The notes below the pieces were generated by a model, which was given only the letters and a program-made list of their open reading frames with translations, had not been told where the DNA came from and did not search any database. 64,000 nt of DNA from Chitinophagales bacterium (GTDB lineage: Bacteria > Bacteroidota > Bacteroidia > Chitinophagales > Saprospiraceae), in assembly GCA_013298955.1 (NCBI GenBank), contig JAAFJT010000012.1, positions 1 through 64,000 of the forward strand, read 5' to 3'. A program made the translations under genes and the position numbers. Position 1 is the first letter of the stretch. The number at the start of each line of letters is the position of its first letter. Below, piece by piece: positions 1 to 64,000 of the stretch.

Positions 1-25
1 AAAATCCTAAAAATCCTAATTCAAA
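1..25. repeat. Partial AATCCTAA-type inverted-repeat arm
   Basis: Two tandem copies of a short ATCCTAA-type unit precede the stop codon of the large secreted gene. The same arm occurs at 4165-4182, 17388-17406 and 60350-60367. It is probably half of a hairpin cut by the window edge. Confidence 0.5.
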
Positions 26-28
26 CGA

Positions 29-3000
29 TTACAAACGAGATGGGTCAAACTCACGGTTGATGACCATCAATTTCAAAGTGCGTTCCCCCAATCCGGGTGC
101 AACAACGTTTATCAAATACGCGCCACTTGCTACGGGAATGCCTTTGTGATTTTTTAAATCCCATTGCAAATCAGGCATGATTTGTTTGGTGCGAATCCCT
201 TGATTGGTTTCCACAGGATTCAATTCGGGTACTTCATCGCGTTTGAAATCGCGGATGAATTTGCCATCCAAAGAATACACTGTAACAGTTGCTTTTGCAG
301 GTAAATTGGTGATTTTCACCGTCGTATTGAATTGATTAATTTCGTAATCCGACCGCGCATAATACGGATTCGGTACGACATTCATCATATCTAATTCATT
401 TTCAACGCCTACCGCATCCAATGCTTTGGGTGCTTTTGCCTTGATTTCAAATTTATACGTCGGATGTCCGCCATTTTTGCCTGAAGCCGTTGCCACTTGG
501 TATGGATTATTAACCCGCAATTTCACGGTGACATCGTTTGGTATCAAACCTTCTTTGTAAGACAACATTTTTTGTCCTGCCGCTACATAAGGCATTGCCG
601 TCCAAGTGATGCTTTTGAACGCTGGCAATTTCGCAAATGGAGACGATAACGAAAATTTCGCCCGCAAATCGGCACATTCATCATATTCTTGTGAAGTCAC
701 GTAGATATAATGTTGACCACCTGCATAACAAAAAGTTTGAAAATTGAAACCAGTCCGTTGAGTCAAACCGAATTGACTCGATGGTTTCCACATCATATCG
801 CGTCCAAGTCCGACGGATTCTGGTAAATAATTGCCAATAAGGGAATTTTCATCATACGAAGAATTTTCACCAAAGAAAATATTCAATCGTTTGCCTGATT
901 CCACATCCACTGCATAGCCGGGGAACCAGCCCATGCCTAAACCTTGATTATCCGCATCAGGTAAACCGTCATTATTCGCATCTTCTTTGCCTACGGAGGC
1001 GTGCTTGCGCAATTCAAAATTCAACGCGCCGCCTTCTGTTGCCGCATTCAAAGCCGTTCTATCGTAATAATTCGGCGAAGACGTTTCCACCACCACACAA
1101 CGACTCCATTTGGATTTGTCTTTGGTGAAAACAATATCCACATTATTCAAATTAAACAAACCATTGTTGCCCGCCCGAACTAAATTGGCACTCGTGCTGA
1201 CCCAAGCTGGCGTAATCAACGGTTGGCTTGTGTTTGGACGATAATCTGCTAATATAAATGGTGTAAACAAATTATTCAAACTCTGATAAGCCCGTTTCGG
1301 GTCTAAATTGAAATCCGCTTCATTCAAACCGGTCTTCATATAATTGATAACATCGGGATTCGCTATCAAAAATTGGTCAGGAGACGTATCATCATCTTTC
1401 ACGCCTGTTAACCAAGGTTTGCCACTCGCATACGTAATGCTCGAACCAACAGCTCCATTACTGGCATTCACCACAGGATTCACACCCGCATCTGGCACTT
1501 GACCAATCGCTATCGTGAACCCGTATTGGGATAAAATTTGCTCATTTAAATCCGCAATCGTCTTTCTGGCAGTCGTAATTGTGCCTTTTTCGACATGTTT
1601 CAACACCCATTTTGCGGCATCTTCCACCACATTGTCCGTCATATCGCTGTCTTTCAAATACAATTCGTAGGTGCCATCCGTCACTTCCAATGGATTGTAA
1701 ATTTTAACATCAATCGGTGCCGCCGCAGGTTTGTACGTCAATTCGTTGATAGGCGCACTGCCCGCCGTCCGCGCTAAGATTTTTTGCAACGTTTCTTCCG
1801 ATAAATCAATGAAATTGCCGCCTGTACCGAGTCCATCTAAACGCGTTACAATGGGACCATCTCCATATTTGGCTTGTAACGCAACATCCGTTATCGGACG
1901 CGGAATGCAAACATAGGGTTTACCTGTTGCGGATTGACCAATGTTGCGGCGACCGACGAAATACGGTTGTTCTTGACCGTCTCCACCAGCTGCTTTCGAG
2001 TTGAATTTCTGATAATTGTTATACGCATACGCAATCGCTACGTAGTAATACTTTTTATGATTGACCAATGCACCCGTTCCTGTCGCAAATAAGTCTTTTT
2101 TCAAACGGAACGTATGCCGAATCCCTTTATTTTCACCAGTCACTTTCTCCTCTGCGTAAAAATCCGTGTATAAACCCGGAAAATTCGGATTCGGCAAGCC
2201 TTTCCAATTGTAAATCGTTGAAACCGTATCTTTAATATCCACTTGGGCAATTAAACGGGATTTAGTCGCATCTTCCAAATCCGCATTGCCTACATCGGCA
2301 TTGGCAACTTGATAGAGTTTATAACCTTGAAAACGATATACGGTGTCCGTAATACGCGGGTCACGCGGGATTTTCAACCCTTTTTCCTTTTGCGCTTCAT
2401 CAGGATTGTTGGAAGTCAATGGGTTATTGCTTAAAACGGCAATAATTTCTTGGTCTAACTCAATAAACGAAATATCTGGCGCATCGGGACCGTTTTGAAT
2501 CGCAAAACACGCATCAAATAAGTTTTGAGCCAAATCATCTGCCCGTTGCAATTGAGTGATGTCTGGGCAAGGATATTTTTGGTCTGCAACCCAAGGCACC
2601 CCAATAATCAACTCATTGACCGCACCCGGTTTCAATTTGAATGGACCAGATGCTTGAATCGTCCTCCTATCGACATTGCCTAATCCAGCAGTACACATGC
2701 TCCAACTGGCACCGCCTTTATTCGGCGCATCTGGAAACGCAAACGCAATCGGGCGACCGCCACCAGGATTATAACCACTACCGCCAAAAGTGAAAGGCGT
2801 ACCATCTTTCCAACGACCTGTCAAATAATTGTAATATTCAACAGCTGTATTCGGGTCGGTCATACCCGGAAGGATACCTGCGCTGGCAGCATTTCCATAA
2901 TAGGTGAACGCGGTCATCCCGATTTCACGTCCATTTTCATCTAAAGGACCGCGAAAATAGTCAATTCCTAAAATTGGAATTTTATCACCATACGTATTAA

Positions 3001-4069
3001 TCCCTTGATTACAAACTGTAGAACCGGGTGCAGTGCCATCTGTAGCATCTAAATTATAGACATATGCCAAATTGCGCGTTGTATCGCAACCTACAAAATC
3101 ATCATCTGGACAACCTAAATCGGGGTCTGTCCACATCGCAAAGTACGTACTATCAATGTCCTGCACGGCGCGATTGATGAGTTTATAACGTTGAAACGTC
3201 ATATCATTCAACGCATCATTCGTTTTGTACGCAAAAGCCTGTACTTGAACTTCCATCTGAATCGGCAAAGAGCGCGCAGATTGCGTATGCACCCCACCAT
3301 TATCATTGTAAATCCAGAAAACCATTTGGTCAGGATATTGCGGCGCGGTACAACCCCGCACATCAATCACTGGATAATCGCCTTTTAAGGGATTATAACG
3401 TCCATCGCCGTCTTCATCATAAAATTTTGCCAAACCTTGACGGGCGGTAGGCAATTCAAAACCATTGATTTGTAGGAAATAAGGATTGCCCAAAGAAGGC
3501 CAACCTTTGATATTCTGACCCAAATCTGCCGCATTGTAAGGCGTTCCTGCTACTTTTGCCGCTTGGAATGCTTTGATATGCTTTTCAATCTCGCTGCCAT
3601 AAACCACAAAATGTTTATCCCATCTATCACAGACTTTCAATTCGGTTGTACCGTCTCGGTCGGTCAAAGGTCCTGGCCAAAAGTCCGTTTTCACCCCTGT
3701 TCGATAGGTTTGAACCGCCACTTTCAAGTTTTTGCCAGGGTCTTTTCCACCAAGCCACACCGCGCCCGCAAATAAGGACGAAACCGCTTTCGCACCTGTA
3801 CCCGGTTGTACTTTCGGCACGACGTATTGTGCCATATTTAAATCCCACCAAACATCTCCCGAAGAAAGCAATGCCGCCCGAACATTGTTAATATCCATGT
3901 CGAAACGAGACGTGCCTTGCGCACAGTCTCCGCCCGGTCTTTGAGAAACCGTATTGCCACTCGTATTACTACCACCTGTTGGCGGTTCTTTTTTGTAATC
4001 GTCAGGAGCTTTAGCCGATAAAGATTGCGTCGCTAAAATCCCAACAATAAGTATCCACGTTTTTTTCAT
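29..4069 (-). CDS. Large secreted protein with C-terminal sorting-like domain
   Basis: Exported protein of about 1346 residues and unknown function. The N-terminus (MKKTWILIVGILATQSLSA) is a clear Sec signal peptide. The ATG at 4069 places the signal peptide directly at the start; an in-frame ATG at 4087 would add only MKIKIK. The body is rich in Gly, Asp and aromatic residues and holds an Asp-rich DEDGDGRYNP stretch resembling a calcium loop. The last ~110 residues contain VVPNPYYA, a beta-rich segment and a GxYLINVVAPG element, which resemble the FlgD/T9SS sorting fold of Bacteroidota outer-surface proteins. It lies directly downstream of the TonB-dependent receptor on the same strand, so the two are probably expressed together and may form a surface pair (inference). 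The catalytic role, if any, was not recognised. Confidence 0.8.
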   Translation of the reverse strand: MKKTWILIVGILATQSLSAKAPDDYKKEPPTGGSNTSGNTVSQRPGGDCAQGTSRFDMDINNVRAALLSSGDVWWDLNMAQYVVPKVQPGTGAKAVSSLFAGAVWLGGKDPGKNLKVAVQTYRTGVKTDFWPGPLTDRDGTTELKVCDRWDKHFVVYGSEIEKHIKAFQAAKVAGTPYNAADLGQNIKGWPSLGNPYFLQINGFELPTARQGLAKFYDEDGDGRYNPLKGDYPVIDVRGCTAPQYPDQMVFWIYNDNGGVHTQSARSLPIQMEVQVQAFAYKTNDALNDMTFQRYKLINRAVQDIDSTYFAMWTDPDLGCPDDDFVGCDTTRNLAYVYNLDATDGTAPGSTVCNQGINTYGDKIPILGIDYFRGPLDENGREIGMTAFTYYGNAASAGILPGMTDPNTAVEYYNYLTGRWKDGTPFTFGGSGYNPGGGRPIAFAFPDAPNKGGASWSMCTAGLGNVDRRTIQASGPFKLKPGAVNELIIGVPWVADQKYPCPDITQLQRADDLAQNLFDACFAIQNGPDAPDISFIELDQEIIAVLSNNPLTSNNPDEAQKEKGLKIPRDPRITDTVYRFQGYKLYQVANADVGNADLEDATKSRLIAQVDIKDTVSTIYNWKGLPNPNFPGLYTDFYAEEKVTGENKGIRHTFRLKKDLFATGTGALVNHKKYYYVAIAYAYNNYQKFNSKAAGGDGQEQPYFVGRRNIGQSATGKPYVCIPRPITDVALQAKYGDGPIVTRLDGLGTGGNFIDLSEETLQKILARTAGSAPINELTYKPAAAPIDVKIYNPLEVTDGTYELYLKDSDMTDNVVEDAAKWVLKHVEKGTITTARKTIADLNEQILSQYGFTIAIGQVPDAGVNPVVNASNGAVGSSITYASGKPWLTGVKDDDTSPDQFLIANPDVINYMKTGLNEADFNLDPKRAYQSLNNLFTPFILADYRPNTSQPLITPAWVSTSANLVRAGNNGLFNLNNVDIVFTKDKSKWSRCVVVETSSPNYYDRTALNAATEGGALNFELRKHASVGKEDANNDGLPDADNQGLGMGWFPGYAVDVESGKRLNIFFGENSSYDENSLIGNYLPESVGLGRDMMWKPSSQFGLTQRTGFNFQTFCYAGGQHYIYVTSQEYDECADLRAKFSLSSPFAKLPAFKSITWTAMPYVAAGQKMLSYKEGLIPNDVTVKLRVNNPYQVATASGKNGGHPTYKFEIKAKAPKALDAVGVENELDMMNVVPNPYYARSDYEINQFNTTVKITNLPAKATVTVYSLDGKFIRDFKRDEVPELNPVETNQGIRTKQIMPDLQWDLKNHKGIPVASGAYLINVVAPGLGERTLKLMVINREFDPSRL

Positions 4070-4099
4070 TTTAATTTTTATTTTCATTTTTATTTTTTA

Positions 4100-4182
4100 A
4101 ATTAGGATTTTTAAGATAAGAAAGGTTAAAATAGAATTAAAAATCAATCCTAAAAATCATACTCATCCTAAAAATCCTAATT
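4100..4182. repeat. Inverted repeat, GAATTAGGAT family
   Basis: The left arm (4100-4113, AATTAGGATTTTTA) is mirrored by the right arm (4168-4182). It fills the gap between the TonB receptor and the secreted protein gene. It could act as an intercistronic stem-loop that sets the ratio of receptor to downstream gene. The same arms form a tight hairpin at 17369-17406 and an outer shell at 60112-60367. Confidence 0.6.
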
Positions 4183-4194
4183 CAAACCCCTATT

Positions 4195-7100
4195 TTAAAA
4201 CCCAAAAGTCGCACCCAAATAAATGCGTCTCGGCGGATAATAGAAAGTCGGATCCACCAAACGCGCCAAATACGAAAACCGATAAGCCATCACATCATTC
4301 GGACGAGAATTGGCAACATTCGCCAACGCATTTTGTCCAAAAGACGATTGCAAATAACCGTCATCACTCGGAGAACCTGATGCGGAATACACATTTGCCA
4401 AATTCACAGCATCCAACACATTTTGAATCCGCAAATACACATTCAAATTAAGATTTTTTGCCAAATCAAACGTTTTATCAATCCGCATATCCAAATTGAA
4501 ATTCCAAGGCAGGCGCGAACCATTGATAGCACCCGCAATCTGAGCACCACTAAATTCAGTCGGTTGCGCTTTCGCCGTGTACGGGCGACCTGAAACCATC
4601 AACGCTTGAACATTCACCCCGAAATTTGCCAAAATATCTTTGCCAAATAAAACAGGTCCATTATACCGCTTGCCATCTTCATATCGGTAATCAACCATGC
4701 AGGTAAAACGGTGTCTTTCATCATAAGCCAAAGGCGAAATGGTACGAATATTACCATTTTGCAAAATATCTCTTTGAGAACTCGCATCCGAACCGGTGCC
4801 ATCTGCAAATTGCAACGTATAGTTGAATAAACCTGATAAATTGCCTGTCCGACGCAAATCGTATTGAGCCGAAAAGCCTTTGACCGTTCCAAAATCCACA
4901 TTGCCATAACTCAAATATTCACCACCCGCAAACGTAGAAGGCAAATAACGGAAATACCGCAATTGAATCATATCCCGCAAATCTTTGTAATACGCCGTTA
5001 CTTTCAAACCCGTTGTATTGGTCAATTTTTGTTGGAAACCAACCTCCCAGTCAATGGTTTTTTGGGGTTTCAAACTCGCATTATTTTCAGTCGTACGCCC
5101 TGCTTCTCCAAAATAGTAATAATCCAAAGCGTTGACATTATACGCCCACTCTGTACCACCGCCGTTTTGCGTCGGACGTTGAACCAACACATCATAATGC
5201 GCAAAAAAGTTGGCAAATTCGCCAATCGCAAACGAAAATGCCAAGCGTGGCATAAAATTCACTTGCGGTGTATAATCTTCAAAACTATTTTTTGGGTCAA
5301 AACCGCGTTGTTTGATACCCGCAAACGTGTCCAACTTGTATTTTGGGAACACTTGACCACCTTGACCGTAAATCAATAATGGGTCAGAACTTTCGCCGCG
5401 TGCATTGTACCAATCATCTCCTTTGCGGAAACCTGTAATCGCAGAACCATCTCTTGTCGTATAGACTTTATAATCATCTGCAATATTATCAGGTTTTGGA
5501 ATGCCTTTTTTCGCATAAAAATCCTTCGCATCGATGATGTCATATAACGAATATTGGTCTTTCATCACCTTCGTATTCGCATCAAATCGGTCCATCCGAA
5601 TCCCTGCGCGGACAATCAAATCGTGGAACGTAAATTTATCTTGGATGTAACCCGCCATATAAATCGGCGTAGAAGGCGCGACAGGAAACGTGCGAACCCC
5701 ATCTTTATCCGTCGTTTTGAAAAACTCTTCAAAAGTCGTTTTCGTACCCAATTGATTGCCCAAATAGTCGTATCCGTAATAATCAATCAAATTTTGGTCA
5801 GCCAATTCTTGTGCAGAAAACATGTCCAAAGACAATTGAGACGGGTCTAACGCCATCACATTGCCATGTTGATACAATTTTTGACCTGTTTTCGCCCGCA
5901 AACTCTTATAAAATTTAATATCTGCCAATTCATCTGTATTCGTTTTCACCAACGGTCTATACAATTTCGTCGTAAAACCAGCAATCGTCGTATCGCCATA
6001 AGACAAGGTCGTATCAATCGCACTACCCGAACCTTGCAAGTGACGGTCTTGCGCCTGTTGTGCCAAACCCCAGAGGTTGAATGGTCTTACAACATACTTG
6101 CGGTCAATCCGTTGTTCGTATAAAAAGCCAACTTCAATATTATGAGCATCTTTTTTATTGCCATTCGGAATAATATCAAAATTAAATTTGGCATTGCCCG
6201 TAAAAATATTCGCTTGCTCTATGTTGTAAGAATTATAAACATCGCCTACGTTTTTATGGAAATTCCAAACATTTTGTAAGGATTGAGCCACCAAACCATT
6301 TTCTGCCAAATACGATTGACTGCCACTTTCCACATTTTGATTGTAATTTGCCAAAATCGGGTTTTTATCGCCCGCTTTGTAACCTTTCAATTGGCGATTA
6401 TAACCCGCTTGTTTGAAACCCACTGAATCCCGTTCAAAAACAGGAGTCCAAGCATAATCGAATTGACCTATATGACCATAATCAAATAGATTTTTGCCAT
6501 GCCTTGCATCCATCCTATCGCGGTTAAATAATTCATAACCACCTTGTAATGTATAAGAGATATTTTCGATAGACAACCCTTTACTATCTTTGGTCGTTGC
6601 CGCATTGCCATTGCCTAAACGATGGCGGAAACGCACATTCACATTCGTAAAATTTTGATTATCGGTTGGGTTACTCGCCGAATTAAACATCCGCCAGCTT
6701 TTATCCGGACCACTATTTACAGGGACTTTATTGCTTTCCGTAAACCTATCTGCAAAACCATAATACGAACCACCGACCGTGAAATCCATGCCTTTGCCCA
6801 ATTTAAAATCCAATTTCCCTGTGTAATTGTATTGTTTTTTATCCTCCCCAGGACGGACTTTCACTAAATTGAAATCCTTTGCCGTCAATAATTCCGCACT
6901 TGGCACAGGAGTCGTCCCATTCAAATACGTAACAGGTTTGGCATGCAATTCTTTCAAAACATCGTCTTTGACGACATACATCGGCACCGCAGATGGATTC
7001 GGATCCAACATATAACGATATTGCGCTGACATCCGAAACCCAATAATGGATTCTTTCAACGGTTTTCCACCTTGTCCAACCATTGGTTTGCCTTCTTTAT

Positions 7101-7902
7101 CCTTCACGACACGGCGCAAAAGCGGTCCCGAAGCATTGGTCGTAATCAAATTATAACCATACGGGTCTAAATACTGTGAAGTCTCCGCTTCCAACCCAAA
7201 ACTATATTTTTCAGACGGACCTTTGGTCGTAGCCGAGATGATACCACCCGTTACGTCCCCATATTTCGCCTCAATACCACCTGTCACGACTTGGATTTGC
7301 TCCAATTCAGACACGGGAATCGCACTCGTACTGGTTGCGCGCACGCCGTCAATGTAAAAAGCCGTTCCATCAGGGCGCGAACCGCGCATAGAGGTTTTGC
7401 CATCCTTATCCACTGTCACACCCGCACTCAAACCAACAATACCATTCAAATCTTTGGTGGGCAAATTCTGTATTTGTTTGCTCGTCAACTCCATCCCTTG
7501 CGAGGTTTGGTCAATCTTCACAATCGGAATTTTCGCTTCCGTAATCACAAATTCCCCTAACATTTTCGCATCTTCATTCAATTCTGCATTCAATTGGAGG
7601 GTTTGCCCTGCATTGACATGAAAATTCGTTTGGCGCAACTTGGTATAACCGACCAATGAAAACTCGACATCGTAAACACCGGGTTCGATTTCCGTGATAC
7701 GATATTGCCCATCAAAATCGGTTTGTCCACCTGCTTTTTGTACCCCATTTTTCAGGAGTATCACATTTGCGAAAGGCAGCGATTCTTTTTTGCTTGCTTC
7801 CGTTACTTTACCCGTCAGGATGGATTGCGCCGATAATCCCGTTATCTGCACCGCCCAAGCCGTCAATACGAGCGAAAAAGTGAGTAATTGTTTTTTCATC
7901 AT
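4195..7902 (-). CDS. TonB-dependent receptor with carboxypeptidase-like plug extension (SusC-like)
   Basis: Outer-membrane TonB-dependent transporter of about 1235 residues. After a signal peptide (MMKKQLLTFSLVLTAWAVQ) comes a carboxypeptidase-regulatory-like domain (GKVTEASKKESLPFANV, about residues 30-115), then a plug domain (about residues 125-230, with GLSAGVTVDKDGKTSMRGSRPDGTA split over the plug core), then a long beta-barrel ending in the aromatic strand YLGATFGF. The barrel is larger than that of siderophore receptors and fits the SusC-like or protein/oligosaccharide-uptake class. No SusD homologue lies beside it; the partner position is taken by the 1346-residue secreted protein. 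The start was set at the tandem ATG pair 7902/7899; an upstream extension to 7950 runs through a hairpin and is unlikely. Substrate unknown. Confidence 0.9.
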   Translation of the reverse strand: MMKKQLLTFSLVLTAWAVQITGLSAQSILTGKVTEASKKESLPFANVILLKNGVQKAGGQTDFDGQYRITEIEPGVYDVEFSLVGYTKLRQTNFHVNAGQTLQLNAELNEDAKMLGEFVITEAKIPIVKIDQTSQGMELTSKQIQNLPTKDLNGIVGLSAGVTVDKDGKTSMRGSRPDGTAFYIDGVRATSTSAIPVSELEQIQVVTGGIEAKYGDVTGGIISATTKGPSEKYSFGLEAETSQYLDPYGYNLITTNASGPLLRRVVKDKEGKPMVGQGGKPLKESIIGFRMSAQYRYMLDPNPSAVPMYVVKDDVLKELHAKPVTYLNGTTPVPSAELLTAKDFNLVKVRPGEDKKQYNYTGKLDFKLGKGMDFTVGGSYYGFADRFTESNKVPVNSGPDKSWRMFNSASNPTDNQNFTNVNVRFRHRLGNGNAATTKDSKGLSIENISYTLQGGYELFNRDRMDARHGKNLFDYGHIGQFDYAWTPVFERDSVGFKQAGYNRQLKGYKAGDKNPILANYNQNVESGSQSYLAENGLVAQSLQNVWNFHKNVGDVYNSYNIEQANIFTGNAKFNFDIIPNGNKKDAHNIEVGFLYEQRIDRKYVVRPFNLWGLAQQAQDRHLQGSGSAIDTTLSYGDTTIAGFTTKLYRPLVKTNTDELADIKFYKSLRAKTGQKLYQHGNVMALDPSQLSLDMFSAQELADQNLIDYYGYDYLGNQLGTKTTFEEFFKTTDKDGVRTFPVAPSTPIYMAGYIQDKFTFHDLIVRAGIRMDRFDANTKVMKDQYSLYDIIDAKDFYAKKGIPKPDNIADDYKVYTTRDGSAITGFRKGDDWYNARGESSDPLLIYGQGGQVFPKYKLDTFAGIKQRGFDPKNSFEDYTPQVNFMPRLAFSFAIGEFANFFAHYDVLVQRPTQNGGGTEWAYNVNALDYYYFGEAGRTTENNASLKPQKTIDWEVGFQQKLTNTTGLKVTAYYKDLRDMIQLRYFRYLPSTFAGGEYLSYGNVDFGTVKGFSAQYDLRRTGNLSGLFNYTLQFADGTGSDASSQRDILQNGNIRTISPLAYDERHRFTCMVDYRYEDGKRYNGPVLFGKDILANFGVNVQALMVSGRPYTAKAQPTEFSGAQIAGAINGSRLPWNFNLDMRIDKTFDLAKNLNLNVYLRIQNVLDAVNLANVYSASGSPSDDGYLQSSFGQNALANVANSRPNDVMAYRFSYLARLVDPTFYYPPRRIYLGATFGF

Positions 7903-8448
7903 CCTATTTAAAACAAGTTTTTTAATTATTTTAACACAAGCATTGCGCACACTGGAGCGTCACGCCCCAGTGCGTCTGTGTTAAAAGCACATGATCCGAA
8001 AAATAGTGAATCCATAGATTGATAAGAATTAAGTTTTTTTCACGCTTAAATTACAATGCCAAATTATTGGTACTGAATGATTTGACTGCAATATTAAAAA
8101 AAAGTATGCAATTAAAGGTAGTATTTGGAATAAAATTTTATAAGATTCGTTCACAAACCATTTTTTTTAGGCTTGTATAAATAGGATTATAAAGCTAATT
8201 GTTGGTTAACAGAAATTTATAAATTATTATTTTTAATCATTTGAATCAAATTTTAAACTCGGATTTTGTGGGCTGTCTTCTTTCAAAGTCAGTAGAGTTT
8301 TGCGTTTACAGCAGCCCTCAATAGTCTATCGATTGATACAAACATCGCTTTGGAAGGCTCGAACCTAAGCGATGTTTGTATCAACCGATAGACTATCAAA
8401 ACCCCTTTTTATCTTTTTTTGATTTTTGAAAATTCAGCCTTTTCTTTT
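7903..8448. other. Intergenic region between nuclease gene end and TonB receptor start
   Basis: About 545 bp without a credible gene. It holds a short GC-rich hairpin (7951-7976, CACTGG...CCAGTG) just upstream of the receptor start, an AT-rich stretch (8020-8270) that probably contains the receptor promoter, and the long stem-loop at 8321-8396. No promoter motif was convincing enough to annotate. Confidence 0.5.
8321..8396. terminator. Long stem-loop downstream of the nuclease gene
   Basis: Arms 8321-8350 and 8367-8396 are complementary over 30 bp with about one mismatch, around a 16-base loop. It lies about 50 bp past the 3' end of the leftward nuclease gene. It is either a terminator or a 3' stabilising hairpin; the T-tract is weak. 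Confidence 0.55.
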
Positions 8449-11178
8449 TTATCGAATTGCCCCAATCAATACCCCATAATCATCATATGGCGCGTCTGTC
8501 CTGCGCATTTCCAATCCGTTATTCAATTCGGCTCCGTAAATCATTTCTAAATCGGGCATCGTATGCGTCGTGCGCACCTCAATATCGCCTTTTTCGATTT
8601 GTTTCACGCGCCATTGATAGGTTGCCGACATCCTATCCCAAATATCTTGATGCACCTCTTGATGATTTTCATTCGGATTCAAAGGCGATAATTCATTGAA
8701 TGCCAACGTATTGCGTGCAATCGGACGGGCATTTTCCATGATGAAATACGCCGTATGCGCCCAACTATCATCATTATTCAACAACTTGGAATACATGACC
8801 AATTGCAAATCTTCTTTATTTTTCATTTTGCCTTCATGCCGTGCGTGACTGCTCCATTTCAAATCCAAAATCGCGGTTTCATCCCCGCGTTCCAAGACGA
8901 CATCCGCTTTGCCATGAATCGGGAGGTTGAAAAACGTGCCTTTCAAATCCATTTCCGTACCTTTCACCTTCCAATCATTTTTCCGAATCAACTCAATCAA
9001 ACTCCAAATCGCATGTTTCAATTGACGCAAAAATTGGATTCTATCGGGTTCGCGCCCGTACATCATCAAAACCGCGCCTTCTCTTGCCAACAATCGGCGG
9101 CTATTTTTCTCCACCCAATCATGCACATTATTTTTATTCCAATCTATAAAATCCTCTTTTAGAACCAATTCAAAAAAACGATGTGATAAATTGCCCATCA
9201 AGGTTTTATCAGTCGTAACGCTCAAAATCGGCGATTTTGTTAATTTCGCTTTATGCCTAAAAACCCATTGATACGGATAATATAACAAGGCATCCAAACT
9301 CGTCATCGTTTCCGCTTCGCGCTGTTCCAACGCTTTTTCGTTCAAACGAATAAACGGACGCGGTTTTTCCAACGGCTGATGTGGCAAATTCAAATAATGA
9401 GGCAATTCAAAAGTGGGCAATTCCCCTTTTTCAGTCGCTTCTATATCCAAAGTCACCAACGCATCATTGCTAAAACAAGCCCGAAAATGACTATACAAAG
9501 GATGTTCTTTCACCGATTCCCCATTTAATTTGTCAGGAGCGACGAATAACAAACTTTTATTTGTTTTTAAAATCGGTTGTTCGCGTTGCCAAATCAACAA
9601 CGCATTTTCATCTTGCGGTGTTTGCAAATCAATATGCACGTTTTTTAAAAACGCCGTTTCATGTTTGTACCATTTGCTGAAAAAATGAGCAGGTTCGGTT
9701 TCTACAAAATGCCACCAAATCAAATCATCAGGCGTGTTCAACAGCGCACCGCCGCTATTCACATACGCATACGAGCCAATTTCCTCTTCCGACGGTTGCA
9801 CCGGCGCGGGTTCATAAATCGTGCGAATGATGCGTTCCAACTCCAACGCACCCACAAAATTATCGGTCGGCGGCAATTCGCGCAAAAATTCCTCAATTCG
9901 ACGCGCTTGTTCGCTCAAAACGAGTAAAGACGCATTTTTACTATTCATTTTTTCAAATTCGCGGGAAGCCCATTCATGCAAATATTGAAAAATATCAATC
10001 GGCTGTTCTTTCGGAACGGATTTTTCAACATCAAATCGCAGGCGTTCAAACCAAAAATCGTATTGCGCCCGAATTTCTTGGTACTGAATCGTGTTATCCG
10101 CCTCTGCGCGTTCCTTCAAATCGTCAAAATATCGATTAATTTCGTAATACCAAGCATCGCCATTAATACCGGGACGTTTTGCAATCAACCCTGCAATGAT
10201 ATTGGCAAGGTCATCCGCCAAAGGTTTGTGCGCCAAAGTTACAAATTCCAAAATTTTATACGGGTCAATCGGTCTCCACAAAAACGCTGTCACCAATTTC
10301 AACAATTGTAACGTCGGACGAGCATTCGACGAACTCGGCATGCCCAAACTTGGCAATCCTTCTTGAATCAACGCATCATCCAAAATCCGTTGTCCATCCG
10401 AAACCAATAAAGTCGGTTTATAATGCGGATTTTTATATAAAAATTTTGCTAAATATGATGCTGCATCTGTATCACGCGGTGCTTTCAAAATGCGCAATGT
10501 GCCATCATTTTGAAAAACCTTTTGAACCGATTTAGCCGCTTGATTTTGAATAAATTGTTTAAAAACCTCAAAATCACTTTGTCGCGTTGCAAATAAATCA
10601 TTAGTAGGCGATTTAGGACTTATCGCTTTTTTAGCCAACTCAACGACTTGTACTTTTTTGCGTTTCAAGGCTTTGAAAAACCGACGCAATTGCGGTTGCA
10701 AATACTCCAAAGGCTCAACGACTTGGATTTCCTCAATCGGTAAATCATTGATTTTCAATTGTTTCAAAACAGCTTGCCATCTATCTGCCATCCCAAACGC
10801 CAATTTTTTAATTTCTTTTTCAATCTCCGCCAACGTGCGCAAACGGTCAGGCAAGCGCGGCGTGATTTTAAAATCCCAACCCGCACACAACAATTCATCG
10901 CGGCGTTGCAACAAGGCTTCCGCACACGCCAATTCATCCGCTTCAAAAGAGGCTTTGAAGAAAGGATGCCCGCCGTTTGGGTGGGTTTTCATATATTTTA
11001 TCAACGTTTGTCGATATTGTTCGGTGCGAATATGCTCATTGCGCCCTGAGTTGCCCTCCAAACCCAAATGCGCTTCCGCAAATTCTAATAAACCTTTTGT
11101 TCCCAAATAGTATTGACCTTCCTCCGTATTCGGGCGCGCAAAAACGCGTTCATCCAAATCTAAACCAAAATAAACCAT
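8449..11178 (-). CDS. AddB/RecB-like protein with C-terminal PD-(D/E)XK nuclease domain
   Basis: 909-residue cytoplasmic protein. The middle (about residues 230-400, with GLPSLGMPSSS and LQLLKLVTAFLWRPIDP) resembles the degenerate helicase domain of AddB-type subunits. The C-terminal third carries the nuclease motifs: LSHRFFELVL (conserved His), GKADVVLE (Asp), AILDLKW (Asp-x-Lys) and QLVMYSKLL (Gln). I see no Walker A motif (GxxxxGKS/T) and no AddB-type iron-sulfur cysteine set, so it is probably an exonuclease scaffold and not an active helicase. No addA or other helicase gene adjoins it, so a partner would have to be encoded elsewhere. The likely role is double-strand break end processing (family inference). 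The start MVYFGLDLDE was chosen because the reading frame opens there. Confidence 0.75.
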   Translation of the reverse strand: MVYFGLDLDERVFARPNTEEGQYYLGTKGLLEFAEAHLGLEGNSGRNEHIRTEQYRQTLIKYMKTHPNGGHPFFKASFEADELACAEALLQRRDELLCAGWDFKITPRLPDRLRTLAEIEKEIKKLAFGMADRWQAVLKQLKINDLPIEEIQVVEPLEYLQPQLRRFFKALKRKKVQVVELAKKAISPKSPTNDLFATRQSDFEVFKQFIQNQAAKSVQKVFQNDGTLRILKAPRDTDAASYLAKFLYKNPHYKPTLLVSDGQRILDDALIQEGLPSLGMPSSSNARPTLQLLKLVTAFLWRPIDPYKILEFVTLAHKPLADDLANIIAGLIAKRPGINGDAWYYEINRYFDDLKERAEADNTIQYQEIRAQYDFWFERLRFDVEKSVPKEQPIDIFQYLHEWASREFEKMNSKNASLLVLSEQARRIEEFLRELPPTDNFVGALELERIIRTIYEPAPVQPSEEEIGSYAYVNSGGALLNTPDDLIWWHFVETEPAHFFSKWYKHETAFLKNVHIDLQTPQDENALLIWQREQPILKTNKSLLFVAPDKLNGESVKEHPLYSHFRACFSNDALVTLDIEATEKGELPTFELPHYLNLPHQPLEKPRPFIRLNEKALEQREAETMTSLDALLYYPYQWVFRHKAKLTKSPILSVTTDKTLMGNLSHRFFELVLKEDFIDWNKNNVHDWVEKNSRRLLAREGAVLMMYGREPDRIQFLRQLKHAIWSLIELIRKNDWKVKGTEMDLKGTFFNLPIHGKADVVLERGDETAILDLKWSSHARHEGKMKNKEDLQLVMYSKLLNNDDSWAHTAYFIMENARPIARNTLAFNELSPLNPNENHQEVHQDIWDRMSATYQWRVKQIEKGDIEVRTTHTMPDLEMIYGAELNNGLEMRRTDAPYDDYGVLIGAIR

Positions 11179-11443
11179 TATATGATGCTTTTAAGGAGGC
11201 AAATTTATTGAAAATATTGAACTAAAATGTTTTTTTATTTGGATTGTTTGGGTTTTTATACGCAAAATGTGCGTCAAGTTTAAAACTTGACACATATTGA
11301 TACGCATTGAAATTTTTTAAAAATTAGGATACCTATGATTTGAAGGATAAAAAGGGATCGGAATGAGAATCATAAAGCTCCATTTGTTCAATACTACTTT
11401 TTGCAAATATAGGGTGCGGAAGATAGGTTTAAAGAATCGATAG

Positions 11444-13120
11444 TTATAAAATATCAAATTCATAGATGTCATCGCCGCCAAAACCACCTGTTCGGCTGCT
11501 CGAAAAGTAGCCCCGTTTCCCATTTGGCAATAAAATCAATCCAAAATCATCCGATTCTGTATTGAAAGGCGCACCCAAAGCAGTGGTTACAGCCGTTTTA
11601 CTTTCCAAATCAATACGGTATAAATCCAATTTTTGCGCTCCTTCCTGTCCATCAGACGCAAAAAACAACGTTCCTGCCTCACTTATAAATGGAAAAAGTT
11701 CATTTTTGGCAGTATTTATCTTCGCGCCGAGATTGGAAGGGGCAGCCCAAGTACCATTCGACAACCGCCGCGAAACATATAAATCCATCCCGCCAAAACC
11801 GCCCGGCATATTTGAAGTAAAATACAATTTTTGCCCATCTGCCGAAAGCGTCGGATGACAAAACGTATAATCTTCATCTTCAAAGGGCAATAAGATTTCG
11901 CCCGTCCAAGAATCACCTTGTTTTTGCTTGACATAGATTTTTACGGTGACTTCGCCTTTTGCATTCGTGATTTCCTTACCACGTTTGGAACTATTGCGTG
12001 TCAAATACATCGTCTGCCCGTCTTTCGAGAAGCAACTTGGACCTTCATTGGTACGACTATTCAATTTCGCGTCAAACGTGCGCACTTTACTCAATTGACC
12101 TGTTACCGAATCGAAGGAGGCAAATTTTAAATTTAAATCGTCTCTTTGCGTTTTTTGTTTGGGATCGTTGACAGAGGGTGCAGGTGTTTTTTTGATTTTG
12201 CCATTTTTGGCGCGTACAAGACTGTTTGTACAAAATAAAATTCCATTTTCACATAAAACAGGTGAAAAATCATCTTTTTCGCCATTCAAAATAGTTGCAT
12301 TTCGCACATTTACATTGGTTAATGCGGGTGTTACACGAACTGCTTTTGTTGGTTGGCTTTTGGCAATCGAAGCAGGTTTAGCCGCAGTTGTATTGGAAAT
12401 GGGTGCATTTTTAGCAATTTTTATATCGATATTGCTGCTTTTAGCCACATTTTGATTGGCAATAGGTGCCGATTTTGCAACATTCGTACTGGCAGCAGGT
12501 GCTGTTTTTGCAACATTCGTACTGGCAGCAGGTGCTGTTTTTGCAACATTTGTACTGGTAACAGGTGCTGTTTTTGCAACATTCGTACTGGCAACAGGTG
12601 CTGTTTTTGCAACATTTGTACTGGTAGCAGGTGCTGTTTTTGCAACATTTGTACTGGCAACAGGTGCTGTTTTTGCAACATTTGTACTGGCAACAGGTGC
12701 TGTTTTTGCAACATTCGTACTGGCAACAGGTGCCGATTTTGCAACATTCGTACTGGCAACAGGTGCTGTTTTTATAACTACATTTGAATTTGGTTTAGCG
12801 GCAGTTTTATCAGTTTTTATATTGCCATTTGCTATTTGAGCCATATTTTCAGGGGTATTACTTGTTGTCGAAGCAACTGCTGGTGCGGATTTCACAACTT
12901 TGGGTGGATAAGAAACCTTTGCACCTTGCGTTTTCGATTGGCTTAAACCCGTCGAATCAAGAATAGGTGCGGGTCGAATCGGCATCAATCGTGCTTTCGG
13001 AGCATCAAACATTTTAGGACGCAGATTAGAGGCAATAAGAGGTTGGTTTTGAGCAAAAGTAGCATTTTGTAAACCAAGGGTTACAAAACTTGTTGTGTAG
13101 ATCAATTTTTTTAAAAACAT
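11444..13120 (-). CDS. PD40 beta-propeller protein with 11-residue tandem repeats
   Basis: 558-residue exported protein with signal peptide MFLKKLIYTTSFVTLGLQNATFA. Residues ~100-230 are a low-complexity linker made of about ten copies of K-[TS]-A-P-[VA]-[AT]-STNVA. The C-terminal ~280 residues form WD40-like (PD40) propeller blades, seen as ENGILFCTNS, GQTMYLTRNS, GQKLYFTSNMPGGFGGMDLY, AGTLFFASDGQ and GKRGYFSSSRTGGFGGDDIY. Such propellers are common in Bacteroidota envelope proteins, often fused to OmpA domains; no OmpA domain is present here. It probably acts as a periplasmic or surface binding module on an extended Lys/Ala/Pro stalk. The gene ends at the stop just after DIYEFDIL. Confidence 0.8.
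   Translation of the reverse strand: MFLKKLIYTTSFVTLGLQNATFAQNQPLIASNLRPKMFDAPKARLMPIRPAPILDSTGLSQSKTQGAKVSYPPKVVKSAPAVASTTSNTPENMAQIANGNIKTDKTAAKPNSNVVIKTAPVASTNVAKSAPVASTNVAKTAPVASTNVAKTAPVASTNVAKTAPATSTNVAKTAPVASTNVAKTAPVTSTNVAKTAPAASTNVAKTAPAASTNVAKSAPIANQNVAKSSNIDIKIAKNAPISNTTAAKPASIAKSQPTKAVRVTPALTNVNVRNATILNGEKDDFSPVLCENGILFCTNSLVRAKNGKIKKTPAPSVNDPKQKTQRDDLNLKFASFDSVTGQLSKVRTFDAKLNSRTNEGPSCFSKDGQTMYLTRNSSKRGKEITNAKGEVTVKIYVKQKQGDSWTGEILLPFEDEDYTFCHPTLSADGQKLYFTSNMPGGFGGMDLYVSRRLSNGTWAAPSNLGAKINTAKNELFPFISEAGTLFFASDGQEGAQKLDLYRIDLESKTAVTTALGAPFNTESDDFGLILLPNGKRGYFSSSRTGGFGGDDIYEFDIL
12435..12780. repeat. 33-bp coding tandem repeat (about 9-10 copies)
   Basis: Near-identical 33-bp units encode the KTAPVASTNVA repeat of the PD40 protein. 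Copies differ at a few third positions and at the [VA]-[AT] codons, so the array is recent or still homogenising. Because 33 is a multiple of three, all frames stay open, which produces false overlapping ORFs on both strands. Confidence 0.9.
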
Positions 13121-13351
13121 CGTTTACGGCTTATGATTTGGGTGAACTAAACGATTGACTATCAAAAGATTCTCATAATTTCCATTACACATGAAATCTT
13201 TATGCCAATTTTTAAAAATCCTTTGTACCACTATCAACATTGCATAGTACGGCTTCTACAAAGAAGGTTTGTAGCTCGTTTTATCACTATTAGAAGGGAG
13301 ATAACGAGCGCAAAATATTTTGCGCCCGTTGGAATTTTTTTTGACTACACT

Positions 13352-13945
13352 CTAAAATAAGGTTAAATCAGGTAATAAGCGAAACGATTTTCGATGCCAT
13401 TCGGTACAACCATATTGTTCAATTGCTTTTCGATGGGCAATTGTTGGATAACCTTTATTCTCATTCCATTGATAAACAGGATATTGTACATGCAAATTTT
13501 TCATCAAATCATCGCGTTCTGTTTTTGCCAAAACGGAAGCGGCAGCAATAGATGCAAATTTTGCATCTCCTTTCACAATGCAATGATGTGGGATATTTTG
13601 AAAGGTTTTGAATCGATTGCCATCAATCAACAATCGGTCAAGTGGCATCGGCAATTGCGCCAAAGCGCGGTGCATTGCCAAAAAAGAGGCTTGTAAAATG
13701 TTAATTTGGTCAATTTCAGCAGGTTCCGCACATGCAATCGCCCAAGCAATCGCTTCTTTTTCGATGATGGGACGCAAAATATCACGGCTTTTTTCCGTCA
13801 TTTGTTTGGAATCATTCAACAATTTGTGGTAAAAATTAGGTGGCAAAATCACCGCCGCCGCCACTACCGCCCCCGCAAGACAGCCGCGCCCCGCTTCGTC
13901 ACAGCCCGCTTCCAAACCTGTCGCTATCAAAAATGGAGCTAACAT
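13352..13945 (-). CDS. rnhB: Ribonuclease HII
   Basis: 197-residue enzyme that cleaves RNA in RNA-DNA hybrids and starts removal of single ribonucleotides from DNA. The signature [13 protein letters not shown] near residue 15 supplies the first acidic pair (DE). Further acidic residues lie in [10 protein letters not shown] (~residue 95) and in [12 protein letters not shown]. Length is typical for the family. It follows lgt on the same strand but is separated from it by the triplicated repeat array at 13988-14315, so co-transcription would have to pass through those hairpins. Confidence 0.95.
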
Positions 13946-13978
13946 AATATGCTTTTCAATATTTTTAAACTATTTTGG

Positions 13979-14315
13979 AACACATAGTTCACATAGTAGG
14001 GCATAGGACACATAGTTTTTTTTTGAAGGTTTAAAAAACCTATGTGCCTTATGTCCTCCTAAATGAACTATGTGTTACTCTGTTCCACTTTTTTTGTTCA
14101 CATTAGGGCATAGGACACATAGTTTTTTTTTGAAGGTACGTATTTAAAAAACCTATGTGCCTTATGTCCTCCTATATGAACTATGTGTTACTCTGTTCCA
14201 CTTTTTTTTTAGAGCATATGACACATAGGTTTTTTTGAAGGTACGTATTTAAAAAACCTATGTGCCTTATGTCCTCCTATATGAACTATGTGTTACTCTG
14301 TTCCACTTTTTTTTG
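13979..14315. repeat. Triplicated ~110-bp ACATAG-family element
   Basis: Three tandem copies (about 13988-14095, 14096-14210, 14211-14315). Each is an inverted repeat of ACATAG-containing 9-mers with a central TTTTTTTGAAGGT...AAAAAACC segment. Each copy ends with GTGTTACTCTGTTCCAC. In the third copy that segment encodes the final codons and stop of lgt (VEQSNT-stop), so copies 1 and 2 are duplications that carry the lgt tail downstream of the real stop. The array fills the gap between rnhB and lgt. Confidence 0.9.
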
Positions 14316-15266
14316 CGTCATTGGCAACACAAAATAGCCAACAATACCAATAATCGTAATAATAACCGCAATCATTTCCGCTTGTGTAAAGGTGATTCCG
14401 AATGCGTGAATTTTATCATTGACCCGAATTTTTTCAATAAAAAAGCGTTCCACCCCATTTAAAATCAAATAAACCATGAATAATTGTCCTGCAACCGCCA
14501 ATCGTTTCCGCAAAAACCATAGTAGAGCCGTCAATAAACCTGTTATAATGGTCTCGTAAAACGGTGTCGGATACACGCCCGGATTCAACCGCGAATTATA
14601 AATGCCTTCAAAACCTGCAATCGTTTCGACACCCATTGGAAATGGATGCCCTTTTTCGTAAATTACATTGCGTGCGAAATCGTGCGCCCACATCCATTTG
14701 GGCAAAAACCAACCCGCAGGCATCTGCCCCGAAACAATGCCCCAATCGCCATCACCCGACAATTGACAACCAATTCGACCCACTGCATAACCAATCATCA
14801 AAGCGGGTGCAACCGCATCCATCATATATAAAGGATTCATTTTCAATTTTTTAGAAATAAACCAATAAACACCTATAAAGCCACCAATCAAGCCGCCGTA
14901 AATGGCAAGTCCACTGCCTGAGAAAAAATAATGAATCGGGTCACTCATAAAATTGCGAATCGCATTAGCACTTTCCAACATGGCAAAAATTTTCGCGCCC
15001 AAAACCCCACAAATCCCAGCAATCATCGTAATATCGGCTACACGGTCATGTGGATACGCTTCCACGAGATTGCCGCGTTCATCTTTGATGATGGTGGTTG
15101 GGAAAAGCCCTTGCGCCGCTTTTCGTTTCAATTCGAGTTGCAACAAATACGCACTCGCCAAGAAAGACAAAGCTAAAAACAAACCAAATGTTTTAACAAC
15201 GGCTGTGAAATTGTCCACAGGCGTACCGAATAGGTCATGCAGAATATACGATAAATCTGGATACAT
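14286..15266 (-). CDS. lgt: Prolipoprotein diacylglyceryl transferase
   Basis: 326-residue inner-membrane enzyme that transfers diacylglycerol from phosphatidylglycerol to the lipobox cysteine of prolipoproteins. It has several transmembrane segments and the Lgt signature IGYAVGRIGCQLSGDGDWG (catalytic Arg/Gly-rich loop). A further FFSGSGLAIYGGLIGG motif corresponds to the conserved His/Tyr-containing loop region. The insert KAAQGLFPTTI... after the first membrane segment is typical of Bacteroidota Lgt. The last codons and the stop lie inside the third copy of the intergenic repeat array, so the C-terminal VEQSNT is repeat-derived. Lipoprotein substrates occur in this window (58140-59939, 29925-30317). 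Confidence 0.93.
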   Translation of the reverse strand: MYPDLSYILHDLFGTPVDNFTAVVKTFGLFLALSFLASAYLLQLELKRKAAQGLFPTTIIKDERGNLVEAYPHDRVADITMIAGICGVLGAKIFAMLESANAIRNFMSDPIHYFFSGSGLAIYGGLIGGFIGVYWFISKKLKMNPLYMMDAVAPALMIGYAVGRIGCQLSGDGDWGIVSGQMPAGWFLPKWMWAHDFARNVIYEKGHPFPMGVETIAGFEGIYNSRLNPGVYPTPFYETIITGLLTALLWFLRKRLAVAGQLFMVYLILNGVERFFIEKIRVNDKIHAFGITFTQAEMIAVIITIIGIVGYFVLPMTQKKVEQSNT

Positions 15267-15467
15267 CGTTGATTTTTATAATTTTAATAGTTTTTTAAAC
15301 CTTCCAAAAGGCACTTTGGACGCAAATGTAAGGATTATTTCAGATTTTGATTTTTTCGGAATGATTTTTTGAACCCTCCGTTTAGACAAAAATGTGTTAA
15401 ACAATATTTTTTTTAAAAAACTGTTTTTATGGATTGCTTATTTTTTAAATGCTCTACCGATTCTTTT

Positions 15468-17360
15468 ATGAAAATACAAATGCTCAGTTGTTGCTTATTT
15501 TGTGCGCAAATCGTTGTGGGTCAATCGTTTGAATTGTCGCCACTGCCTTCTAATGCTGCCTTATTGCCTTCCAAAGCGGTTAAAAAATTTGCACCTTTAG
15601 CACCCTTGACCTTGCCTTTTATAGATGACTTTTCGTACGCGGGACCCTATCCTGATAAAAATCTTTGGGTGGATGATAAAGTTTTTATCAACAATACGAT
15701 GGCGCATCAACCACCGTCTGTTGGAGTAGCGACTTTCGACGCGTTGGACCGCAATGGCAAACCGTATGGACAAGCGGGCGAAGTCGGTTCCGCCGATACG
15801 CTCACGTCACAGCCGATTGATTTGTCGGGCGTGACGGGAGCAGATAGTGTGATGTTGAGTTTTTATTTGCAACCCAAAGGACTTTGTTATCCACCTAACT
15901 ATGGTGATTCCATTGTTTTAGAGTTTAAAAGAAATACGAATGTGTGGGAACAAATCGCTGGTTTTGACGGTTTGGAATCCAATCGATTGGATACATTCCC
16001 GCCTTTTGTTTATAAAAATTTTGTTTTAAAAGATACTCGTTTTTTTCATGCAGGGTTTCAATTTCGGTTTCGGAATCATGGGCGGTTGAATGGAACGTAT
16101 GAAATTTGGCATTTGGATTACGTCCGATTGGGCAAAAATCGGCGTACCACTGCCACTTATGAAGATATTGCGTTTACACAAATGCCGCCTTCGATGTTGA
16201 AAAACTATACAGCATTGCCTTTTAAACAATTGAAAGCCAATGTTTTAGAAATTAGTGATAGTTTGGAAATCAACGTCCGAAGCCATTTTCCGACCGCTGT
16301 GCCGATAACGGATTCGCGGGTGAGCATTCGGGAAGCCGTGACGAATACGTTGTTGTTTTCGCCGTATGCGTTTATTACAGGTAATTTTAATCCGAATGTT
16401 TTGGTGAGTACGGGGCAGCCGCTTTTGCCGATTGCGAATCTGCGCAGCGCGATAACGACTGGTTTTGCGAATCAAGATAGTTTGGTTTTTGAAACGGATT
16501 ATACGTTGATAAATCAGTCGCAAGCAGCAGGCGCGGCGCGAAATAATGATGCCGTGCGGCGGCGGACGGTTTGCGCAAATGAATTTGCCTATGATGATGG
16601 AACTGCCGAATTGCAATTTACGGCAACAGGCACAGGCGTTCAATCGGCAATTCGGTTCAAAGCGAATGTCGCAGATACCTTGCGGGCGGTTCGATTTGCG
16701 TTTCCGCACATCAATGGAGATGCCGTACAAAATTCGTTCAACCTCAAAATTTGGACGGGTAATTTGAATAATGCACCCATTTATACCAAATTAAATTTGA
16801 AACCCATTTATCCAGACAAATTTAGAGACACGTTACAGGCTTTTACGACGTATCAATTAACGGATTCTGCGGGTCGTCCTGTTATCGTGCCGATACCTGC
16901 GGGCGATTTTTTCATTGGTTGGCAAAATGTGGGCGATGTGAAAATACCGATTGGTTTAGACCGAAATAATTTAAAATCAGCGTATAACGTATGGCAATTT
17001 TTAAATGGTGTTTGGACAGCGGTGGATAAACCTTTGGGTGCGGTGATGATTCGCCCTGTGGTTGGGAAATATGTGCCGAATGGTAGTAATACGTTGAAAA
17101 ATGAAGAATTAGCCTTGAATCAAGTGATGCGGATTTTCCCAAATCCTGCGCAATCGGTGCTACAATTTGAATTTTTAAAGGATAATGGTAGCGATTTTAA
17201 AATAGAATGTTTCAACACGGCGGGACAATGTTTGAAAACAGAAGTTTTACAAAACAACTTATTGGAATTAAATACATTTGCAACAGGCATTTATTTTTTA
17301 AAAATCACAGATTTGAAAAGAAATTTAATATTTAAACATAAATTTGCGGTCGTTAAGTAA
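15468..17360 (+). CDS. Secreted protein with T9SS type A sorting domain
   Basis: About 630 residues after choosing the ATG at 15468, which gives the signal peptide MKIQMLSCCLFCAQIVVGQS; an in-frame ATG at 15429 would put 13 polar residues before it. The body holds a jelly-roll-like segment (FIDDFSYAGPYPDKNLWVDD, about residues 55-220) typical of secreted Bacteroidota proteins. The last ~75 residues match the type A sorting domain: MRIFPNPAQSVLQFEF, then ECFNTAGQCL, then ATGIYFLKI and a lysine-ended final strand. It should be exported by Sec, moved by T9SS and cleaved or anchored at the surface. No enzyme motif was recognised. It is divergent to lgt. Confidence 0.85.
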   Translation: MKIQMLSCCLFCAQIVVGQSFELSPLPSNAALLPSKAVKKFAPLAPLTLPFIDDFSYAGPYPDKNLWVDDKVFINNTMAHQPPSVGVATFDALDRNGKPYGQAGEVGSADTLTSQPIDLSGVTGADSVMLSFYLQPKGLCYPPNYGDSIVLEFKRNTNVWEQIAGFDGLESNRLDTFPPFVYKNFVLKDTRFFHAGFQFRFRNHGRLNGTYEIWHLDYVRLGKNRRTTATYEDIAFTQMPPSMLKNYTALPFKQLKANVLEISDSLEINVRSHFPTAVPITDSRVSIREAVTNTLLFSPYAFITGNFNPNVLVSTGQPLLPIANLRSAITTGFANQDSLVFETDYTLINQSQAAGAARNNDAVRRRTVCANEFAYDDGTAELQFTATGTGVQSAIRFKANVADTLRAVRFAFPHINGDAVQNSFNLKIWTGNLNNAPIYTKLNLKPIYPDKFRDTLQAFTTYQLTDSAGRPVIVPIPAGDFFIGWQNVGDVKIPIGLDRNNLKSAYNVWQFLNGVWTAVDKPLGAVMIRPVVGKYVPNGSNTLKNEELALNQVMRIFPNPAQSVLQFEFLKDNGSDFKIECFNTAGQCLKTEVLQNNLLELNTFATGIYFLKITDLKRNLIFKHKFAVVK

Positions 17361-17368
17361 TTTCGTTT

Positions 17369-17406
17369 TGAATTAGGATTTTTTAGGACTCCTAAAAATC
17401 CTAATT
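17369..17406. terminator. Hairpin, GAATTAGGAT family
   Basis: A near-perfect palindrome: GAATTAGGATTTTTTAGGA followed by its complement, with a two-base turn. It lies 9 bp after the stop of the T9SS gene and before the rhodanese gene. This is the minimal form of the element seen in open form at 4100-4182 and 60112-60367. Confidence 0.65.
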
Positions 17407-17431
17407 CAGACCCATTAAAATTCAAACAAAC

Positions 17432-17740
17432 ATGGATATTACAGTTCAAGAATTAAAGCAACGATTGGATGCGGGAGACCAGTTCGTCTTCTTAGATGTC
17501 CGCGAACCTGCGGAATATGCCGCATTTAATTTGGGTGCAACCCTGATTCCCTTAGGCAATATTCCGTATGCGGCTTATGACCAATTGGATGCCCACAAAG
17601 AAAATGAAATTATCATTCATTGTCGCTCTGGTGCGCGAAGTGGGAATGCGCAACGATATTTGCAACAACTTGGTTTTACGCAAGTGCGCAATGTAACAGG
17701 CGGGGTTTTGGCTTGGCAAGATGCGTTTGGCGGTTCGTAG
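17432..17740 (+). CDS. Single-domain rhodanese (sulfurtransferase-like)
   Basis: 102-residue cytoplasmic rhodanese domain. It shows the CH2A-type start (FVFLDVREPAEYAAFN) and the active-site loop CRSGARSGNAQ with the persulfide-forming Cys near residue 69. The domain ends with the conserved GGVLAW motif. Single-domain rhodaneses (GlpE/PspE type) pass sulfane sulfur to thiol acceptors; the partner here is unknown. It sits between two hairpins, so it is probably its own transcription unit. Confidence 0.93.
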   Translation: MDITVQELKQRLDAGDQFVFLDVREPAEYAAFNLGATLIPLGNIPYAAYDQLDAHKENEIIIHCRSGARSGNAQRYLQQLGFTQVRNVTGGVLAWQDAFGGS

Positions 17741-17833
17741 ATTGAATTACGAAAAATAATTGCGGTATTTGAAAAAGACTTGCCGCACGTTCTGCTCGAA
17801 TATTGAATTTCAATTTAAAACGAATTAGTTGAA

Positions 17834-17869
17834 AAAAGTGCGGCAAGTTTCAACTTACCGCACTTTTTG
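17834..17869 (+). terminator. Rho-independent terminator, GTGCGGCAAGTT family
   Basis: A stem of about 15 bp (AAAGTGCGGCAAGTT and its mirror, one mismatch) followed by TTTTTG. It lies between the convergent rhodanese and SNF2-DprA genes. An extra inverted copy of the left arm (17779-17789) could form an alternative pairing. The same hairpin, perfect, is at 45293-45328. Confidence 0.75.
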
Positions 17870-17912
17870 ATTGAATGTTGCCTTCCAATTCAAACGCATC
17901 CCCGTTTTTAGG

Positions 17913-20900
17913 TTATATTTTCGCATATCGCCTACCCGGTAAGGCTCGAATCAACCCATTTAACTCCAAAGTCAACAGTAAACCTGCCAATTGTGAATGC
18001 GTTACGCCTGTTTCATTCATAATTTGGTCATTAGAAAGGGATTCATTGGATTGCAATAAATTGATAATGTGTTGTTCGGGTGCGGTCAAATGGGAGGTGA
18101 AAAGAGGCGGTTGAATCCCTTTTTTAGGTGATTTTGCGGTCGAAATGCCTTCTATTTTGTCTTTTTCGGCAATTTCTTCCCACCCCATGATGTAACCGAC
18201 ATCCGCCGCCGACTCTAAAATACTGGCTTTATGCGTTTTAATGAGGTGGTTGCAACCTGCCGAAAAAGGGTCTCCAACCCGTCCCGGAACCGCAAAAACT
18301 TCTTTATGATAATCATTCGCATATAAAGCACTTATCATAGAACCGCCTTTTCGCGCACTTTCAATGACAATCAACGCATCACACAAACTGGCAATAATGC
18401 GATTGCGCATCGGGAAATGTTCGCGTTCTGGGTCTTGGTCGGACGGAAATTCGGTCAAGAGACCGCCCATTTCGAGCATCTCTTGGGTAAATTTGGCATG
18501 TTCTCGCGGGTAAATGCGTTGTAAACCATTGCCCATCACACCGACGGTTGGCAAACCAATCGTTACGGCTTGTTGATGTGCCGTAATATCAATACCATGT
18601 GCCAATCCACTGATAATCAATGGATTATACTTTTTTAAACCTGTTACGATGTTTTTACAAATCTCAACACCGCGTTGTGTAGGAGCGCGTGTGCCGACAA
18701 TAGCGACGATTCGTCCTGCATTCAAATCCATATTGCCTTGCCCATACAAGATGAATGGCGCGTCCCGCACTTGTTTCAATCGTTCAGGATAATCCACCTC
18801 ATCAAAAAAACAAACTTTTATATTATTTTTTTGAATAAATGCCAATTCTTTATTTGCCCAATCCATGACTTGAATCAAATCATGTGCTAAAGCGCGTTTT
18901 TTATCCTGTAATTCCAAAATTTTCTCCTCAATCGTATTTTTACAAATCATTCGATACGCAAAAACAGGTCGTTCCTGCCCAATCCGATGCGCGCGGTCAA
19001 TCGCTTGCGACTCCACCGCAGGATTCCACCAAGGATCCACGATATAAACATAATCCGCCGCCGTCAGATTTAAACCCACTCCGCCCGCTTTCAAACTCAT
19101 CAAAAACACCCGACAAGATTCATTTTCTTGAAAACGATTCACCCGTTCCATGCGGTCATGGGTTTTCCCATCTAAATATTCATATGGAATGTGCAATTTG
19201 GTCAATTCTTTTTGAATTAAATTCAACATTTCCAAAAATTGCGAAAAAACTAAGATTTTATGCCTCCCCGAATCTTCACTAATGCGCGGAATCAACTCGG
19301 CTAATTTCACCGAACTCTGCCCATAATCTTTCGGTTCGTTCAAAATCGCGGGCGAATCGCAGATTTGACGCAGTTTCATCAAACCTTCCAAAATGTACAT
19401 CGCCGCATTTTGCATGCCGTCCGAATCAATTCGGTTCATAATCGCATCCCGATATTTGTCGCGGAAGGAGTCATACACGGTTCGTTGCGCAGGATCCATC
19501 TCGCAATAAATCACGGATTCCGATTTTGGAGGCAATTCTTTGGCAACTTCCTCCTTCGTCCGCCGCAAAATGAAGGGATAAACGAGCTTTTTCAATTGTT
19601 CGGTGGTTGCAACATCCTTATCGCGGTCGATTCGGTGCGCAAATTCGCGTTTGAAATACTCCATATTACCCAACATGCCCGGATTTAAAAAATCCATTTG
19701 CGAATACAAATCAAACGTATTGTTTTCAATCGGCGTACCCGTCAAGGCAAAACGATTGTCGGATTTTAATAATTTGACCGCCTTGCTCATCAACGCATCA
19801 GGATTTTTAATCGCTTGCGATTCGTCCAACACAATATAATTAAATTGAATCGCCGACAACCGTTCAATATCCGAACGAACCGCCCCATAAGTGCTGATAA
19901 TCAAGTTTTTACCTTTAAAATCCTCCAATAATTTGGCGCGTTGCTGCCCATAATACACCAAAATAGTCAACGACGGCGCAAATTTCGCACATTCCGCTTG
20001 CCAATTGAAAACCAATGATTTCGGTACAATCACCAAATTTTGACGGTCGGGTTTGGTTTCTGCCTGTTTGACGAGAAAGGCAATCGCTTGTAAGGTTTTG
20101 CCGAGTCCCATGTCGTCCGCCAAGATGCCGCCCCATTTAAATTCTTCCAAAAAATTCAACCAATTGTAACCCGATTGTTGATAGGAACGCAATTGCGCGG
20201 TGATGCCTTGCGGCAACGGTTTATCGGCAATGGATTGGAAATTTTTTAATAATTGCTTTTTTTCATATAATTTGAATAACGCTTCATTATCATCCATTTC
20301 CGCGTATAAATCCTCCACTAAGGAGAATTGAAAATGCGAAAATTTCAATTTTTCGCCTTTGACCGTCCCCAATTTGACCGCCGTGGCGTATTTTTCCAAC
20401 CATTCTTGAGGCAAAATCCCCAAAGTCCCATCACTTAATTTGATATAATGTTGTTTATTCAACAAGGCTTTCCGCACCTCTTTCAAACTCACGATTTCGC
20501 TGCCAAAACTCACGCTCATTTCCAAATCAAACCAATCAATCCCCGAAGCGGCTTTAATCGTCATTTTAGCCCGATTCGGATTATATTTGATTTTGGTCAA
20601 TTGTGCAAAACCAAAAATTTCGATATTTTGCGCTTTGATTTGTTCAAAAGCGGTAAAAAACCATTCATTTTCAAAGAGTTCATTGACATTGAGTCGGAAA
20701 TACGATGGATTTGCCTCACTTTGTTCTGCAAATTTTGGATGTAAATTCTCAAAAAAAGCTCGAATTTGATTCTCTTTTTCTTCGGAACGATAGACGATTT
20801 CAAACGCCCCATCATTTTCAAAAACCAATTGTCGCAACGTGCTATCATATTCCAATTCCTTGATTTCGCCGCCCGATTCATAGGTGAAAATCGGGGTGAA

Positions 20901-22679
20901 AATCAATTCATCCATATCATTTTCCTTATCTGTTGCTTCCGTCAAGTACAAATTGCAAGACAAAATCGCCGTTCCTTCATTCAAATCCACAGGCATATCA
21001 AACTGAATGTTGTGCATATCCATCAAAGGCAACATAATTTGGGTCAAAAAAGTCGCCAAATCCCGTTTCCGAATCCGCAATCGAGTCGTATTTGCAAACA
21101 TCGTGTGCAAGGTACGCACCGAACTTTCAGACATAAATAGCAATAATTGCAATTGTGGCTCGTAATACAGCCAACTTTGCCGAATCCGCGAAGGCACATA
21201 ATCCAATAACAATTCGCCTGTTCGGATTCTGGGTTCTAAAATGCAGTAACCATCTTGTTCAAATAATCGAAATTCTAAATGCGAAGGTGCGCCAACAACC
21301 GTTACCAATTGTAAATCATTGAGTTTCAACGCGCCCGTGGATGGCATATTTGCCAAATACACTTTTTTATGAATTAACAATTGGAAAATATCTTGCAAAC
21401 AGCGTCCTGCTTTGGCTTCAAAAAGATTGCCGCCTTCTGCGGTCAAATCGTTGAAAGCAGGGTGATGAACTATCGCACTTGGCGGATTGCTGTGTCCAAT
21501 GTAATACTTTCGGACAAAACTCGAACCCATTTCCGCTTCTTGAAAGTATTGCAAGCGTTTAAACAATTTACTATCCACCTCATCCAACATTGCCGCATCC
21601 GTCACGCTGAAAGTGGTGTAACGCAAATCGCTCAAAAACTCATTCAACCGACCTGCCAATTTGTCTTTGCGCCACAACGCTCGCACAGGTCGAATTGCCG
21701 TTTCAAACAAAGGTCGTTTCAACGGTTTGGGTGCAAACGGAGTGAGATTAGTAGCCCCCGTTTCCATTGAACTGATTGGAAACCAACGAATTACATAAAC
21801 TAAAATCGGCACTTCTCGTTCCTCCGCCAGAGGCTCTATCGTGCGAACTTCTCGCGTACGCGGCATGGCAGCGAGTTGCTTCACTTGGGCGCGCAAATCG
21901 GGTAAGTTCGATGATTTCAATATTTTATGGATGGAAGGATCATGGACTATCAACTGCAAATCGCCTGCTTCCAATTTGAATTTAAACAAATTTTGAACCC
22001 GCACATCATTGACATCATACCCATAATCTTCCAAAAGCGCGTTTTTTTCCTCCGTTAAATCCCGTATTTGTTCAAAGGGACGTTCCCCATATTGCTGTGC
22101 GAAATACAAAAAACCTTGAATTTTATGAGAACACAACCGCGAAAGCGTTTCCAAACAAGCACAAGAAGTCAAAATAGACGCTCCTTTTCGTTGAAACGTC
22201 ACTTTATAATGCGTCGCTTTATAGCTAACCGATTGATTTTCAAGGTTTATCTCCGCTTCGGGAGCTGGTTTTTGATTTGCAAAAGTAGAACCTTCTGAAT
22301 AAACCTGCAAGGTACTCAGTCGTTGCAAAAAAGCGGTCGTAATCGGTTCGTTTGGAATCGAGACCGATGACGCATCAAATTTGGGGACATGAAACGAGTC
22401 ATACAACTTAAGCCCCGCCGCCACAATGTGTTCACACATGCCCGCACTGTTCCGATACCCACAGTTGCATTGTGCATAAATCGTCGGTTTGTCATAATCG
22501 TGTATTGTGACGCGCTGCGTAACAGGTTGATACCCATTCGGGAGCGTGTACGTTACTTTTCCCGTTTTGCTGTCCATGCGCTGCTGCTGAATGGCAAAAC
22601 TTTTAGCACTATACAGGTTTTTACCCGCTTGATAATCGGGCGACCTTTCTATAAATCGCATTAAATAATCTTCTGTCAT
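17913..22679 (-). CDS. SWIM/SNF2 helicase fused in frame to DprA core
   Basis: 1588-residue cytoplasmic protein made of two normally separate genes. Residues ~65-190 hold two SWIM-type zinc motifs (C71xC73...C82xH84 and C173xC175...C183xH185). An SNF2 motor follows: Walker A in GGILADDMGLGKT (~850), DESQ box (~944), LTGTPIENN, ILVFSQF (~1137), and the motif VI region QAIDRAHRIGQ (~1225). After EEKILELQDKKRALAHDLIQ the chain runs directly into a DprA core: FFDEVDYPERL, VAIVGTRAPTQRG (~1325), SGLAHGID, RNRIIASLCDALIVIES, ARKGGS, and a C-terminal winged helix (~1520-1588) ending ALPGRRYAKI. The DprA helical N-domain (about 80 residues) and the usual SNF2 tail are missing at the junction. DprA loads RecA on incoming single strands; SNF2/SWIM proteins remodel protein-DNA complexes. 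A real fusion or a deletion (biological or assembly) could explain it. Confidence 0.88.
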   Translation of the reverse strand: MTEDYLMRFIERSPDYQAGKNLYSAKSFAIQQQRMDSKTGKVTYTLPNGYQPVTQRVTIHDYDKPTIYAQCNCGYRNSAGMCEHIVAAGLKLYDSFHVPKFDASSVSIPNEPITTAFLQRLSTLQVYSEGSTFANQKPAPEAEINLENQSVSYKATHYKVTFQRKGASILTSCACLETLSRLCSHKIQGFLYFAQQYGERPFEQIRDLTEEKNALLEDYGYDVNDVRVQNLFKFKLEAGDLQLIVHDPSIHKILKSSNLPDLRAQVKQLAAMPRTREVRTIEPLAEEREVPILVYVIRWFPISSMETGATNLTPFAPKPLKRPLFETAIRPVRALWRKDKLAGRLNEFLSDLRYTTFSVTDAAMLDEVDSKLFKRLQYFQEAEMGSSFVRKYYIGHSNPPSAIVHHPAFNDLTAEGGNLFEAKAGRCLQDIFQLLIHKKVYLANMPSTGALKLNDLQLVTVVGAPSHLEFRLFEQDGYCILEPRIRTGELLLDYVPSRIRQSWLYYEPQLQLLLFMSESSVRTLHTMFANTTRLRIRKRDLATFLTQIMLPLMDMHNIQFDMPVDLNEGTAILSCNLYLTEATDKENDMDELIFTPIFTYESGGEIKELEYDSTLRQLVFENDGAFEIVYRSEEKENQIRAFFENLHPKFAEQSEANPSYFRLNVNELFENEWFFTAFEQIKAQNIEIFGFAQLTKIKYNPNRAKMTIKAASGIDWFDLEMSVSFGSEIVSLKEVRKALLNKQHYIKLSDGTLGILPQEWLEKYATAVKLGTVKGEKLKFSHFQFSLVEDLYAEMDDNEALFKLYEKKQLLKNFQSIADKPLPQGITAQLRSYQQSGYNWLNFLEEFKWGGILADDMGLGKTLQAIAFLVKQAETKPDRQNLVIVPKSLVFNWQAECAKFAPSLTILVYYGQQRAKLLEDFKGKNLIISTYGAVRSDIERLSAIQFNYIVLDESQAIKNPDALMSKAVKLLKSDNRFALTGTPIENNTFDLYSQMDFLNPGMLGNMEYFKREFAHRIDRDKDVATTEQLKKLVYPFILRRTKEEVAKELPPKSESVIYCEMDPAQRTVYDSFRDKYRDAIMNRIDSDGMQNAAMYILEGLMKLRQICDSPAILNEPKDYGQSSVKLAELIPRISEDSGRHKILVFSQFLEMLNLIQKELTKLHIPYEYLDGKTHDRMERVNRFQENESCRVFLMSLKAGGVGLNLTAADYVYIVDPWWNPAVESQAIDRAHRIGQERPVFAYRMICKNTIEEKILELQDKKRALAHDLIQVMDWANKELAFIQKNNIKVCFFDEVDYPERLKQVRDAPFILYGQGNMDLNAGRIVAIVGTRAPTQRGVEICKNIVTGLKKYNPLIISGLAHGIDITAHQQAVTIGLPTVGVMGNGLQRIYPREHAKFTQEMLEMGGLLTEFPSDQDPEREHFPMRNRIIASLCDALIVIESARKGGSMISALYANDYHKEVFAVPGRVGDPFSAGCNHLIKTHKASILESAADVGYIMGWEEIAEKDKIEGISTAKSPKKGIQPPLFTSHLTAPEQHIINLLQSNESLSNDQIMNETGVTHSQLAGLLLTLELNGLIRALPGRRYAKI

Positions 22680-22751
22680 ACGATATTAGAATAAGATTCG
22701 ATGTTTACCAACGTATTATAGGTGATAGCTATTTTGAATATTGCAAAGCCG

Positions 22752-22759
22752 CAAATGTA
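22752..22759 (-). promoter_or_regulatory. Candidate -7 box for the SNF2-DprA gene
   Basis: On the minus strand this reads TACATTTG, which fits the Bacteroidota -7 consensus TAnnTTTG, about 73 bp upstream of the start. No good -33 element was found at the right distance, so support is partial. Confidence 0.35.
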
Positions 22760-22835
22760 GGGAATAATGTGGGTAATTCATAACATATTCTTATTTTAAA
22801 TATGTTGTTGCAATTATTTTTAATAAAATCGGATA

Positions 22836-22965
22836 TAAGTAGTTAAATTTAAAGAACCGATAACAACGTTTGGAGGGTTTCAAACCCTCCAAACGTTATA
22901 CTACCTTGAAAATCAACATTTTAGTTGATATAACTTTTTGTCGATTCTTTCATTCCAACTACTTA
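22836..22965. repeat. MITE-like modular element, GTTTGGAGGG core (copy A)
   Basis: The most complete copy. Terminal arms of about 25 bp lie at 22836-22860 (TAAGTAGTTAAATTTAAAG then AACCGA) and 22941-22965 (TCGATTCTTTCATTCC then AACTACTTA). Between them is a perfect hairpin at 22865-22897 (AACGTTTGGAGGG, mirrored), then a spacer CTACCTTGAAAATCAAC. Related copies: 24669-24747, 27463-27552, 57965-58093, and 53411-53541 with a different core. No open reading frame of useful size, so any mobility would be in trans. Confidence 0.75.
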
Positions 22966-22969
22966 ATAG

Positions 22970-23069
22970 AAACGCAGATGACGCGGATGGGGCGGATGAG
23001 CGCGGATTTTGAAGCTATACTTTGCGTCGGGTGGTTTTGCGATACAATGGGAACGCGGATAACGCGGAT
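22970..23069. repeat. GCGGAT-family half elements (direct orientation)
   Basis: Two stretches of tandem 9-mers ending in GCGGAT or GCAGAT (22970-23009; 23041-23069, preceded by GATACAATGGGAACGCGGAT). Unlike the copies at 49530 and 60174, both arms face the same way, so no full hairpin forms. It ends next to the stop of dtd. Confidence 0.65.
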
Positions 23070-23077
23070 GTATTCTT

Positions 23078-23530
23078 TTAAATGCGATTTTTAGAATCCA
23101 TTAAAATCGTAACAGGTCCATCATTGAGCAATCGAACTTTCATATCTGCCCCAAATTGCCCTGTTTGAACAGGCAGATTTGCCTTTTTTTGCAAGGTTTG
23201 GACAAAATTTTCATACATCGGAATCGCAAAATCGGGTTTTGCCGCCTGAATGTAGGAAGGACGATTGCCCTTTTTCGTACTCGCATGCAACGTAAATTGA
23301 CTTACGACCAACAATTCGCCTTGAATATCAATCAAAGAACGATTCATCACGCCTTGTTCATCGCCAAAAATGCGACAATTGACAATTTTTTGGCAAAGCC
23401 AATCCATATCTTCCTCCGTATCGGCGGACTCAATACCCACCAATATTAATAATCCATGAGCGATATTAGCCACTACGATTTGGTTTATAGTGACAGAAGC
23501 CTCTGATACCCTTTGTATTACAATACGCAT
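23078..23530 (-). CDS. dtd: D-aminoacyl-tRNA deacylase
   Basis: 150-residue homodimeric proofreading enzyme that hydrolyses D-aminoacyl-tRNA. Both signature motifs are present: SQFTLHASTKKGNRPSY (~residues 77-93) and NDGPVTI (~136-142). The N-terminus MRIVIQRVSEASV is canonical. It is 18 bp downstream of manC on the same strand, so the two are probably co-transcribed. Confidence 0.96.
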   Translation of the reverse strand: MRIVIQRVSEASVTINQIVVANIAHGLLILVGIESADTEEDMDWLCQKIVNCRIFGDEQGVMNRSLIDIQGELLVVSQFTLHASTKKGNRPSYIQAAKPDFAIPMYENFVQTLQKKANLPVQTGQFGADMKVRLLNDGPVTILMDSKNRI

Positions 23531-23548
23531 AAAATAATAATGTATTTT

Positions 23549-24643
23549 TTATAAATAATGCGTTCCTTTTTCGCGCTTGATGTATTCGGTTACTTTTTTG
23601 ATGTCTTGCTCTTTGGATTTTGGGTAAATCAACAGCACATCACCTTCATCGACAATGATAAAATCGTCCAATCCGCGCAAAATTGCCAATTTGCCCGCAG
23701 GCATCCGTATCAAACTATTGGTGACTTCCTCCGTAACGACCTCGCCGACGATTACATTTTGGGCAATATCTTGCTCCGTTTCGGCATGCAAAGATGCCCA
23801 AGTCCCCAAATCAGACCAGCCAAAAGCGGATGGAACGGTATAAACATTCTTGGCAGGCTCCATAATCGCATAATCAATAGAAGTGGAACGAGTCATTGGA
23901 TAATGGCTATTCAACCAATCTTTTTCCGCAGGCGTATTGAAAGCCGCTTTGCCTTGTGCAAAAACGGCGGCAATATCGGGTGCGTATTGTTCAAAAGCCC
24001 GTATCAAACTTTGGGTGGACCAAATGAAAATGCCCGCATTCCACAAATAATTGCCTGATGCCACAAATTGTTCCGCCGTTTGCAGGTTCGGTTTTTCCGT
24101 AAATTGTTTGACTTTGAAAATCGGTTCGTGCATGCTTTCATCGCCTTCATGCCGAATGTAGCCATAACCCGTGTCAGGACGCGTCGGACGAATGCCGAGT
24201 GTCACCAAAGCGTCATTGTTCGTAGCAAAACGCAGCGCACGATGGATAAAACGCATAAATTCCGCTTCATACAACACAATATGGTCACTCGGAGCCATGA
24301 TGAAAACGGCATTTGGGTTGATACCATGCAATTTATACGCCGTGTAAGCGACACTCGGCGCAGTATTATTGCGACTCGGCTCTCCCAAAATCTGATTATC
24401 CGTGATTTCGGGCAAATGGGTTTTGACCAAATCTCTATATTTTTCATGGGTCACAATGAAAATATGAGAAGCAGGCACTATCGGCAAAAAGCGTTCAAAC
24501 GTCAATTGCAACAGCGATTTGCCTACGCCCAGAATGTCTAAAAACTGTTTTGGACGTTCTTCCCGACTGCCTGGCCAAAAACGGCTGCCAACACCGCCCG
24601 CCATAATTGCCACATAGTAATTGGGACAAAGAGGTTCTTTCAT
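23549..24643 (-). CDS. manC: Mannose-1-phosphate guanylyltransferase
   Basis: 364-residue nucleotidyltransferase that makes GDP-mannose for surface glycans. It has the pyrophosphorylase motif MAGGVGSRFWPGSREERPKQF split as GGVGSRFWP...RPKQF, then EPSRNNTAPSVAYTAYK, IMAPSDHIV and FTEKP. It is the short form, without the C-terminal phosphomannose isomerase domain. Gene order yidD, manC, dtd on one strand; a modular repeat element lies just upstream at 24669-24747. Confidence 0.93.
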   Translation of the reverse strand: MKEPLCPNYYVAIMAGGVGSRFWPGSREERPKQFLDILGVGKSLLQLTFERFLPIVPASHIFIVTHEKYRDLVKTHLPEITDNQILGEPSRNNTAPSVAYTAYKLHGINPNAVFIMAPSDHIVLYEAEFMRFIHRALRFATNNDALVTLGIRPTRPDTGYGYIRHEGDESMHEPIFKVKQFTEKPNLQTAEQFVASGNYLWNAGIFIWSTQSLIRAFEQYAPDIAAVFAQGKAAFNTPAEKDWLNSHYPMTRSTSIDYAIMEPAKNVYTVPSAFGWSDLGTWASLHAETEQDIAQNVIVGEVVTEEVTNSLIRMPAGKLAILRGLDDFIIVDEGDVLLIYPKSKEQDIKKVTEYIKREKGTHYL

Positions 24644-24668
24644 AAAAAAATATTAATTTTGATATGTA

Positions 24669-24747
24669 CAAGTAATTGAATTTTAATATAGAACAACGTT
24701 TGGAGGGTTTCAAACCCTCCAAACGTTATACTTGCTCTTCAACTACG
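24669..24747. repeat. Modular element, GTTTGGAGGG core (copy B)
   Basis: A perfect hairpin core at 24695-24727, identical to copy A. The left arm (24669-24693, CAAGTAATTGAATTTT...) and right arm (around 24731-24747, CTTCAACTACG) are decayed versions of the terminal arms. The right arm reaches the stop codon of yidD (24743), so the end of the yidD coding sequence abuts the element. Confidence 0.65.
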
Positions 24748-24985
24748 ATACACCCTTTTTTTGGGGAACAGGGTCTAAATGAGGGTGTTTACTATACGGA
24801 TGACACCGCCAAATTCGCTTCAAACCCAACCACAAGCCTCTTAAAATACCCCATTCTTCAATAGCTTGTATCATATAATGCGAGCAAGTGGGCGAATAGC
24901 GGCATTTACTCGCACCTAAAAGCGGCGAAAGGAGGTATTGATAAAGTCGAATCGGTATAATGAACAAATATTTTAAAAAAGACAT
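24743..24985 (-). CDS. yidD: Membrane protein insertion efficiency factor YidD
   Basis: 80-residue membrane-associated protein with the YidD signature: LYQYLLSPLLGASKCRYSP, then TCSHYMIQAIEEWG and RIWRCHPY. The amphipathic N-terminus and the three conserved cysteines are present. It assists YidC-dependent membrane insertion. The usual neighbours rnpA and yidC are absent, which is common in Bacteroidota. Confidence 0.94.
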   Translation of the reverse strand: MSFLKYLFIIPIRLYQYLLSPLLGASKCRYSPTCSHYMIQAIEEWGILRGLWLGLKRIWRCHPYSKHPHLDPVPQKKGVS

Positions 24986-25182
24986 ATCGATTTTGCGGAT
25001 TGATTCTCAATATATGACAAAATTAGAATCCTTTCAGAAAATTAGGAATATTTCATTCCCCAGTTCGCAAAAAATAAAAAGGTTCTCTTATTGAAAGAGA
25101 TGAAGCAACTTTAAATTTGGATTCAGCTATTTTGTGTAGAAAACGACTCATCTTTGAAAAGCGTATTCCAAACTTGGTTCAG

Positions 25183-25238
25183 TTATCAATAGAAAATCCA
25201 TAAACAATTTAAGGTGTTTATGGATTTTCTATTGATAA
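25183..25238 (-). terminator. Perfect 24-bp stem-loop downstream of ftsY
   Basis: Arms 25183-25206 and 25215-25238 are perfectly complementary, with an 8-base loop. It lies 16 bp past the ftsY stop on the minus strand. There is no strong U-tract, so it could act as a 3' stabiliser as well as a terminator. Confidence 0.65.
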
Positions 25239-25253
25239 TCAATGATTTAAACT

Positions 25254-26213
25254 TTATCTCTTTTTAAACAACGATTCCACAAACGCTGTTTTGTTAAAAA
25301 TCTGCAATTTATCAATCGCTTCACCGACACCGATATATTTTATCGGAATTTTAAATTGGTCACTAATCCCAATTGCCACACCGCCTTTTGCCGTTCCATC
25401 CAATTTCGTGAGTGCCAAACAACTCACATCCGTCACTTCTGTAAATTGTTTGCATTGTTCAATAGCATTTTGACCTGTCGAAGCGTCCAAAACCAACAAA
25501 ACATCATGCGGCGCGGTAAATAAACTCTTATTTGCCGACCGTCGAATTTTTCCTAATTCATTCATCAACCCCACTTTATTGTGCAAACGCCCTGCTGTAT
25601 CAATAATAACCACATCACATTTATTTTTTACACCATATTGTACCGCTTCAAACGCAACTGCCGCAGGATCCGCCTTCATGCCCTTGCTGAAAAACGCACA
25701 ACCGACCCGTTCTGCCCAAATTTGCAACTGATCCACCGCCGCCGCCCGAAACGTATCGCCCGCGCCAATGACCACACTATATCCTTTTTTCTTAAATTGA
25801 TACGCCAATTTCCCAATTGTCGTCGTTTTACCAACGCCATTCACCCCAACCACTAACATCACATATGGTTTTCCGACATCTGGAATATCAAAATCAAATG
25901 ATTCTTCGACATTATTTTCTGCCAACATTTGTACGATTTCATCACGGAGTATAAAATCTAACTCATTGGTATTCAAATACTTATCTCGCGCAACGCGGTC
26001 TTCGATGCGTTTGATAATTTTAACGGTTGTGTCCAAACCAACGTCTGACGCAATTAAACCATTTTCTAATTCGTCTAAAACCGCTTCATCAACTTTGGTT
26101 TTGCCGACAACGGCGCGAGAAATTTTAGAAAAAAAGCCTTCTTTGGTTTTTTCCAAACCTTTATCAAGGTCGGCTTCTTTCTCTCGATTAAAAAAACGTT
26201 TGAAAAAACTCAT
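25254..26213 (-). CDS. ftsY: Signal recognition particle receptor FtsY
   Basis: 319-residue SRP receptor GTPase that docks SRP-ribosome complexes at the membrane. The short charged N-terminus is followed by the N domain (~25-100) and the G domain: VVGVNGVGKTTTIGKLA (G1), DTFRAAAVDQLQIWAER (G2 insert), DTAGRLHNK (G3), LTKLDGTAKGG (G4) and the closing GVGEAIDKLQIF. It is the last gene of the rpmB-rpmG-DUF4295-ftsY cluster typical of Bacteroidota; a hairpin element (26235-26324) lies between DUF4295 and ftsY. Confidence 0.96.
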   Translation of the reverse strand: MSFFKRFFNREKEADLDKGLEKTKEGFFSKISRAVVGKTKVDEAVLDELENGLIASDVGLDTTVKIIKRIEDRVARDKYLNTNELDFILRDEIVQMLAENNVEESFDFDIPDVGKPYVMLVVGVNGVGKTTTIGKLAYQFKKKGYSVVIGAGDTFRAAAVDQLQIWAERVGCAFFSKGMKADPAAVAFEAVQYGVKNKCDVVIIDTAGRLHNKVGLMNELGKIRRSANKSLFTAPHDVLLVLDASTGQNAIEQCKQFTEVTDVSCLALTKLDGTAKGGVAIGISDQFKIPIKYIGVGEAIDKLQIFNKTAFVESLFKKR

Positions 26214-26234
26214 ATTTAGAATCTATAATTGTTT

Positions 26235-26324
26235 TAACACATAGTTCACATAGGAGATATAGAACACATAGGTTTTAAGTTGAAATGCCTATGTGTTCTA
26301 TGCCTCCTATGTGAACTATATGTT
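26235..26324. repeat. ACATAG-family inverted repeat
   Basis: The left arm (26235-26272) is four 9-mers, each containing ACATAG or ATATAG. The right arm (26288-26324) is the mirror image with one or two changes. It lies between the DUF4295 gene and ftsY, just upstream of the ftsY start on the minus strand. Confidence 0.8.
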
Positions 26325-26339
26325 ATATAAAAAAAAAAG

Positions 26340-26376
26340 GCTTTTTCTTTCCCGATAGAAAAAAGAAAAAGCCTCT
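26340..26376 (-). terminator. Hairpin downstream of DUF4295 gene
   Basis: The sequence GGCTTTTTCTTTCCCGATAG followed by AAAAAAGAAAAAGCC forms a GGCTTTTTCTTT / AAAGAAAAAGCC stem with a short loop. It could terminate ribosomal protein transcription before ftsY. Confidence 0.5.
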
Positions 26377-26464
26377 TTTGAGCATTGATATATAAAATAA
26401 GGCAACGACATTATCGTTCCGAAACAAGTTTCGGTTGCGACAACGTCGTTGACAGGGAATTTTT

Positions 26465-26644
26465 TTACTTCTTGTCGGCGAAAAACTCTTTCACCTTGTC
26501 CTTATGCAGGATTTGCTCCTTGAAAGAATAAGCACCCGTCACAGGGTCTTTCACACTCTTGATGACGCGTACATGATCCTTACCAGAACCAGCATTCGCA
26601 GCCCGTTGAGCAACTTTCGCGTTTTTGGAAACTTTCTTAGCCAT
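26465..26644 (-). CDS. DUF4295 family small ribosome-cluster protein
   Basis: 59-residue basic protein, MAKKVSKNAKVAQRAANAG to KEFFADKK. It matches the Bacteroidota-specific DUF4295 family, always encoded between rpmG and ftsY and thought to be ribosome-associated. The position 11 bp downstream of rpmG confirms it. Its function is not established; co-expression with L33 and L28 points to the ribosome. Confidence 0.9.
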   Translation of the reverse strand: MAKKVSKNAKVAQRAANAGSGKDHVRVIKSVKDPVTGAYSFKEQILHKDKVKEFFADKK

Positions 26645-26655
26645 GACTGATAAAA

Positions 26656-26844
26656 TTATTTAATTTCACGGTGAACCGTCATTTTTTTCAAAACGGAGTT
26701 AAATTTTTTCAATTCTAAACGAGCAGGTGTATTTTTTCTGTTCTTTTCCGTCACATAACGCGAAGTACCTGGTTGACCAGACGCTTTATGTTCTGTGCAT
26801 TCCAAAATCACCTGAATACGATTACCTTTGCTTTTCTTTGCCAT
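26656..26844 (-). CDS. rpmG: 50S ribosomal protein L33
   Basis: 62-residue protein of the large subunit, [20 protein letters not shown] and [20 protein letters not shown]. It is a Cys-poor (zinc-free) form: only one cysteine is seen, and the C-terminal CxxC is missing. It is 28 bp downstream of rpmB. Confidence 0.96.
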
Positions 26845-26872
26845 GATGTATGGTTATCTTAATTGATTGAAT

Positions 26873-27106
26873 CTAATTGCGGGCTTTTTTAGCCATTTTA
26901 TTCAAGTAGGTGAATAAACCCATCTTGCTAACGGTGCGCAAAGCAGACATGGAAACCCTCAATGTGACCCATTCATCTGTTTCTGGCACGTAAAACTTTT
27001 TATCTTTCAAATTCGGCTCAAAACGACGTTTAGTTTTGCGATTTGAGTGCGATACTTTGTTGCCCACCACAGGACGCTTGCCTGTTAATTCACAAACTTT
27101 AGACAT
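26873..27106 (-). CDS. rpmB: 50S ribosomal protein L28
   Basis: 77-residue protein with the L28 hallmarks CELTGKRPVVGNKVSHSNRK, TKRRFEPNL and a C-terminal LRVSMSALRTVSK. It is the first gene of the rpmB-rpmG-DUF4295 cluster; the tRNA-Arg gene lies upstream on the same strand. Confidence 0.96.
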   Translation of the reverse strand: MSKVCELTGKRPVVGNKVSHSNRKTKRRFEPNLKDKKFYVPETDEWVTLRVSMSALRTVSKMGLFTYLNKMAKKARN

Positions 27107-27254
27107 GATATTTTTAATATTTGTGATATAACTTGCTGCCTGTTGGAAACGAGTGGCAAGTTATTCTATTCGTTACAAATCAAAACTAACTTCCTATTTA
27201 GAATAAAAGTTTCGGCATCAACCATCGGATGACCGAAACTCTTATCTTTGGTAG

Positions 27255-27328
27255 TGATCTTGTCAGGAGTCGAACCTGAAACCTTCTGATCCGTAGTCAG
27301 ATACTCTATCCAATTGAGCTACAAGACC
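27255..27328 (-). tRNA. tRNA-Arg (anticodon ACG)
   Basis: A 74-nt cloverleaf. The acceptor stem GGTCTTG pairs with CAAGATC (one G-T pair) with discriminator A. The anticodon stem TCTGA/TCAGA encloses the loop CTACGGA, so the anticodon is ACG, read as ICG after deamination. The T-arm contains GGTTCGACTCC. CCA is not encoded. A good promoter lies just upstream at 27370-27402. Confidence 0.95.
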
Positions 27329-27369
27329 TTATCTGAAACGATTTGATGTTTCTGTTTCGTTTCGCGGTG

Positions 27370-27402
27370 CAAAGATAACGCCTTTTGTTTTACACCACCA
27401 AA
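27370..27402 (-). promoter_or_regulatory. Promoter of tRNA-Arg (Bacteroidota type)
   Basis: On the minus strand this reads TTTG (27402-27399), a 21-bp spacer, then TATCTTTG (27377-27370), which is the Bacteroidota -33/-7 pattern. It is placed 42 bp before the 5' end of the tRNA. Confidence 0.7.
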
Positions 27403-27462
27403 TTTTTTTTTACTTTTTTTGAAAAAAAATTTAAAAAAGGGTGTATCTTCCTTTATAACAAC

Positions 27463-27552
27463 AACGTTTGGAGGGTTTCAAACCCTCCAAACGTTATACT
27501 ACCTTGATTTAGCAGGTATAAATTTGATTCGATTCTTTAAGTTCTACGACCT
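27463..27552. repeat. Modular element, GTTTGGAGGG core (copy C)
   Basis: The hairpin core 27463-27495 is identical to copies A and B, followed by CTACCTTGATTT and a decayed right arm (27528-27552, TTCGATTCTTTAAGTTC...). The arm runs up to the stop codon of the pseudouridine synthase. The left arm is not recognisable. Confidence 0.65.
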
Positions 27553-28280
27553 TAAACACCCCATTTCCGCAATTGCTTCAATAAAGCCGTAAAATCTTTG
27601 GGCGGTGGTGCTTCAAAACTAACTTTTTCGCCTGTCGTCGGATGTGTAAACGATAATCGAAACGCATGTAAAGTCGTCCGAGCCATGATAGGCAATTCTT
27701 CGGTTTCCTTGCTCAACCGAAAACCGCGCTTTTTAATATCCGATAAAAAAAGTTCTGGACGCGTTCCATACAACCTATCTGCCGCCAACGGATAACCAAT
27801 ACATTGAAAATGAACCCGTATTTGATGCGTTCTTCCTGTCCGAATATCGGCTTCGACTAAGGTATAATTTTTAAATCGCTCTGCCACTCGATACAAGGTC
27901 AAAGACGGTTTGCCCAATTGCGATGTAATCATCATTTTACCGGGAACCGCAGGATTTTCACCAATTGGCTTATCAATTTCACCCGATTCTTGGTGCAAAA
28001 CCCCATTTAAAAGCGCGTAATACACCTTTTCAACCCCTTCTTTATGGTCAAATTGCATGGAAATATTTCGATGCGCGTGTTCGTTTTTAGCAAAAACTAA
28101 GATGCCACTCGTCTCCCTATCCAACCGATGGAGGATGAAAATTTTCCCAAATTGTGCCGTCAAAAGTTTGGAAACGCTGAGTTTATCCGCCGCAAAACGG
28201 TCTGGAATCGTCAACAAATCAGCAGGTTTATTGACGATAATAATATCGTCATCGTCATAAATAATTTCTAAATTTTTCAT
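27552..28280 (-). CDS. RluA-family pseudouridine synthase
   Basis: 242 residues from the ATG at 28280 (MKNLEIIYDDDDIIIVNKP). An ATG at 28334 would overlap the upstream gene and add a non-conserved stretch, so it was not used. It carries the RluA catalytic motif HRLDRETSGILVFAK (catalytic Asp) and the RTGRTHQIRVHF motif. No S4 domain is present, so it belongs to the short RluA class that modifies rRNA or tRNA uridines; which site cannot be told. It lies 53 bp downstream of the GWxTD gene. Confidence 0.92.
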   Translation of the reverse strand: MKNLEIIYDDDDIIIVNKPADLLTIPDRFAADKLSVSKLLTAQFGKIFILHRLDRETSGILVFAKNEHAHRNISMQFDHKEGVEKVYYALLNGVLHQESGEIDKPIGENPAVPGKMMITSQLGKPSLTLYRVAERFKNYTLVEADIRTGRTHQIRVHFQCIGYPLAADRLYGTRPELFLSDIKKRGFRLSKETEELPIMARTTLHAFRLSFTHPTTGEKVSFEAPPPKDFTALLKQLRKWGV

Positions 28281-28333
28281 ATTTAAAAAACAAAAACTTG
28301 GAAAAATAGTTTTTGAATACAGCGAGTGCATCA

Positions 28334-29782
28334 TTATTCATTAAACAATTTCACCGCCCTTTGGTTTTGGTTTTCGCCCATGACATCCAAACCATTATTC
28401 GGCAACGATTGCGCATTTCGATACAATTCAAATTGCCAACGCGGATTCGACAGCTCGCCCCGACAACTCGAATGCAATAAGCGATACCCATTGGCAGACA
28501 AATCTGGATTATAAAACAAAAATTTAACATTCGTTTGCTCCTTCGATTCGATGGCGTTATACACCCAAATCTCATAGGGCGGCGCATTCATCTCATTTTC
28601 GACCGTAATAATATCCGTCGGACGACCATATTTCATATAAATAATCCCTCTATCCGTTTCAAAACCGTATCCAAAACCACTTTTATACAATTTATCCACT
28701 TGCCGCGCCACATACATATATTGGTCATGTGCATTTTCGGGCATTTGATGGTTTTGCCCAAACCAATATTGATATAAAAAACGGCGTTGCGCCATCGTAT
28801 CTTTTTTTTCCAAAACCACATTCAACCGCGAAACATCGGCATCTTTCACCAGCATTGCAATCGCTTTCAGGCTAAAACGCAATTGTTCAGGCTCCATTTT
28901 ACCCACAAATTCTTCCATCAACGCGTCTGTATCCATATTTTGCGCCTTTTTACTGAGGTCTAAATCGGGATTGCTGCGTTGGAAAAAAATCTCTTTTTGG
29001 TCTAACAAATCATTCGCGCGATTGCGAATACTCGTCACCAATTTATAATTCCCAGAAGGCAATTCGCTAATATCAATTTGAATTAAATTAGCAATAAACA
29101 CTTCGCCCTTTCTTTTTTTATGTCCGATGATGACATTTTTCTCATTTTCAGCATCTTTGGCGTTCACAATCGCGTAACTAAACAAAAATTCATCGCCCAA
29201 ACCTTTATCCGAATTATAAATCTCACTGTAAAAAGACAAATATTTATACCTTCTATCATAATACGAAAAAGGCAATGGCTCTAAAAAATACCCATTTTTC
29301 ACCAAAGGATGATTTTTAGAAGAATCCTGCTGATACGCCGCCAATAATTCAATATCCGACTGGCGCAAGGACAATTTATCAAAATCAACATTCACCCAAG
29401 AACGAATCTGCGATTTTGCCTTTGCGGAATCCACCAAATCCACCACTTCCACCACAATATCGTAATGACCATTGCGCAAAGCATAGCGTTTTTGGTCAAT
29501 AAAATTAACAGGATCCAAAGCCGCAGGGCTTTTGAGCCGATATTTTTCCGCGTGAATCGTACTATCTTTCAATTTCAAATAGATAGTCACCTCCACATGC
29601 GCTCTGGCGCGAATGCTATCGACCTGTTCCTGTTCGAGTTTACTCCCCACAAAATTGAGGTAAATCTCCACATAATTCAAATCGCCCGACTTGAAAGCAG
29701 CGCATGCAACACTGACATCTGGGGCGGCAATTGCCCGAAAGGAAGTCATTGCCATTCCGAGTATAAAAAACCACTTTTTCAT
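28334..29782 (-). CDS. GWxTD-domain exported protein
   Basis: 482 residues from the ATG at 29782, which gives signal peptide MKKWFFILGMAMTSFRAIAA. The C-terminal domain (~residues 345-460) carries the GWxTD-type core as GFETDRGIIYMKYGRPTDI (the Trp is replaced by Phe) and IWVYNAI plus FLFYNP. The N-terminal part looks beta-rich, with YVEIYLNF and VNVDFDKLSL. The GWxTD family is widespread in Bacteroidota and related phyla with no settled function. It may be co-transcribed with the pseudouridine synthase downstream. Confidence 0.85.
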   Translation of the reverse strand: MKKWFFILGMAMTSFRAIAAPDVSVACAAFKSGDLNYVEIYLNFVGSKLEQEQVDSIRARAHVEVTIYLKLKDSTIHAEKYRLKSPAALDPVNFIDQKRYALRNGHYDIVVEVVDLVDSAKAKSQIRSWVNVDFDKLSLRQSDIELLAAYQQDSSKNHPLVKNGYFLEPLPFSYYDRRYKYLSFYSEIYNSDKGLGDEFLFSYAIVNAKDAENEKNVIIGHKKRKGEVFIANLIQIDISELPSGNYKLVTSIRNRANDLLDQKEIFFQRSNPDLDLSKKAQNMDTDALMEEFVGKMEPEQLRFSLKAIAMLVKDADVSRLNVVLEKKDTMAQRRFLYQYWFGQNHQMPENAHDQYMYVARQVDKLYKSGFGYGFETDRGIIYMKYGRPTDIITVENEMNAPPYEIWVYNAIESKEQTNVKFLFYNPDLSANGYRLLHSSCRGELSNPRWQFELYRNAQSLPNNGLDVMGENQNQRAVKLFNE

Positions 29783-29924
29783 GCCCACATAAAATTTTGA
29801 TGTAATAAAATTATTACAAATAGATATATGAAAAAATAAGAAATCACGCGTTTTCAAATGTAATGTATTGGGTTTTAAAGTTTAAAAGATTCCTCATGGG
29901 GCATCATTTAGGTAGGTTATTCCC

Positions 29925-30317
29925 TTACAAATTCGTTTTTGGAGCTTTTGACAACATTAATTTAAACTGATACCCTTTCAACTCCGTCGCTAATTCCATC
30001 AAAGTATCTTCAAAATGGGTAATTTTGTATTCAATCGTTGGGTTCGTCTTTTGTATCAATTTGTCTTTTTGAATCTTAAAAGCACCTTGTTCTTCGATTT
30101 GTGACAGGGTAAAATTAGTTAAAACAGAGTCTTTTGTGAAATTGTAAAATACTTTTTCAAGCGAAGCCGCTTCTTGACCATTTCGGGTAGCTTCCGTTAA
30201 ATGCCAAACGCCGCGCAATTGCTCCCCACTGACTTTATCAGAATGACAAGCCGTCATCCAAATCAGCGAAGTGGGTAATAACAACATCCATTTGGATTGT
30301 AATGCAGTAAGTCTCAT
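29925..30317 (-). CDS. Small lipocalin-like lipoprotein
   Basis: 130-residue putative lipoprotein. The hydrophobic leader MLLLPTSLIWMTAC ends in a lipobox-like cysteine (~residue 24). The rest resembles a lipocalin-like domain with GVWHLTEATRNGQ at its start, followed by alternating beta strands (YNFTKDSVLTNF, EYKITHFEDTLMEL, GYQFKLML). The ligand is unknown. It is monocistronic, between the GWxTD gene and the divergent phosphodiesterase gene. Confidence 0.7.
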   Translation of the reverse strand: MRLTALQSKWMLLLPTSLIWMTACHSDKVSGEQLRGVWHLTEATRNGQEAASLEKVFYNFTKDSVLTNFTLSQIEEQGAFKIQKDKLIQKTNPTIEYKITHFEDTLMELATELKGYQFKLMLSKAPKTNL

Positions 30318-30463
30318 AAAAAATTGTTGATTATGGAATGGTTCAAAAATAAAATGACCGCGTTTTGTCCTAAAATGCTATTTTGTTGTAAAAAAATAGA
30401 AATTTTGCGGCAAAGTTAAAAAAGGAAAATCACTTTTAGGTTATTAAAATCAATTCTGAATCC

Positions 30464-31327
30464 ATGAATTTTTTACCATCGTTTCAAGGACATAGAGGGG
30501 CAAGGGGATTACTGCCCGAAAACACCATTGATTCGTTCCAAAAAGCCGTCGAATGGGGCGCGAAAGCCTTAGAAATGGATATTGTGGTCTCCAAAGACCA
30601 ACAAATTGTGGTATCACACGAGCCTTGGATGTCTCATTTAACGTGCCGTTTTCCGAATGGCAACCCTGTTACGTATTTCGACATGCACAAAACAGGGTTT
30701 CATCAGTTGAATTATGATGAAATTGCTCAATACGATTGTGGCAGTCGGGGCAATCCTTATTTTCCACAACAAGCGCGAAAAGTGGCGTTTAAACCCACTT
30801 TGGAAGCCGTGATTCGGGAAGTGGATGCGTTTTGTGACAAAAATCAGTTGGAAAAACCGTTGTACAACATCGAAGTCAAAAGTCATCCGCGCTGGTATGG
30901 CAAATATGTGCCATATCCTGCGGCGTATATTCAACTGTTGATGAAGACTTTACACGATTTGCCTTTAAATCGGTTTTACATTTCGTCTTTTGACCCACTC
31001 TTTTTGAATACCGTGCGACGGAAATTTCCTTCGATTCGATTGGGTTATTTGGTTGATAATTTTCATGATTTTAAAACGAATTGTAAGAAATTAGGGTTTT
31101 TGCCCGATATTTATAGCCCGTATTATCGCTTTTTGACGCGGAAGAAAATTCAAAAATGGCATCATTTGAACGTTCAAGTAGCAACTTGGACGGTTAATAA
31201 CGCAGTTACGATGCAAAAATTATTAAAAATGGGCGTAGATAGTGTGATTACTGATTATCCAAATAGGGGGACTTTACGTAAGTGGGGACTTTACGTAAGT
31301 GTTCGTAAAGTCCTATATTTAAAATAA
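30464..31327 (+). CDS. Glycerophosphodiester phosphodiesterase
   Basis: 287-residue GDPD TIM-barrel enzyme that hydrolyses glycerophosphodiesters to glycerol-3-phosphate and an alcohol. Catalytic motifs: GHRGARGLLPENT (His, Arg, Glu), ALEMDIVVSKD and IVVSHEP (catalytic His-Glu), and IEVKSHP. No signal peptide is evident. The C-terminus after ITDYPN is unusual: it is encoded by two direct 17-bp copies and an inverted copy (31267-31313), so the last ~18 residues probably differ from those of relatives. Confidence 0.92.
   Translation: MNFLPSFQGHRGARGLLPENTIDSFQKAVEWGAKALEMDIVVSKDQQIVVSHEPWMSHLTCRFPNGNPVTYFDMHKTGFHQLNYDEIAQYDCGSRGNPYFPQQARKVAFKPTLEAVIREVDAFCDKNQLEKPLYNIEVKSHPRWYGKYVPYPAAYIQLLMKTLHDLPLNRFYISSFDPLFLNTVRRKFPSIRLGYLVDNFHDFKTNCKKLGFLPDIYSPYYRFLTRKKIQKWHHLNVQVATWTVNNAVTMQKLLKMGVDSVITDYPNRGTLRKWGLYVSVRKVLYLK
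31267..31313. repeat. 17-bp tandem duplication with inverted copy at GDPD 3' end
   Basis: GGGGACTTTACGTAAGT is repeated directly (31267-31283 and 31284-31300) and followed by GTTCGTAAAGTCC, which is inverted to it. The repeat is not a multiple of three, so it shifts the frame of the GDPD tail. It can also fold as a hairpin inside the mRNA. Confidence 0.8.
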
Positions 31328-31540
31328 TATTTGAAATATTTTTATTCATAAGTAATTTGAAATCAATATATTGAATCCTGATTTTTATTTTAAGAAAAAT
31401 TTAAGTATAAATTGGGGTTGAATCTAAAAATAAATGCGTTAATTGCAGCGTTGTATGTTCTGTGACATAAAACCACCGACTCTCGGAGTGGCGCAGTCGC
31501 CGAAAGCGTCAGTGTAGGCAAAACAAACCTTTTATTTTAC

Positions 31541-32482
31541 ATGCCAGCATTCCAAAATGTAAAAAAACTCGGCGTAATTGCCGTGTTATTGTTTCCAGCG
31601 ACTACCGCGCTGCATGCTCAAAAATTGGTACTCACGCCGAAGGTGGCGGTGCAACCTGCGAATACGTGTGGTTTCGTGAAGCCTCCGAAAAGCATGGTCA
31701 ATAAATTCGCTTCAACCTATGAAGCACAATCGGTAGCCAATACGATTGTGAATAAATTGAAATTGAATCAAAATTTTGTCATCGAACAAGCTCCCGGTAT
31801 TGAAAATTGTTATGCTGTCATTGAACGCGGCAGGCGGATGATTCGATATGATAATGATTTTTTAGAGCGCACTGACCAGATGGCGCGCACGAAATGGGCT
31901 TCAATCAGCATCATGGCGCACGAAATTGGTCATCATGTTTGCGGTCACACGCAGGATAACATTGGTAGCACGCCTTCCAAAGAGTTGGAAGCGGATAAAT
32001 TTTCGGGTGTGGTGATGGCGAGTTTGGGCGCGACCTTAGAACAAGCGAAAGCGGCAATGAATGCGGTGTCTTCCGACCAAGCCTCAAGTACGCATCCGGG
32101 CAGGCGCGACCGTTTGAATGCGATTGCTTTGGGTTGGCAAACTATCAATAAAGATGGGACGGCAAAAACCGAAACCACTCCTGCAAAACCGCAAGACAAT
32201 GGGAATGCGTCTAAATACAATGATTGGATTAAGTTGACGAACCCGAATACCAATACTTTATATGTTGAATTATCGGATGATGGTCAAAATTTTCAACAAG
32301 TAGCGGTGGAAGCTGGGAAAGAATTTGTATTTCGATATGAAGTTTACAATTATGGTTGGATTCGGGTTTCTACGCCCAATAAAGGCAAAGTGACTTACAA
32401 ATTGGATCATAGTAAAAAATATTACATCGCTCCCAATCGGCGATTTGGTCGGTGGGATGTTTTCGAGGATAAAAAGTCATAG
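31541..32482 (+). CDS. Exported M48-like zinc metalloprotease
   Basis: 313-residue protein with signal peptide MPAFQNVKKLGVIAVLLFPATTALHA. The zinc site is AHEIGHHVCGHT (HExxH) near residue 130, and the third ligand is in KELEADKFSG (ExxxD). The mature N-terminus precedes a short M48-like catalytic domain. The C-terminal ~85 residues (after a Lys/Thr/Pro linker) form a small beta domain (VELSDDGQNFQQVAVEAG, then FRYEVYNYGW). It is probably a periplasmic envelope-maintenance protease. A hairpin follows the stop. Confidence 0.88.
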   Translation: MPAFQNVKKLGVIAVLLFPATTALHAQKLVLTPKVAVQPANTCGFVKPPKSMVNKFASTYEAQSVANTIVNKLKLNQNFVIEQAPGIENCYAVIERGRRMIRYDNDFLERTDQMARTKWASISIMAHEIGHHVCGHTQDNIGSTPSKELEADKFSGVVMASLGATLEQAKAAMNAVSSDQASSTHPGRRDRLNAIALGWQTINKDGTAKTETTPAKPQDNGNASKYNDWIKLTNPNTNTLYVELSDDGQNFQQVAVEAGKEFVFRYEVYNYGWIRVSTPNKGKVTYKLDHSKKYYIAPNRRFGRWDVFEDKKS

Positions 32483-32502
32483 TATGTTATTTTAGAATGA
32501 GA

Positions 32503-32546
32503 AATGCCGAATCATTTGAGTATCAAGTGTTTTCGGCATTTTTTAT
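32503..32546 (+). terminator. Rho-independent terminator after M48 gene
   Basis: The stem AATGCCGAA / TTCGGCATT with an inner CATTTG...CAAGTG pairing, then TTTTTAT. It lies between convergent M48 and GH9 genes, so it may serve both. Confidence 0.75.
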
Positions 32547-32553
32547 GCTAAAA

Positions 32554-35016
32554 TTAAAAGCGTTCAAACGAATAGCCTTTTTCTTTCAATTCTTGTATCA
32601 ATCGCTCTAATCGAACATACATTTTATCCGTGCGCAAAGGGTCACTTCCGATGTGCATTAATAGGATGAAACCATTCAATCCCTTTGTATTACGTATTTC
32701 ATAATCCATAATACTTCTATAAATGGTTTTAGAAGCCATATAATTTTTATCTTTCGGAGTCGTGTAATCGGCATTCGAGCGCGTTCCCGATGTATAATTG
32801 ACTAATTCCAGACCCGCTTCTTGACTCCATCCTACAATTTCCGAATTATACCATTCAAAGGGCGGTAAAAAATATTTTGCTTGCTCTTTGGAAATACCCA
32901 ATTTGGACATTTCGATAAAATTTTGTTTTAAATCATGCCTAAAATCGATTTTAGAAACCAATAAACTATCCCTTTTTTTCCAATCACAATACAATAAATG
33001 TTTATCGGAATGCGCTCCCAAATAATGTCCATCGGCTTTTAAATCTTTGACCAAATCGGGAAAAGTGCGATAAAAATCACCAGTCAAGAAAAAAGAGGCT
33101 TTTACATTATTTTTTTTTAAAATATTTGTAATGATTTGCCCGCCATCTGCAAATTCATGTCCTGTGAAAACCAATTGAATTTTCATTCGCGCCGTATCTT
33201 TTCGGACGATTGCGCCATATTTATCTCGAATTTTATTGGAAAGGACTGGTTTTGCTACTCCTTTTTGTTGCAATTGAGCCAAATAATAAGTCAAACTCGC
33301 GGTACCATCCATTGTGGGTTCATTGGTAGCATAATCGCCATAATCGTCATGATACACGACTTCGGGCGATTGAAATGCTTCAAATTCATCGGCTTGATGT
33401 AACTTAATGCCAATCAATCGATTATAAATACTACCATAAACGGGACCATCGACCAAACCGCCCTTAATATTATAATTTTTCAAATGGGTAAAGGCTGAAT
33501 GAGGGTCTTTCGGGGCAACACCCTCTTCGGGCAGACCGACTATCATACTCGTTCCCCAAGGATTGCAACCAAACAGCCAATCCCGCCAAGCGGCTTCCAA
33601 TTCATCATATGGAGGCGGTGCGATTTTAAGTTGTTTGCAAAATCTTATTTGGGTCAATCCAGCCGATACCAAATTATTAGAACACCAGATGAATGGAAAT
33701 CCATTTAAAAAAGGATTATCCTGTCCGCGTTTCGCAATTAAATCAACGCCTTTTAAAATATTTTGTTTAAATAAAACGCTATCTTGGCTATTTGCCAAAT
33801 AAAAATTGCCCAATTGAACAAATGGATACCATTGATAATGTCGCGCCGTATCCGCACCCATCCAAGGCGTGATAGGTTCTTTTTTACCAAAATCACTCGC
33901 TTCCTGCATTTTTGCCCCATCAGGCGCGACTGCCGCCGCTAATGTCATGTCATCCGTCCAATTGTCCTCTTCATAAAAATAGGGCGCACGATATGGAGCC
34001 GTTTGGCAAACGCCCGGATACATTTGCCCATATTGATACGCTGCATTTGCTTTAACTTTAAGGCTATCAGCAAATTGTGGATAATATTTTTTTAATATAC
34101 GATTACCTAACCAAAAGGCAGCAGCGAATTTACCTGCTATGGAAGCAACCCCGGTGGTTCGATTTTTATAATTTTTCAAACCTTGTGGTTTGCCCGTGAC
34201 GCGATACGCAGGGCGCATCAAACCTTTATTATTTGAATACGTAATCGTATCTAAATGAGGCAGTCGCACCATTTGATGGTCTCTATCATCTGCGATTTGA
34301 TGATACATTTCGGTTGGATTAGGGTTCATCCGCATCAACCAATCTAACCCCCATTTCGCTTCGTCCAAAATATCTGGAATTTGATTGGGTTTGGGATTGC
34401 CTGCGGCATCATAGGCATCTTGAAAAGCGGCTGAATTTTGTTCATAAGCAAATAATAATTGTGTAACTGCGTTAGCAGACGTAGTTACATATTGCAAATA
34501 ATCAGATGCGTCATGCCAACCACCCCAAACCGCCACTTGTGTCCCATCCCGCAAAGGGTCTTCATTGCCCACTGCAAAACAGCCTTCTTTATGGCAATTT
34601 GCTTTCAAAAAAGGATTATTGCCACAACGTTGTTGCCGCATGTATTGCAATAAAAAATCAGCTGTACCATTCCAAATGGTATCATGGATGCGAAAAATAG
34701 GAGAACGGGTTTTGCCCACCCGAACAAAATACTGTCCCGTTTGATGCCATTCAGAGAAATCAAGCCGCGCTCCTGCCTTGAAAGCAGCATATTCGGGATA
34801 GATTTTGACCTTTTTGCCTTCAAAAACAGGCAATTCGGTCAATGCATCACAGAGTTCAAATTTTTTAACATTATCTTTATTCACACTATCTTTCGTTAGC
34901 CAAACGGCAACTTTTATCGCATCAGTGGTATAACCTATTTGATTAATGCGAATCCACGATTGAGCCATCAAGAGGGATGGAGTTAAGGTGCAAAAAAAAA
35001 TCAACAAACGATTCAT
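32554..35016 (-). CDS. GH9 cellulase-like protein fused to polysaccharide-deacetylase-like domain
   Basis: 820-residue exported protein (signal peptide MNRLLIFFCTLTPSLLMA). Residues ~20-110 form the cellulase N-terminal Ig-like domain (IRINQIGYTTDAIKVAVW). The GH9 catalytic domain covers ~115-600: GGWHDASDYLQY (nucleophile/base Asp region), DPHSAFTH (His), and TNEPTMDGTASLTYYLA (acid Glu). The C-terminal ~210 residues are a NodB-like deacetylase fold with HSDKHLLYCDW (metal His pair) and FLPPFEW. The first NodB motif, normally TFDD, reads FTGHE, so metal binding is altered. Predicted role: hydrolysis of beta-glucans outside the cytoplasm, with the second domain acting on acylated sugars or only binding them (inference). 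Confidence 0.9.
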   Translation of the reverse strand: MNRLLIFFCTLTPSLLMAQSWIRINQIGYTTDAIKVAVWLTKDSVNKDNVKKFELCDALTELPVFEGKKVKIYPEYAAFKAGARLDFSEWHQTGQYFVRVGKTRSPIFRIHDTIWNGTADFLLQYMRQQRCGNNPFLKANCHKEGCFAVGNEDPLRDGTQVAVWGGWHDASDYLQYVTTSANAVTQLLFAYEQNSAAFQDAYDAAGNPKPNQIPDILDEAKWGLDWLMRMNPNPTEMYHQIADDRDHQMVRLPHLDTITYSNNKGLMRPAYRVTGKPQGLKNYKNRTTGVASIAGKFAAAFWLGNRILKKYYPQFADSLKVKANAAYQYGQMYPGVCQTAPYRAPYFYEEDNWTDDMTLAAAVAPDGAKMQEASDFGKKEPITPWMGADTARHYQWYPFVQLGNFYLANSQDSVLFKQNILKGVDLIAKRGQDNPFLNGFPFIWCSNNLVSAGLTQIRFCKQLKIAPPPYDELEAAWRDWLFGCNPWGTSMIVGLPEEGVAPKDPHSAFTHLKNYNIKGGLVDGPVYGSIYNRLIGIKLHQADEFEAFQSPEVVYHDDYGDYATNEPTMDGTASLTYYLAQLQQKGVAKPVLSNKIRDKYGAIVRKDTARMKIQLVFTGHEFADGGQIITNILKKNNVKASFFLTGDFYRTFPDLVKDLKADGHYLGAHSDKHLLYCDWKKRDSLLVSKIDFRHDLKQNFIEMSKLGISKEQAKYFLPPFEWYNSEIVGWSQEAGLELVNYTSGTRSNADYTTPKDKNYMASKTIYRSIMDYEIRNTKGLNGFILLMHIGSDPLRTDKMYVRLERLIQELKEKGYSFERF

Positions 35017-35038
35017 AGTGTATTTTTAGGGTAAAAGC

Positions 35039-35075
35039 GTAGGTTTCGGAAACCTTCAAGGTTTCCGAAACCTAC
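35039..35075. repeat. Perfect palindromic hairpin, GTAGGTTTCGGAAACC type
   Basis: Arms of 18 bp, perfect, with a single central base. It sits between the GH9 gene start and the small membrane protein gene end. Its centre (AACCTTCAAGGTT) resembles the centres of the other hairpin cores in this window. Confidence 0.7.
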
Positions 35076-35132
35076 TCGCTCGAAAAACAAAATTATAGTT
35101 GCCTTCTAAAATAGGAATACGGAGTTGGATAC

Positions 35133-35546
35133 TTACAGCAAGTTATCCAAAAGGATTTTTTTCGATAAAAAAAGGATTTCGTTCCCAAAAAAGCCTTCAC
35201 TTTTCAATTTTAAACGTCCTAATCTGAAAAAAGGAATTTTTTCGGATTGAATCTGTTCAATATCACTCCTCAAATACCGCCGATGCGTCCAATAATTCGT
35301 GACATACAGATACGTGTCGTCAATGTCCAAACGGTGGAGGCGAAAAACGGTTTTATAAAACAAAAACAATCCAACAAAAAGGATGAGCGTCAACGTAATC
35401 CGAAAGCTATTGCCCGAAACAGATGCAGGGATTTTTTGGGTAAACCAAACAACCATTACAAAGGTGCCAAAAAAAGCAATGTATAATACGGGTAAAAATA
35501 TTTTTAATATCAACGTCCATGAAGACGATACTTGAATGGGTGGCAT
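35133..35546 (-). CDS. Small membrane protein with PH-like domain
   Basis: 137 residues. Two membrane segments (LILKIFLPVLYIAFFGTFVM and FRITLTLILFVGLFLFY, ~residues 12-35 and 47-65) are followed by a soluble segment RLHRLDIDDTYLYVTNYWTHRRYLRSDI, split here as LDIDDTYLYVTNYW and RRYLRSDIEQIQ, which resembles bacterial PH domains. Function not known. It diverges from the M23 gene. Confidence 0.7.
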   Translation of the reverse strand: MPPIQVSSSWTLILKIFLPVLYIAFFGTFVMVVWFTQKIPASVSGNSFRITLTLILFVGLFLFYKTVFRLHRLDIDDTYLYVTNYWTHRRYLRSDIEQIQSEKIPFFRLGRLKLKSEGFFGNEILFLSKKILLDNLL

Positions 35547-35622
35547 TTTTATTTTTTATTTTGATTTAACCGCAAAAGTAATAATTTTACGCAAAAATAA
35601 AGTCAACTATCTTTCAAATAAA

Positions 35623-37356
35623 ATGACAAACAAACTCCTTTCAACGCTGTTGACCCTTTTTTGGATGTTTTCAACGGCTTTTTTGCCAATTCCGCCTGTT
35701 GCGGAGTATCCAAAAGGGTTTTTCATGTTGCCTGTGGGACATGCGATTACCCTTTCGGGCAATTTTGGCGAGTTGCGCCCAAACCATTTTCACGCAGGGA
35801 TTGACATCAAACCTGCCAAAAAAGGCGTTACCGAACCCATTTTCGCGGCGGCGGATGGCTTTGTCTCGCGCATCGGCATCAAAGCGGGCGGTTATGGCAA
35901 TGCGATTTACATCGAACATCCAAACGGTTATACCACCACTTATGCGCATTTGGATAAATTAATCGCGCCTTTGGCAGCCGCCGTGCGTGCCGAACAATAC
36001 GCCAAAGAAAGTTTTGAGGTCGATTTGCGCCCCACGCCTGACCGTTTTCCCGTCCGAAAAGGGCAGCAAATCGGGATGATGGGCAATACAGGTGGTTCTC
36101 AAGGGATGCACTTACATTTTGAAATTAGAGATACGAAAACCGAAAAAACCATCAATCCATTGCTTTTTGGCTTGCATGTGCCTGATAATTTGCCCCCGAA
36201 AATGTTGGCAATGCGCAGTTATTGTTTGAATACGCAAAACGAATTGTTGGATGCACGCAGTTTTCAATTGGTCAAAAAAGGAAATGTCTTTGGGATTGCA
36301 GGCGATACGTTGGTTTTCAACACCGATAAAGCAGGTTTTGCCATTAAAACTTATGATGAACACAGTGCTGCTTCGGGTGATAATGGGGTGTTTTTGATTG
36401 AAACGCGTGCAAATGATAGCCTCATTCATCGTTTTAAAGCAGAGACTTTTGGTTTTGATGAAACAAAATATATCAACGCGCACATGGATTATGAACAACA
36501 AAGTCAACATAGTTCGTACTTCAATCGCACGTTTTTGATGCAAAACAACCAACTTTCCATGTACAATCATGTGGTCAATGGCGGTGTGGTTGATTTGCAA
36601 CTACAACCTACTAAAATGTCGATTGTTGCCAAAGACCTATCGGGTAATGCCACAACCCTTGTTTTTTGGGTCAAACAAGGTACGCCGGTGGTTCAAAAAA
36701 TGGCTCAACCCTATAATTACATTTTGAAATCGAAGGAAGAAAATGTTGTAAAAACCGAAAATTTCCATTTGTATTTTCCCAAAGATGCATTATACGAAGA
36801 TTTATATTTCAAATATGATTCAAATCAAGATGGGTCTTATGGGACGTATTCGCGGGTGCATCGCGTGCATGATAACAAAACGCCTTTACACAAAATGTTT
36901 GAAATTGGCATTTTGCCTAAAAATTTACCCGATTCGTTGCGTTCCAAAGCGATTATTGCCCATTGTGCGCCGAATGGAGAAGTGTCGAATTGTGGGGGTA
37001 ATTGGACGGCGGATGGAAAATTGGTTGCCAAAGCGGGCAAGTTTGGAAGTTTTTATGTAGCGATTGATAATACGCCACCAACGATACAACCCATTGATTT
37101 TAAACCAGATATGCGTACTTCCTCACGGGTGAATTTCAGAATCAGCGATAATATTGGGACGATTGGCAATGCCAATTCCTTGCAGTATCGGGCAGAAATC
37201 GATGGCAAATGGATTTTGATGGAAATGGATGGCAAAACATCGATTTTAACACATCGCTTTGAGGGCAGTTTGGCGACAGGCAATCATGTTTTAAAATTGA
37301 CGCTTACCGATGATAGGGGCAATACAACCCTTTTTGAAAAAACTTTTTTAAAATAA
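35623..37356 (+). CDS. Exported M23 (LytM-type) peptidase
   Basis: 577 residues from the ATG at 35623 (signal MTNKLLSTLLTLFWMFSTAF). An earlier ATG at 35536 overlaps the divergent gene. The M23 domain is N-terminal: HAGIDIKPAKKG (HxxxD zinc ligands), GYTTTYAHLDKL, and HLHFEIRD (HxH). The C-terminal ~380 residues are beta-rich, probably Ig-like modules that hold the enzyme at the wall or outer membrane. M23 enzymes cut peptidoglycan cross-bridges or act as NlpD/EnvC-type activators; all zinc ligands are present, so it should be active. Confidence 0.9.
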   Translation: MTNKLLSTLLTLFWMFSTAFLPIPPVAEYPKGFFMLPVGHAITLSGNFGELRPNHFHAGIDIKPAKKGVTEPIFAAADGFVSRIGIKAGGYGNAIYIEHPNGYTTTYAHLDKLIAPLAAAVRAEQYAKESFEVDLRPTPDRFPVRKGQQIGMMGNTGGSQGMHLHFEIRDTKTEKTINPLLFGLHVPDNLPPKMLAMRSYCLNTQNELLDARSFQLVKKGNVFGIAGDTLVFNTDKAGFAIKTYDEHSAASGDNGVFLIETRANDSLIHRFKAETFGFDETKYINAHMDYEQQSQHSSYFNRTFLMQNNQLSMYNHVVNGGVVDLQLQPTKMSIVAKDLSGNATTLVFWVKQGTPVVQKMAQPYNYILKSKEENVVKTENFHLYFPKDALYEDLYFKYDSNQDGSYGTYSRVHRVHDNKTPLHKMFEIGILPKNLPDSLRSKAIIAHCAPNGEVSNCGGNWTADGKLVAKAGKFGSFYVAIDNTPPTIQPIDFKPDMRTSSRVNFRISDNIGTIGNANSLQYRAEIDGKWILMEMDGKTSILTHRFEGSLATGNHVLKLTLTDDRGNTTLFEKTFLK

Positions 37357-37380
37357 AGAGGTGTTTTAAATGAGCTTGAA

Positions 37381-37408
37381 TGGGGTTGATGAATGTACAT
37401 CAACCCCA
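37381..37408 (+). terminator. Rho-independent terminator after M23 gene
   Basis: TGGGGTTGAT and its mirror ATCAACCCCA flank an 8-base loop, followed by TTTTC, 24 bp after the stop. Confidence 0.8.
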
Positions 37409-37643
37409 TTTTCAATTGGTCTAAGTAGCATCTGATTCATCTTTATTCAAACCTGTCACAAATAAGTTTTTTAGGACATATTTTCAAAAACAAGCCAAAG
37501 TATTTTCGCCACCGACATACCAAACCAAAAATCAACCGCCCCGTAACATAAAAAACGTTTTTTGGGAGAACCGCCTCGATTCGCAAAACCCATATAACAT
37601 AACCGATAACTTACACTCCATGTGTAACGCGCAAACTCGAATC

Positions 37644-40600
37644 ATGACTTTTAAGCTACTCAAACGCTCACACAAAGCGTTGATTTTCAGCATTTTAGCA
37701 TTGGGATGGATGTCTCAAAACCTTCATGCTCAGATTGCATGTCCTACAATTATGCCGCGTTCGATGCCATTGAGTATCTGTTCGCAAGCGGATTCGTTGA
37801 GCTTCGTTTATACGAATAACAACCAAAATCAACGCGTTGGCACGGCAAAAGCAACGATTGAATTGCCTTACGGAACGAAAATTCGGTATCGTGTAGGTTC
37901 TGTCAAAGGTACTAGTAGCGCGGGTTCGGTCACTGAAAACAATGTTGCCGACCTTAATAAACCGATTTTTACCATTCCGATTCCCAATTATTTGGAAGGC
38001 GTAACCGTTACGTTCGCCGTAGATGTTTCCTGCGAAGCATTGGATTTGGCACGAGCCACCTTACCCAAGATGAAAATCACGATGGATTACACAGGGTCGT
38101 TCAATCCTGCGGTGAGTCCCTTGACGGAGGTTTCCGAAAGTGAACCGTTCAATATTCAAAGTGCGATTTTAGCCATTGCGCCTGATATGAATGCGCGCTC
38201 GCTAACCAAAGATAGTCCGTTTAATCGCTGTTTTGTAATACAAAATACGGGTTTTGGCTCTGTTGACAAAATTTATTTGTATGATACAACGGCGGTTGGT
38301 GCGAATTTCGTAAGCGCAACCGCAGGTGGTTCTGTCGCAACCGTCGTTTCCAACACCAATATTACATGGAATGGTGTACCTGCAACGGTTACAAAATTCG
38401 TCCTTTCGGGTGCGGCATTGGGCAGCGACGGCATTTTAACCCCCAATGAAACCGTTAATTTCTGCGAAAGCATGATTTTACAAGCCTGCGGTAGTTTCAA
38501 AACGAGTTTTCGAGTAGAATATAAATGTACCGAAAATGGTGTACCCTGTTCGGTCGCAACGGGCAATACGACGATTGACACCGACCCTGGAACGCCGATT
38601 GTTAAAGGGCGGATTTTGTCTTATGAGAAACCAAATGGTTGTACATCGCGTCACGTGCGGATGAGTTTCCGAAATGACGGCGTGAGCGCGGGTGCAAATA
38701 CGGCGCAAGCCATTGACATTGAATTACTTATGGGATTTGAAAAGGATAGTAGCATTGTATTTGCAACGGATATTCCTTTGCAAAATTTTGCATTGAATGG
38801 ACGAACCGTAACTGCTACAAATAGTTATGGCAAATATACGCTTGATTTAAGCCAATTTTCAACCGACCCTGACGGCGCGGGTGGATTAGCTGATTTGGAT
38901 GGAGATGGTGAATTTGATGATTTGGCATTGGGCGATAGTTTAGTGATTGAATTGGATTACAAGCCTTTATACTTTACGGTTTGTAACGATGGGTTTCGGT
39001 CAAGACAGTTTTTAGGTAATGCGAGTCATAATAACAAATGTTTAAATCGAGAATACGCCTATAATGATAGATTTTTTATGTTTCGCAATATTCTGTTGAA
39101 CCCCGCAACACAGGATAATCCAGAACCGATTTTCAATAGTTATCCTGTAAGTGCGTATTTTTACTATCGGTACAAACGCGATGTTCAAGGCTACGATTTG
39201 ACAGGCGCGACAGGTGTTTTCAAAATCTCTTTATCAACCAATGTTTTCACCTATAATACAACCGTTTATTGGAATGGTGTGCCGTTGACAGGCACAATTG
39301 TCGGCGATACGATGACGGTTGTTGTGTCAAATGCGGCAAATTATTTAGATGGATGGTTGGGTGTCTTGGCGACAAACTTCTGTCCAACTTTGACCGATAG
39401 GGGAAAACCATTTGTGGTCAATTTTGAAATCACTTATGGCGGTTGTGGTGGTGTGACGAAGGAAAAACCACATTGTCCGCGTCCGCTTGCGTATTCGGGC
39501 GTATGGGGCTGCGGTTCCTTTTGTTACATTTATGACCCCAATTACGCGAGTTTTACCCGATATACCGCAGGTTTCACCGATGGAACCGAGACGACTCCCC
39601 AATTAAATGATTTAACCCGCTTGATGCCAGGCGATATAATTGAGTCAAAAGGACGGATTTACACTGATTTTCCTGCTTACGATTGGAATACAAGCAATGC
39701 CCGACCTTGGTTTGCGTATAATATGTATGCTTTTTCGCCTGGCGGGAATGGAAGTGGTACATATCCGACGTTGCAAGAAGTGATTACGTATGGCAATATA
39801 TTTCAATTTACGAACGCAGGCATGACTTACATCAATAGAGGAAGTGGTGCGGTTTATAGTTGCAGCGTTACTGCGGCGAATAATGATGGTAATGCAGCAA
39901 GAGCGTCTACGACCATTCATAATGAAGTGATCATACCAGGATGGAAAGCCCTTTATCCAAATTATATTACGGAAAATCGGCGCGATACCGTTATTAATAA
40001 CGTCCATTATTCGCTTTATGAATCGAATGGTGAAACCTTTGTATATAAAGTAAGTTATTATGTCGGTCCTTATGCGAGTTGTGGTTGGTCAGGGATTGAT
40101 TGGCGTGACCCATTTGACCTTTATATTGCAGCTTATTTCAGTTTGAACCCCTATTTTAAAAATAAATATGGCAAAATCTGGTATAAAAATCCGCATGACA
40201 ATTATGCGGATTATACAGCGTCTTCTACCAATATGCAGATTTATGGCTATATCCTTGACCCGAACAATCCTGTACAACAATATCGGAATTTATATCCGTC
40301 GGGTGGCGGTAGTTTTGGGATTTGCGGTTGGAAACATCCTGTTTTTTCCATTGTGAACCCTGAGCCGCACCTTGATAAGCCTAAAAAAAGCTATTCGACG
40401 CAATGTACAACCGTGATAGAGCATGAAGCGGGTTATGATGCGTTGGCGGGCGATATGTTTGCGGCGGAACATCGTGCGCCTTGGCGAGTTGATACGTTGA
40501 CGGTTCAAATTCCAGCAGGGTATCGCGTGAAAACAGGTACGGCGCAACTTTTTTATGAGCAAAATGGCGTTGGCACTTATATGTCTATCGCAAATCCAGC

Positions 40601-42275
40601 ATCCGTCACAGGAACGGCCCATTTTATCAATAATGGCACTTGGAAATGGACGGATGATGCTTCAGGATTCCGAACAGGTTATAAGATTCGGTATGAAATC
40701 GAACAAATCGCGGGTGCGACAGGTGTTGTGAACCAAATGCCTTATGTATTTGCAATGACAAGTCATAATCCTGCAACGCCCAATTATCGTTTTCGATTGC
40801 TTGACACCTTTACAGTGAGTGATAAAATCCCTGTTTTTTCAACTTCAACCTATGATGCAACGGTTGATAACAAACATTGCACGCCTAATCGAACGATTGA
40901 TTTTAAATTTGTGAATGGGGGCGACGCGCCGATGTTGAATTCATACATTGCATTTGAAGGCAATGCGGGTGTTACGATTGATAGTATTGTCAATATTACA
41001 ATAGGTAGTCCATTGATTTCCAATGATTTAAAAGCACAACCCGTTGTTTCGCAAGTAGCTTATAATACGACAAGTCGTTTTGCTAAAATCGGTACATTAG
41101 TTGGCGACCAAATTGCCGTTTATCGGGTTTATTACAAAAGTTCGACTTGTGGGAAAGATAGTATTAAAGGTTATTTGGATTGGGGCTGTACGTATCCTGC
41201 AAACAGTCAACCGAATGTGGCAAGTCCGACGATTCAAACTGCAACGGCGCGTATTTCGTTGAGCCAACCTGGATTACAAGCGGCTTTGATTTACAACAAT
41301 ACGGAGATAACGCTTTGTGACGACGTGACTTATGAATTTGAATTTAAAAATACACAACTTTCGGATGCGTATAATGTGAATCTAAAAGCGATGTTACCGC
41401 CAGGGATGCGCTATATTGCGAGCAGTGCCAAATTCAAATCGCCCGCAGGTGCAGGGACGTATGCGAATTTTTCAGCAGGCAATATCACGGTTGTGAATGC
41501 AGGAACGAGTGATTCCTTAGTGTTGAAATTAGGTCAATTTGACTCGCCGACGAATCTTTGCGGGTTGAAAACGGCTGCGGATACCGCCAATTCTAAAATT
41601 AGAGTCCAATTTAAAGCAAATTATACCACTTGTCCGCCGCCGATGGCAACTCGGACGGCGAAATTTTACACTTCCGCAACCAATTTTTGTAAAGATACGA
41701 CCTTGCAATATAATATTGTATCCAAACCGATTCATTTCACAGATGAAGACCCGCAAGTGCGCAATTCGCTCGCGTGTACGGTGGTGACGATGCCAACGAT
41801 TAACGGCAGTTCTGCGTCTGCGCAAAACTTGACATGTACCTTTAAAGTTAAAAATGAAGGTTCGGGCGGCACGACGATTGGCAAAGATTCGATTCAAATC
41901 AATCTCCCAAAAGGACTTACATATAGCAGTACGGCAAATGTGAGTGGTTTAGTGATTCCAACATCGCCACGTATCATCAATAATCCAAATGGACAAACGT
42001 TGATGTATTTGTTACCTGCGGGCATGACTATTGGGGCAGAAACGCAATTTAATTTGGTGGTGACGACCGACCCCGCCCAATTCAATGGGCGTTGTAACTT
42101 GAATGTGCCAATTGCAATGCGTTCTTTGTCGTATCAAAGCCCGATTTGTGCTGCTAAAAACCTAACTTGTGATGGGGCGAATAGTGGTTGCGAAATTCAA
42201 GGTAGTGCGTTTGATGATGCGAATATATTTTGTTGTCCTGTGATTTGTTTGCCAGTAGTGGCACGGCGTAATTAA
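37644..42275 (+). CDS. Giant secreted cell-surface protein with DUF11-like repeats
   Basis: About 1543 residues from the ATG at 37644 (signal MTFKLLKRSHKALIFSILALG...); the ATG at 37620 is an alternative. The chain is Thr/Asn/Gly-rich and made of beta-sandwich repeats resembling DUF11 (for example VIQNTGFGSVDKIYLYDTT, VNVTIGxPL-type strands, FKVKNEGSGGTTIGKDSI). Cysteines are many and spaced, suggesting disulfides outside the cell. No T9SS type A sorting domain is seen; the C-terminus ends in a Cys-rich CCPVICLPVVARRN tail. It is a likely adhesin or surface-layer protein; export path and ligand are unknown. Promoter not identified. Confidence 0.78.
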   Translation: MTFKLLKRSHKALIFSILALGWMSQNLHAQIACPTIMPRSMPLSICSQADSLSFVYTNNNQNQRVGTAKATIELPYGTKIRYRVGSVKGTSSAGSVTENNVADLNKPIFTIPIPNYLEGVTVTFAVDVSCEALDLARATLPKMKITMDYTGSFNPAVSPLTEVSESEPFNIQSAILAIAPDMNARSLTKDSPFNRCFVIQNTGFGSVDKIYLYDTTAVGANFVSATAGGSVATVVSNTNITWNGVPATVTKFVLSGAALGSDGILTPNETVNFCESMILQACGSFKTSFRVEYKCTENGVPCSVATGNTTIDTDPGTPIVKGRILSYEKPNGCTSRHVRMSFRNDGVSAGANTAQAIDIELLMGFEKDSSIVFATDIPLQNFALNGRTVTATNSYGKYTLDLSQFSTDPDGAGGLADLDGDGEFDDLALGDSLVIELDYKPLYFTVCNDGFRSRQFLGNASHNNKCLNREYAYNDRFFMFRNILLNPATQDNPEPIFNSYPVSAYFYYRYKRDVQGYDLTGATGVFKISLSTNVFTYNTTVYWNGVPLTGTIVGDTMTVVVSNAANYLDGWLGVLATNFCPTLTDRGKPFVVNFEITYGGCGGVTKEKPHCPRPLAYSGVWGCGSFCYIYDPNYASFTRYTAGFTDGTETTPQLNDLTRLMPGDIIESKGRIYTDFPAYDWNTSNARPWFAYNMYAFSPGGNGSGTYPTLQEVITYGNIFQFTNAGMTYINRGSGAVYSCSVTAANNDGNAARASTTIHNEVIIPGWKALYPNYITENRRDTVINNVHYSLYESNGETFVYKVSYYVGPYASCGWSGIDWRDPFDLYIAAYFSLNPYFKNKYGKIWYKNPHDNYADYTASSTNMQIYGYILDPNNPVQQYRNLYPSGGGSFGICGWKHPVFSIVNPEPHLDKPKKSYSTQCTTVIEHEAGYDALAGDMFAAEHRAPWRVDTLTVQIPAGYRVKTGTAQLFYEQNGVGTYMSIANPASVTGTAHFINNGTWKWTDDASGFRTGYKIRYEIEQIAGATGVVNQMPYVFAMTSHNPATPNYRFRLLDTFTVSDKIPVFSTSTYDATVDNKHCTPNRTIDFKFVNGGDAPMLNSYIAFEGNAGVTIDSIVNITIGSPLISNDLKAQPVVSQVAYNTTSRFAKIGTLVGDQIAVYRVYYKSSTCGKDSIKGYLDWGCTYPANSQPNVASPTIQTATARISLSQPGLQAALIYNNTEITLCDDVTYEFEFKNTQLSDAYNVNLKAMLPPGMRYIASSAKFKSPAGAGTYANFSAGNITVVNAGTSDSLVLKLGQFDSPTNLCGLKTAADTANSKIRVQFKANYTTCPPPMATRTAKFYTSATNFCKDTTLQYNIVSKPIHFTDEDPQVRNSLACTVVTMPTINGSSASAQNLTCTFKVKNEGSGGTTIGKDSIQINLPKGLTYSSTANVSGLVIPTSPRIINNPNGQTLMYLLPAGMTIGAETQFNLVVTTDPAQFNGRCNLNVPIAMRSLSYQSPICAAKNLTCDGANSGCEIQGSAFDDANIFCCPVICLPVVARRN

Positions 42276-42299
42276 GGATTAAATTAAGATTTGTTGCAA

Positions 42300-42395
42300 A
42301 AAAAGAGGTGTGATTTATTTCGACCGCAGATGATACAGATTTTTTAAAAAAAATTTGCGAGATTTGCGGGTAAAATGAATCACACCTCTTTTCTG
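42300..42395. repeat. Inverted repeat with GCAGAT-type insert
   Basis: The outer arms AAAAAGAGGTGTGATT and AATCACACCTCTTTT (42300-42315 and 42379-42395) are complementary. They enclose a fragment of the GCGGAT family (CCGCAGATGATACAGAT...TTTGCGGG). It is an outer hairpin carrying part of another element, and lies between the giant gene and the second M23 gene. Confidence 0.7.
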
Positions 42396-42397
42396 AT

Positions 42398-43042
42398 ATG
42401 AAAAACAAAAATAAACTCTTTCCAATTTTAGGCAATCAATTCGAGCCGACTGACTTTTGTTCATTGTCGTTAAGCGTTCAAGAGTGCGCTTGGGCAGGTT
42501 TTGACGTAGAAACATATGATGGTTTAAACGATTATGTAGAATGGACACGCCAAAAGCATCAGGCAAAAATTGCCTATGGCGGCTATGGTGAACATCGAGC
42601 CATTTACAAATCCAGCTTACATTTCAACGCTACCCATCGCTGCATTCATCTTGGTATTGATTTGTGGGCAGCAGTAGGGACTCCCATTTTCGCGCCTTGT
42701 GATAGCAAAATCCATAGTTTTCGGTTCAATAAGGCGCATTTGGATTATGGCGCGACGATTATTTTGGAAAATGATAGTCCATATATGCCCAGTCGATATA
42801 CGTTATTTGGTCATTTGAGTTTTGCGTCTTTGGAGCATTTGGTGATGGGCATGCCTATTCAAATGGGACAATGTTTTGCATGGTTGGGCGATAGGTCAGA
42901 AAATGGTGGTTGGCCACCGCATCTACATTTGCAAAGCATTCGAGATTTGGGCGATGGATGGGGCGATTATCCTGGAGTCGCGACGCAGGTGGAAGCGCAG
43001 CTATATTTGAACAATTGTCCTTCACCGCGTAGTTTATTTTGA
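42398..43042 (+). CDS. M23 family peptidase, cytoplasmic-like short form
   Basis: 214 residues without a signal peptide. Zinc-site motifs of M23: HLGIDLWAAVGTP (HxxxD), YTLFGHLSF and PPHLHLQS (HxH). Length and lack of export signal resemble a Bacteroidota subgroup often called peptidoglycan DD-metallopeptidase family. Where it acts is uncertain. It starts 3 bp after the hairpin at 42300-42395, so that hairpin lies at its translation start. Confidence 0.82.
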   Translation: MKNKNKLFPILGNQFEPTDFCSLSLSVQECAWAGFDVETYDGLNDYVEWTRQKHQAKIAYGGYGEHRAIYKSSLHFNATHRCIHLGIDLWAAVGTPIFAPCDSKIHSFRFNKAHLDYGATIILENDSPYMPSRYTLFGHLSFASLEHLVMGMPIQMGQCFAWLGDRSENGGWPPHLHLQSIRDLGDGWGDYPGVATQVEAQLYLNNCPSPRSLF

Positions 43043-43204
43043 ATCAAGTGTAACGGAATAGTAGGAAGAAAAGACGCGCTCATGCTTGCTTTCTTCTCAA
43101 TATTTCCTCCTTATAGGAGTTCCCTAAGAGATGCTTCACGGCGTACTGTTCCAAAAATTTGGGCAGAATGTGGTTTTAAAGTATTCAAGTTGATTATTTT
43201 TCGT

Positions 43205-43234
43205 TTTGTTTTATAAAAAATCAACTTAACTTTG
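43205..43234 (+). promoter_or_regulatory. Promoter of the polysaccharide deacetylase gene
   Basis: TTTG (43205-43208), an 18-bp spacer, then TAACTTTG (43227-43234): a full Bacteroidota -33/-7 pair, 26 bp before the start codon. Confidence 0.75.
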
Positions 43235-43260
43235 CCTTTTCTTTTTCATAAAACAAACCT

Positions 43261-44682
43261 ATGGCTATGAGCAAAATTTTAAGCACCGCGTTTTGGATGT
43301 TGAATACTTGTGTTGTTTTTGGACAAAAAATGACCATTCAATTCGATAACACCCCCATTTCGGTTGCCATTTCCAAAGCAAAATTGAAATATAACAAAGA
43401 TTTTGCGTACAGTCTCACGTTTGATGACGGGACGGATGACGCAGTGACTACCATATTGCCCGTTTTTAAGGGCGGTAAAGTGGTAGGCAATAACACGACC
43501 TATACGCCCCTCACCTATACGGATGGTTGTGGCAACGCCATTGCATTCAGGGGCGGGATTGCTTGGAATACGGCAAATCTTGCAGGCATTGACATCCATG
43601 TTGGTAATGCTCCGGGCATGTTGACTTGGAGTCAATTAGATTCGCTTTATGGCTTTGGATGGGATGTATTCAATCACACGTATTCACATAAAGCATTGGC
43701 AACTAATGTGATGCGTGAACAAGATTATAATGATGAGATTTCAAAAAATAGCCTTGCTGTCCGTCAAAGAACCAAATCCAAAATAGAGATGCCGATTTTT
43801 ATACCGCCATCCAGCGATACGAATTATCATAAAAAAGCATTTCAAACAGGACATCGATTGGTTTTTGACCAACAAGGCAGTTTTGTAGGGTACAAAGGAT
43901 TGCAAGTGGATGATAATATTTCATTGGGTTCGTTGGTGATTCATCGGCAGGGCATGGAGGAAAGCATCCATGAATTGCACCGATTGGAGGCAACGGCGGA
44001 TAAAAGTGTGAGTGGAAAGCATTTTTGGTATAATGAATTTACGCATCGAATGGACGATTTTCAAGGAGGTGGTTATCATTTCAATTTATTTCAAAATTAT
44101 ATGCAGCGTGTTGCGAATCGGTATGGCAAAAATGGGTCTGATAGGATGTGGATGGCTCCTTTGCAAGAAGTATATGAATATTTAGTAATGCGTCAAACGA
44201 CTAATTATGCTTTACAAGTGAGTCAGAAAAATATAATCGTTGATTTTGATTTGAAAAATATCCCAACTTGGCTGCGGCGTAAAGTGGTGACTTTGGTAGT
44301 CCATTCGACTGTCGATTTTAGTAAAGTAACCGTTCCTGCGGGCGTAACGGTCACTTTTAAAGGAAATGGTGTGACCAAATTGATTAATTTGGATTTTTCC
44401 AATTGGAAATCAAGTACGCCTGTGGATGATACTGCTACTACAAATAAGTTAAAAAATATATCTGTTTACCCTAATCCTGTGAAAGATGCACTGTCGTTAG
44501 AAGTAACATCGGGCGATTGGGATGTCCGTATTTTCAATGAAATGGGGCAATTAGTAGCTGAAAAGGTTCATTTTCGCGCAGGACAGCCTTTAAATGTTGC
44601 TTTTTTGAACCAAGGCATCTATTTTCTGTTGATGCAGCAAGGCGATAAAAGTTATCGCAGCCGATTTGTAAAAGTAGAATAA
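43261..44682 (+). CDS. Secreted polysaccharide deacetylase with T9SS sorting domain
   Basis: 473-residue protein: signal peptide MSKILSTAFWMLNTCVVFG; a NodB/CE4 domain (~residues 40-330) with TFDDGTDDAV (catalytic/metal Asp), NHTYSHKAL (HxxxH metal pair) and PIFIPPSSD; then a ~75-residue type A sorting domain (SVYPNPVKDALSLEV, NEMGQLVAEKV, GIYFLLM). All three metal ligands look intact, unlike in the GH9-linked domain at 32554. It likely removes acetyl groups from an extracellular glycan such as chitin, xylan or an exopolysaccharide (class inference). Strong promoter upstream. Confidence 0.9.
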   Translation: MAMSKILSTAFWMLNTCVVFGQKMTIQFDNTPISVAISKAKLKYNKDFAYSLTFDDGTDDAVTTILPVFKGGKVVGNNTTYTPLTYTDGCGNAIAFRGGIAWNTANLAGIDIHVGNAPGMLTWSQLDSLYGFGWDVFNHTYSHKALATNVMREQDYNDEISKNSLAVRQRTKSKIEMPIFIPPSSDTNYHKKAFQTGHRLVFDQQGSFVGYKGLQVDDNISLGSLVIHRQGMEESIHELHRLEATADKSVSGKHFWYNEFTHRMDDFQGGGYHFNLFQNYMQRVANRYGKNGSDRMWMAPLQEVYEYLVMRQTTNYALQVSQKNIIVDFDLKNIPTWLRRKVVTLVVHSTVDFSKVTVPAGVTVTFKGNGVTKLINLDFSNWKSSTPVDDTATTNKLKNISVYPNPVKDALSLEVTSGDWDVRIFNEMGQLVAEKVHFRAGQPLNVAFLNQGIYFLLMQQGDKSYRSRFVKVE

Positions 44683-44706
44683 TAATTGAAGGATAAAAAT
44701 AAAAAA

Positions 44707-45276
44707 ATGGCATTTACAGCTTCTAAAATGTTGGCACTTGGGACGGTCGCACCCGATTTTGATTTGCCCAATCTGAATAGTGCAACCCCTTCTGATAAAA
44801 CAATTTGTTTTTCAGATATTGCAGGTGCGCAAGGTACGCTTGTGATGTTTTTGTGCAATCATTGCCCGTATGTCATCCATGTCAATGCGGCAATCGTGCA
44901 GTTGGCAAAAGATTATTTGGGGCGCGGGATTGGATTTGTCGGCATTAGCAGCAATGATGCTGTGAAATATCCACAAGACGCGCCTGATAAAATGACCTTG
45001 CATGCACAGGAGGTTGGTTATCCATTTCCATACTTATACGATGAAAATCAACAAGTTGCGTTAGATTATGATGCTGCTTGTACGCCCGATTTTTATCTTT
45101 TTGATGCTAAACGGCGATTAGCCTATCGGGGACGTTTAGATGCATCGCGTCCTAATTCGGGTTTGCCTGTGACGGGAGCTGATTTGCGGAAAGCTATTGA
45201 CCAAATTTTATTGGGCGAAACGCCGCCTGAAAGACAATATCCAAGTGGCGGTTGCAATATTAAATGGAAAATTTAA
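44707..45276 (+). CDS. Thioredoxin-like redoxin (AhpC/TSA type)
   Basis: 189 residues from the ATG at 44707 (MAFTASKMLALGTVAPDF); a TTG at 44686 is possible but unlikely. The redoxin start GTVAPDFDLPNL and the motif LCNHCPYVIHVN (single N-terminal CxxC-like, C-N-H-C) fit the thioredoxin-fold family seen beside many Bacteroidota genes. The later RRLAYRGRLDASRP segment and the C-terminal GCNIKWKI are typical of this subgroup. It is cytoplasmic. It is 24 bp downstream of the deacetylase and may share its transcript. Confidence 0.88.
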   Translation: MAFTASKMLALGTVAPDFDLPNLNSATPSDKTICFSDIAGAQGTLVMFLCNHCPYVIHVNAAIVQLAKDYLGRGIGFVGISSNDAVKYPQDAPDKMTLHAQEVGYPFPYLYDENQQVALDYDAACTPDFYLFDAKRRLAYRGRLDASRPNSGLPVTGADLRKAIDQILLGETPPERQYPSGGCNIKWKI

Positions 45277-45292
45277 TACAAATAGTTTGTTT

Positions 45293-45328
45293 ACAAAGTG
45301 CGGCAAGTTGCTACTTGCCGCACTTTGT
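45293..45328 (+). terminator. Perfect terminator hairpin, GTGCGGCAAGTT family
   Basis: 16-bp perfect arms (ACAAAGTGCGGCAAGT and mirror) with a TGCT loop, then AAATTTTTA, 17 bp after the redoxin stop. It is the same family as 17834-17869. Confidence 0.8.
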
Positions 45329-45600
45329 AAATTTTTAATAGACTACAATTTGGCTTTCATCTTCTAATTCCACATTTTTAATGTTCTTTGATTCGTCATT
45401 TAAAAAAAAATAAATTATAAAAAAAAAATTATAGCAAATAGGAAGTGTTCACTCATTCAAACGCCCAATTCACACACTTAAAATAGTATTTCACGCGTTT
45501 TAGTTTTTTTTGATTCGGCTTGTATGACTTCACAAAAGTATCGTGTGCGAACTATTTGTAGGTTCGTTACACAAATTTTTAAAAAAATCGTAAAACCATT
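45329..45600. other. AT-rich intergenic region
   Basis: About 270 bp, with the neighbouring terminator over 300 bp without a gene. It probably carries the promoter of the BTRD gene; I see no confident -33/-7 pair and no further repeat. Confidence 0.4.
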
Positions 45601-46155
45601 ATGAAAAAAACTTGGTTATCAATCTTTTGCGCCAATATCAGCATTATATTTTTTCAAATCAATGGAAATGCTCAAACGGTCGAAGTGACCAATGTAAATG
45701 CTCGAGTTTATCAGCAGCGATTTAATGAATTGACTCAAAAAGGGTTTAGACCAACTAAAATCAAGGCGGAGGTGCAGCGCGTTATTGATTATGTGGACGG
45801 CGAGCAACCTCAATTGGGTTATTGGGCAACATTTAAAGTGCAACCTAATTCGCCTGCTTGGGCGGCGCATCATGGATTGACTTCTGCGGCGTATCAAGAG
45901 GCGTTTAACCGTTGGACATCACAAGGTTATTTGCCAACAGATATAAATATTGCTTATTTGAATAAGCAAGTAAGTTATTCGGTTATTTTTGACAAATTGG
46001 TTACGCCAGTAGCATGGCAGGCGCGGCACGGATTGAGCCAAACCGATTTTCAAAAAACCAACCAAACCTTAGCGCAACAAGGTTTTAAAATCAAAATTCA
46101 AACCAAATGTTACACGCCGCGTGGCAATATTTATGCGGCTGTATGGGTTAAGTAA
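45601..46155 (+). CDS. Exported protein with bacterial tandem repeat domain 1 units
   Basis: 184 residues with signal peptide MKKTWLSIFCANISIIFFQ. Three repeats of about 50 residues follow the pattern YQQRFNELTQKGFRPTKI, then AYQEAFNRWTSQGYLPTDI, then DFQKTNQTLAQQGFKIKI, each followed by a strand ending in a VI/AV-W/F type element (YWATFKV, YSVIFDK, YAAVWVK). Two repeats carry WxARHGL or WAAHHGL before the helix. This matches bacterial tandem repeat domain 1 (PF17660), found in hydrolase-associated secreted proteins; here it stands alone. Probably a binding module; function not settled. Confidence 0.8.
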   Translation: MKKTWLSIFCANISIIFFQINGNAQTVEVTNVNARVYQQRFNELTQKGFRPTKIKAEVQRVIDYVDGEQPQLGYWATFKVQPNSPAWAAHHGLTSAAYQEAFNRWTSQGYLPTDINIAYLNKQVSYSVIFDKLVTPVAWQARHGLSQTDFQKTNQTLAQQGFKIKIQTKCYTPRGNIYAAVWVK

Positions 46156-46210
46156 TTGACAATCAATACTTTTTAATTTCAATTTTTACTAAACTGTTTT
46201 GGGAAAGGTT

Positions 46211-46322
46211 CTAAATAGGATGTGTATGATTTAAAAGATTGTAAGGATATTTTAGATTGAAACGTGCAAATGGGACTTAAAAGACTCTTTTTATCCTTCA
46301 AATCATACACATCCTATTTTAG
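46211..46322. repeat. 9-mer-periodic inverted repeat (AGGATG type)
   Basis: The outer arms 46211-46232 and 46300-46322 are 22 bp and nearly perfect. The left arm continues as 9-mers (AATAGGATG, TGTATGATT, TAAAAGATT, GTAAGGATA). It lies between the BTRD gene and the small exported protein gene. A half-decayed relative is at 61764-61842. Confidence 0.7.
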
Positions 46323-46404
46323 AAATTCCCAAAGCGGAAATGACTGTACTTAAACGTGTATTTTTATCAAACTTATTATATAATAAAAAAATAATGTATT
46401 CCCA

Positions 46405-46713
46405 ATGGAAAAAAGTTCAAAAGTAGTGCTTGCTGCTACAACGATTATGTTGAGCGTCAATTCAGTAACCTTTGCGCAGGCAGCAGAGGTGAAGGCAACT
46501 GTGAAAACATCCAGCGTGTCGCCTGCCGTCAAAAAGCAAGTAGAAGCGAAAGTAAATGCTGGCGTACTTAAAGGCGCGGATAGTCATGTGCAAGGTCCGA
46601 CGGAACACAGTCAATCGGGTGGGCATAGCAAATTTAGCAAACCTTCGGACAAAATGGCTCCCAGAGTGAATGTGAAAGAAGCTGCGGGCAGAGCCAAAAC
46701 TAAAATTCATTAA
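46405..46713 (+). CDS. Small exported protein, candidate radical SAM substrate
   Basis: 102 residues. The N-terminal 28 residues (MEKSSKVVLAATTIMLS... to TFAQA) are a Sec signal peptide. The mature part is Lys/Ser/Ala-rich with no cysteine and only one aromatic residue, in the segment EHSQSGGHSKFSKPSDK. No known domain. It is the only gene between a repeat element and the radical SAM/SPASM gene, on the same strand, 126 bp upstream of it. The spacing, small size and exported leader resemble precursor-maturase pairs such as GrrA/GrrM or HxsA/HxsB. It could equally be an unrelated small periplasmic protein. Confidence 0.65.
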   Translation: MEKSSKVVLAATTIMLSVNSVTFAQAAEVKATVKTSSVSPAVKKQVEAKVNAGVLKGADSHVQGPTEHSQSGGHSKFSKPSDKMAPRVNVKEAAGRAKTKIH

Positions 46714-46720
46714 AATTTCA

Positions 46721-46795
46721 CTGCCACCTTGGTAGGCGGAAAATTTATTTCCCGCAAATCGCAGGAAATAAATTTTCCGCCTACCAAGGTGGTAG
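46721..46795 (+). terminator. Long stem-loop between small gene and radical SAM gene
   Basis: Arms of 32 bp (46721-46752 and 46764-46795) with one mismatch, around an 11-base loop. There is no clear T-tract. It could be a partial terminator or processing hairpin that lets the small upstream gene be made in excess over the enzyme, as seen in many RiPP operons. Confidence 0.65.
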
Positions 46796-46839
46796 TACAC
46801 CCAATCCAAAACCTATAACAGCCTTTAAAAAAATTACGT

Positions 46840-47979
46840 ATGTGGCAGCCCAAAAGCCCTCAGTTTGTAGTCAAACTGACGAAACATTGCAATTTACGAT
46901 GCAAATACTGTTACGAATATCCCTTTTTGTCTGATAAAACGAAAATCGAATTGCCACAAATAGAGGCAATGCTGACCCATATCGCACCTACTTTGGTTGC
47001 ACACGGAATACGACAAACTTCGTTTTCTTGGCATGGCGGCGAACCATTATTACTGCCACCTGATTATTATCAAGCCATTTACGCATTGCAAAAAAAAATA
47101 TTAGGTGGTGCAGGTATCGAATTTTCTAATGTGATGCAAAGTAATTTGACCCTTTTGAAAGCCGGACATTTGCAAATGTTGAAAGATGGATTGGTGTCGG
47201 GTCTCGGCGTTTCGTTGGATTTGTTTGGCGATGAACGTGTCAATGTGGCGGGCAAAATCATGGATGATATGACGCTGAATAATATGCAACGCCTGCTGGA
47301 CGCAGACATTTCATTTGGCACAATTTCAGTTTTGAGCCATAAAACGGCTCCCTTTATGGCAAATTTATTTCATTTTTTTGATGAAATGGGCGTTTCTTGG
47401 CGCGTTTTGCCGATTGATTTGACGGGTTTTGAAGGGCAACATATTGGTAATGTCTTGACGGCTGAAAAAGTAATTGAGATTTATAAAATGCTTTTTGAAG
47501 CATGGTTAAATTCCAAAAATGCGATTAGTGTAGAGCCTATCAACGAATATATGAATGCGGCGATGAATGCGTTAATGCCCAATAGTGCTAAACACAAATT
47601 CGATAAAGCGCAAGATGATAGTTTATTTATTGTTAATACGAATGGAGATTTGTACGCAGAAGCGGATGCTTATGACGATAAATATGCGTATGGAAACCTT
47701 TTTACGACGGATTTAGACTCTTTATTAGAGTCGCCCGCCCGAAAACGGGCTATTGAACGGGCAAATATGATTGTTGGTTCGACCTGTGCGCAATGTCCAC
47801 ATCATGGCGATTGCAGTGGTTTTAGGATGGCGGAGGCTACGACGGAAAAATTATATTGGGATAAAGATGGTCAAATTACTTGCACCATTATTCGTCCGAT
47901 GATTGATTATATCAAAGAAAGGTTGGTCGAAGTCGGCTTAATGCCACTTTTAGAAAAGACTGAAGGTGGTGGTGTTTGA
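46840..47979 (+). CDS. Radical SAM/SPASM peptide maturase-like enzyme
   Basis: 379-residue cytoplasmic enzyme. The radical SAM cluster motif is C17-N-L-R-C21-K-Y-C24, followed by a long spacer and FSWHGGEPL (~62-70, SAM contact). A C-terminal auxiliary-cluster region has C316xxC319xxxxxC325 and a further C348 (C-x2-C-x5-C-x22-C), as in SPASM-type proteins of the FxsB/XyeB/Grr families. No sulfatase gene adjoins it, which argues against a sulfatase-maturing role. The likely job is side-chain crosslinking or another C-C/C-X modification of a small peptide; the 102-residue exported protein upstream is the natural candidate. The start MWQPKSPQFVV follows the hairpin at 46721-46795. Confidence 0.85.
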   Translation: MWQPKSPQFVVKLTKHCNLRCKYCYEYPFLSDKTKIELPQIEAMLTHIAPTLVAHGIRQTSFSWHGGEPLLLPPDYYQAIYALQKKILGGAGIEFSNVMQSNLTLLKAGHLQMLKDGLVSGLGVSLDLFGDERVNVAGKIMDDMTLNNMQRLLDADISFGTISVLSHKTAPFMANLFHFFDEMGVSWRVLPIDLTGFEGQHIGNVLTAEKVIEIYKMLFEAWLNSKNAISVEPINEYMNAAMNALMPNSAKHKFDKAQDDSLFIVNTNGDLYAEADAYDDKYAYGNLFTTDLDSLLESPARKRAIERANMIVGSTCAQCPHHGDCSGFRMAEATTEKLYWDKDGQITCTIIRPMIDYIKERLVEVGLMPLLEKTEGGGV

Positions 47980-48074
47980 ATCAAGCATGAGGGAATCATG
48001 GGAATGAAGGACGTAGCGGCTGTTGAAATCAGTGTTGCGCAACAACAAATCCTTTTTTAAATAGGATTTGCCTG

Positions 48075-48102
48075 TTGTGAAAACGAGTCTTCCTTATCTT
48101 TG
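48075..48102 (+). promoter_or_regulatory. Promoter of radA
   Basis: TTG (48075-48077), a 17-bp spacer, then TATCTTTG (48095-48102), fitting the Bacteroidota -33/-7 pattern, 47 bp before radA. Confidence 0.7.
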
Positions 48103-48149
48103 TGAAAATTACGGGCGTAAAAATATAGATTTATTTAAATAAACTTTCT

Positions 48150-49523
48150 ATGAGTACGGTTAAAAAAATATATGCGTGTACCAGTTGTGGGGCGCGGCAA
48201 TCGAAATGGGTGGGCAAATGTCCTGCCTGCAATGAGTGGAATACCATTCATGAAGAAATCGTGGTCAAAGAAAGTCCCCGTGAAGAACGCCAAAAAATCG
48301 TGCGCGGACAGAAGCGGGAAGACCCCAAACCGACACCGCTTGCTCATATAAAAAGTGGTGATATTCAACGACTTATAACGCCTGATGACGAATTAAATCG
48401 GGTTCTTGGCGGCGGAATTGTACCGGGCGCACTTGTCTTGATTGGCGGTCAACCGGGTATTGGCAAATCGACTTTGATGTTGCAAATCGCTTTGGGCGTG
48501 AAAGCGCGGGTGTTGTACGTAAGTGGTGAGGAAAGTGAGGAGCAAATCAAAATGCGGGCAGACCGAGTGGGTACGCAGCAATCGGATTGTTTTATTTTGA
48601 CGGAAACGAATACGAATAAAATTTTAACGCATGCACAACACCTTGTGCCTGATATGATTGTGATTGATTCGATTCAAACATTGGCTGCACCGCACATTGA
48701 CGCTACGCCCGGAAGCATCTCGCAAGTCCGCGAATGTGCGGGCGAATTACAGCGTTTTGCCAAAGAAACGAATATTCCCATTTTCATCATTGGGCATATT
48801 ACGAAAGATGGTTCGATTGCGGGTCCGAAATTATTGGAACATATTGTAGATACCGTTTTGCAATTTGAAGGCGACCAAAATTATACGTATCGGATTTTGC
48901 GCACGTTGAAAAACCGTTTTGGTTCGACCGACGAAATTGGGATTTATGCCATGACTTCAACGGGTTTGCAAGGCGTGAGCAATCCATCTGAATTGTTATT
49001 GTCGCAAACAGAGGAATTATTAAGCGGTTCGGCTATCTGCGCAATGATTGAAGGGATGCGCCCGATGTTGATAGAAACGCAGGCATTGGTGTCAAAAGCG
49101 GTCTATGGAACGCCTCAAAGGTCTGCAACAGGGTTCGATTTGCGGCGTTTGGGCATGTTATTGGCTGTTTTGGAGAAACGATGCGGATTTGCGTTTGGAC
49201 AAAATGATGTTTTTTTAAATATTGCAGGTGGGATTCGGGTGGAAGACCCTGCGATTGATTTAGCCATTATTTCTGCCTTGATTTCGTCTTTGGAAGATGT
49301 TTCGATTCCAAAAGATACTTGTTTTGCGGGTGAAGTGGGGCTTTCAGGCGAAATTCGAGCCGTCAATCGAGTGGAACAACGCATTCATGAAGCAGCGCGT
49401 TTGGGTTTTAAAGAAATATTTGTTTCAAAATATAATTTTAAAAATTTAAATTCCGATAAATATGGGATTCGCGTTCGTACGATTGGGAAAGTAGAAGATT
49501 TATATTATGGATTATTTAAATAA
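48150..49523 (+). CDS. radA: DNA repair protein RadA
   Basis: 457 residues. N-terminal C4 zinc finger CTSCGARQSKWVGKCPAC; Walker A GGQPGIGKST; the RadA-specific KNRFGST motif (LKNRFGSTDEIG); and a Lon-like C-terminal domain (~residues 285-455). RadA is a hexameric RecA-like motor that drives branch migration in homologous recombination. The gene has its own promoter at 48075-48102. Confidence 0.97.
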   Translation: MSTVKKIYACTSCGARQSKWVGKCPACNEWNTIHEEIVVKESPREERQKIVRGQKREDPKPTPLAHIKSGDIQRLITPDDELNRVLGGGIVPGALVLIGGQPGIGKSTLMLQIALGVKARVLYVSGEESEEQIKMRADRVGTQQSDCFILTETNTNKILTHAQHLVPDMIVIDSIQTLAAPHIDATPGSISQVRECAGELQRFAKETNIPIFIIGHITKDGSIAGPKLLEHIVDTVLQFEGDQNYTYRILRTLKNRFGSTDEIGIYAMTSTGLQGVSNPSELLLSQTEELLSGSAICAMIEGMRPMLIETQALVSKAVYGTPQRSATGFDLRRLGMLLAVLEKRCGFAFGQNDVFLNIAGGIRVEDPAIDLAIISALISSLEDVSIPKDTCFAGEVGLSGEIRAVNRVEQRIHEAARLGFKEIFVSKYNFKNLNSDKYGIRVRTIGKVEDLYYGLFK

Positions 49524-49529
49524 AGATTA

Positions 49530-49645
49530 TGTGATACAATTGGAACGCGGATGACGCGGATTGGGCAGATTTTCGCGGATTTTTTATTTTTATAAAAATA
49601 AAAAAATCCGCGAAAATCTGCCCAATCCGCGTCATCCGCGTTCCA
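49530..49645. repeat. GCGGAT-family inverted repeat (hairpin)
   Basis: The left arm (49535-49589: GATACAATTGGAACGCGGAT then tandem 9-mers) and the right arm (49597-49652) are mirror images with an AT centre. It sits just after the radA stop and reads as a terminator-like stem with tandem 9-mer arms. Confidence 0.85.
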
Positions 49646-49763
49646 ATTGTACCCAACTTTTTCCAAAGCGAATTATAATTTTTATAAAAATAAAAAAATC
49701 CGCGAAAATCTGCCCAATCCGCGTCATCCGCGTTCCAATTGTACCCAACTTTTTCCAAAGCGA
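49591..49763. repeat. 92-bp direct duplication of the right arm
   Basis: The right arm of the GCGGAT element plus its downstream flank (ending CCAAAGCGA at 49663-49671) is repeated at an offset of 92 bp (ending at 49755-49763). The flank (CCCAACTTTTTCCAAAGCGA) has been copied together with the arm, so the duplication involved chromosomal DNA and not only the element. The second copy ends 6 bp from the CHAT gene stop. Confidence 0.8.
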
Positions 49764-49768
49764 CAACT

Positions 49769-50821
49769 TTAAAGTTCTTTTTTTACGCCATTTTTATATA
49801 AAACGAACAAATTTTTCTCATTCAAACCCGTCAGTAATGCCCGACTGCGCCCTGTCCGAAAAGCGCGTTCAATACCCAACGATTGCGTCATGCCAAAATA
49901 AAAACCTGCTGCAAATTGAATCGCCGCTTCATCAGGCACTGCATCAGATGTGCCAACAACATATTCAACATATTTGCCAATCGCAACCGCTTGATTATCA
50001 GTAAAACACGCATTCAATAAAACGACTTTTACTTGAAGTCCCAAATCTTCTTCCGTCACCAAGCTGAATAAATCGTCCAAAGCCATCGTACTCACTAATT
50101 GGGCGCGGCGCATGGATTCGTCATACATGACAATGCCTTTTAAACTTTCTTTTTCCTTTTCTTTTTGTTTTTTGCGCTCTGCATCATAGATAATTCGGTC
50201 ATTGGAGCCATCCGAAGCATGTCCCAAACCTTGATTCGTGCCATGACCCGAAAAATGAATGATATTCGGTTTATCCCGAATTAAAATTTCTTGCCAATCG
50301 CTTGCACGCGCATAAAATTCGGTTAAAACCAAATATTCATCTTGCCGTTTGTCCGCAGCCAACTTTTCTACAATCCGACTATGCTCATCCCGAATGCGCA
50401 ATTCTCGTGTTCCGGGCGGATTTGCACCCAGAAATAACAATTTAAACTTATATTTTGGGGTTTCGGAAGGAACTGCATTGGTTGATTTCGGCGGTGTTTC
50501 GCCAAGTGGCGGCGCGGTGGTCAGTCCACCATCTGTATATTCGGAAGCCGCTTCTGCTTCGTCCTCATCATCCCCTAATTCTTCCAAAAAAGAGAGTATC
50601 GCAGCCGTTTGTCGCGCAACAACCGCTGCTTTTTCGCCGGGAGTCAAGGCTCCAATCATCGATTCCCGTTTCGTCGTAGCGATTTGTGCCGCAATCATAG
50701 CCAAAGTATCCTTTGAATCAGGGTTGTTTTTTTCGACCCAAGTGATTAATTCTTTCACAGCACTATCTAATCTACCTTTTCTAATCCATTTTCGGACGCT
50801 TTCTTTCAGATCTTTTAACAT
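49769..50821 (-). CDS. CHAT-domain (caspase-like) protease with N-terminal helical adaptor region
   Basis: 350 residues. Residues 1-90 are helical (LKDLKESVRKWIRKGRLDS, then AVKELITWVEKN) and resemble effector-associated domains (EAD) found at the N-terminus of bacterial conflict proteins. A Glu/Asp- and Pro-rich linker follows. Residues ~125-350 form a CHAT protease: LLFLGANPPGTRELRIRDEH, catalytic His in HFSGHG (H193) and catalytic Cys in LLNACFT (C272). Both catalytic residues are intact. EAD-CHAT proteins are thought to be recruited through matching EADs to a sensor and then cut target proteins; no partner with a recognisable EAD is next to this gene. A Lys/Glu-rich insert (~215-230) is unusual. 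Likely a defence or cell-death effector (inference). Confidence 0.85.
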   Translation of the reverse strand: MLKDLKESVRKWIRKGRLDSAVKELITWVEKNNPDSKDTLAMIAAQIATTKRESMIGALTPGEKAAVVARQTAAILSFLEELGDDEDEAEAASEYTDGGLTTAPPLGETPPKSTNAVPSETPKYKFKLLFLGANPPGTRELRIRDEHSRIVEKLAADKRQDEYLVLTEFYARASDWQEILIRDKPNIIHFSGHGTNQGLGHASDGSNDRIIYDAERKKQKEKEKESLKGIVMYDESMRRAQLVSTMALDDLFSLVTEEDLGLQVKVVLLNACFTDNQAVAIGKYVEYVVGTSDAVPDEAAIQFAAGFYFGMTQSLGIERAFRTGRSRALLTGLNEKNLFVLYKNGVKKEL

Positions 50822-50966
50822 TTCAGAGTTTTAAATACGTATATCGTGCAATGTTTTTCATGGATTTTGTAAACGATTTACACACGCAAGTTAAACATAT
50901 ATTTTTTTTAAAATAGCTTATTTTCTTTTGATGCACCAAAGATAGGCTTTTTTCAGATTTAAAAAC

Positions 50967-51002
50967 AAAAAGTCGAAGGTTTTTGAAAAACCTTCGACTT
51001 TT
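50967..51002 (-). terminator. Terminator hairpin AAGTCGAAGGTTTTT
   Basis: Perfect arms (AAAAGTCGAAGGTTTTT and its mirror) with a GAA loop and runs of T on one side and A on the other, so it works in both directions. It ends transcripts of the leftward small membrane protein gene (51026-51382). Confidence 0.8.
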
Positions 51003-51025
51003 ATGTTGTTGCTTGAACGCTTTTT

Positions 51026-51382
51026 TTACATAATGTTAAACGTTTTCAAGACCCACATGACCAAACAAATCAACGCAACAATCCATAAAACCGTTGCCGC
51101 AATCGCTACAACTTTGCCCGCTAACCAAGCGAGTATCAAGAAGCCAATCCCCCACCAAAGCCATTTCATATTGCCACTCATATCAAAAAAGCCCGAACCG
51201 CGTTGTTGTTTCGACCATTTTTGAAATTTTTGTTGGATGCGATTGGGTTTGACGGTGGCGGTGGTAGCGGTTTGTTGCTTGGCGGTTATGGTTGTTTGCG
51301 CTGTTTGCACAATGGCAAATGCTTGAGCTGGTTGCCAGCAATAACTTAAAATTAACAATAATAAAACATGTAATGTTCTCAT
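51026..51382 (-). CDS. Small membrane protein, unknown function
   Basis: 118 residues. The N-terminal hydrophobic stretch MRTLHVLLLLILSYCWQPAQA looks like a signal peptide; a basic linker (QQKFQKWSKQQR) then leads to a Trp-rich C-terminal membrane segment pair (WLWWGIGFLILAWLAG and TVLWIVALICLVMWVL). No family recognised. It lies between the CHAT gene and the nucleoid-associated protein gene, with a repeat element upstream. Confidence 0.6.
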   Translation of the reverse strand: MRTLHVLLLLILSYCWQPAQAFAIVQTAQTTITAKQQTATTATVKPNRIQQKFQKWSKQQRGSGFFDMSGNMKWLWWGIGFLILAWLAGKVVAIAATVLWIVALICLVMWVLKTFNIM

Positions 51383-51412
51383 AATCAATGGTTTTAGTTA
51401 AAAAAATAAATT

Positions 51413-51525
51413 AACACATAGGATACATAGGTGACATAGAACACATAGGCGCATTCTTATTGAGATGCTTATTCCCACAAAGGATGCCCCTATGTGTCCT
51501 ATATCACCTATGTATCCTATGTGTT
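51413..51525. repeat. ACATAG-family inverted repeat, ending at a stop codon
   Basis: The left arm (51413-51449) and right arm (51489-51525) are mirror copies of four 9-mers containing ACATAG. The right arm ends at the base next to the stop codon of the nucleoid-associated protein gene (51526-51528). Confidence 0.8.
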
Positions 51526-52572
51526 TCACTCCTCTTGGTCGAAATAAAACGTATAAAACGATTTTCCTCTTTTCTCATCAAAGCCGCGTTCAATCAATTC
51601 GCGTCCGCCTTGCACTTGGATTTTGAAATTTTCATCCAATTGAATGCTATTCTTAAAAATTCGTGCCGATTTCCGCACCGCTTGTTGGCTAATATCAAAT
51701 TGTTCCGTCAAATCCGCCTCAATTTCCGCTACATATTCTTTTTTGAATGATTTGAAAGCATCTTGTTGTTCTGGCGTTTCAAACAAGGTTTCTGTAAAAT
51801 CATTTGCATCAAATATTTCATTTTCTTTAAAGTATAAAGCGGAGCGATTCAATAAGTCCGCCGTTTCAGCGCGGTTCAAACCAAATTTAGAACTTGCCTT
51901 TTCATTGATAAACTCACCCGCCAAATTCATGTAGTGGCGCGTATGAAAATAATTATCTTCAATCGGTTTGGTCTGCAAAAAAAGATGCCAAATCGATGCT
52001 TCTGCTTTTTTAGAAACCGTATCAATCGCCATCACCCGAAAACCTTCTGCCTCATCTGCCCCAAAAATCAATGCCGCCAAAGCTGGTTTTTCGGCTGAAA
52101 TCCCTTCTCCAATCTGCAAAGTGAACGATTCGGACGTTCTATCCACCTTCAAATACGAATCTTTTTGAATGGTTTTGAAAATGCCAATCACGGGCATCAT
52201 CTCGCCTTGCAAAGCCACATCTTGAAAATAAGCGACAAAAAATTCGCCACTGCCCATTTTCGGCAACGTCGAATACTCATATAAACGCTTGGTCAATTGC
52301 GCCGCTTCTTCCGAAAGGCTTTCTGGATTGGCGAAAATCTTAACGCACGATTGATACACTTCATTGTGAGAAACGTCTTCATCATGGTGAAAGAAAAAAT
52401 ATTCCTCATTTTTGATAAACATTTTGAAAAAAGTGCTTAAAAGCACCTCTTCCGCAAAATCATGTACAGGCACTAAGGTCGTTTTCGGGATGACAATGCC
52501 TTCTTTACGTTCTTTATTGCCCGTCCAAGTGATGGCAAGTTTTTGGATGGAGGTTTGCGAAATATCTAACAT
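51526..52572 (-). CDS. Nucleoid-associated protein (NdpA/YejK family)
   Basis: 348 residues, matching the 37-kDa nucleoid-associated protein family (NA37). Conserved blocks: KEGIVIPKTTLVPVHDFAEE near the start, EEAAQLTKRLYEYSTLPKMGSGEFFV in the middle, and the C-terminal ENFKIQVQGGREL-like strand. It is a DNA-binding, dimeric, nucleoid-located protein of unsettled function. A good -33/-7 pair lies at 52638-52669. Confidence 0.85.
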   Translation of the reverse strand: MLDISQTSIQKLAITWTGNKERKEGIVIPKTTLVPVHDFAEEVLLSTFFKMFIKNEEYFFFHHDEDVSHNEVYQSCVKIFANPESLSEEAAQLTKRLYEYSTLPKMGSGEFFVAYFQDVALQGEMMPVIGIFKTIQKDSYLKVDRTSESFTLQIGEGISAEKPALAALIFGADEAEGFRVMAIDTVSKKAEASIWHLFLQTKPIEDNYFHTRHYMNLAGEFINEKASSKFGLNRAETADLLNRSALYFKENEIFDANDFTETLFETPEQQDAFKSFKKEYVAEIEADLTEQFDISQQAVRKSARIFKNSIQLDENFKIQVQGGRELIERGFDEKRGKSFYTFYFDQEE

Positions 52573-52637
52573 TCTTTTTTTTTGTTATAATTGTTTTAAA
52601 AATACATCGCTTTTAAAACGACTTGTTGATTTTGGTG

Positions 52638-52669
52638 CAAATGTAAGGCGAATTTACGCACTTTTCAAA
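52638..52669 (-). promoter_or_regulatory. Promoter of the nucleoid-associated protein gene
   Basis: On the minus strand: TTTG (52669-52666), a 20-bp spacer, then TACATTTG (52645-52638). It is 66 bp upstream of the start at 52572. Confidence 0.75.
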
Positions 52670-52828
52670 GAAAAAAAGGGAAATTTTTGGCGCACTTTTT
52701 GGTAAATTGTTTTAATCATATTAAACTACGTTATAATAAAAATCATAATTTATATATGTGAATAACGTATTTAACATTTTTCAATTCAAAAAAAAAGGGT
52801 TGATTAAAAAGTCGATTAAAAATTTAAT

Positions 52829-52836
52829 TATCTTTG
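52829..52836 (+). promoter_or_regulatory. Candidate -7 box of the Ala-rich protein gene
   Basis: TATCTTTG fits the Bacteroidota -7 consensus, 52 bp before the start at 52889. No -33 element was found at 17-23 bp; the nearest TTG is at 26 bp. Support is partial. Confidence 0.45.
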
Positions 52837-52888
52837 CATCGTTATTTAAATCAACATCATTTTAACCATTTTTAAATTAATTTCGATT

Positions 52889-53284
52889 ATGAAAAAAGTA
52901 ATTCTTGCGTTAGCAATCGCTGCATTTGGGGTGTCTTCAACATTCGCACAAACAGCACCTGCGGCAGCAGCAGCAGCAGTAAAAGCAGCACCTGCGGCAG
53001 CAGCAGCAGCAGCACAAGCTCCAGCAGCAGCAGCGACAACTGAAGTGAAAAAGGCGGTGAAAAAAGTGAAAAAAGCACACGCAAGCGTAGGCGCAGCAAC
53101 AACTGCGGCAGCAGCAGGAAGCGGCAAAATGACACACACTTGCTCAAAAGGTTGTGCTGTATTGGTCGATGGCGCAGGTGCAAAATGCCCTAAATGTGGT
53201 GGCGAATTGGTTGCAGTAGGCGCGAAAGCAGACGCAGCTAAAAAAGCACCCGCAGCTGTGAAAGAAGAAGCAAAAAAAATGTAA
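52889..53284 (+). CDS. Alanine-rich exported protein with C-terminal metal-ribbon motif
   Basis: 131 residues. Signal peptide MKKVILALAIAAFGVSSTFAQ, then a long alanine run broken by Lys and Pro (encoded mostly by GCA triplets, 52960-53040), then a basic segment VKKAVKKVKKAH, and a C-terminal four-cysteine ribbon: HTCSKGCAVLVDGAGAKCPKCGG (C-x3-C...CPxCG). The ribbon resembles the heavy-metal-binding domain written YTCPMHP...CPxCGM in copper and zinc proteins, with the Met-rich part missing. Probably periplasmic; metal binding is inferred only from the motif. It ends with a hairpin (53371-53407). Confidence 0.7.
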   Translation: MKKVILALAIAAFGVSSTFAQTAPAAAAAAVKAAPAAAAAAAQAPAAAATTEVKKAVKKVKKAHASVGAATTAAAAGSGKMTHTCSKGCAVLVDGAGAKCPKCGGELVAVGAKADAAKKAPAAVKEEAKKM

Positions 53285-53370
53285 GAAGTATCCTGACAAG
53301 AGTTCTCCCCTTACGGTCTTGTAATGCGAAACCCTTGATTAAAGGAACTGCCCATTTCGTTGAATGCTTA

Positions 53371-53407
53371 ACAAAAGGCGTGTCTTGATAAAAGACGCGC
53401 CTTTTGT
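53371..53407 (+). terminator. Hairpin after the Ala-rich protein gene
   Basis: ACAAAAGGCGTGTCTT pairs with AAGACGCGCCTTTTGT around a short loop. No T-tract follows, so it may be a stabiliser; it is 87 bp past the stop. Confidence 0.55.
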
Positions 53408-53410
53408 CAA

Positions 53411-53541
53411 TTAATTAGTTGAATCAAGATAAACCATCAAAATGCAATTCATTGATAATCAACTAATTCGTATCGAATCAAGGTCGGCGAGGTTGCAACC
53501 TCGCCGACCTTTTGGATCGGTTCTTTCAATTGAACTACTTA
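53411..53541. repeat. Modular element with a different core (GTCGGCGAGG)
   Basis: The right terminal arm (53517-53541, TCGGTTCTTTCAATTG then AACTACTTA) matches the left arm of copy A at about 23 of 25 positions in reverse complement. The core hairpin (53480-53511, AAGGTCGGCGAGG and mirror) is unrelated in sequence to the GTTTGGAGGG core. So the arms stay and the core changes. Confidence 0.7.
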
Positions 53542-53604
53542 GAATGGCGTTACAAAAATGAAAATAAACTGTATTTTCGCGCATTTTTATATCAACAACA
53601 GCCA

Positions 53605-54591
53605 ATGAAGTCTAAACAAATGAAAAAAATTGCGGTTTTCACCTCTGGTGGCGACTCGCCCGGTATGAACGCCAATATCCGCGCTGTGGTGCGCACGGGG
53701 ATTCACTTTGGATTAAAAGTGTATGGAATTAAACGCGGATATGAAGGTTTGATTGAAAATGACATCGCCGAATTGTCTTCTGAAAGCGTGAGTAATATTC
53801 TCCAATTGGGCGGAACGGTTTTACAAACGGCTCGTTCTCAACGGTTTATGACCAAAGAAGGGCGAGATATTGCGTATGCGAATTTGAAAAAAAGAGGCAT
53901 TACAGGTATTGTCGCTTGTGGCGGAAATGGTACGTTTACAGGAGCGAAAATTTTTATGGAGGAACATCCTGATATTCAAATCGTGGGGACACCGGGGACG
54001 ATTGACAATGATTTGTATGGTACGGATTACACGATTGGGTATGATACGGCGGTCAATACGGCGATGTCGGCGATTGATAACATCAAAGATACGGCAAATG
54101 CGCATGGTCGGACGTTTTTTGTGGAGGTCATGGGGCGCGATGCGGGTTTTATTGCTTTGCGGTGCGCGATTGCGTCTGGGGCGGAAGCCGTTTTAGTCCC
54201 AGAAGTGACCACGGATTTAGGCAAATTGGTGGCAACTTTAAATGCTAATTATGAACGCAAAAAACGCGCTGCGATTGTGATTATTTCGGAAGGAGATGAT
54301 GCTGGTGGTGCGTTCAAAGTCGTCGAACAAATTCGCAGTCTTTTGTCTTCCAAAGATATACGCGTAACGATTTTAGGACATATTCAACGCGGCGGGCGAC
54401 CGACTGCCAATGACCGCGTTTTGGCAAGTCGGCTGGGCATGGAAGCTGTAAAAGCCTTGTTAGATGGTAAAAGGGGGCTTGCTTTGGGTGTTGTGGCGGG
54501 CGAAGTGAGTTATACGCCGTTTGAAGTGGCGATAAAACACCATCAACGGATTCATCCTGCGATGTTGGAATTGGTGGAAATATTGTCTTAG
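53605..54591 (+). CDS. pfkA: 6-phosphofructokinase
   Basis: 328 residues from the ATG at 53605; the ATG at 53620 (MKKIAVFTSGGDSPGMN) fits as well. Motifs: TSGGDSPGMN (phosphate-binding loop), GTIDNDLYG with the catalytic Asp pair, ILGHIQRGGRPTANDR (fructose-6-phosphate loop). It catalyses the committed step of glycolysis. The glycine after the third motif position marks an ATP-dependent (not PPi) form. An unusual point: the GGDG motif reads CGGNGTFTG, with Asn in place of the usual Mg-linked Asp. A repeat element sits upstream. Confidence 0.95.
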   Translation: MKSKQMKKIAVFTSGGDSPGMNANIRAVVRTGIHFGLKVYGIKRGYEGLIENDIAELSSESVSNILQLGGTVLQTARSQRFMTKEGRDIAYANLKKRGITGIVACGGNGTFTGAKIFMEEHPDIQIVGTPGTIDNDLYGTDYTIGYDTAVNTAMSAIDNIKDTANAHGRTFFVEVMGRDAGFIALRCAIASGAEAVLVPEVTTDLGKLVATLNANYERKKRAAIVIISEGDDAGGAFKVVEQIRSLLSSKDIRVTILGHIQRGGRPTANDRVLASRLGMEAVKALLDGKRGLALGVVAGEVSYTPFEVAIKHHQRIHPAMLELVEILS

Positions 54592-54633
54592 TTATTTGTT
54601 TGTTTGAAAAACTACCTTTAAATTGCACCGCAT

Positions 54634-54730
54634 TTTAACTTGGATTCGCTGGATTAAGTAGATTGGTTGGATTTTTTGTCTAACCAAACATCCAGCGAAT
54701 CCACGTAATCCAACAAATCCAAGTTTTAAA
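54634..54730. repeat. TGGATT-family inverted repeat with 9-mer arms
   Basis: The left arm reads ACTTGGATT, CGCTGGATT, AAGTAGATT, GGTTGGATT; the right arm is the mirror image of a similar but shuffled set of 9-mers (ACTTGGATT, TGTTGGATT, ACGTGGATT, CGCTGGATG). So the arms are related but not exact copies. It lies after pfkA. Confidence 0.75.
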
Positions 54731-54762
54731 AATATACATAATACCTTAACAATCAACTATCT

Positions 54763-55554
54763 ATGAGGGGAGATGCGCGTTTTCAAACGGCTCCTGGTTT
54801 CTTACCATTAGTCGTCCTGCCTGTTAAAATCAACGGCAAAGGGATTTATAAATTCATTTTAGATACAGGCGCGAGCGTTTCGTATATCAGCCCTGCATTG
54901 GCAAAAGAACATGGTATTGCCATTGAAACCACCAAAAATGCAGAAGCCTTAGGCAATCCTGTCTCCATTGATTTTGGCAAAATGGATAAAGTGACGGTAG
55001 GTCAATACCTTAAAGATGGCTTAGAAGTGGGTATCATTGATATGACGGCACTTGGAAAAACCGTTGGCGTGAAAGTCGATGGAACGCTGGGCTACAATTA
55101 TTTCAAAGATGCTTGTATTAATATTAATTTTAATACTCAATTATTGGTGTTTGATACAACGCCTGCGAAATTGAAATACCCTGTTCCATTCCGTCTGGCA
55201 AGTGATGATAAACCATTGATTATCATTCCTGTAAGTATTAATGGAAAAGGTACTTTTGATTTTGCCCTGCATACGGGCGTTTCGATTACAACCGTTTGTG
55301 CAGATTTGGCACAGGAAATTGGGTTGCCCAAAACGGGTGTAGTGAACCCGAATTTGCCGCCTTTGGCGCAAGTGGATTCGATTCAAGTCGGTGAACGGAA
55401 GGTGAAAAATATCCAAATTACGAATGAAGGCTATTTTCCTGCGTTTAATGAAGCGTCAGGTACATCAATACGCGGTTTTTTGGGTTATAATTTCTTTAAA
55501 AACTTCAGCTTTATCATCGATTATATTGATAAAACTTTATATTTTGTTAAGTAA
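54763..55554 (+). CDS. Retropepsin-like aspartyl protease family protein, tandem domains
   Basis: 263 residues with two related domains of about 125 residues. The first holds KFILDTGASVSYIS, the classic DTGA site (D34), while the second reads FALHTGVSITTV, with His in place of the catalytic Asp (~residue 170). Each half repeats the pattern VxINGKGxxxF...TG...S and GxLGYNYFKD / GFLGYNFFKN. No signal peptide is seen. Only one Asp per pair is intact, so a single polypeptide would not form a full active site unless it dimerises through the first domains. Likely a degenerate aspartyl protease or a binding protein. Confidence 0.8.
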   Translation: MRGDARFQTAPGFLPLVVLPVKINGKGIYKFILDTGASVSYISPALAKEHGIAIETTKNAEALGNPVSIDFGKMDKVTVGQYLKDGLEVGIIDMTALGKTVGVKVDGTLGYNYFKDACININFNTQLLVFDTTPAKLKYPVPFRLASDDKPLIIIPVSINGKGTFDFALHTGVSITTVCADLAQEIGLPKTGVVNPNLPPLAQVDSIQVGERKVKNIQITNEGYFPAFNEASGTSIRGFLGYNFFKNFSFIIDYIDKTLYFVK

Positions 55555-55568
55555 ATAATGTAAAAACT

Positions 55569-55712
55569 TTCGCAAAGTGTCTTTTTAACAAAATTTGTTT
55601 TAAAAATATCGAAATTGAATTTTCAAAAGGGAAAAATTTTCAATTTTTCCCTTTTGAAAATTCAATTTCGATATTTTTAAAACAAATTTTATTAAAAAGA
55701 CACTTTGCGAAA
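55569..55712. repeat. 144-bp near-perfect palindrome upstream of the methyltransferase
   Basis: Arms of about 68 bp (55569-55636 and 55645-55712) with a single mismatch. It is AT-rich with an AAATTTTC centre and starts about 15 bp after the upstream stop. It is the longest hairpin in the window and may be a terminator or a miniature transposable element. The methyltransferase start is 41 bp past it. Confidence 0.85.
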
Positions 55713-55753
55713 CTTATACACGATTGTAAAATAATTGTACCTTAGCGTTTTAA

Positions 55754-56881
55754 ATGAGCCATATAGTGAAAGAAAAACAATTATATTTAGTTGATAATCA
55801 AACAGTTCAATCCATTCAAGCATCTAAATTGGATTTTCACGGAAATGCTATTTTGTCTGAAATTCCATTTCCTGCTGTTTCTCATCCGAAATTTAAATTT
55901 ATAGATTTATTCGCAGGTATTGGCGGTTTTAGAATTGCAATGCAGAATTTAGGTGGACAATGTGTCTTTACATCCGAAATAGACAAATATGCTCAAAAAA
56001 CATATCAAACTAATTTTGGAGAAATGCCACAAAGTGATATAACCCAAATGGATGAGCATGAAATCCCTGACCATGACGTTTTGTGCGCAGGTTTTCCATG
56101 CCAAGCGTTTTCAATAGCAGGAAAACGGGGCGGTTTTAATGATACAAGAGGAACCTTATTTTTTGATGTAGCCAGAATTTTAAAAGCAAAACAACCCAAA
56201 GCCTTCTTTTTGGAGAATGTAAAAGGGTTGATAGGACATGAGAAAGGACAAACACTTGCCACGATTTTAAATGTATTGCGGGAAGATTTAGGTTATTTTG
56301 TACCCAAACCCGAAGTTATCAATGCCAAAAATTTCGGTGTTCCACAGCATCGGGAACGCATCTTTATTATTGGTTTTCATAAAGATACACTTGTTGAAGA
56401 TTTTAAATATCCAGAACCCATTGGCAAAAAAAGAACCTTTGCAGATATTCGAGAACAAGAAGTTGTGAATACGAAATATTATCTTTCAAACCAATATTTA
56501 CAAACCTTGAAAAACCATAAAGCAAGGCATGAAAGTAAAGGCAATGGTTTTGGCTATGCTATCATTCCGAATGATGGCATAGCGAATGCGATTGTCGTTG
56601 GCGGGATGGGCAAAGAAAGAAATTTGGTTTATGACGACCGAATTGTTGATTTTACGCCAACCACCAAAATAAAAGGAGAGGTCAATCGGGCTTGCATTCG
56701 GAAAATGACTCCAAGAGAATGGGCAAGATTGCAAGGTTATCCTGACCATTTCAAAATAGCAGTGGCAGATGTTCATGCGTATAAACAATTTGGTAATTCT
56801 GTTGCAGTTCCAGCGATTCAAGCTACTGCAAAGCAAATCATTGATTTTATAACTGATTTTAAATATGCAAATTTCCGCTAA
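55754..56881 (+). CDS. DNA (cytosine-5) methyltransferase, solitary
   Basis: 375 residues. Motif [16 protein letters not shown] (~residue 52), motif [18 protein letters not shown] (catalytic Cys ~117), motif VI ENVKGL, motif [17 protein letters not shown], then the target region, then motifs [13 protein letters not shown]...QFGNSVAVP. All catalytic motifs are intact. It adds methyl groups to C5 of cytosine at a sequence that cannot be predicted. No restriction endonuclease or other R-M gene adjoins it, so it is an orphan or regulatory methylase. Codon use (many AGA, AAA) differs from the CGN-rich neighbours, and it overlaps lpxD by 17 bp, both consistent with horizontal acquisition. Confidence 0.92.
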
Positions 56882-57890
56882 AAATCTTGCTCAATTGCTG
56901 CATGGCACTGTTGAAGGAGATGAAACGGTCTGTGTAACGCGCCCCGGTAAGATTGAATCGGGTGAAAAAGGGATGATTTGTTTTTTGGGCAATGCTCAAT
57001 ATGAGCCTTTTGCTTATACGACTCGTGCATCGATTTTATTGGTGAGCCGCGATTTCCAACCAACCAAACCATTGATTCCGACCCTCATTCGCGTCGATAA
57101 CGTCTATGAATCCTTAGCGTTTTTACTCGAAAAATTTGGTAAAAATGAAGAAAATAATACCCAAAATACCATTTCAGCCCATGCAATCATTCATCCTTCT
57201 GTGAAAATGGGTCAAAATGTGTCTATTGGCGATTTTGCCATCTTGGAAGAAGGCGTGCTTTTGGGCGATAATTGTAAAGTGGGCGCACAAGTTTTCATTG
57301 GAAAAAATACGCAGATTCAAGGTCATGTCGTCCTGCATAGTGGGGTCAAACTCTATCCGAATACGCAAATTGGCAATCGCTGCATCCTACATGCAGGCGC
57401 GGTGATTGGCTGTGACGGGTTTGGTTTCGCGCCGCAAACGGATGGTTCTTATAAAAAAATCCATCATTTAGGCAATGTCGTTTTAGAAGATGATGTGGAA
57501 GTCGGTGCGAATACGACGATTGATAGAGGGTCGATTGGCGCAACCTTGATTCGGCGCGGTGTGAAATTGGATAATCTTATTCAAATTGCGCATAATGTAG
57601 AAATCGGTGAAAATACGGTGATTGCAGCCCAAACAGGGATTGCAGGGAGTACCAAAATTGGCAAAAATTGTCGGATTGGCGGGCAAGTCGGCATTGGCGG
57701 ACACTTGACGATTGGCGATAATGTGCAGATGCAAGGACAAAGTGGGGTCACAACGAATTGGGGCAATGGCGTGAAATTATATGGTTATCCTGCGATTCCG
57801 ATAACCGATTATTTGCGTTCTTATGCCGTTTTTAAAAAATTACCCGAAATGTATCGAGAATGGAATCTTTGGAAAAAGCAATCGAAATAA
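56865..57890 (+). CDS. lpxD: UDP-3-O-acylglucosamine N-acyltransferase
   Basis: 341-residue cytoplasmic enzyme that adds the second acyl chain in lipid A synthesis. The N-terminal uridine-binding domain (~1-100) is followed by left-handed beta-helix hexapeptide repeats (~110-300), for example [29 protein letters not shown] and [16 protein letters not shown], with the family His in [12 protein letters not shown]. The start codon lies inside the last codons of the methyltransferase gene (17-bp overlap), so translation is probably coupled. Bacteroidota usually carry lpxD with lpxC-fabZ and lpxA; these are not in this window. Confidence 0.93.
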
Positions 57891-57906
57891 AGCATTTGAA
57901 TTAGGA

Positions 57907-58122
57907 AGGAGGGAATTTTAGGAATTAAGGAAGGATTTACTTGATTTTTTTGATAAAAATCAAGTAAGTAGCTAATGTTAAATAATCAACAACAACGTTT
58001 GGAGGGTTTGAACCCTCTAAACGTTATACACCCTTGAAAATCAACCTTTTAGCGCGTATTGTTTTTTGTCGATTCTTTAAATTCAACTACTTAAATCCTT
58101 CCTTAATTCCTACAATTCCCTC
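57907..58122. repeat. Nested inverted repeats (9-mer arms around modular element copy D)
   Basis: The outer arms 57907-57938 (GGAGGGAATTTTAGG, AATTAAGGAAGGATT) and 58092-58122 are mirror images. Inside lie a short stem (ACTTGATTTTTTTGATAAAA... at 57938-57965) and a modular element (57965-58093) with a slightly decayed GTTTGGAGGG core at 57994-58025 and right arm TCGATTCTTTAAATTC at 58069. So one element inserted into, or grew within, another. Confidence 0.7.
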
Positions 58123-58139
58123 ATTCCTCATTCAAATCA

Positions 58140-59939
58140 TTAGAAAAATTGCGCATATTTCTCGCACAAAATGGCTGGAGCGATAAAATTCGGTAACGAC
58201 AATAAATACGTATCATTACCCGAAGCAAATGCAGTCACCTCTTGATGCAAACCCCAAGTAGGGTTTTGAAAAAGAATGGTACAAGCGGAGTTGTTGGTCG
58301 GAAATATCAACGATGGGAAACCCAATTGAGCAGAATTAGCGTAAAGCTGCCCTGCACCAAGCAAAAATTGATATTTACGTCCTTTTATCAACCGAAGTGC
58401 CGACATTTTACCATCGACCATCCGACCTAAAAACCGCCAACGCGGTTTATTGGGTTGCTCCATATCTGCAAAAAAGAGATTTGCGGTTGGCAATATATTA
58501 TTGACTTGACTGCCACTCCGACATAACGCATTCATATCAATAATGAACGTAAATGAATTGGGCGGACGCATGACGTGATTCCGTAGGTTCAAAAACGGGC
58601 GACTACAAGGGTCGATTGCCTCTGTTCGATGTAAATTCGTGCCGCCTTCACTTTCATAAATGTCTAAGAGGATTTTTTGGTTTGTACCACCTAAGTAATC
58701 TGCCAAATCAACTACCGTACTTGAAGACAAATTGCTATAAAAAGCCACATAAGTGATGGACGGATTGTCTGCATTCCGCACTTTTACATAATAAAGGGAC
58801 GATGGCGAATTAGGTAAATCGGATTGAATCCGAACACCCACTTCTGGACATGGAACCGCCGTCGGAACAGGTCCGACCCGTCCGCCAAGCAACCAAAGGA
58901 ATAAGTCCCGATTCGATGGGTCTGCTACATTCCAAGAAGACAAATGCGATTGGTCAAAAGTAATCCGAGAACCTGATGAAGCAATTGCCATTGTTTCAAA
59001 CGTCCATTGTTGTGTTTGCTCATTTAAACTCCAAACAGGCAATTGATCCTCTGACCGTACGGGGCTTGGCGTTCCGTTCGCACTATTGACGGTGCGTTTG
59101 ATAGTAATCGGAATGGTCATCGACACTTTTAAAGGAATCGAAAAACTTTTTACCGCCTTTCCATTGACCGTCATGGAAAGATTGTAAAAACCAAAGGGTG
59201 TAAATACGCCATTACCCAAGTTGTTGCCCGAATTGTCGGTTGCCCCACAGAAAGACATGCCTCCTGGCAACGCTTCCAAAGCCGTCTCTTGAGACGCGTC
59301 AAAACGAACCAAAGTCATTTTAACGACACTGCCACTCAACACAGCTCCATTTTTATCTTTCAAAATCGTACCTTCTTTAAGGAGAATCGAAAGGGCTTGG
59401 CTTCCTGGTGAACTAATTGTTACGTCCGAAGTAACGCGGTTTTGACCATCCAAACCAGCTTGTTTGGTGCTGTACTGAGCGCCATCAGGCAAATTGTTGA
59501 TTTTGAACATTTTCAGCACTTCCTGTCTTGCTGAAGTTGCATCGCTGATTTTGAAACACCTCAATGCATCCAAATAGCCCGGAGCTTGGATTAAAATCGT
59601 AAATTCCAACGGATGTGCCTTCGACGGCTTATGTAAAGGCAAAACGGCTAACTCCACCATCCCGTATTTCATTGGAATCGTCGATTTGCCAACGATAGAC
59701 AACAGTTTGGTTTTGTCCTTTCCTCCAATCGTCACGGTTGCATTTGTAGGATAATCCGTTTCATCCGCCGCATCTATGACTTGGAGGTTGAGCACGTTCT
59801 GGTACAAAGCCGTTCTGGTGGTGAGTTGTAAATTATCCACGACCGTTTCGCCGTCTTGTTTTCGACAGCTGAGGGCAGCGATAAGCATAATACTGATTGC
59901 CGCAATCAATGCAGGCACTTTTTTGGAGAACCAATTCAT
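58140..59939 (-). CDS. Large lipoprotein with Ig-like N-terminal domain, unknown function
   Basis: 599 residues from the ATG at 59939, which gives the leader MNWFSKKVPALIAAISIM and lipobox ALSC (Cys ~25). An upstream extension to 60254 runs through repeats and was rejected. Residues ~40-140 look like a carboxypeptidase-regulatory-like or SpaA-like beta sandwich (LNLQVIDAADETDYPTNATV). The rest is beta-rich with several cysteines and no recognised domain. Anchored to the inner or outer membrane by lipid. It is followed upstream by an OM barrel-like gene on the same strand, separated by nested repeats. Confidence 0.75.
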   Translation of the reverse strand: MNWFSKKVPALIAAISIMLIAALSCRKQDGETVVDNLQLTTRTALYQNVLNLQVIDAADETDYPTNATVTIGGKDKTKLLSIVGKSTIPMKYGMVELAVLPLHKPSKAHPLEFTILIQAPGYLDALRCFKISDATSARQEVLKMFKINNLPDGAQYSTKQAGLDGQNRVTSDVTISSPGSQALSILLKEGTILKDKNGAVLSGSVVKMTLVRFDASQETALEALPGGMSFCGATDNSGNNLGNGVFTPFGFYNLSMTVNGKAVKSFSIPLKVSMTIPITIKRTVNSANGTPSPVRSEDQLPVWSLNEQTQQWTFETMAIASSGSRITFDQSHLSSWNVADPSNRDLFLWLLGGRVGPVPTAVPCPEVGVRIQSDLPNSPSSLYYVKVRNADNPSITYVAFYSNLSSSTVVDLADYLGGTNQKILLDIYESEGGTNLHRTEAIDPCSRPFLNLRNHVMRPPNSFTFIIDMNALCRSGSQVNNILPTANLFFADMEQPNKPRWRFLGRMVDGKMSALRLIKGRKYQFLLGAGQLYANSAQLGFPSLIFPTNNSACTILFQNPTWGLHQEVTAFASGNDTYLLSLPNFIAPAILCEKYAQFF

Positions 59940-60369
59940 GGTTGAGTTCGATTTATAGTTAGAAATTTTAGGAATATCCGCATTCAGTGCTTGCGGCGTT
60001 TGACAAAATAAAATCGTGAGTATTGTAAGTCCAAAGGAAGTTGCCAAAAAAGGCGTTTCAAATGCTGAGTCTATCATGAATATTGGGGTATAAGTTTGGT
60101 TATCTAAAAGGGTTTGAATTAGGATTTGCAGGATTTTTGTAGGATTGATTTTTATATACTTTGCGCACGATAGTTTTTGGATACAATTGGAACACGGATG
60201 ACACGGATTGGGCGGATTTGCACGGATTTTTTTTAAATCATCCTCCAAAACCAAGCAAAGTCAAAAAAAAATCCGTGCAAATCCGCCCAATCCGTGTTAT
60301 CCGTGTTCCAATTGTATCCAAAAACCATCATAAGTGAAGTATAGAATCCCAAAAATCCTAATTCAAATC
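59940..60369. other. Nested repeat region between lipoprotein and barrel genes
   Basis: About 430 bp without a gene. The outer shell is a GAATTAGGAT-type inverted repeat (60112-60128 with 60350-60367). Inside it is a complete GCGGAT-family hairpin (60174-60324). Between 59940 and 60110 lies the AT-rich upstream region of the lipoprotein gene. Confidence 0.75.
60112..60367. repeat. GAATTAGGAT shell around a GCGGAT-family hairpin
   Basis: The shell arms contain GTTTGAATTAGGATTTG and CAAAAATCCTAATTCAAA. The inner arms (60174-60233, 60263-60324) are tandem 9-mers AACACGGAT, GACACGGAT, TGGGCGGAT, TTGCACGGAT and their mirror image, with a GATACAATTGG flank as in the copy at 49535. Confidence 0.8.
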
Positions 60370-61098
60370 TTATAAAGCATAAACCCAAGCAATTTTCACA
60401 TCAGGTATCAAGCGGTAAAACACAGGCAATCGATTGAAATTGCGTTCTAAAACGGTGGCATTTTCCTCATTTTCCTTCAAAAAGAGGCTCGAATCTACAC
60501 TTAATTCTTTCACAGCGAAGTGTCCGCCGTAATACGCACCCGCATCCAATCGCCAACTGCTCTTGTTCAAGGGAATGGGACGACCCAAGGTCACCCCCAA
60601 ATAAGGCGCGAAAGGAGTCGCAAAACCCAAGCGCAATCGACCCGTTCCCAATACCTCTGGCGTAATAACTGCTTCTTGAAAATAGAGCGTATCGGCTAAA
60701 TGGAGGGTTCCAGCAATGGTTTTGCGTGGAAAAACAGCCATTCCTGCCGTAATTCCTATCCAATCTGCCTTGAAAGGCGTGTAATGTGCCATTAAAACAA
60801 AACGACTCAAACGCGCCTCTATGTCAACAGACGCTTTTGTATTCCGAATTTTAAGCGGATAGGCTTGGTATTGATAACCCATATAATCATATTCGCCGCG
60901 CACAGCCCAATGTGTTGAAAGTCGATACGTAGCTTGCAAACTCGGCAGGGCTGTCATCCCGACTCCTATCCCAAGACTCCACTGCTTTAAAGATGGACTC
61001 GTTTCCGTCGTTGCCAATGGTTGAGCATTACTGAGCGTCATACACCTACAAACCGTGTATAAACACAAAACAATATATTTTATATTAAAATGAATCAT
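60370..61098 (-). CDS. Outer-membrane beta-barrel-like protein
   Basis: 242 residues with a signal peptide-like start (MIHFNIKYIVLCLYTVCRCM...NAQ). The chain alternates hydrophobic and polar residues with aromatic strand ends (LGIGVGMTALPSLQATYRL, AVRGEYDYMGYQY, FVLMAHYTPF, WIGITAGMAVF, YLGVTLGRPI), which fits a small porin-like barrel of about 8-10 strands. No specific family was recognised. Confidence 0.7.
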   Translation of the reverse strand: MIHFNIKYIVLCLYTVCRCMTLSNAQPLATTETSPSLKQWSLGIGVGMTALPSLQATYRLSTHWAVRGEYDYMGYQYQAYPLKIRNTKASVDIEARLSRFVLMAHYTPFKADWIGITAGMAVFPRKTIAGTLHLADTLYFQEAVITPEVLGTGRLRLGFATPFAPYLGVTLGRPIPLNKSSWRLDAGAYYGGHFAVKELSVDSSLFLKENEENATVLERNFNRLPVFYRLIPDVKIAWVYAL

Positions 61099-61519
61099 TA
61101 TTTGAAATTGTAATTTAAATAAAAAGTACTTTCATATCAATACACTTGATTATCAAGGTATTGCATGAAATGAGACAGCTTATTCCAGCCCATTTAATTG
61201 GCACTACGCGTGCAAATTAAATGAAATTTAAATAAAAAATCGAAAAAGTCAGCACCTTAGAAAGTCCCTTGTTTGTCCACAAAATTGTAAGTCTAAATAA
61301 GTTTGTTCTTTGAATCGTAGGTTTTACAAAACGTTCATTTCTAATACTATTTTTCTATTATAAGTTCCGCGAAATACAAGGAAGCATTGTTTGTACGCTT
61401 GTATTTTCAGCAGCAAAATTAGAATACTTTGAACACATTAGCAACTTTTATAATAAATATTTTTTTTAAAAATAAGTGTTTTTTTAATAAAAAAAGAGTT
61501 CGTATATCATTATTATTTT

Positions 61520-61550
61520 TTATAATTAATTGATTATCAATTAATTATAA
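61520..61550. repeat. Perfect AT palindrome in pdxJ upstream region
   Basis: TTATAATTAATTGA is mirrored exactly around TTA. Could be a regulator site or a decayed element; no nearby gene explains it. Confidence 0.5.
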
Positions 61551-61598
61551 AAATCATTTTGTTTCATAAAAAACGTTTTGCCGTATTTTGGGTACGAC

Positions 61599-61688
61599 AA
61601 AACCGTTATAACAAGTGACACATTTATTTTTTTATTATTTTTTATCTAACTAAAAATAATAAAAAACGGCATCTATTATAACGGTTTT
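61599..61688. repeat. Inverted repeat AAAACCGTTATAA
   Basis: The 13-bp arms are exact; an inner AT-rich pair (TTATTATTTTTTAT with AAAAATAATAAAAAA) could extend the stem. It lies between the barrel gene start and pdxJ. Confidence 0.55.
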
Positions 61689-61763
61689 ATGCACCCTAAT
61701 AGACGATGGCTTTTTACGCCACCTGTAAGTCCTTTTTTAATTTTGGGACTATCTAAAATATTG

Positions 61764-61842
61764 GAAATAGGATGCTGATGATTGGAAGGATTGCAAGGAT
61801 TTTTGGAGTGCTCCTTTGCGTTTTTCAACGCATCTTATTTCA
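61764..61842. repeat. Decayed 9-mer-periodic element (AGGATG type)
   Basis: Outer arms GAAATAGGATGC and GCATCTTATTTC match with one change. The left arm reads as 9-mers AATAGGATG, CTGATGATT, GGAAGGATT, GCAAGGATT, related to the element at 46211-46322. Confidence 0.6.
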
Positions 61843-61988
61843 AAAATTTTCCGAAACGGGTTCAAAAAATTTATAGGCTTTAAAAGCCATTTTTAGCAAA
61901 ACCCAACATTATCCTAATTATTATTTGACCAATTTAAAGTTTAAGTGTTTCTTTGTGCCAACAAATCATATTGCTAAAAATAAATTTT

Positions 61989-62702
61989 ATGGCTCGTCTG
62001 AGTGTTAATATTAATAAAATCGCTGTTTTGCGCAATGCACGCGGCGGCAATTTGCCCGATTTGCTCCAAGTGGCGCGGGATTGTGAAAAATTTGGTGCGC
62101 AAGGCATCACCGTTCATCCACGACCTGATGAACGACATATTCGGCGTTCCGATATTGCGCCTTTGAAACAATTGGTTATCAATGAGTTTAATATAGAAGG
62201 TTATCCTGATGCGTCTTTTTTGGAATTGGTTTTAGCCCATAAACCGCATCAATGTACGCTCGTTCCTGATGCGCCCGGACAAATCACCTCAGACCATGGT
62301 TGGGATACGATTGAAAAAGCTGATTTTTTAAAACCCATTATTGCAACCCTAAAAAAGGCGGGGATTCGGGTCTCTCTTTTTGTGGATCCTGATGAAAAAA
62401 TAGTGGCAGGAGCGAAAGCAGTTGGGGCAGATAGGATTGAGTTATATACAGGTATCTATGCAAAAGATTTTCATAAGCATAAAAAAGCAGCTGTGAAACC
62501 ACATGTTCGTTGTGCAGCGTTAGCGCACGAATTGGGCTTGGGCGTGAATGCAGGACACGATTTAAATTTGGATAATTTGCGTTTTTACAAAGAAAATGTG
62601 GTGCCTTTGGATGAAGTTTCAATAGGACACGCGCTGATTTCAGACGCACTCTATTTCGGGCTGCATAATACAATTCAACTTTATTTGCGCCAATTGAAGT
62701 AA
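61989..62702 (+). CDS. pdxJ: Pyridoxine 5'-phosphate synthase
   Basis: 237 residues from the ATG at 61989 (MARLSVNINKIAVLRNARG). It catalyses the last step of de novo pyridoxine phosphate synthesis, from 1-deoxyxylulose-5-phosphate and 3-amino-2-oxopropyl phosphate. Motifs: GITVHPRPDERHI (active-site His/Arg), GLGVNAGHDLNL, and GHALISDALYFGL at the C-terminus. TIM barrel with full length for the family. It stands alone behind a long AT-rich upstream region. Confidence 0.95.
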   Translation: MARLSVNINKIAVLRNARGGNLPDLLQVARDCEKFGAQGITVHPRPDERHIRRSDIAPLKQLVINEFNIEGYPDASFLELVLAHKPHQCTLVPDAPGQITSDHGWDTIEKADFLKPIIATLKKAGIRVSLFVDPDEKIVAGAKAVGADRIELYTGIYAKDFHKHKKAAVKPHVRCAALAHELGLGVNAGHDLNLDNLRFYKENVVPLDEVSIGHALISDALYFGLHNTIQLYLRQLK

Positions 62703-62749
62703 TCAATCCGAATAATCATATGATTTTTATTTTAATTACAAAACTAAAA

Positions 62750-63076
62750 ATGCTGAAAATATTGCAAACAATTATCCATTATAGTTTGCATTTCTTAGTT
62801 CCGGGATTGATAGCTTATACCTTTTTCCGCGCTCTTTGGCAAAAAACATGGCTGATAATGCTTGCTACAATGTTGGTTGATTTAGACCATCTATTAGCCA
62901 ATCCCATTTTTGACCCGAATCGTTGTAGTATTGGGTATCATCCATTGCATTCTAAAATCGCAATTATCATATATGTATTTATGGTTTTTTATAAACCATT
63001 GACCATTATTGCGATAGGCTTATTATTGCATATGCTCACGGATTACCAAGACTGTCTTTGGATGCATTTGATTTGA
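62750..63076 (+). CDS. DUF6122 family membrane protein
   Basis: 108 residues from the ATG at 62750 (MLKILQTIIHYSLHF); the earlier ATG at 62720 is possible. It matches DUF6122, a Bacteroidota family with conserved MLATMLVDLDHLLANPIFDP, RCSIGYHPLHS and LLHMLTDYQDC blocks, several His/Asp residues placed near membrane helices. This looks like a small membrane metal-site or hydrolase-like protein; function not established. It lies 48 bp after pdxJ and may share its transcript. Confidence 0.9.
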   Translation: MLKILQTIIHYSLHFLVPGLIAYTFFRALWQKTWLIMLATMLVDLDHLLANPIFDPNRCSIGYHPLHSKIAIIIYVFMVFYKPLTIIAIGLLLHMLTDYQDCLWMHLI

Positions 63077-63108
63077 ATTTGTTAGCTTATTTTTTATTCA
63101 ACTACTTA

Positions 63109-63271
63109 ACCCAAGTTGCGCGGTAGGCAGCTTCGCCGCCAAAAAAGAGGGAGATAAGGGCATGTGTGTTTTGTTTTTAAAATTTTGCTTCGCAAAATTT
63201 TAAAAATAAAACACACACGCCCTTGAAAAAACTTTTTGCCGCCGTAGGCGGCATTACCGCGCAACTTGGGT
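63109..63271. repeat. Double inverted repeat ending at the kduI stop codon
   Basis: The outer arms 63109-63130 (ACCCAAGTTGCGCGGTAGG) and 63250-63271 are mirror images. Within lie GCCGCC stems and an inner hairpin (63158-63222, GTGTGTTTTGTTTTT with AAAAATAAAACACACAC). The right outer arm ends at the first base of the kduI stop codon. The left flank (63093-63112) shows TTATTCAACTACTTA, a piece of the modular arm. Confidence 0.75.
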
Positions 63272-64000
63272 TATAATAATTGGTCTAATTCGACTTTATC
63301 CATATCCGTATAATCTTGGTTTTCACCCGCCATCGCCCAAATAAAGCTATAACTCGCCGAACCCGCCCCTGCATGAATCGACCATTCAGGCGAAATCACG
63401 CCTTGATGATTGCGCACCACCACATGTTTCGTTTCCTGCGGCTCGCCCATAAAGTGCATAACAAATTGATTTTCAGGCACATCAAAATAAAAATAAACTT
63501 CATTCCGACGCAAATGCGTATGTGCGGGCATGGTATTCCAAACGCTTGGCGATTGCAATTCCGTAAAACCCATGACCAATTGAGCTGTTTTTAAACGATT
63601 GGGAAGGATATATTGATAAATCAATCGTCGATTTGCGGTCGCAAAATCGCCCATATCAAGGGGTTGAATCGCTGCTTTTTGGATATGCACCGAAGGATAT
63701 TCTGCATGTGCCGTACAACTATTCGCATAAAAAAGGGCAGGATTTTGAGGGTCTAAACTTTCAAAAAGCACTTCTTTTTTGCCGCGTCCGATGTATAAAC
63801 CATCTTTATTTTGCATCGAAAAAACGGTTCCATCCACTGTTATTTGACCAGCACCGCCTACATTGATAATGCCTATTTCGCGCCGTTCTAAGAAAAAATT
63901 AGCTTTTGTAAGGTGTTGAAAAACAGGGAGTTGTATCGTTTTTGAAACAGGTTTAATCCCTAAAACAATGAAACGGTCTTGCATCGAATACGTACAAGAT
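63271..64000 (-). CDS. kduI: 5-dehydro-4-deoxy-D-glucuronate isomerase (partial, 5' end off window)
   Basis: About 242 residues are visible; the frame stays open through 64000 and the family is about 278 residues, so roughly 35-40 N-terminal residues lie beyond the edge. The internal ATG at 63984 is not the real start: the residues before it still align with the family. Motifs: NFFLERREIGIINVGGAG, WNTMPAHTHLRRNEVYFYF (zinc His-x-His and Glu), and GVISPEWSIHAG (fourth ligand His). It isomerises the unsaturated uronate product of pectin, alginate or heparin-type lyases toward 2-keto-3-deoxygluconate. Confidence 0.93.
   Translation of the reverse strand, partial: SCTYSMQDRFIVLGIKPVSKTIQLPVFQHLTKANFFLERREIGIINVGGAGQITVDGTVFSMQNKDGLYIGRGKKEVLFESLDPQNPALFYANSCTAHAEYPSVHIQKAAIQPLDMGDFATANRRLIYQYILPNRLKTAQLVMGFTELQSPSVWNTMPAHTHLRRNEVYFYFDVPENQFVMHFMGEPQETKHVVVRNHQGVISPEWSIHAGAGSASYSFIWAMAGENQDYTDMDKVELDQLL

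Follow-up and report, generated by a model that had tools for sequence, protein, structure and literature searches.

Proteins of the DprA/Smf family (PF02481 + PF17782), among them those with structures from R. palustris (3MAJ), S. pneumoniae (3UQZ) and H. pylori (4LJK), have a Rossmann core and commonly, though not universally, a winged helix; the core is known for single-stranded DNA binding and for the dimer interface (PMC4489622, PMC9769556). A SAM-like N-domain is typical of the DprA of Bacteroidota; the H. pylori protein is naturally without it (PMC9769556). In Riemerella anatipestifer, a member of Bacteroidota, transformation was partially rescued both by SAM-less DprA (2.4x10^-8) and by SAM-RF (4.1x10^-6), rescue by the SAM-less DprA of H. 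pylori was likewise partial, and DNA binding requires arginine R123 in the Riemerella core (PMC6533540). A DprA-type Rossmann fold is also present in the DprA-like antitoxin ShosA (8ZVA, 9VZO). Bacterial SWIM/SNF2_assoc proteins (PF08455 + PF00176 + PF00271) have open frames of about 1230-1300 codons in the closest relatives of the genome studied here, and in relatives they end in a conserved C-terminal tail of about 20 aa (of the kind ..ESFIKSLTQDDIMALFS). SNF2 motors joined to other domains are described from the SWI2/SNF2 polyvalent proteins of phages and conjugative elements, where methylase, protease and ART domains are found within mobile elements (PMC5512222).

The locus described here brings the two families together in one frame. 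With DprA/Smf proteins it shares the Rossmann core and the winged helix, and, like the H. pylori protein, it has these two DprA domains only; in the place of the N-domain typical of Bacteroidota stands an SNF2 protein of about 1270 aa. With SWIM/SNF2_assoc proteins it shares architecture and motifs, but the C-terminal tail is gone and DprA comes next. The SNF2 motor is joined to another domain as in the polyvalent proteins, whereas its partner is DprA and its context is that of chromosomal housekeeping genes. The match to ShosA is weaker than that to the chromosomal DprAs 3UQZ and 3MAJ.

Layout and junction of the fused frame

The window analysed is a stretch of 64,000 nucleotides from a Chitinophagales bacterium. 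A single open frame of 1588 codons, with an ATG start and no internal stops, lies on its minus strand and encodes domains of both families, which bears out the in-frame SNF2-DprA fusion proposed in the first-pass annotation.

17913..22679, minus strand: whole frame, SWIM/SNF2 helicase-like protein plus DprA core (open frame and Pfam)
18876..22679, minus strand: SNF2 part, residues 1 to about 1268, without the tail of about 20 aa (Pfam, orthologue alignment)
17916..18863, minus strand: DprA part, residues about 1273-1588, with the last linker helix, Rossmann core and winged helix
Residues 428-819: SNF2_assoc (Pfam)
Residues 833-1111: SNF2-rel_dom (Pfam)
Residues 1130-1234: Helicase_C (Pfam)
Residues 1282-1487: DNA_processg_A, the DprA Rossmann core (Pfam, profile positions 2-210 of 212, E 8.7e-71)
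Residues 1529-1582: DprA_WH, winged helix (Pfam, E 3.1e-10)

The SNF2 part belongs with the SWIM/SNF2 helicase-like proteins: SNF2_assoc, SNF2-rel_dom and Helicase_C are present together with the ATPase motifs DDMGLGKT, DESQ, TGTPIEN and QAIDRAHRIGQ, and what is lacking is the tail, which does not define the family. A full SWIM/SNF2 motor had been claimed; the SNF2 motor is indeed complete by Pfam, while the two SWIM-like CxC...CxH motifs near the N-terminus (CNCGYRNSAGMCEH and CACLETLSRLCSH) were read by eye and have no Pfam SWIM match. The DprA part has the Rossmann core, the conserved residues and the winged helix of the DprA/Smf family and lacks the SAM-like N-domain, which is usual but not universal; since H. 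pylori DprA is also without it, its absence does not exclude membership.

The two parts meet at the following positions.

18861..18881, minus strand: junction DLIQV/MDW, residues 1267-1273 (alignments of relatives)
18864..18866, minus strand: Met1272, an in-frame internal ATG (sequence)

SNF2-like sequence gives way to DprA-like sequence at residues about 1270-1273 (window about 18861-18872), where SNF2-like ...KKRALAHDLI(QV) joins DprA-like (V)MDWANKELAFIQKNN; the string KKRALAHDLIQVMDWANKELAF lies at window 18902-18837. The fusion tracks the SNF2 orthologues up to KKRALAHDLIQV, and the next stretch, MDWANKELAFIQKNNIKV..YPERL, is DprA, its counterpart in the DprA of one relative (G001) being VLKWAEKELDFIVKNQVRV..YPRRL. 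Orthologous SNF2 proteins end ...KKAVAKDLINIEAGFIKSLDKEDVRDLFS followed by a stop, about 20 aa beyond the end of the SNF2 part, and this tail, conserved among relatives, is absent from the fusion. Absent as well is the helical SAM-like N-domain of about 60 residues that is present in all the relatives' DprAs aligned. Both deficits had been noticed at first reading, and comparison with relatives upholds them. As judged from the sequence, Met1272, situated at the join, could start a separate SAM-less DprA of 317 aa; a search for promoters in this region, the sequence ahead of Met1272 included, yielded no signal beyond chance expectation.

Conserved positions are largely kept in both halves. The SNF2 motor half keeps 148 of 150 conserved columns, and both departures are gaps at the missing tail. 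For the DprA half, columns shared by at least 90% of 25 DprAs were taken as conserved, and 72 of 76 are kept; its four changes (V-I, D-E, L-I, L-I) are conservative and no more numerous than in several intact relatives, and its branch length (0.94 vs 0.86-1.04 for some other relatives) is ordinary. The arginine of the GTR motif is kept in the core (VGTR) and is putatively equivalent to R123 of the Riemerella protein. An AlphaFold model was obtained with an alignment of DprA rows only, as DprA sequences were misplaced onto the SNF2 lobe in a mixed SNF2 and DprA alignment; the SNF2 lobe of the model has no alignment depth, is unreliable and was left uninterpreted. The modelled DprA core matches the folds of 3MAJ, 3UQZ and 4LJK. 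Residues 1247-1284 are predicted as a single continuous helix across the join; the mean pLDDT is about 90 or higher beyond residue ~1258. AlphaFold tends toward long helices for helix-prone sequence, and the modelled junction helix indicates compatibility of the two halves, not function.

Copy number and occurrence in relatives

The assembly to which the window belongs comprises 4.68 Mb in 204 contigs and is 97.95% complete and 0.48% contaminated. It holds one PF02481 match, which is the fusion itself; the check for an independent dprA elsewhere, suggested in the first-pass annotation, thus left the fusion as the sole copy. ComEC is present in the genome, so that a role of DprA in DNA uptake is possible.

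A junction-spanning query served to search 398 family genomes and 395 phylum genomes, and 299 genomes of the order were scanned for dprA; the three samples overlap. No SNF2-DprA fusion was found in any other genome of these samples, and recurrence in several species, by which a real fusion was to be recognised, did not materialise. A true fusion would rank near the top of such a search, and the only stop-free match spanning the join in the family and phylum queries was the window itself. Other matches stop shortly past the SNF2 end, begin at the DprA start or cross in-frame stops. Matches running past the SNF2 end in a few relatives (e.g. G039, G324, G505 and G514) contain in-frame stops and were set aside as read-through noise. 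A scan of the relatives' contigs for the fusion yielded separate genes only. In the order, the dprA frames among the matches listed (about half of 280) measure 362-486 codons, the window's excepted, and all of them are separate genes. In one genome (G036, listed as 100% complete, with its SNF2 gene at locus L008) the DprA query found no dprA, although the gene is present in nearly all relatives.

The nearest SNF2 relative is G135, whose SNF2 protein is sister to that of the fusion (support 100/99); its SNF2 gene, with the end complete, lies on contig C13 and its dprA on contig C107. Separate complete genes at this place in close relatives, together with a discordant assembly, had been named as a finding that would refute the fusion; G135 does have two separate genes, and as they lie on different contigs the assembly is neither proved nor refuted by them. 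Across 22 regions around the relatives' genes, neither adjacency of SNF2 and dprA nor a common neighbourhood was found.

Proposed origin and activity of the fusion

Our preferred account, and the most likely one, is that the frame is a real but lineage-specific deletion fusion, which probably retains a working DprA core. A deletion scar had already been put forward as an alternative to a coupled machine, and the sequence fits it in that both lost pieces meet at the same point; the event itself we infer. Two missing pieces that abut one point are most simply explained by one in-frame deletion spanning the gene boundary, and this is preferred over loss of a stop codon, which alone would have kept both ends. 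In an ancestor, a SWIM/SNF2 gene would first have come to precede dprA immediately and in the same orientation, an arrangement not seen in relatives. The deletion would then have taken away ~20 codons at the end of the SNF2 gene together with its stop, the spacer between the genes and ~60 codons at the start of dprA, with the frame kept by chance, and the final helix of the SNF2 motor is predicted to continue straight into the helix preceding the DprA Rossmann core. The fused protein, or the 317-aa product from Met1272, would be the only DprA of the cell, with activity possibly reduced; the SNF2 motor with all its motifs probably still acts on duplex DNA. By analogy, the known functions of the core and the partial rescue in Riemerella suggest that the DprA part is probably still active, perhaps weakly. 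Against the deletion fusion it counts that it rests on one assembly of one strain, and that an earlier rearrangement must be assumed, since SNF2 and dprA are never neighbours in the relatives examined. A join made by chance keeps the frame about one time in three, and the open frame by itself is therefore weak evidence of function. The probabilities attached to this and the following accounts are our own estimates and not computed values.

An assembly artefact is the foremost rival and is possible, though rather unlikely. Two complete genes would have been merged by the dropping of a few hundred boundary bases or by misjoining of two contigs during assembly or binning. The restriction of the fusion to its own genome among those searched, the division of the assembly into 204 contigs, the lack of linkage between SNF2 and dprA in relatives and the fact that an accidental in-frame join is not rare all speak in its favour. 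On the other side, the 201-bp junction stretch occurs once in the genome (its best matches elsewhere are weak and about 24 bp long) and is not a repeat; a collapse would need a match of assembler-word length between two unrelated coding sequences. A profile search for an orphan DprA N-domain in the same assembly found none, the best match (E 0.017) falling in the C-terminal helix-hairpin-helix region of a protein named UvrC-like by eye and the rest being noise. Taken from the sequence, the single-copy junction DNA and the missing orphan head lean against a repeat-driven misjoin. Codon use, GC and GC3 of both halves resemble those of neighbouring genes, composition being even across the join, and nine of ten neighbouring genes checked have ordinary, mostly near-full-length domain matches.

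It is improbable that the fusion is an expressed and selected machine, in which the SNF2 motor, an ATP-driven translocase on incoming or damaged duplex DNA, would strip proteins as the DprA core, rigidly attached to it, places RecA on the neighbouring single strand, coupling clearance and loading. A coupling of transformation to the removal of DNA-bound proteins had been suggested in the first-pass annotation, and the missing recurrence weighs against it. The conserved motifs kept in both halves, the join modelled as a helix and not as a floppy linker, and the presence of ComEC together with the fusion as only dprA are what such a machine would lead one to expect. However, conservation is equally expected from a young neutral fusion, the fusion does not recur in any genome searched, no conserved gene neighbourhood links the SNF2 and DprA families, and no paper describing a DprA-SNF2 fusion was found, as far as titles and abstracts tell.

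A damaging scar, with DprA non-functional or nearly so, competence being lost and maybe only the SNF2 part still used, is very improbable. In its favour, dprA frames of the order are at least 362 codons among the matches listed, long enough for the N-domain, and in Riemerella the yield of transformants with SAM-less DprA was lower by about two orders of magnitude than with SAM-RF (PMC6533540). Against it, the DprA core of the fusion shows neither decay nor an unusual branch length, although an intact-looking core would also be expected if the deletion were very recent.

If confirmed in reads, the deletion fusion would represent a natural replacement of the Bacteroidota DprA N-domain by a DNA motor and a natural test of how much DprA a cell needs. 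It would also connect the SWIM/SNF2 proteins, which are poorly understood, physically with the RecA-loading pathway. As one genome, it mainly illustrates that two unrelated genes can become one through a single deletion, and it is to be regarded as a curiosity and not as an established new machine.

Surroundings and repeats in the window

Upstream of the fusion gene lie genes for a D-Tyr-tRNA deacylase, a nucleotidyl transferase and an SRP54-type GTPase (FtsY-like). Downstream, a rhodanese gene on the opposite strand is convergent with it. No toxin gene was recognised among the neighbours checked. The following element separates the two convergent genes and is likely to serve as their shared terminator.

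17833..17868, no strand assigned: inverted repeat with 17-nt arms, 94% complementary, between the fusion and rhodanese genes

Two repeats are interspersed in the window. A 16-nt palindromic hairpin, AACGTTTGGAGGGTTT n AAACCCTCCAAACGTT, occurs in perfect or near-perfect form at 22865-22897, 24695-24727, 27463-27495 and 57994-58025; its half-sites have eight matches within the window against 0.08 expected, and it is likely to be an interspersed repeat family of this genome. The second, ATCCGCGTCATC(C/T)GCGTT, has six matches against 0.04 expected (22971-22988, 23052-23069, 49544-49561, 49625-49642, 49717-49734 and 60191-60208), and two of these lie close to the fusion gene on its upstream side. 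Elsewhere in the window, at 32554-35016 on the minus strand, one frame of 820 aa combines a glycosyl hydrolase family 9 domain with a C-terminal polysaccharide deacetylase domain.
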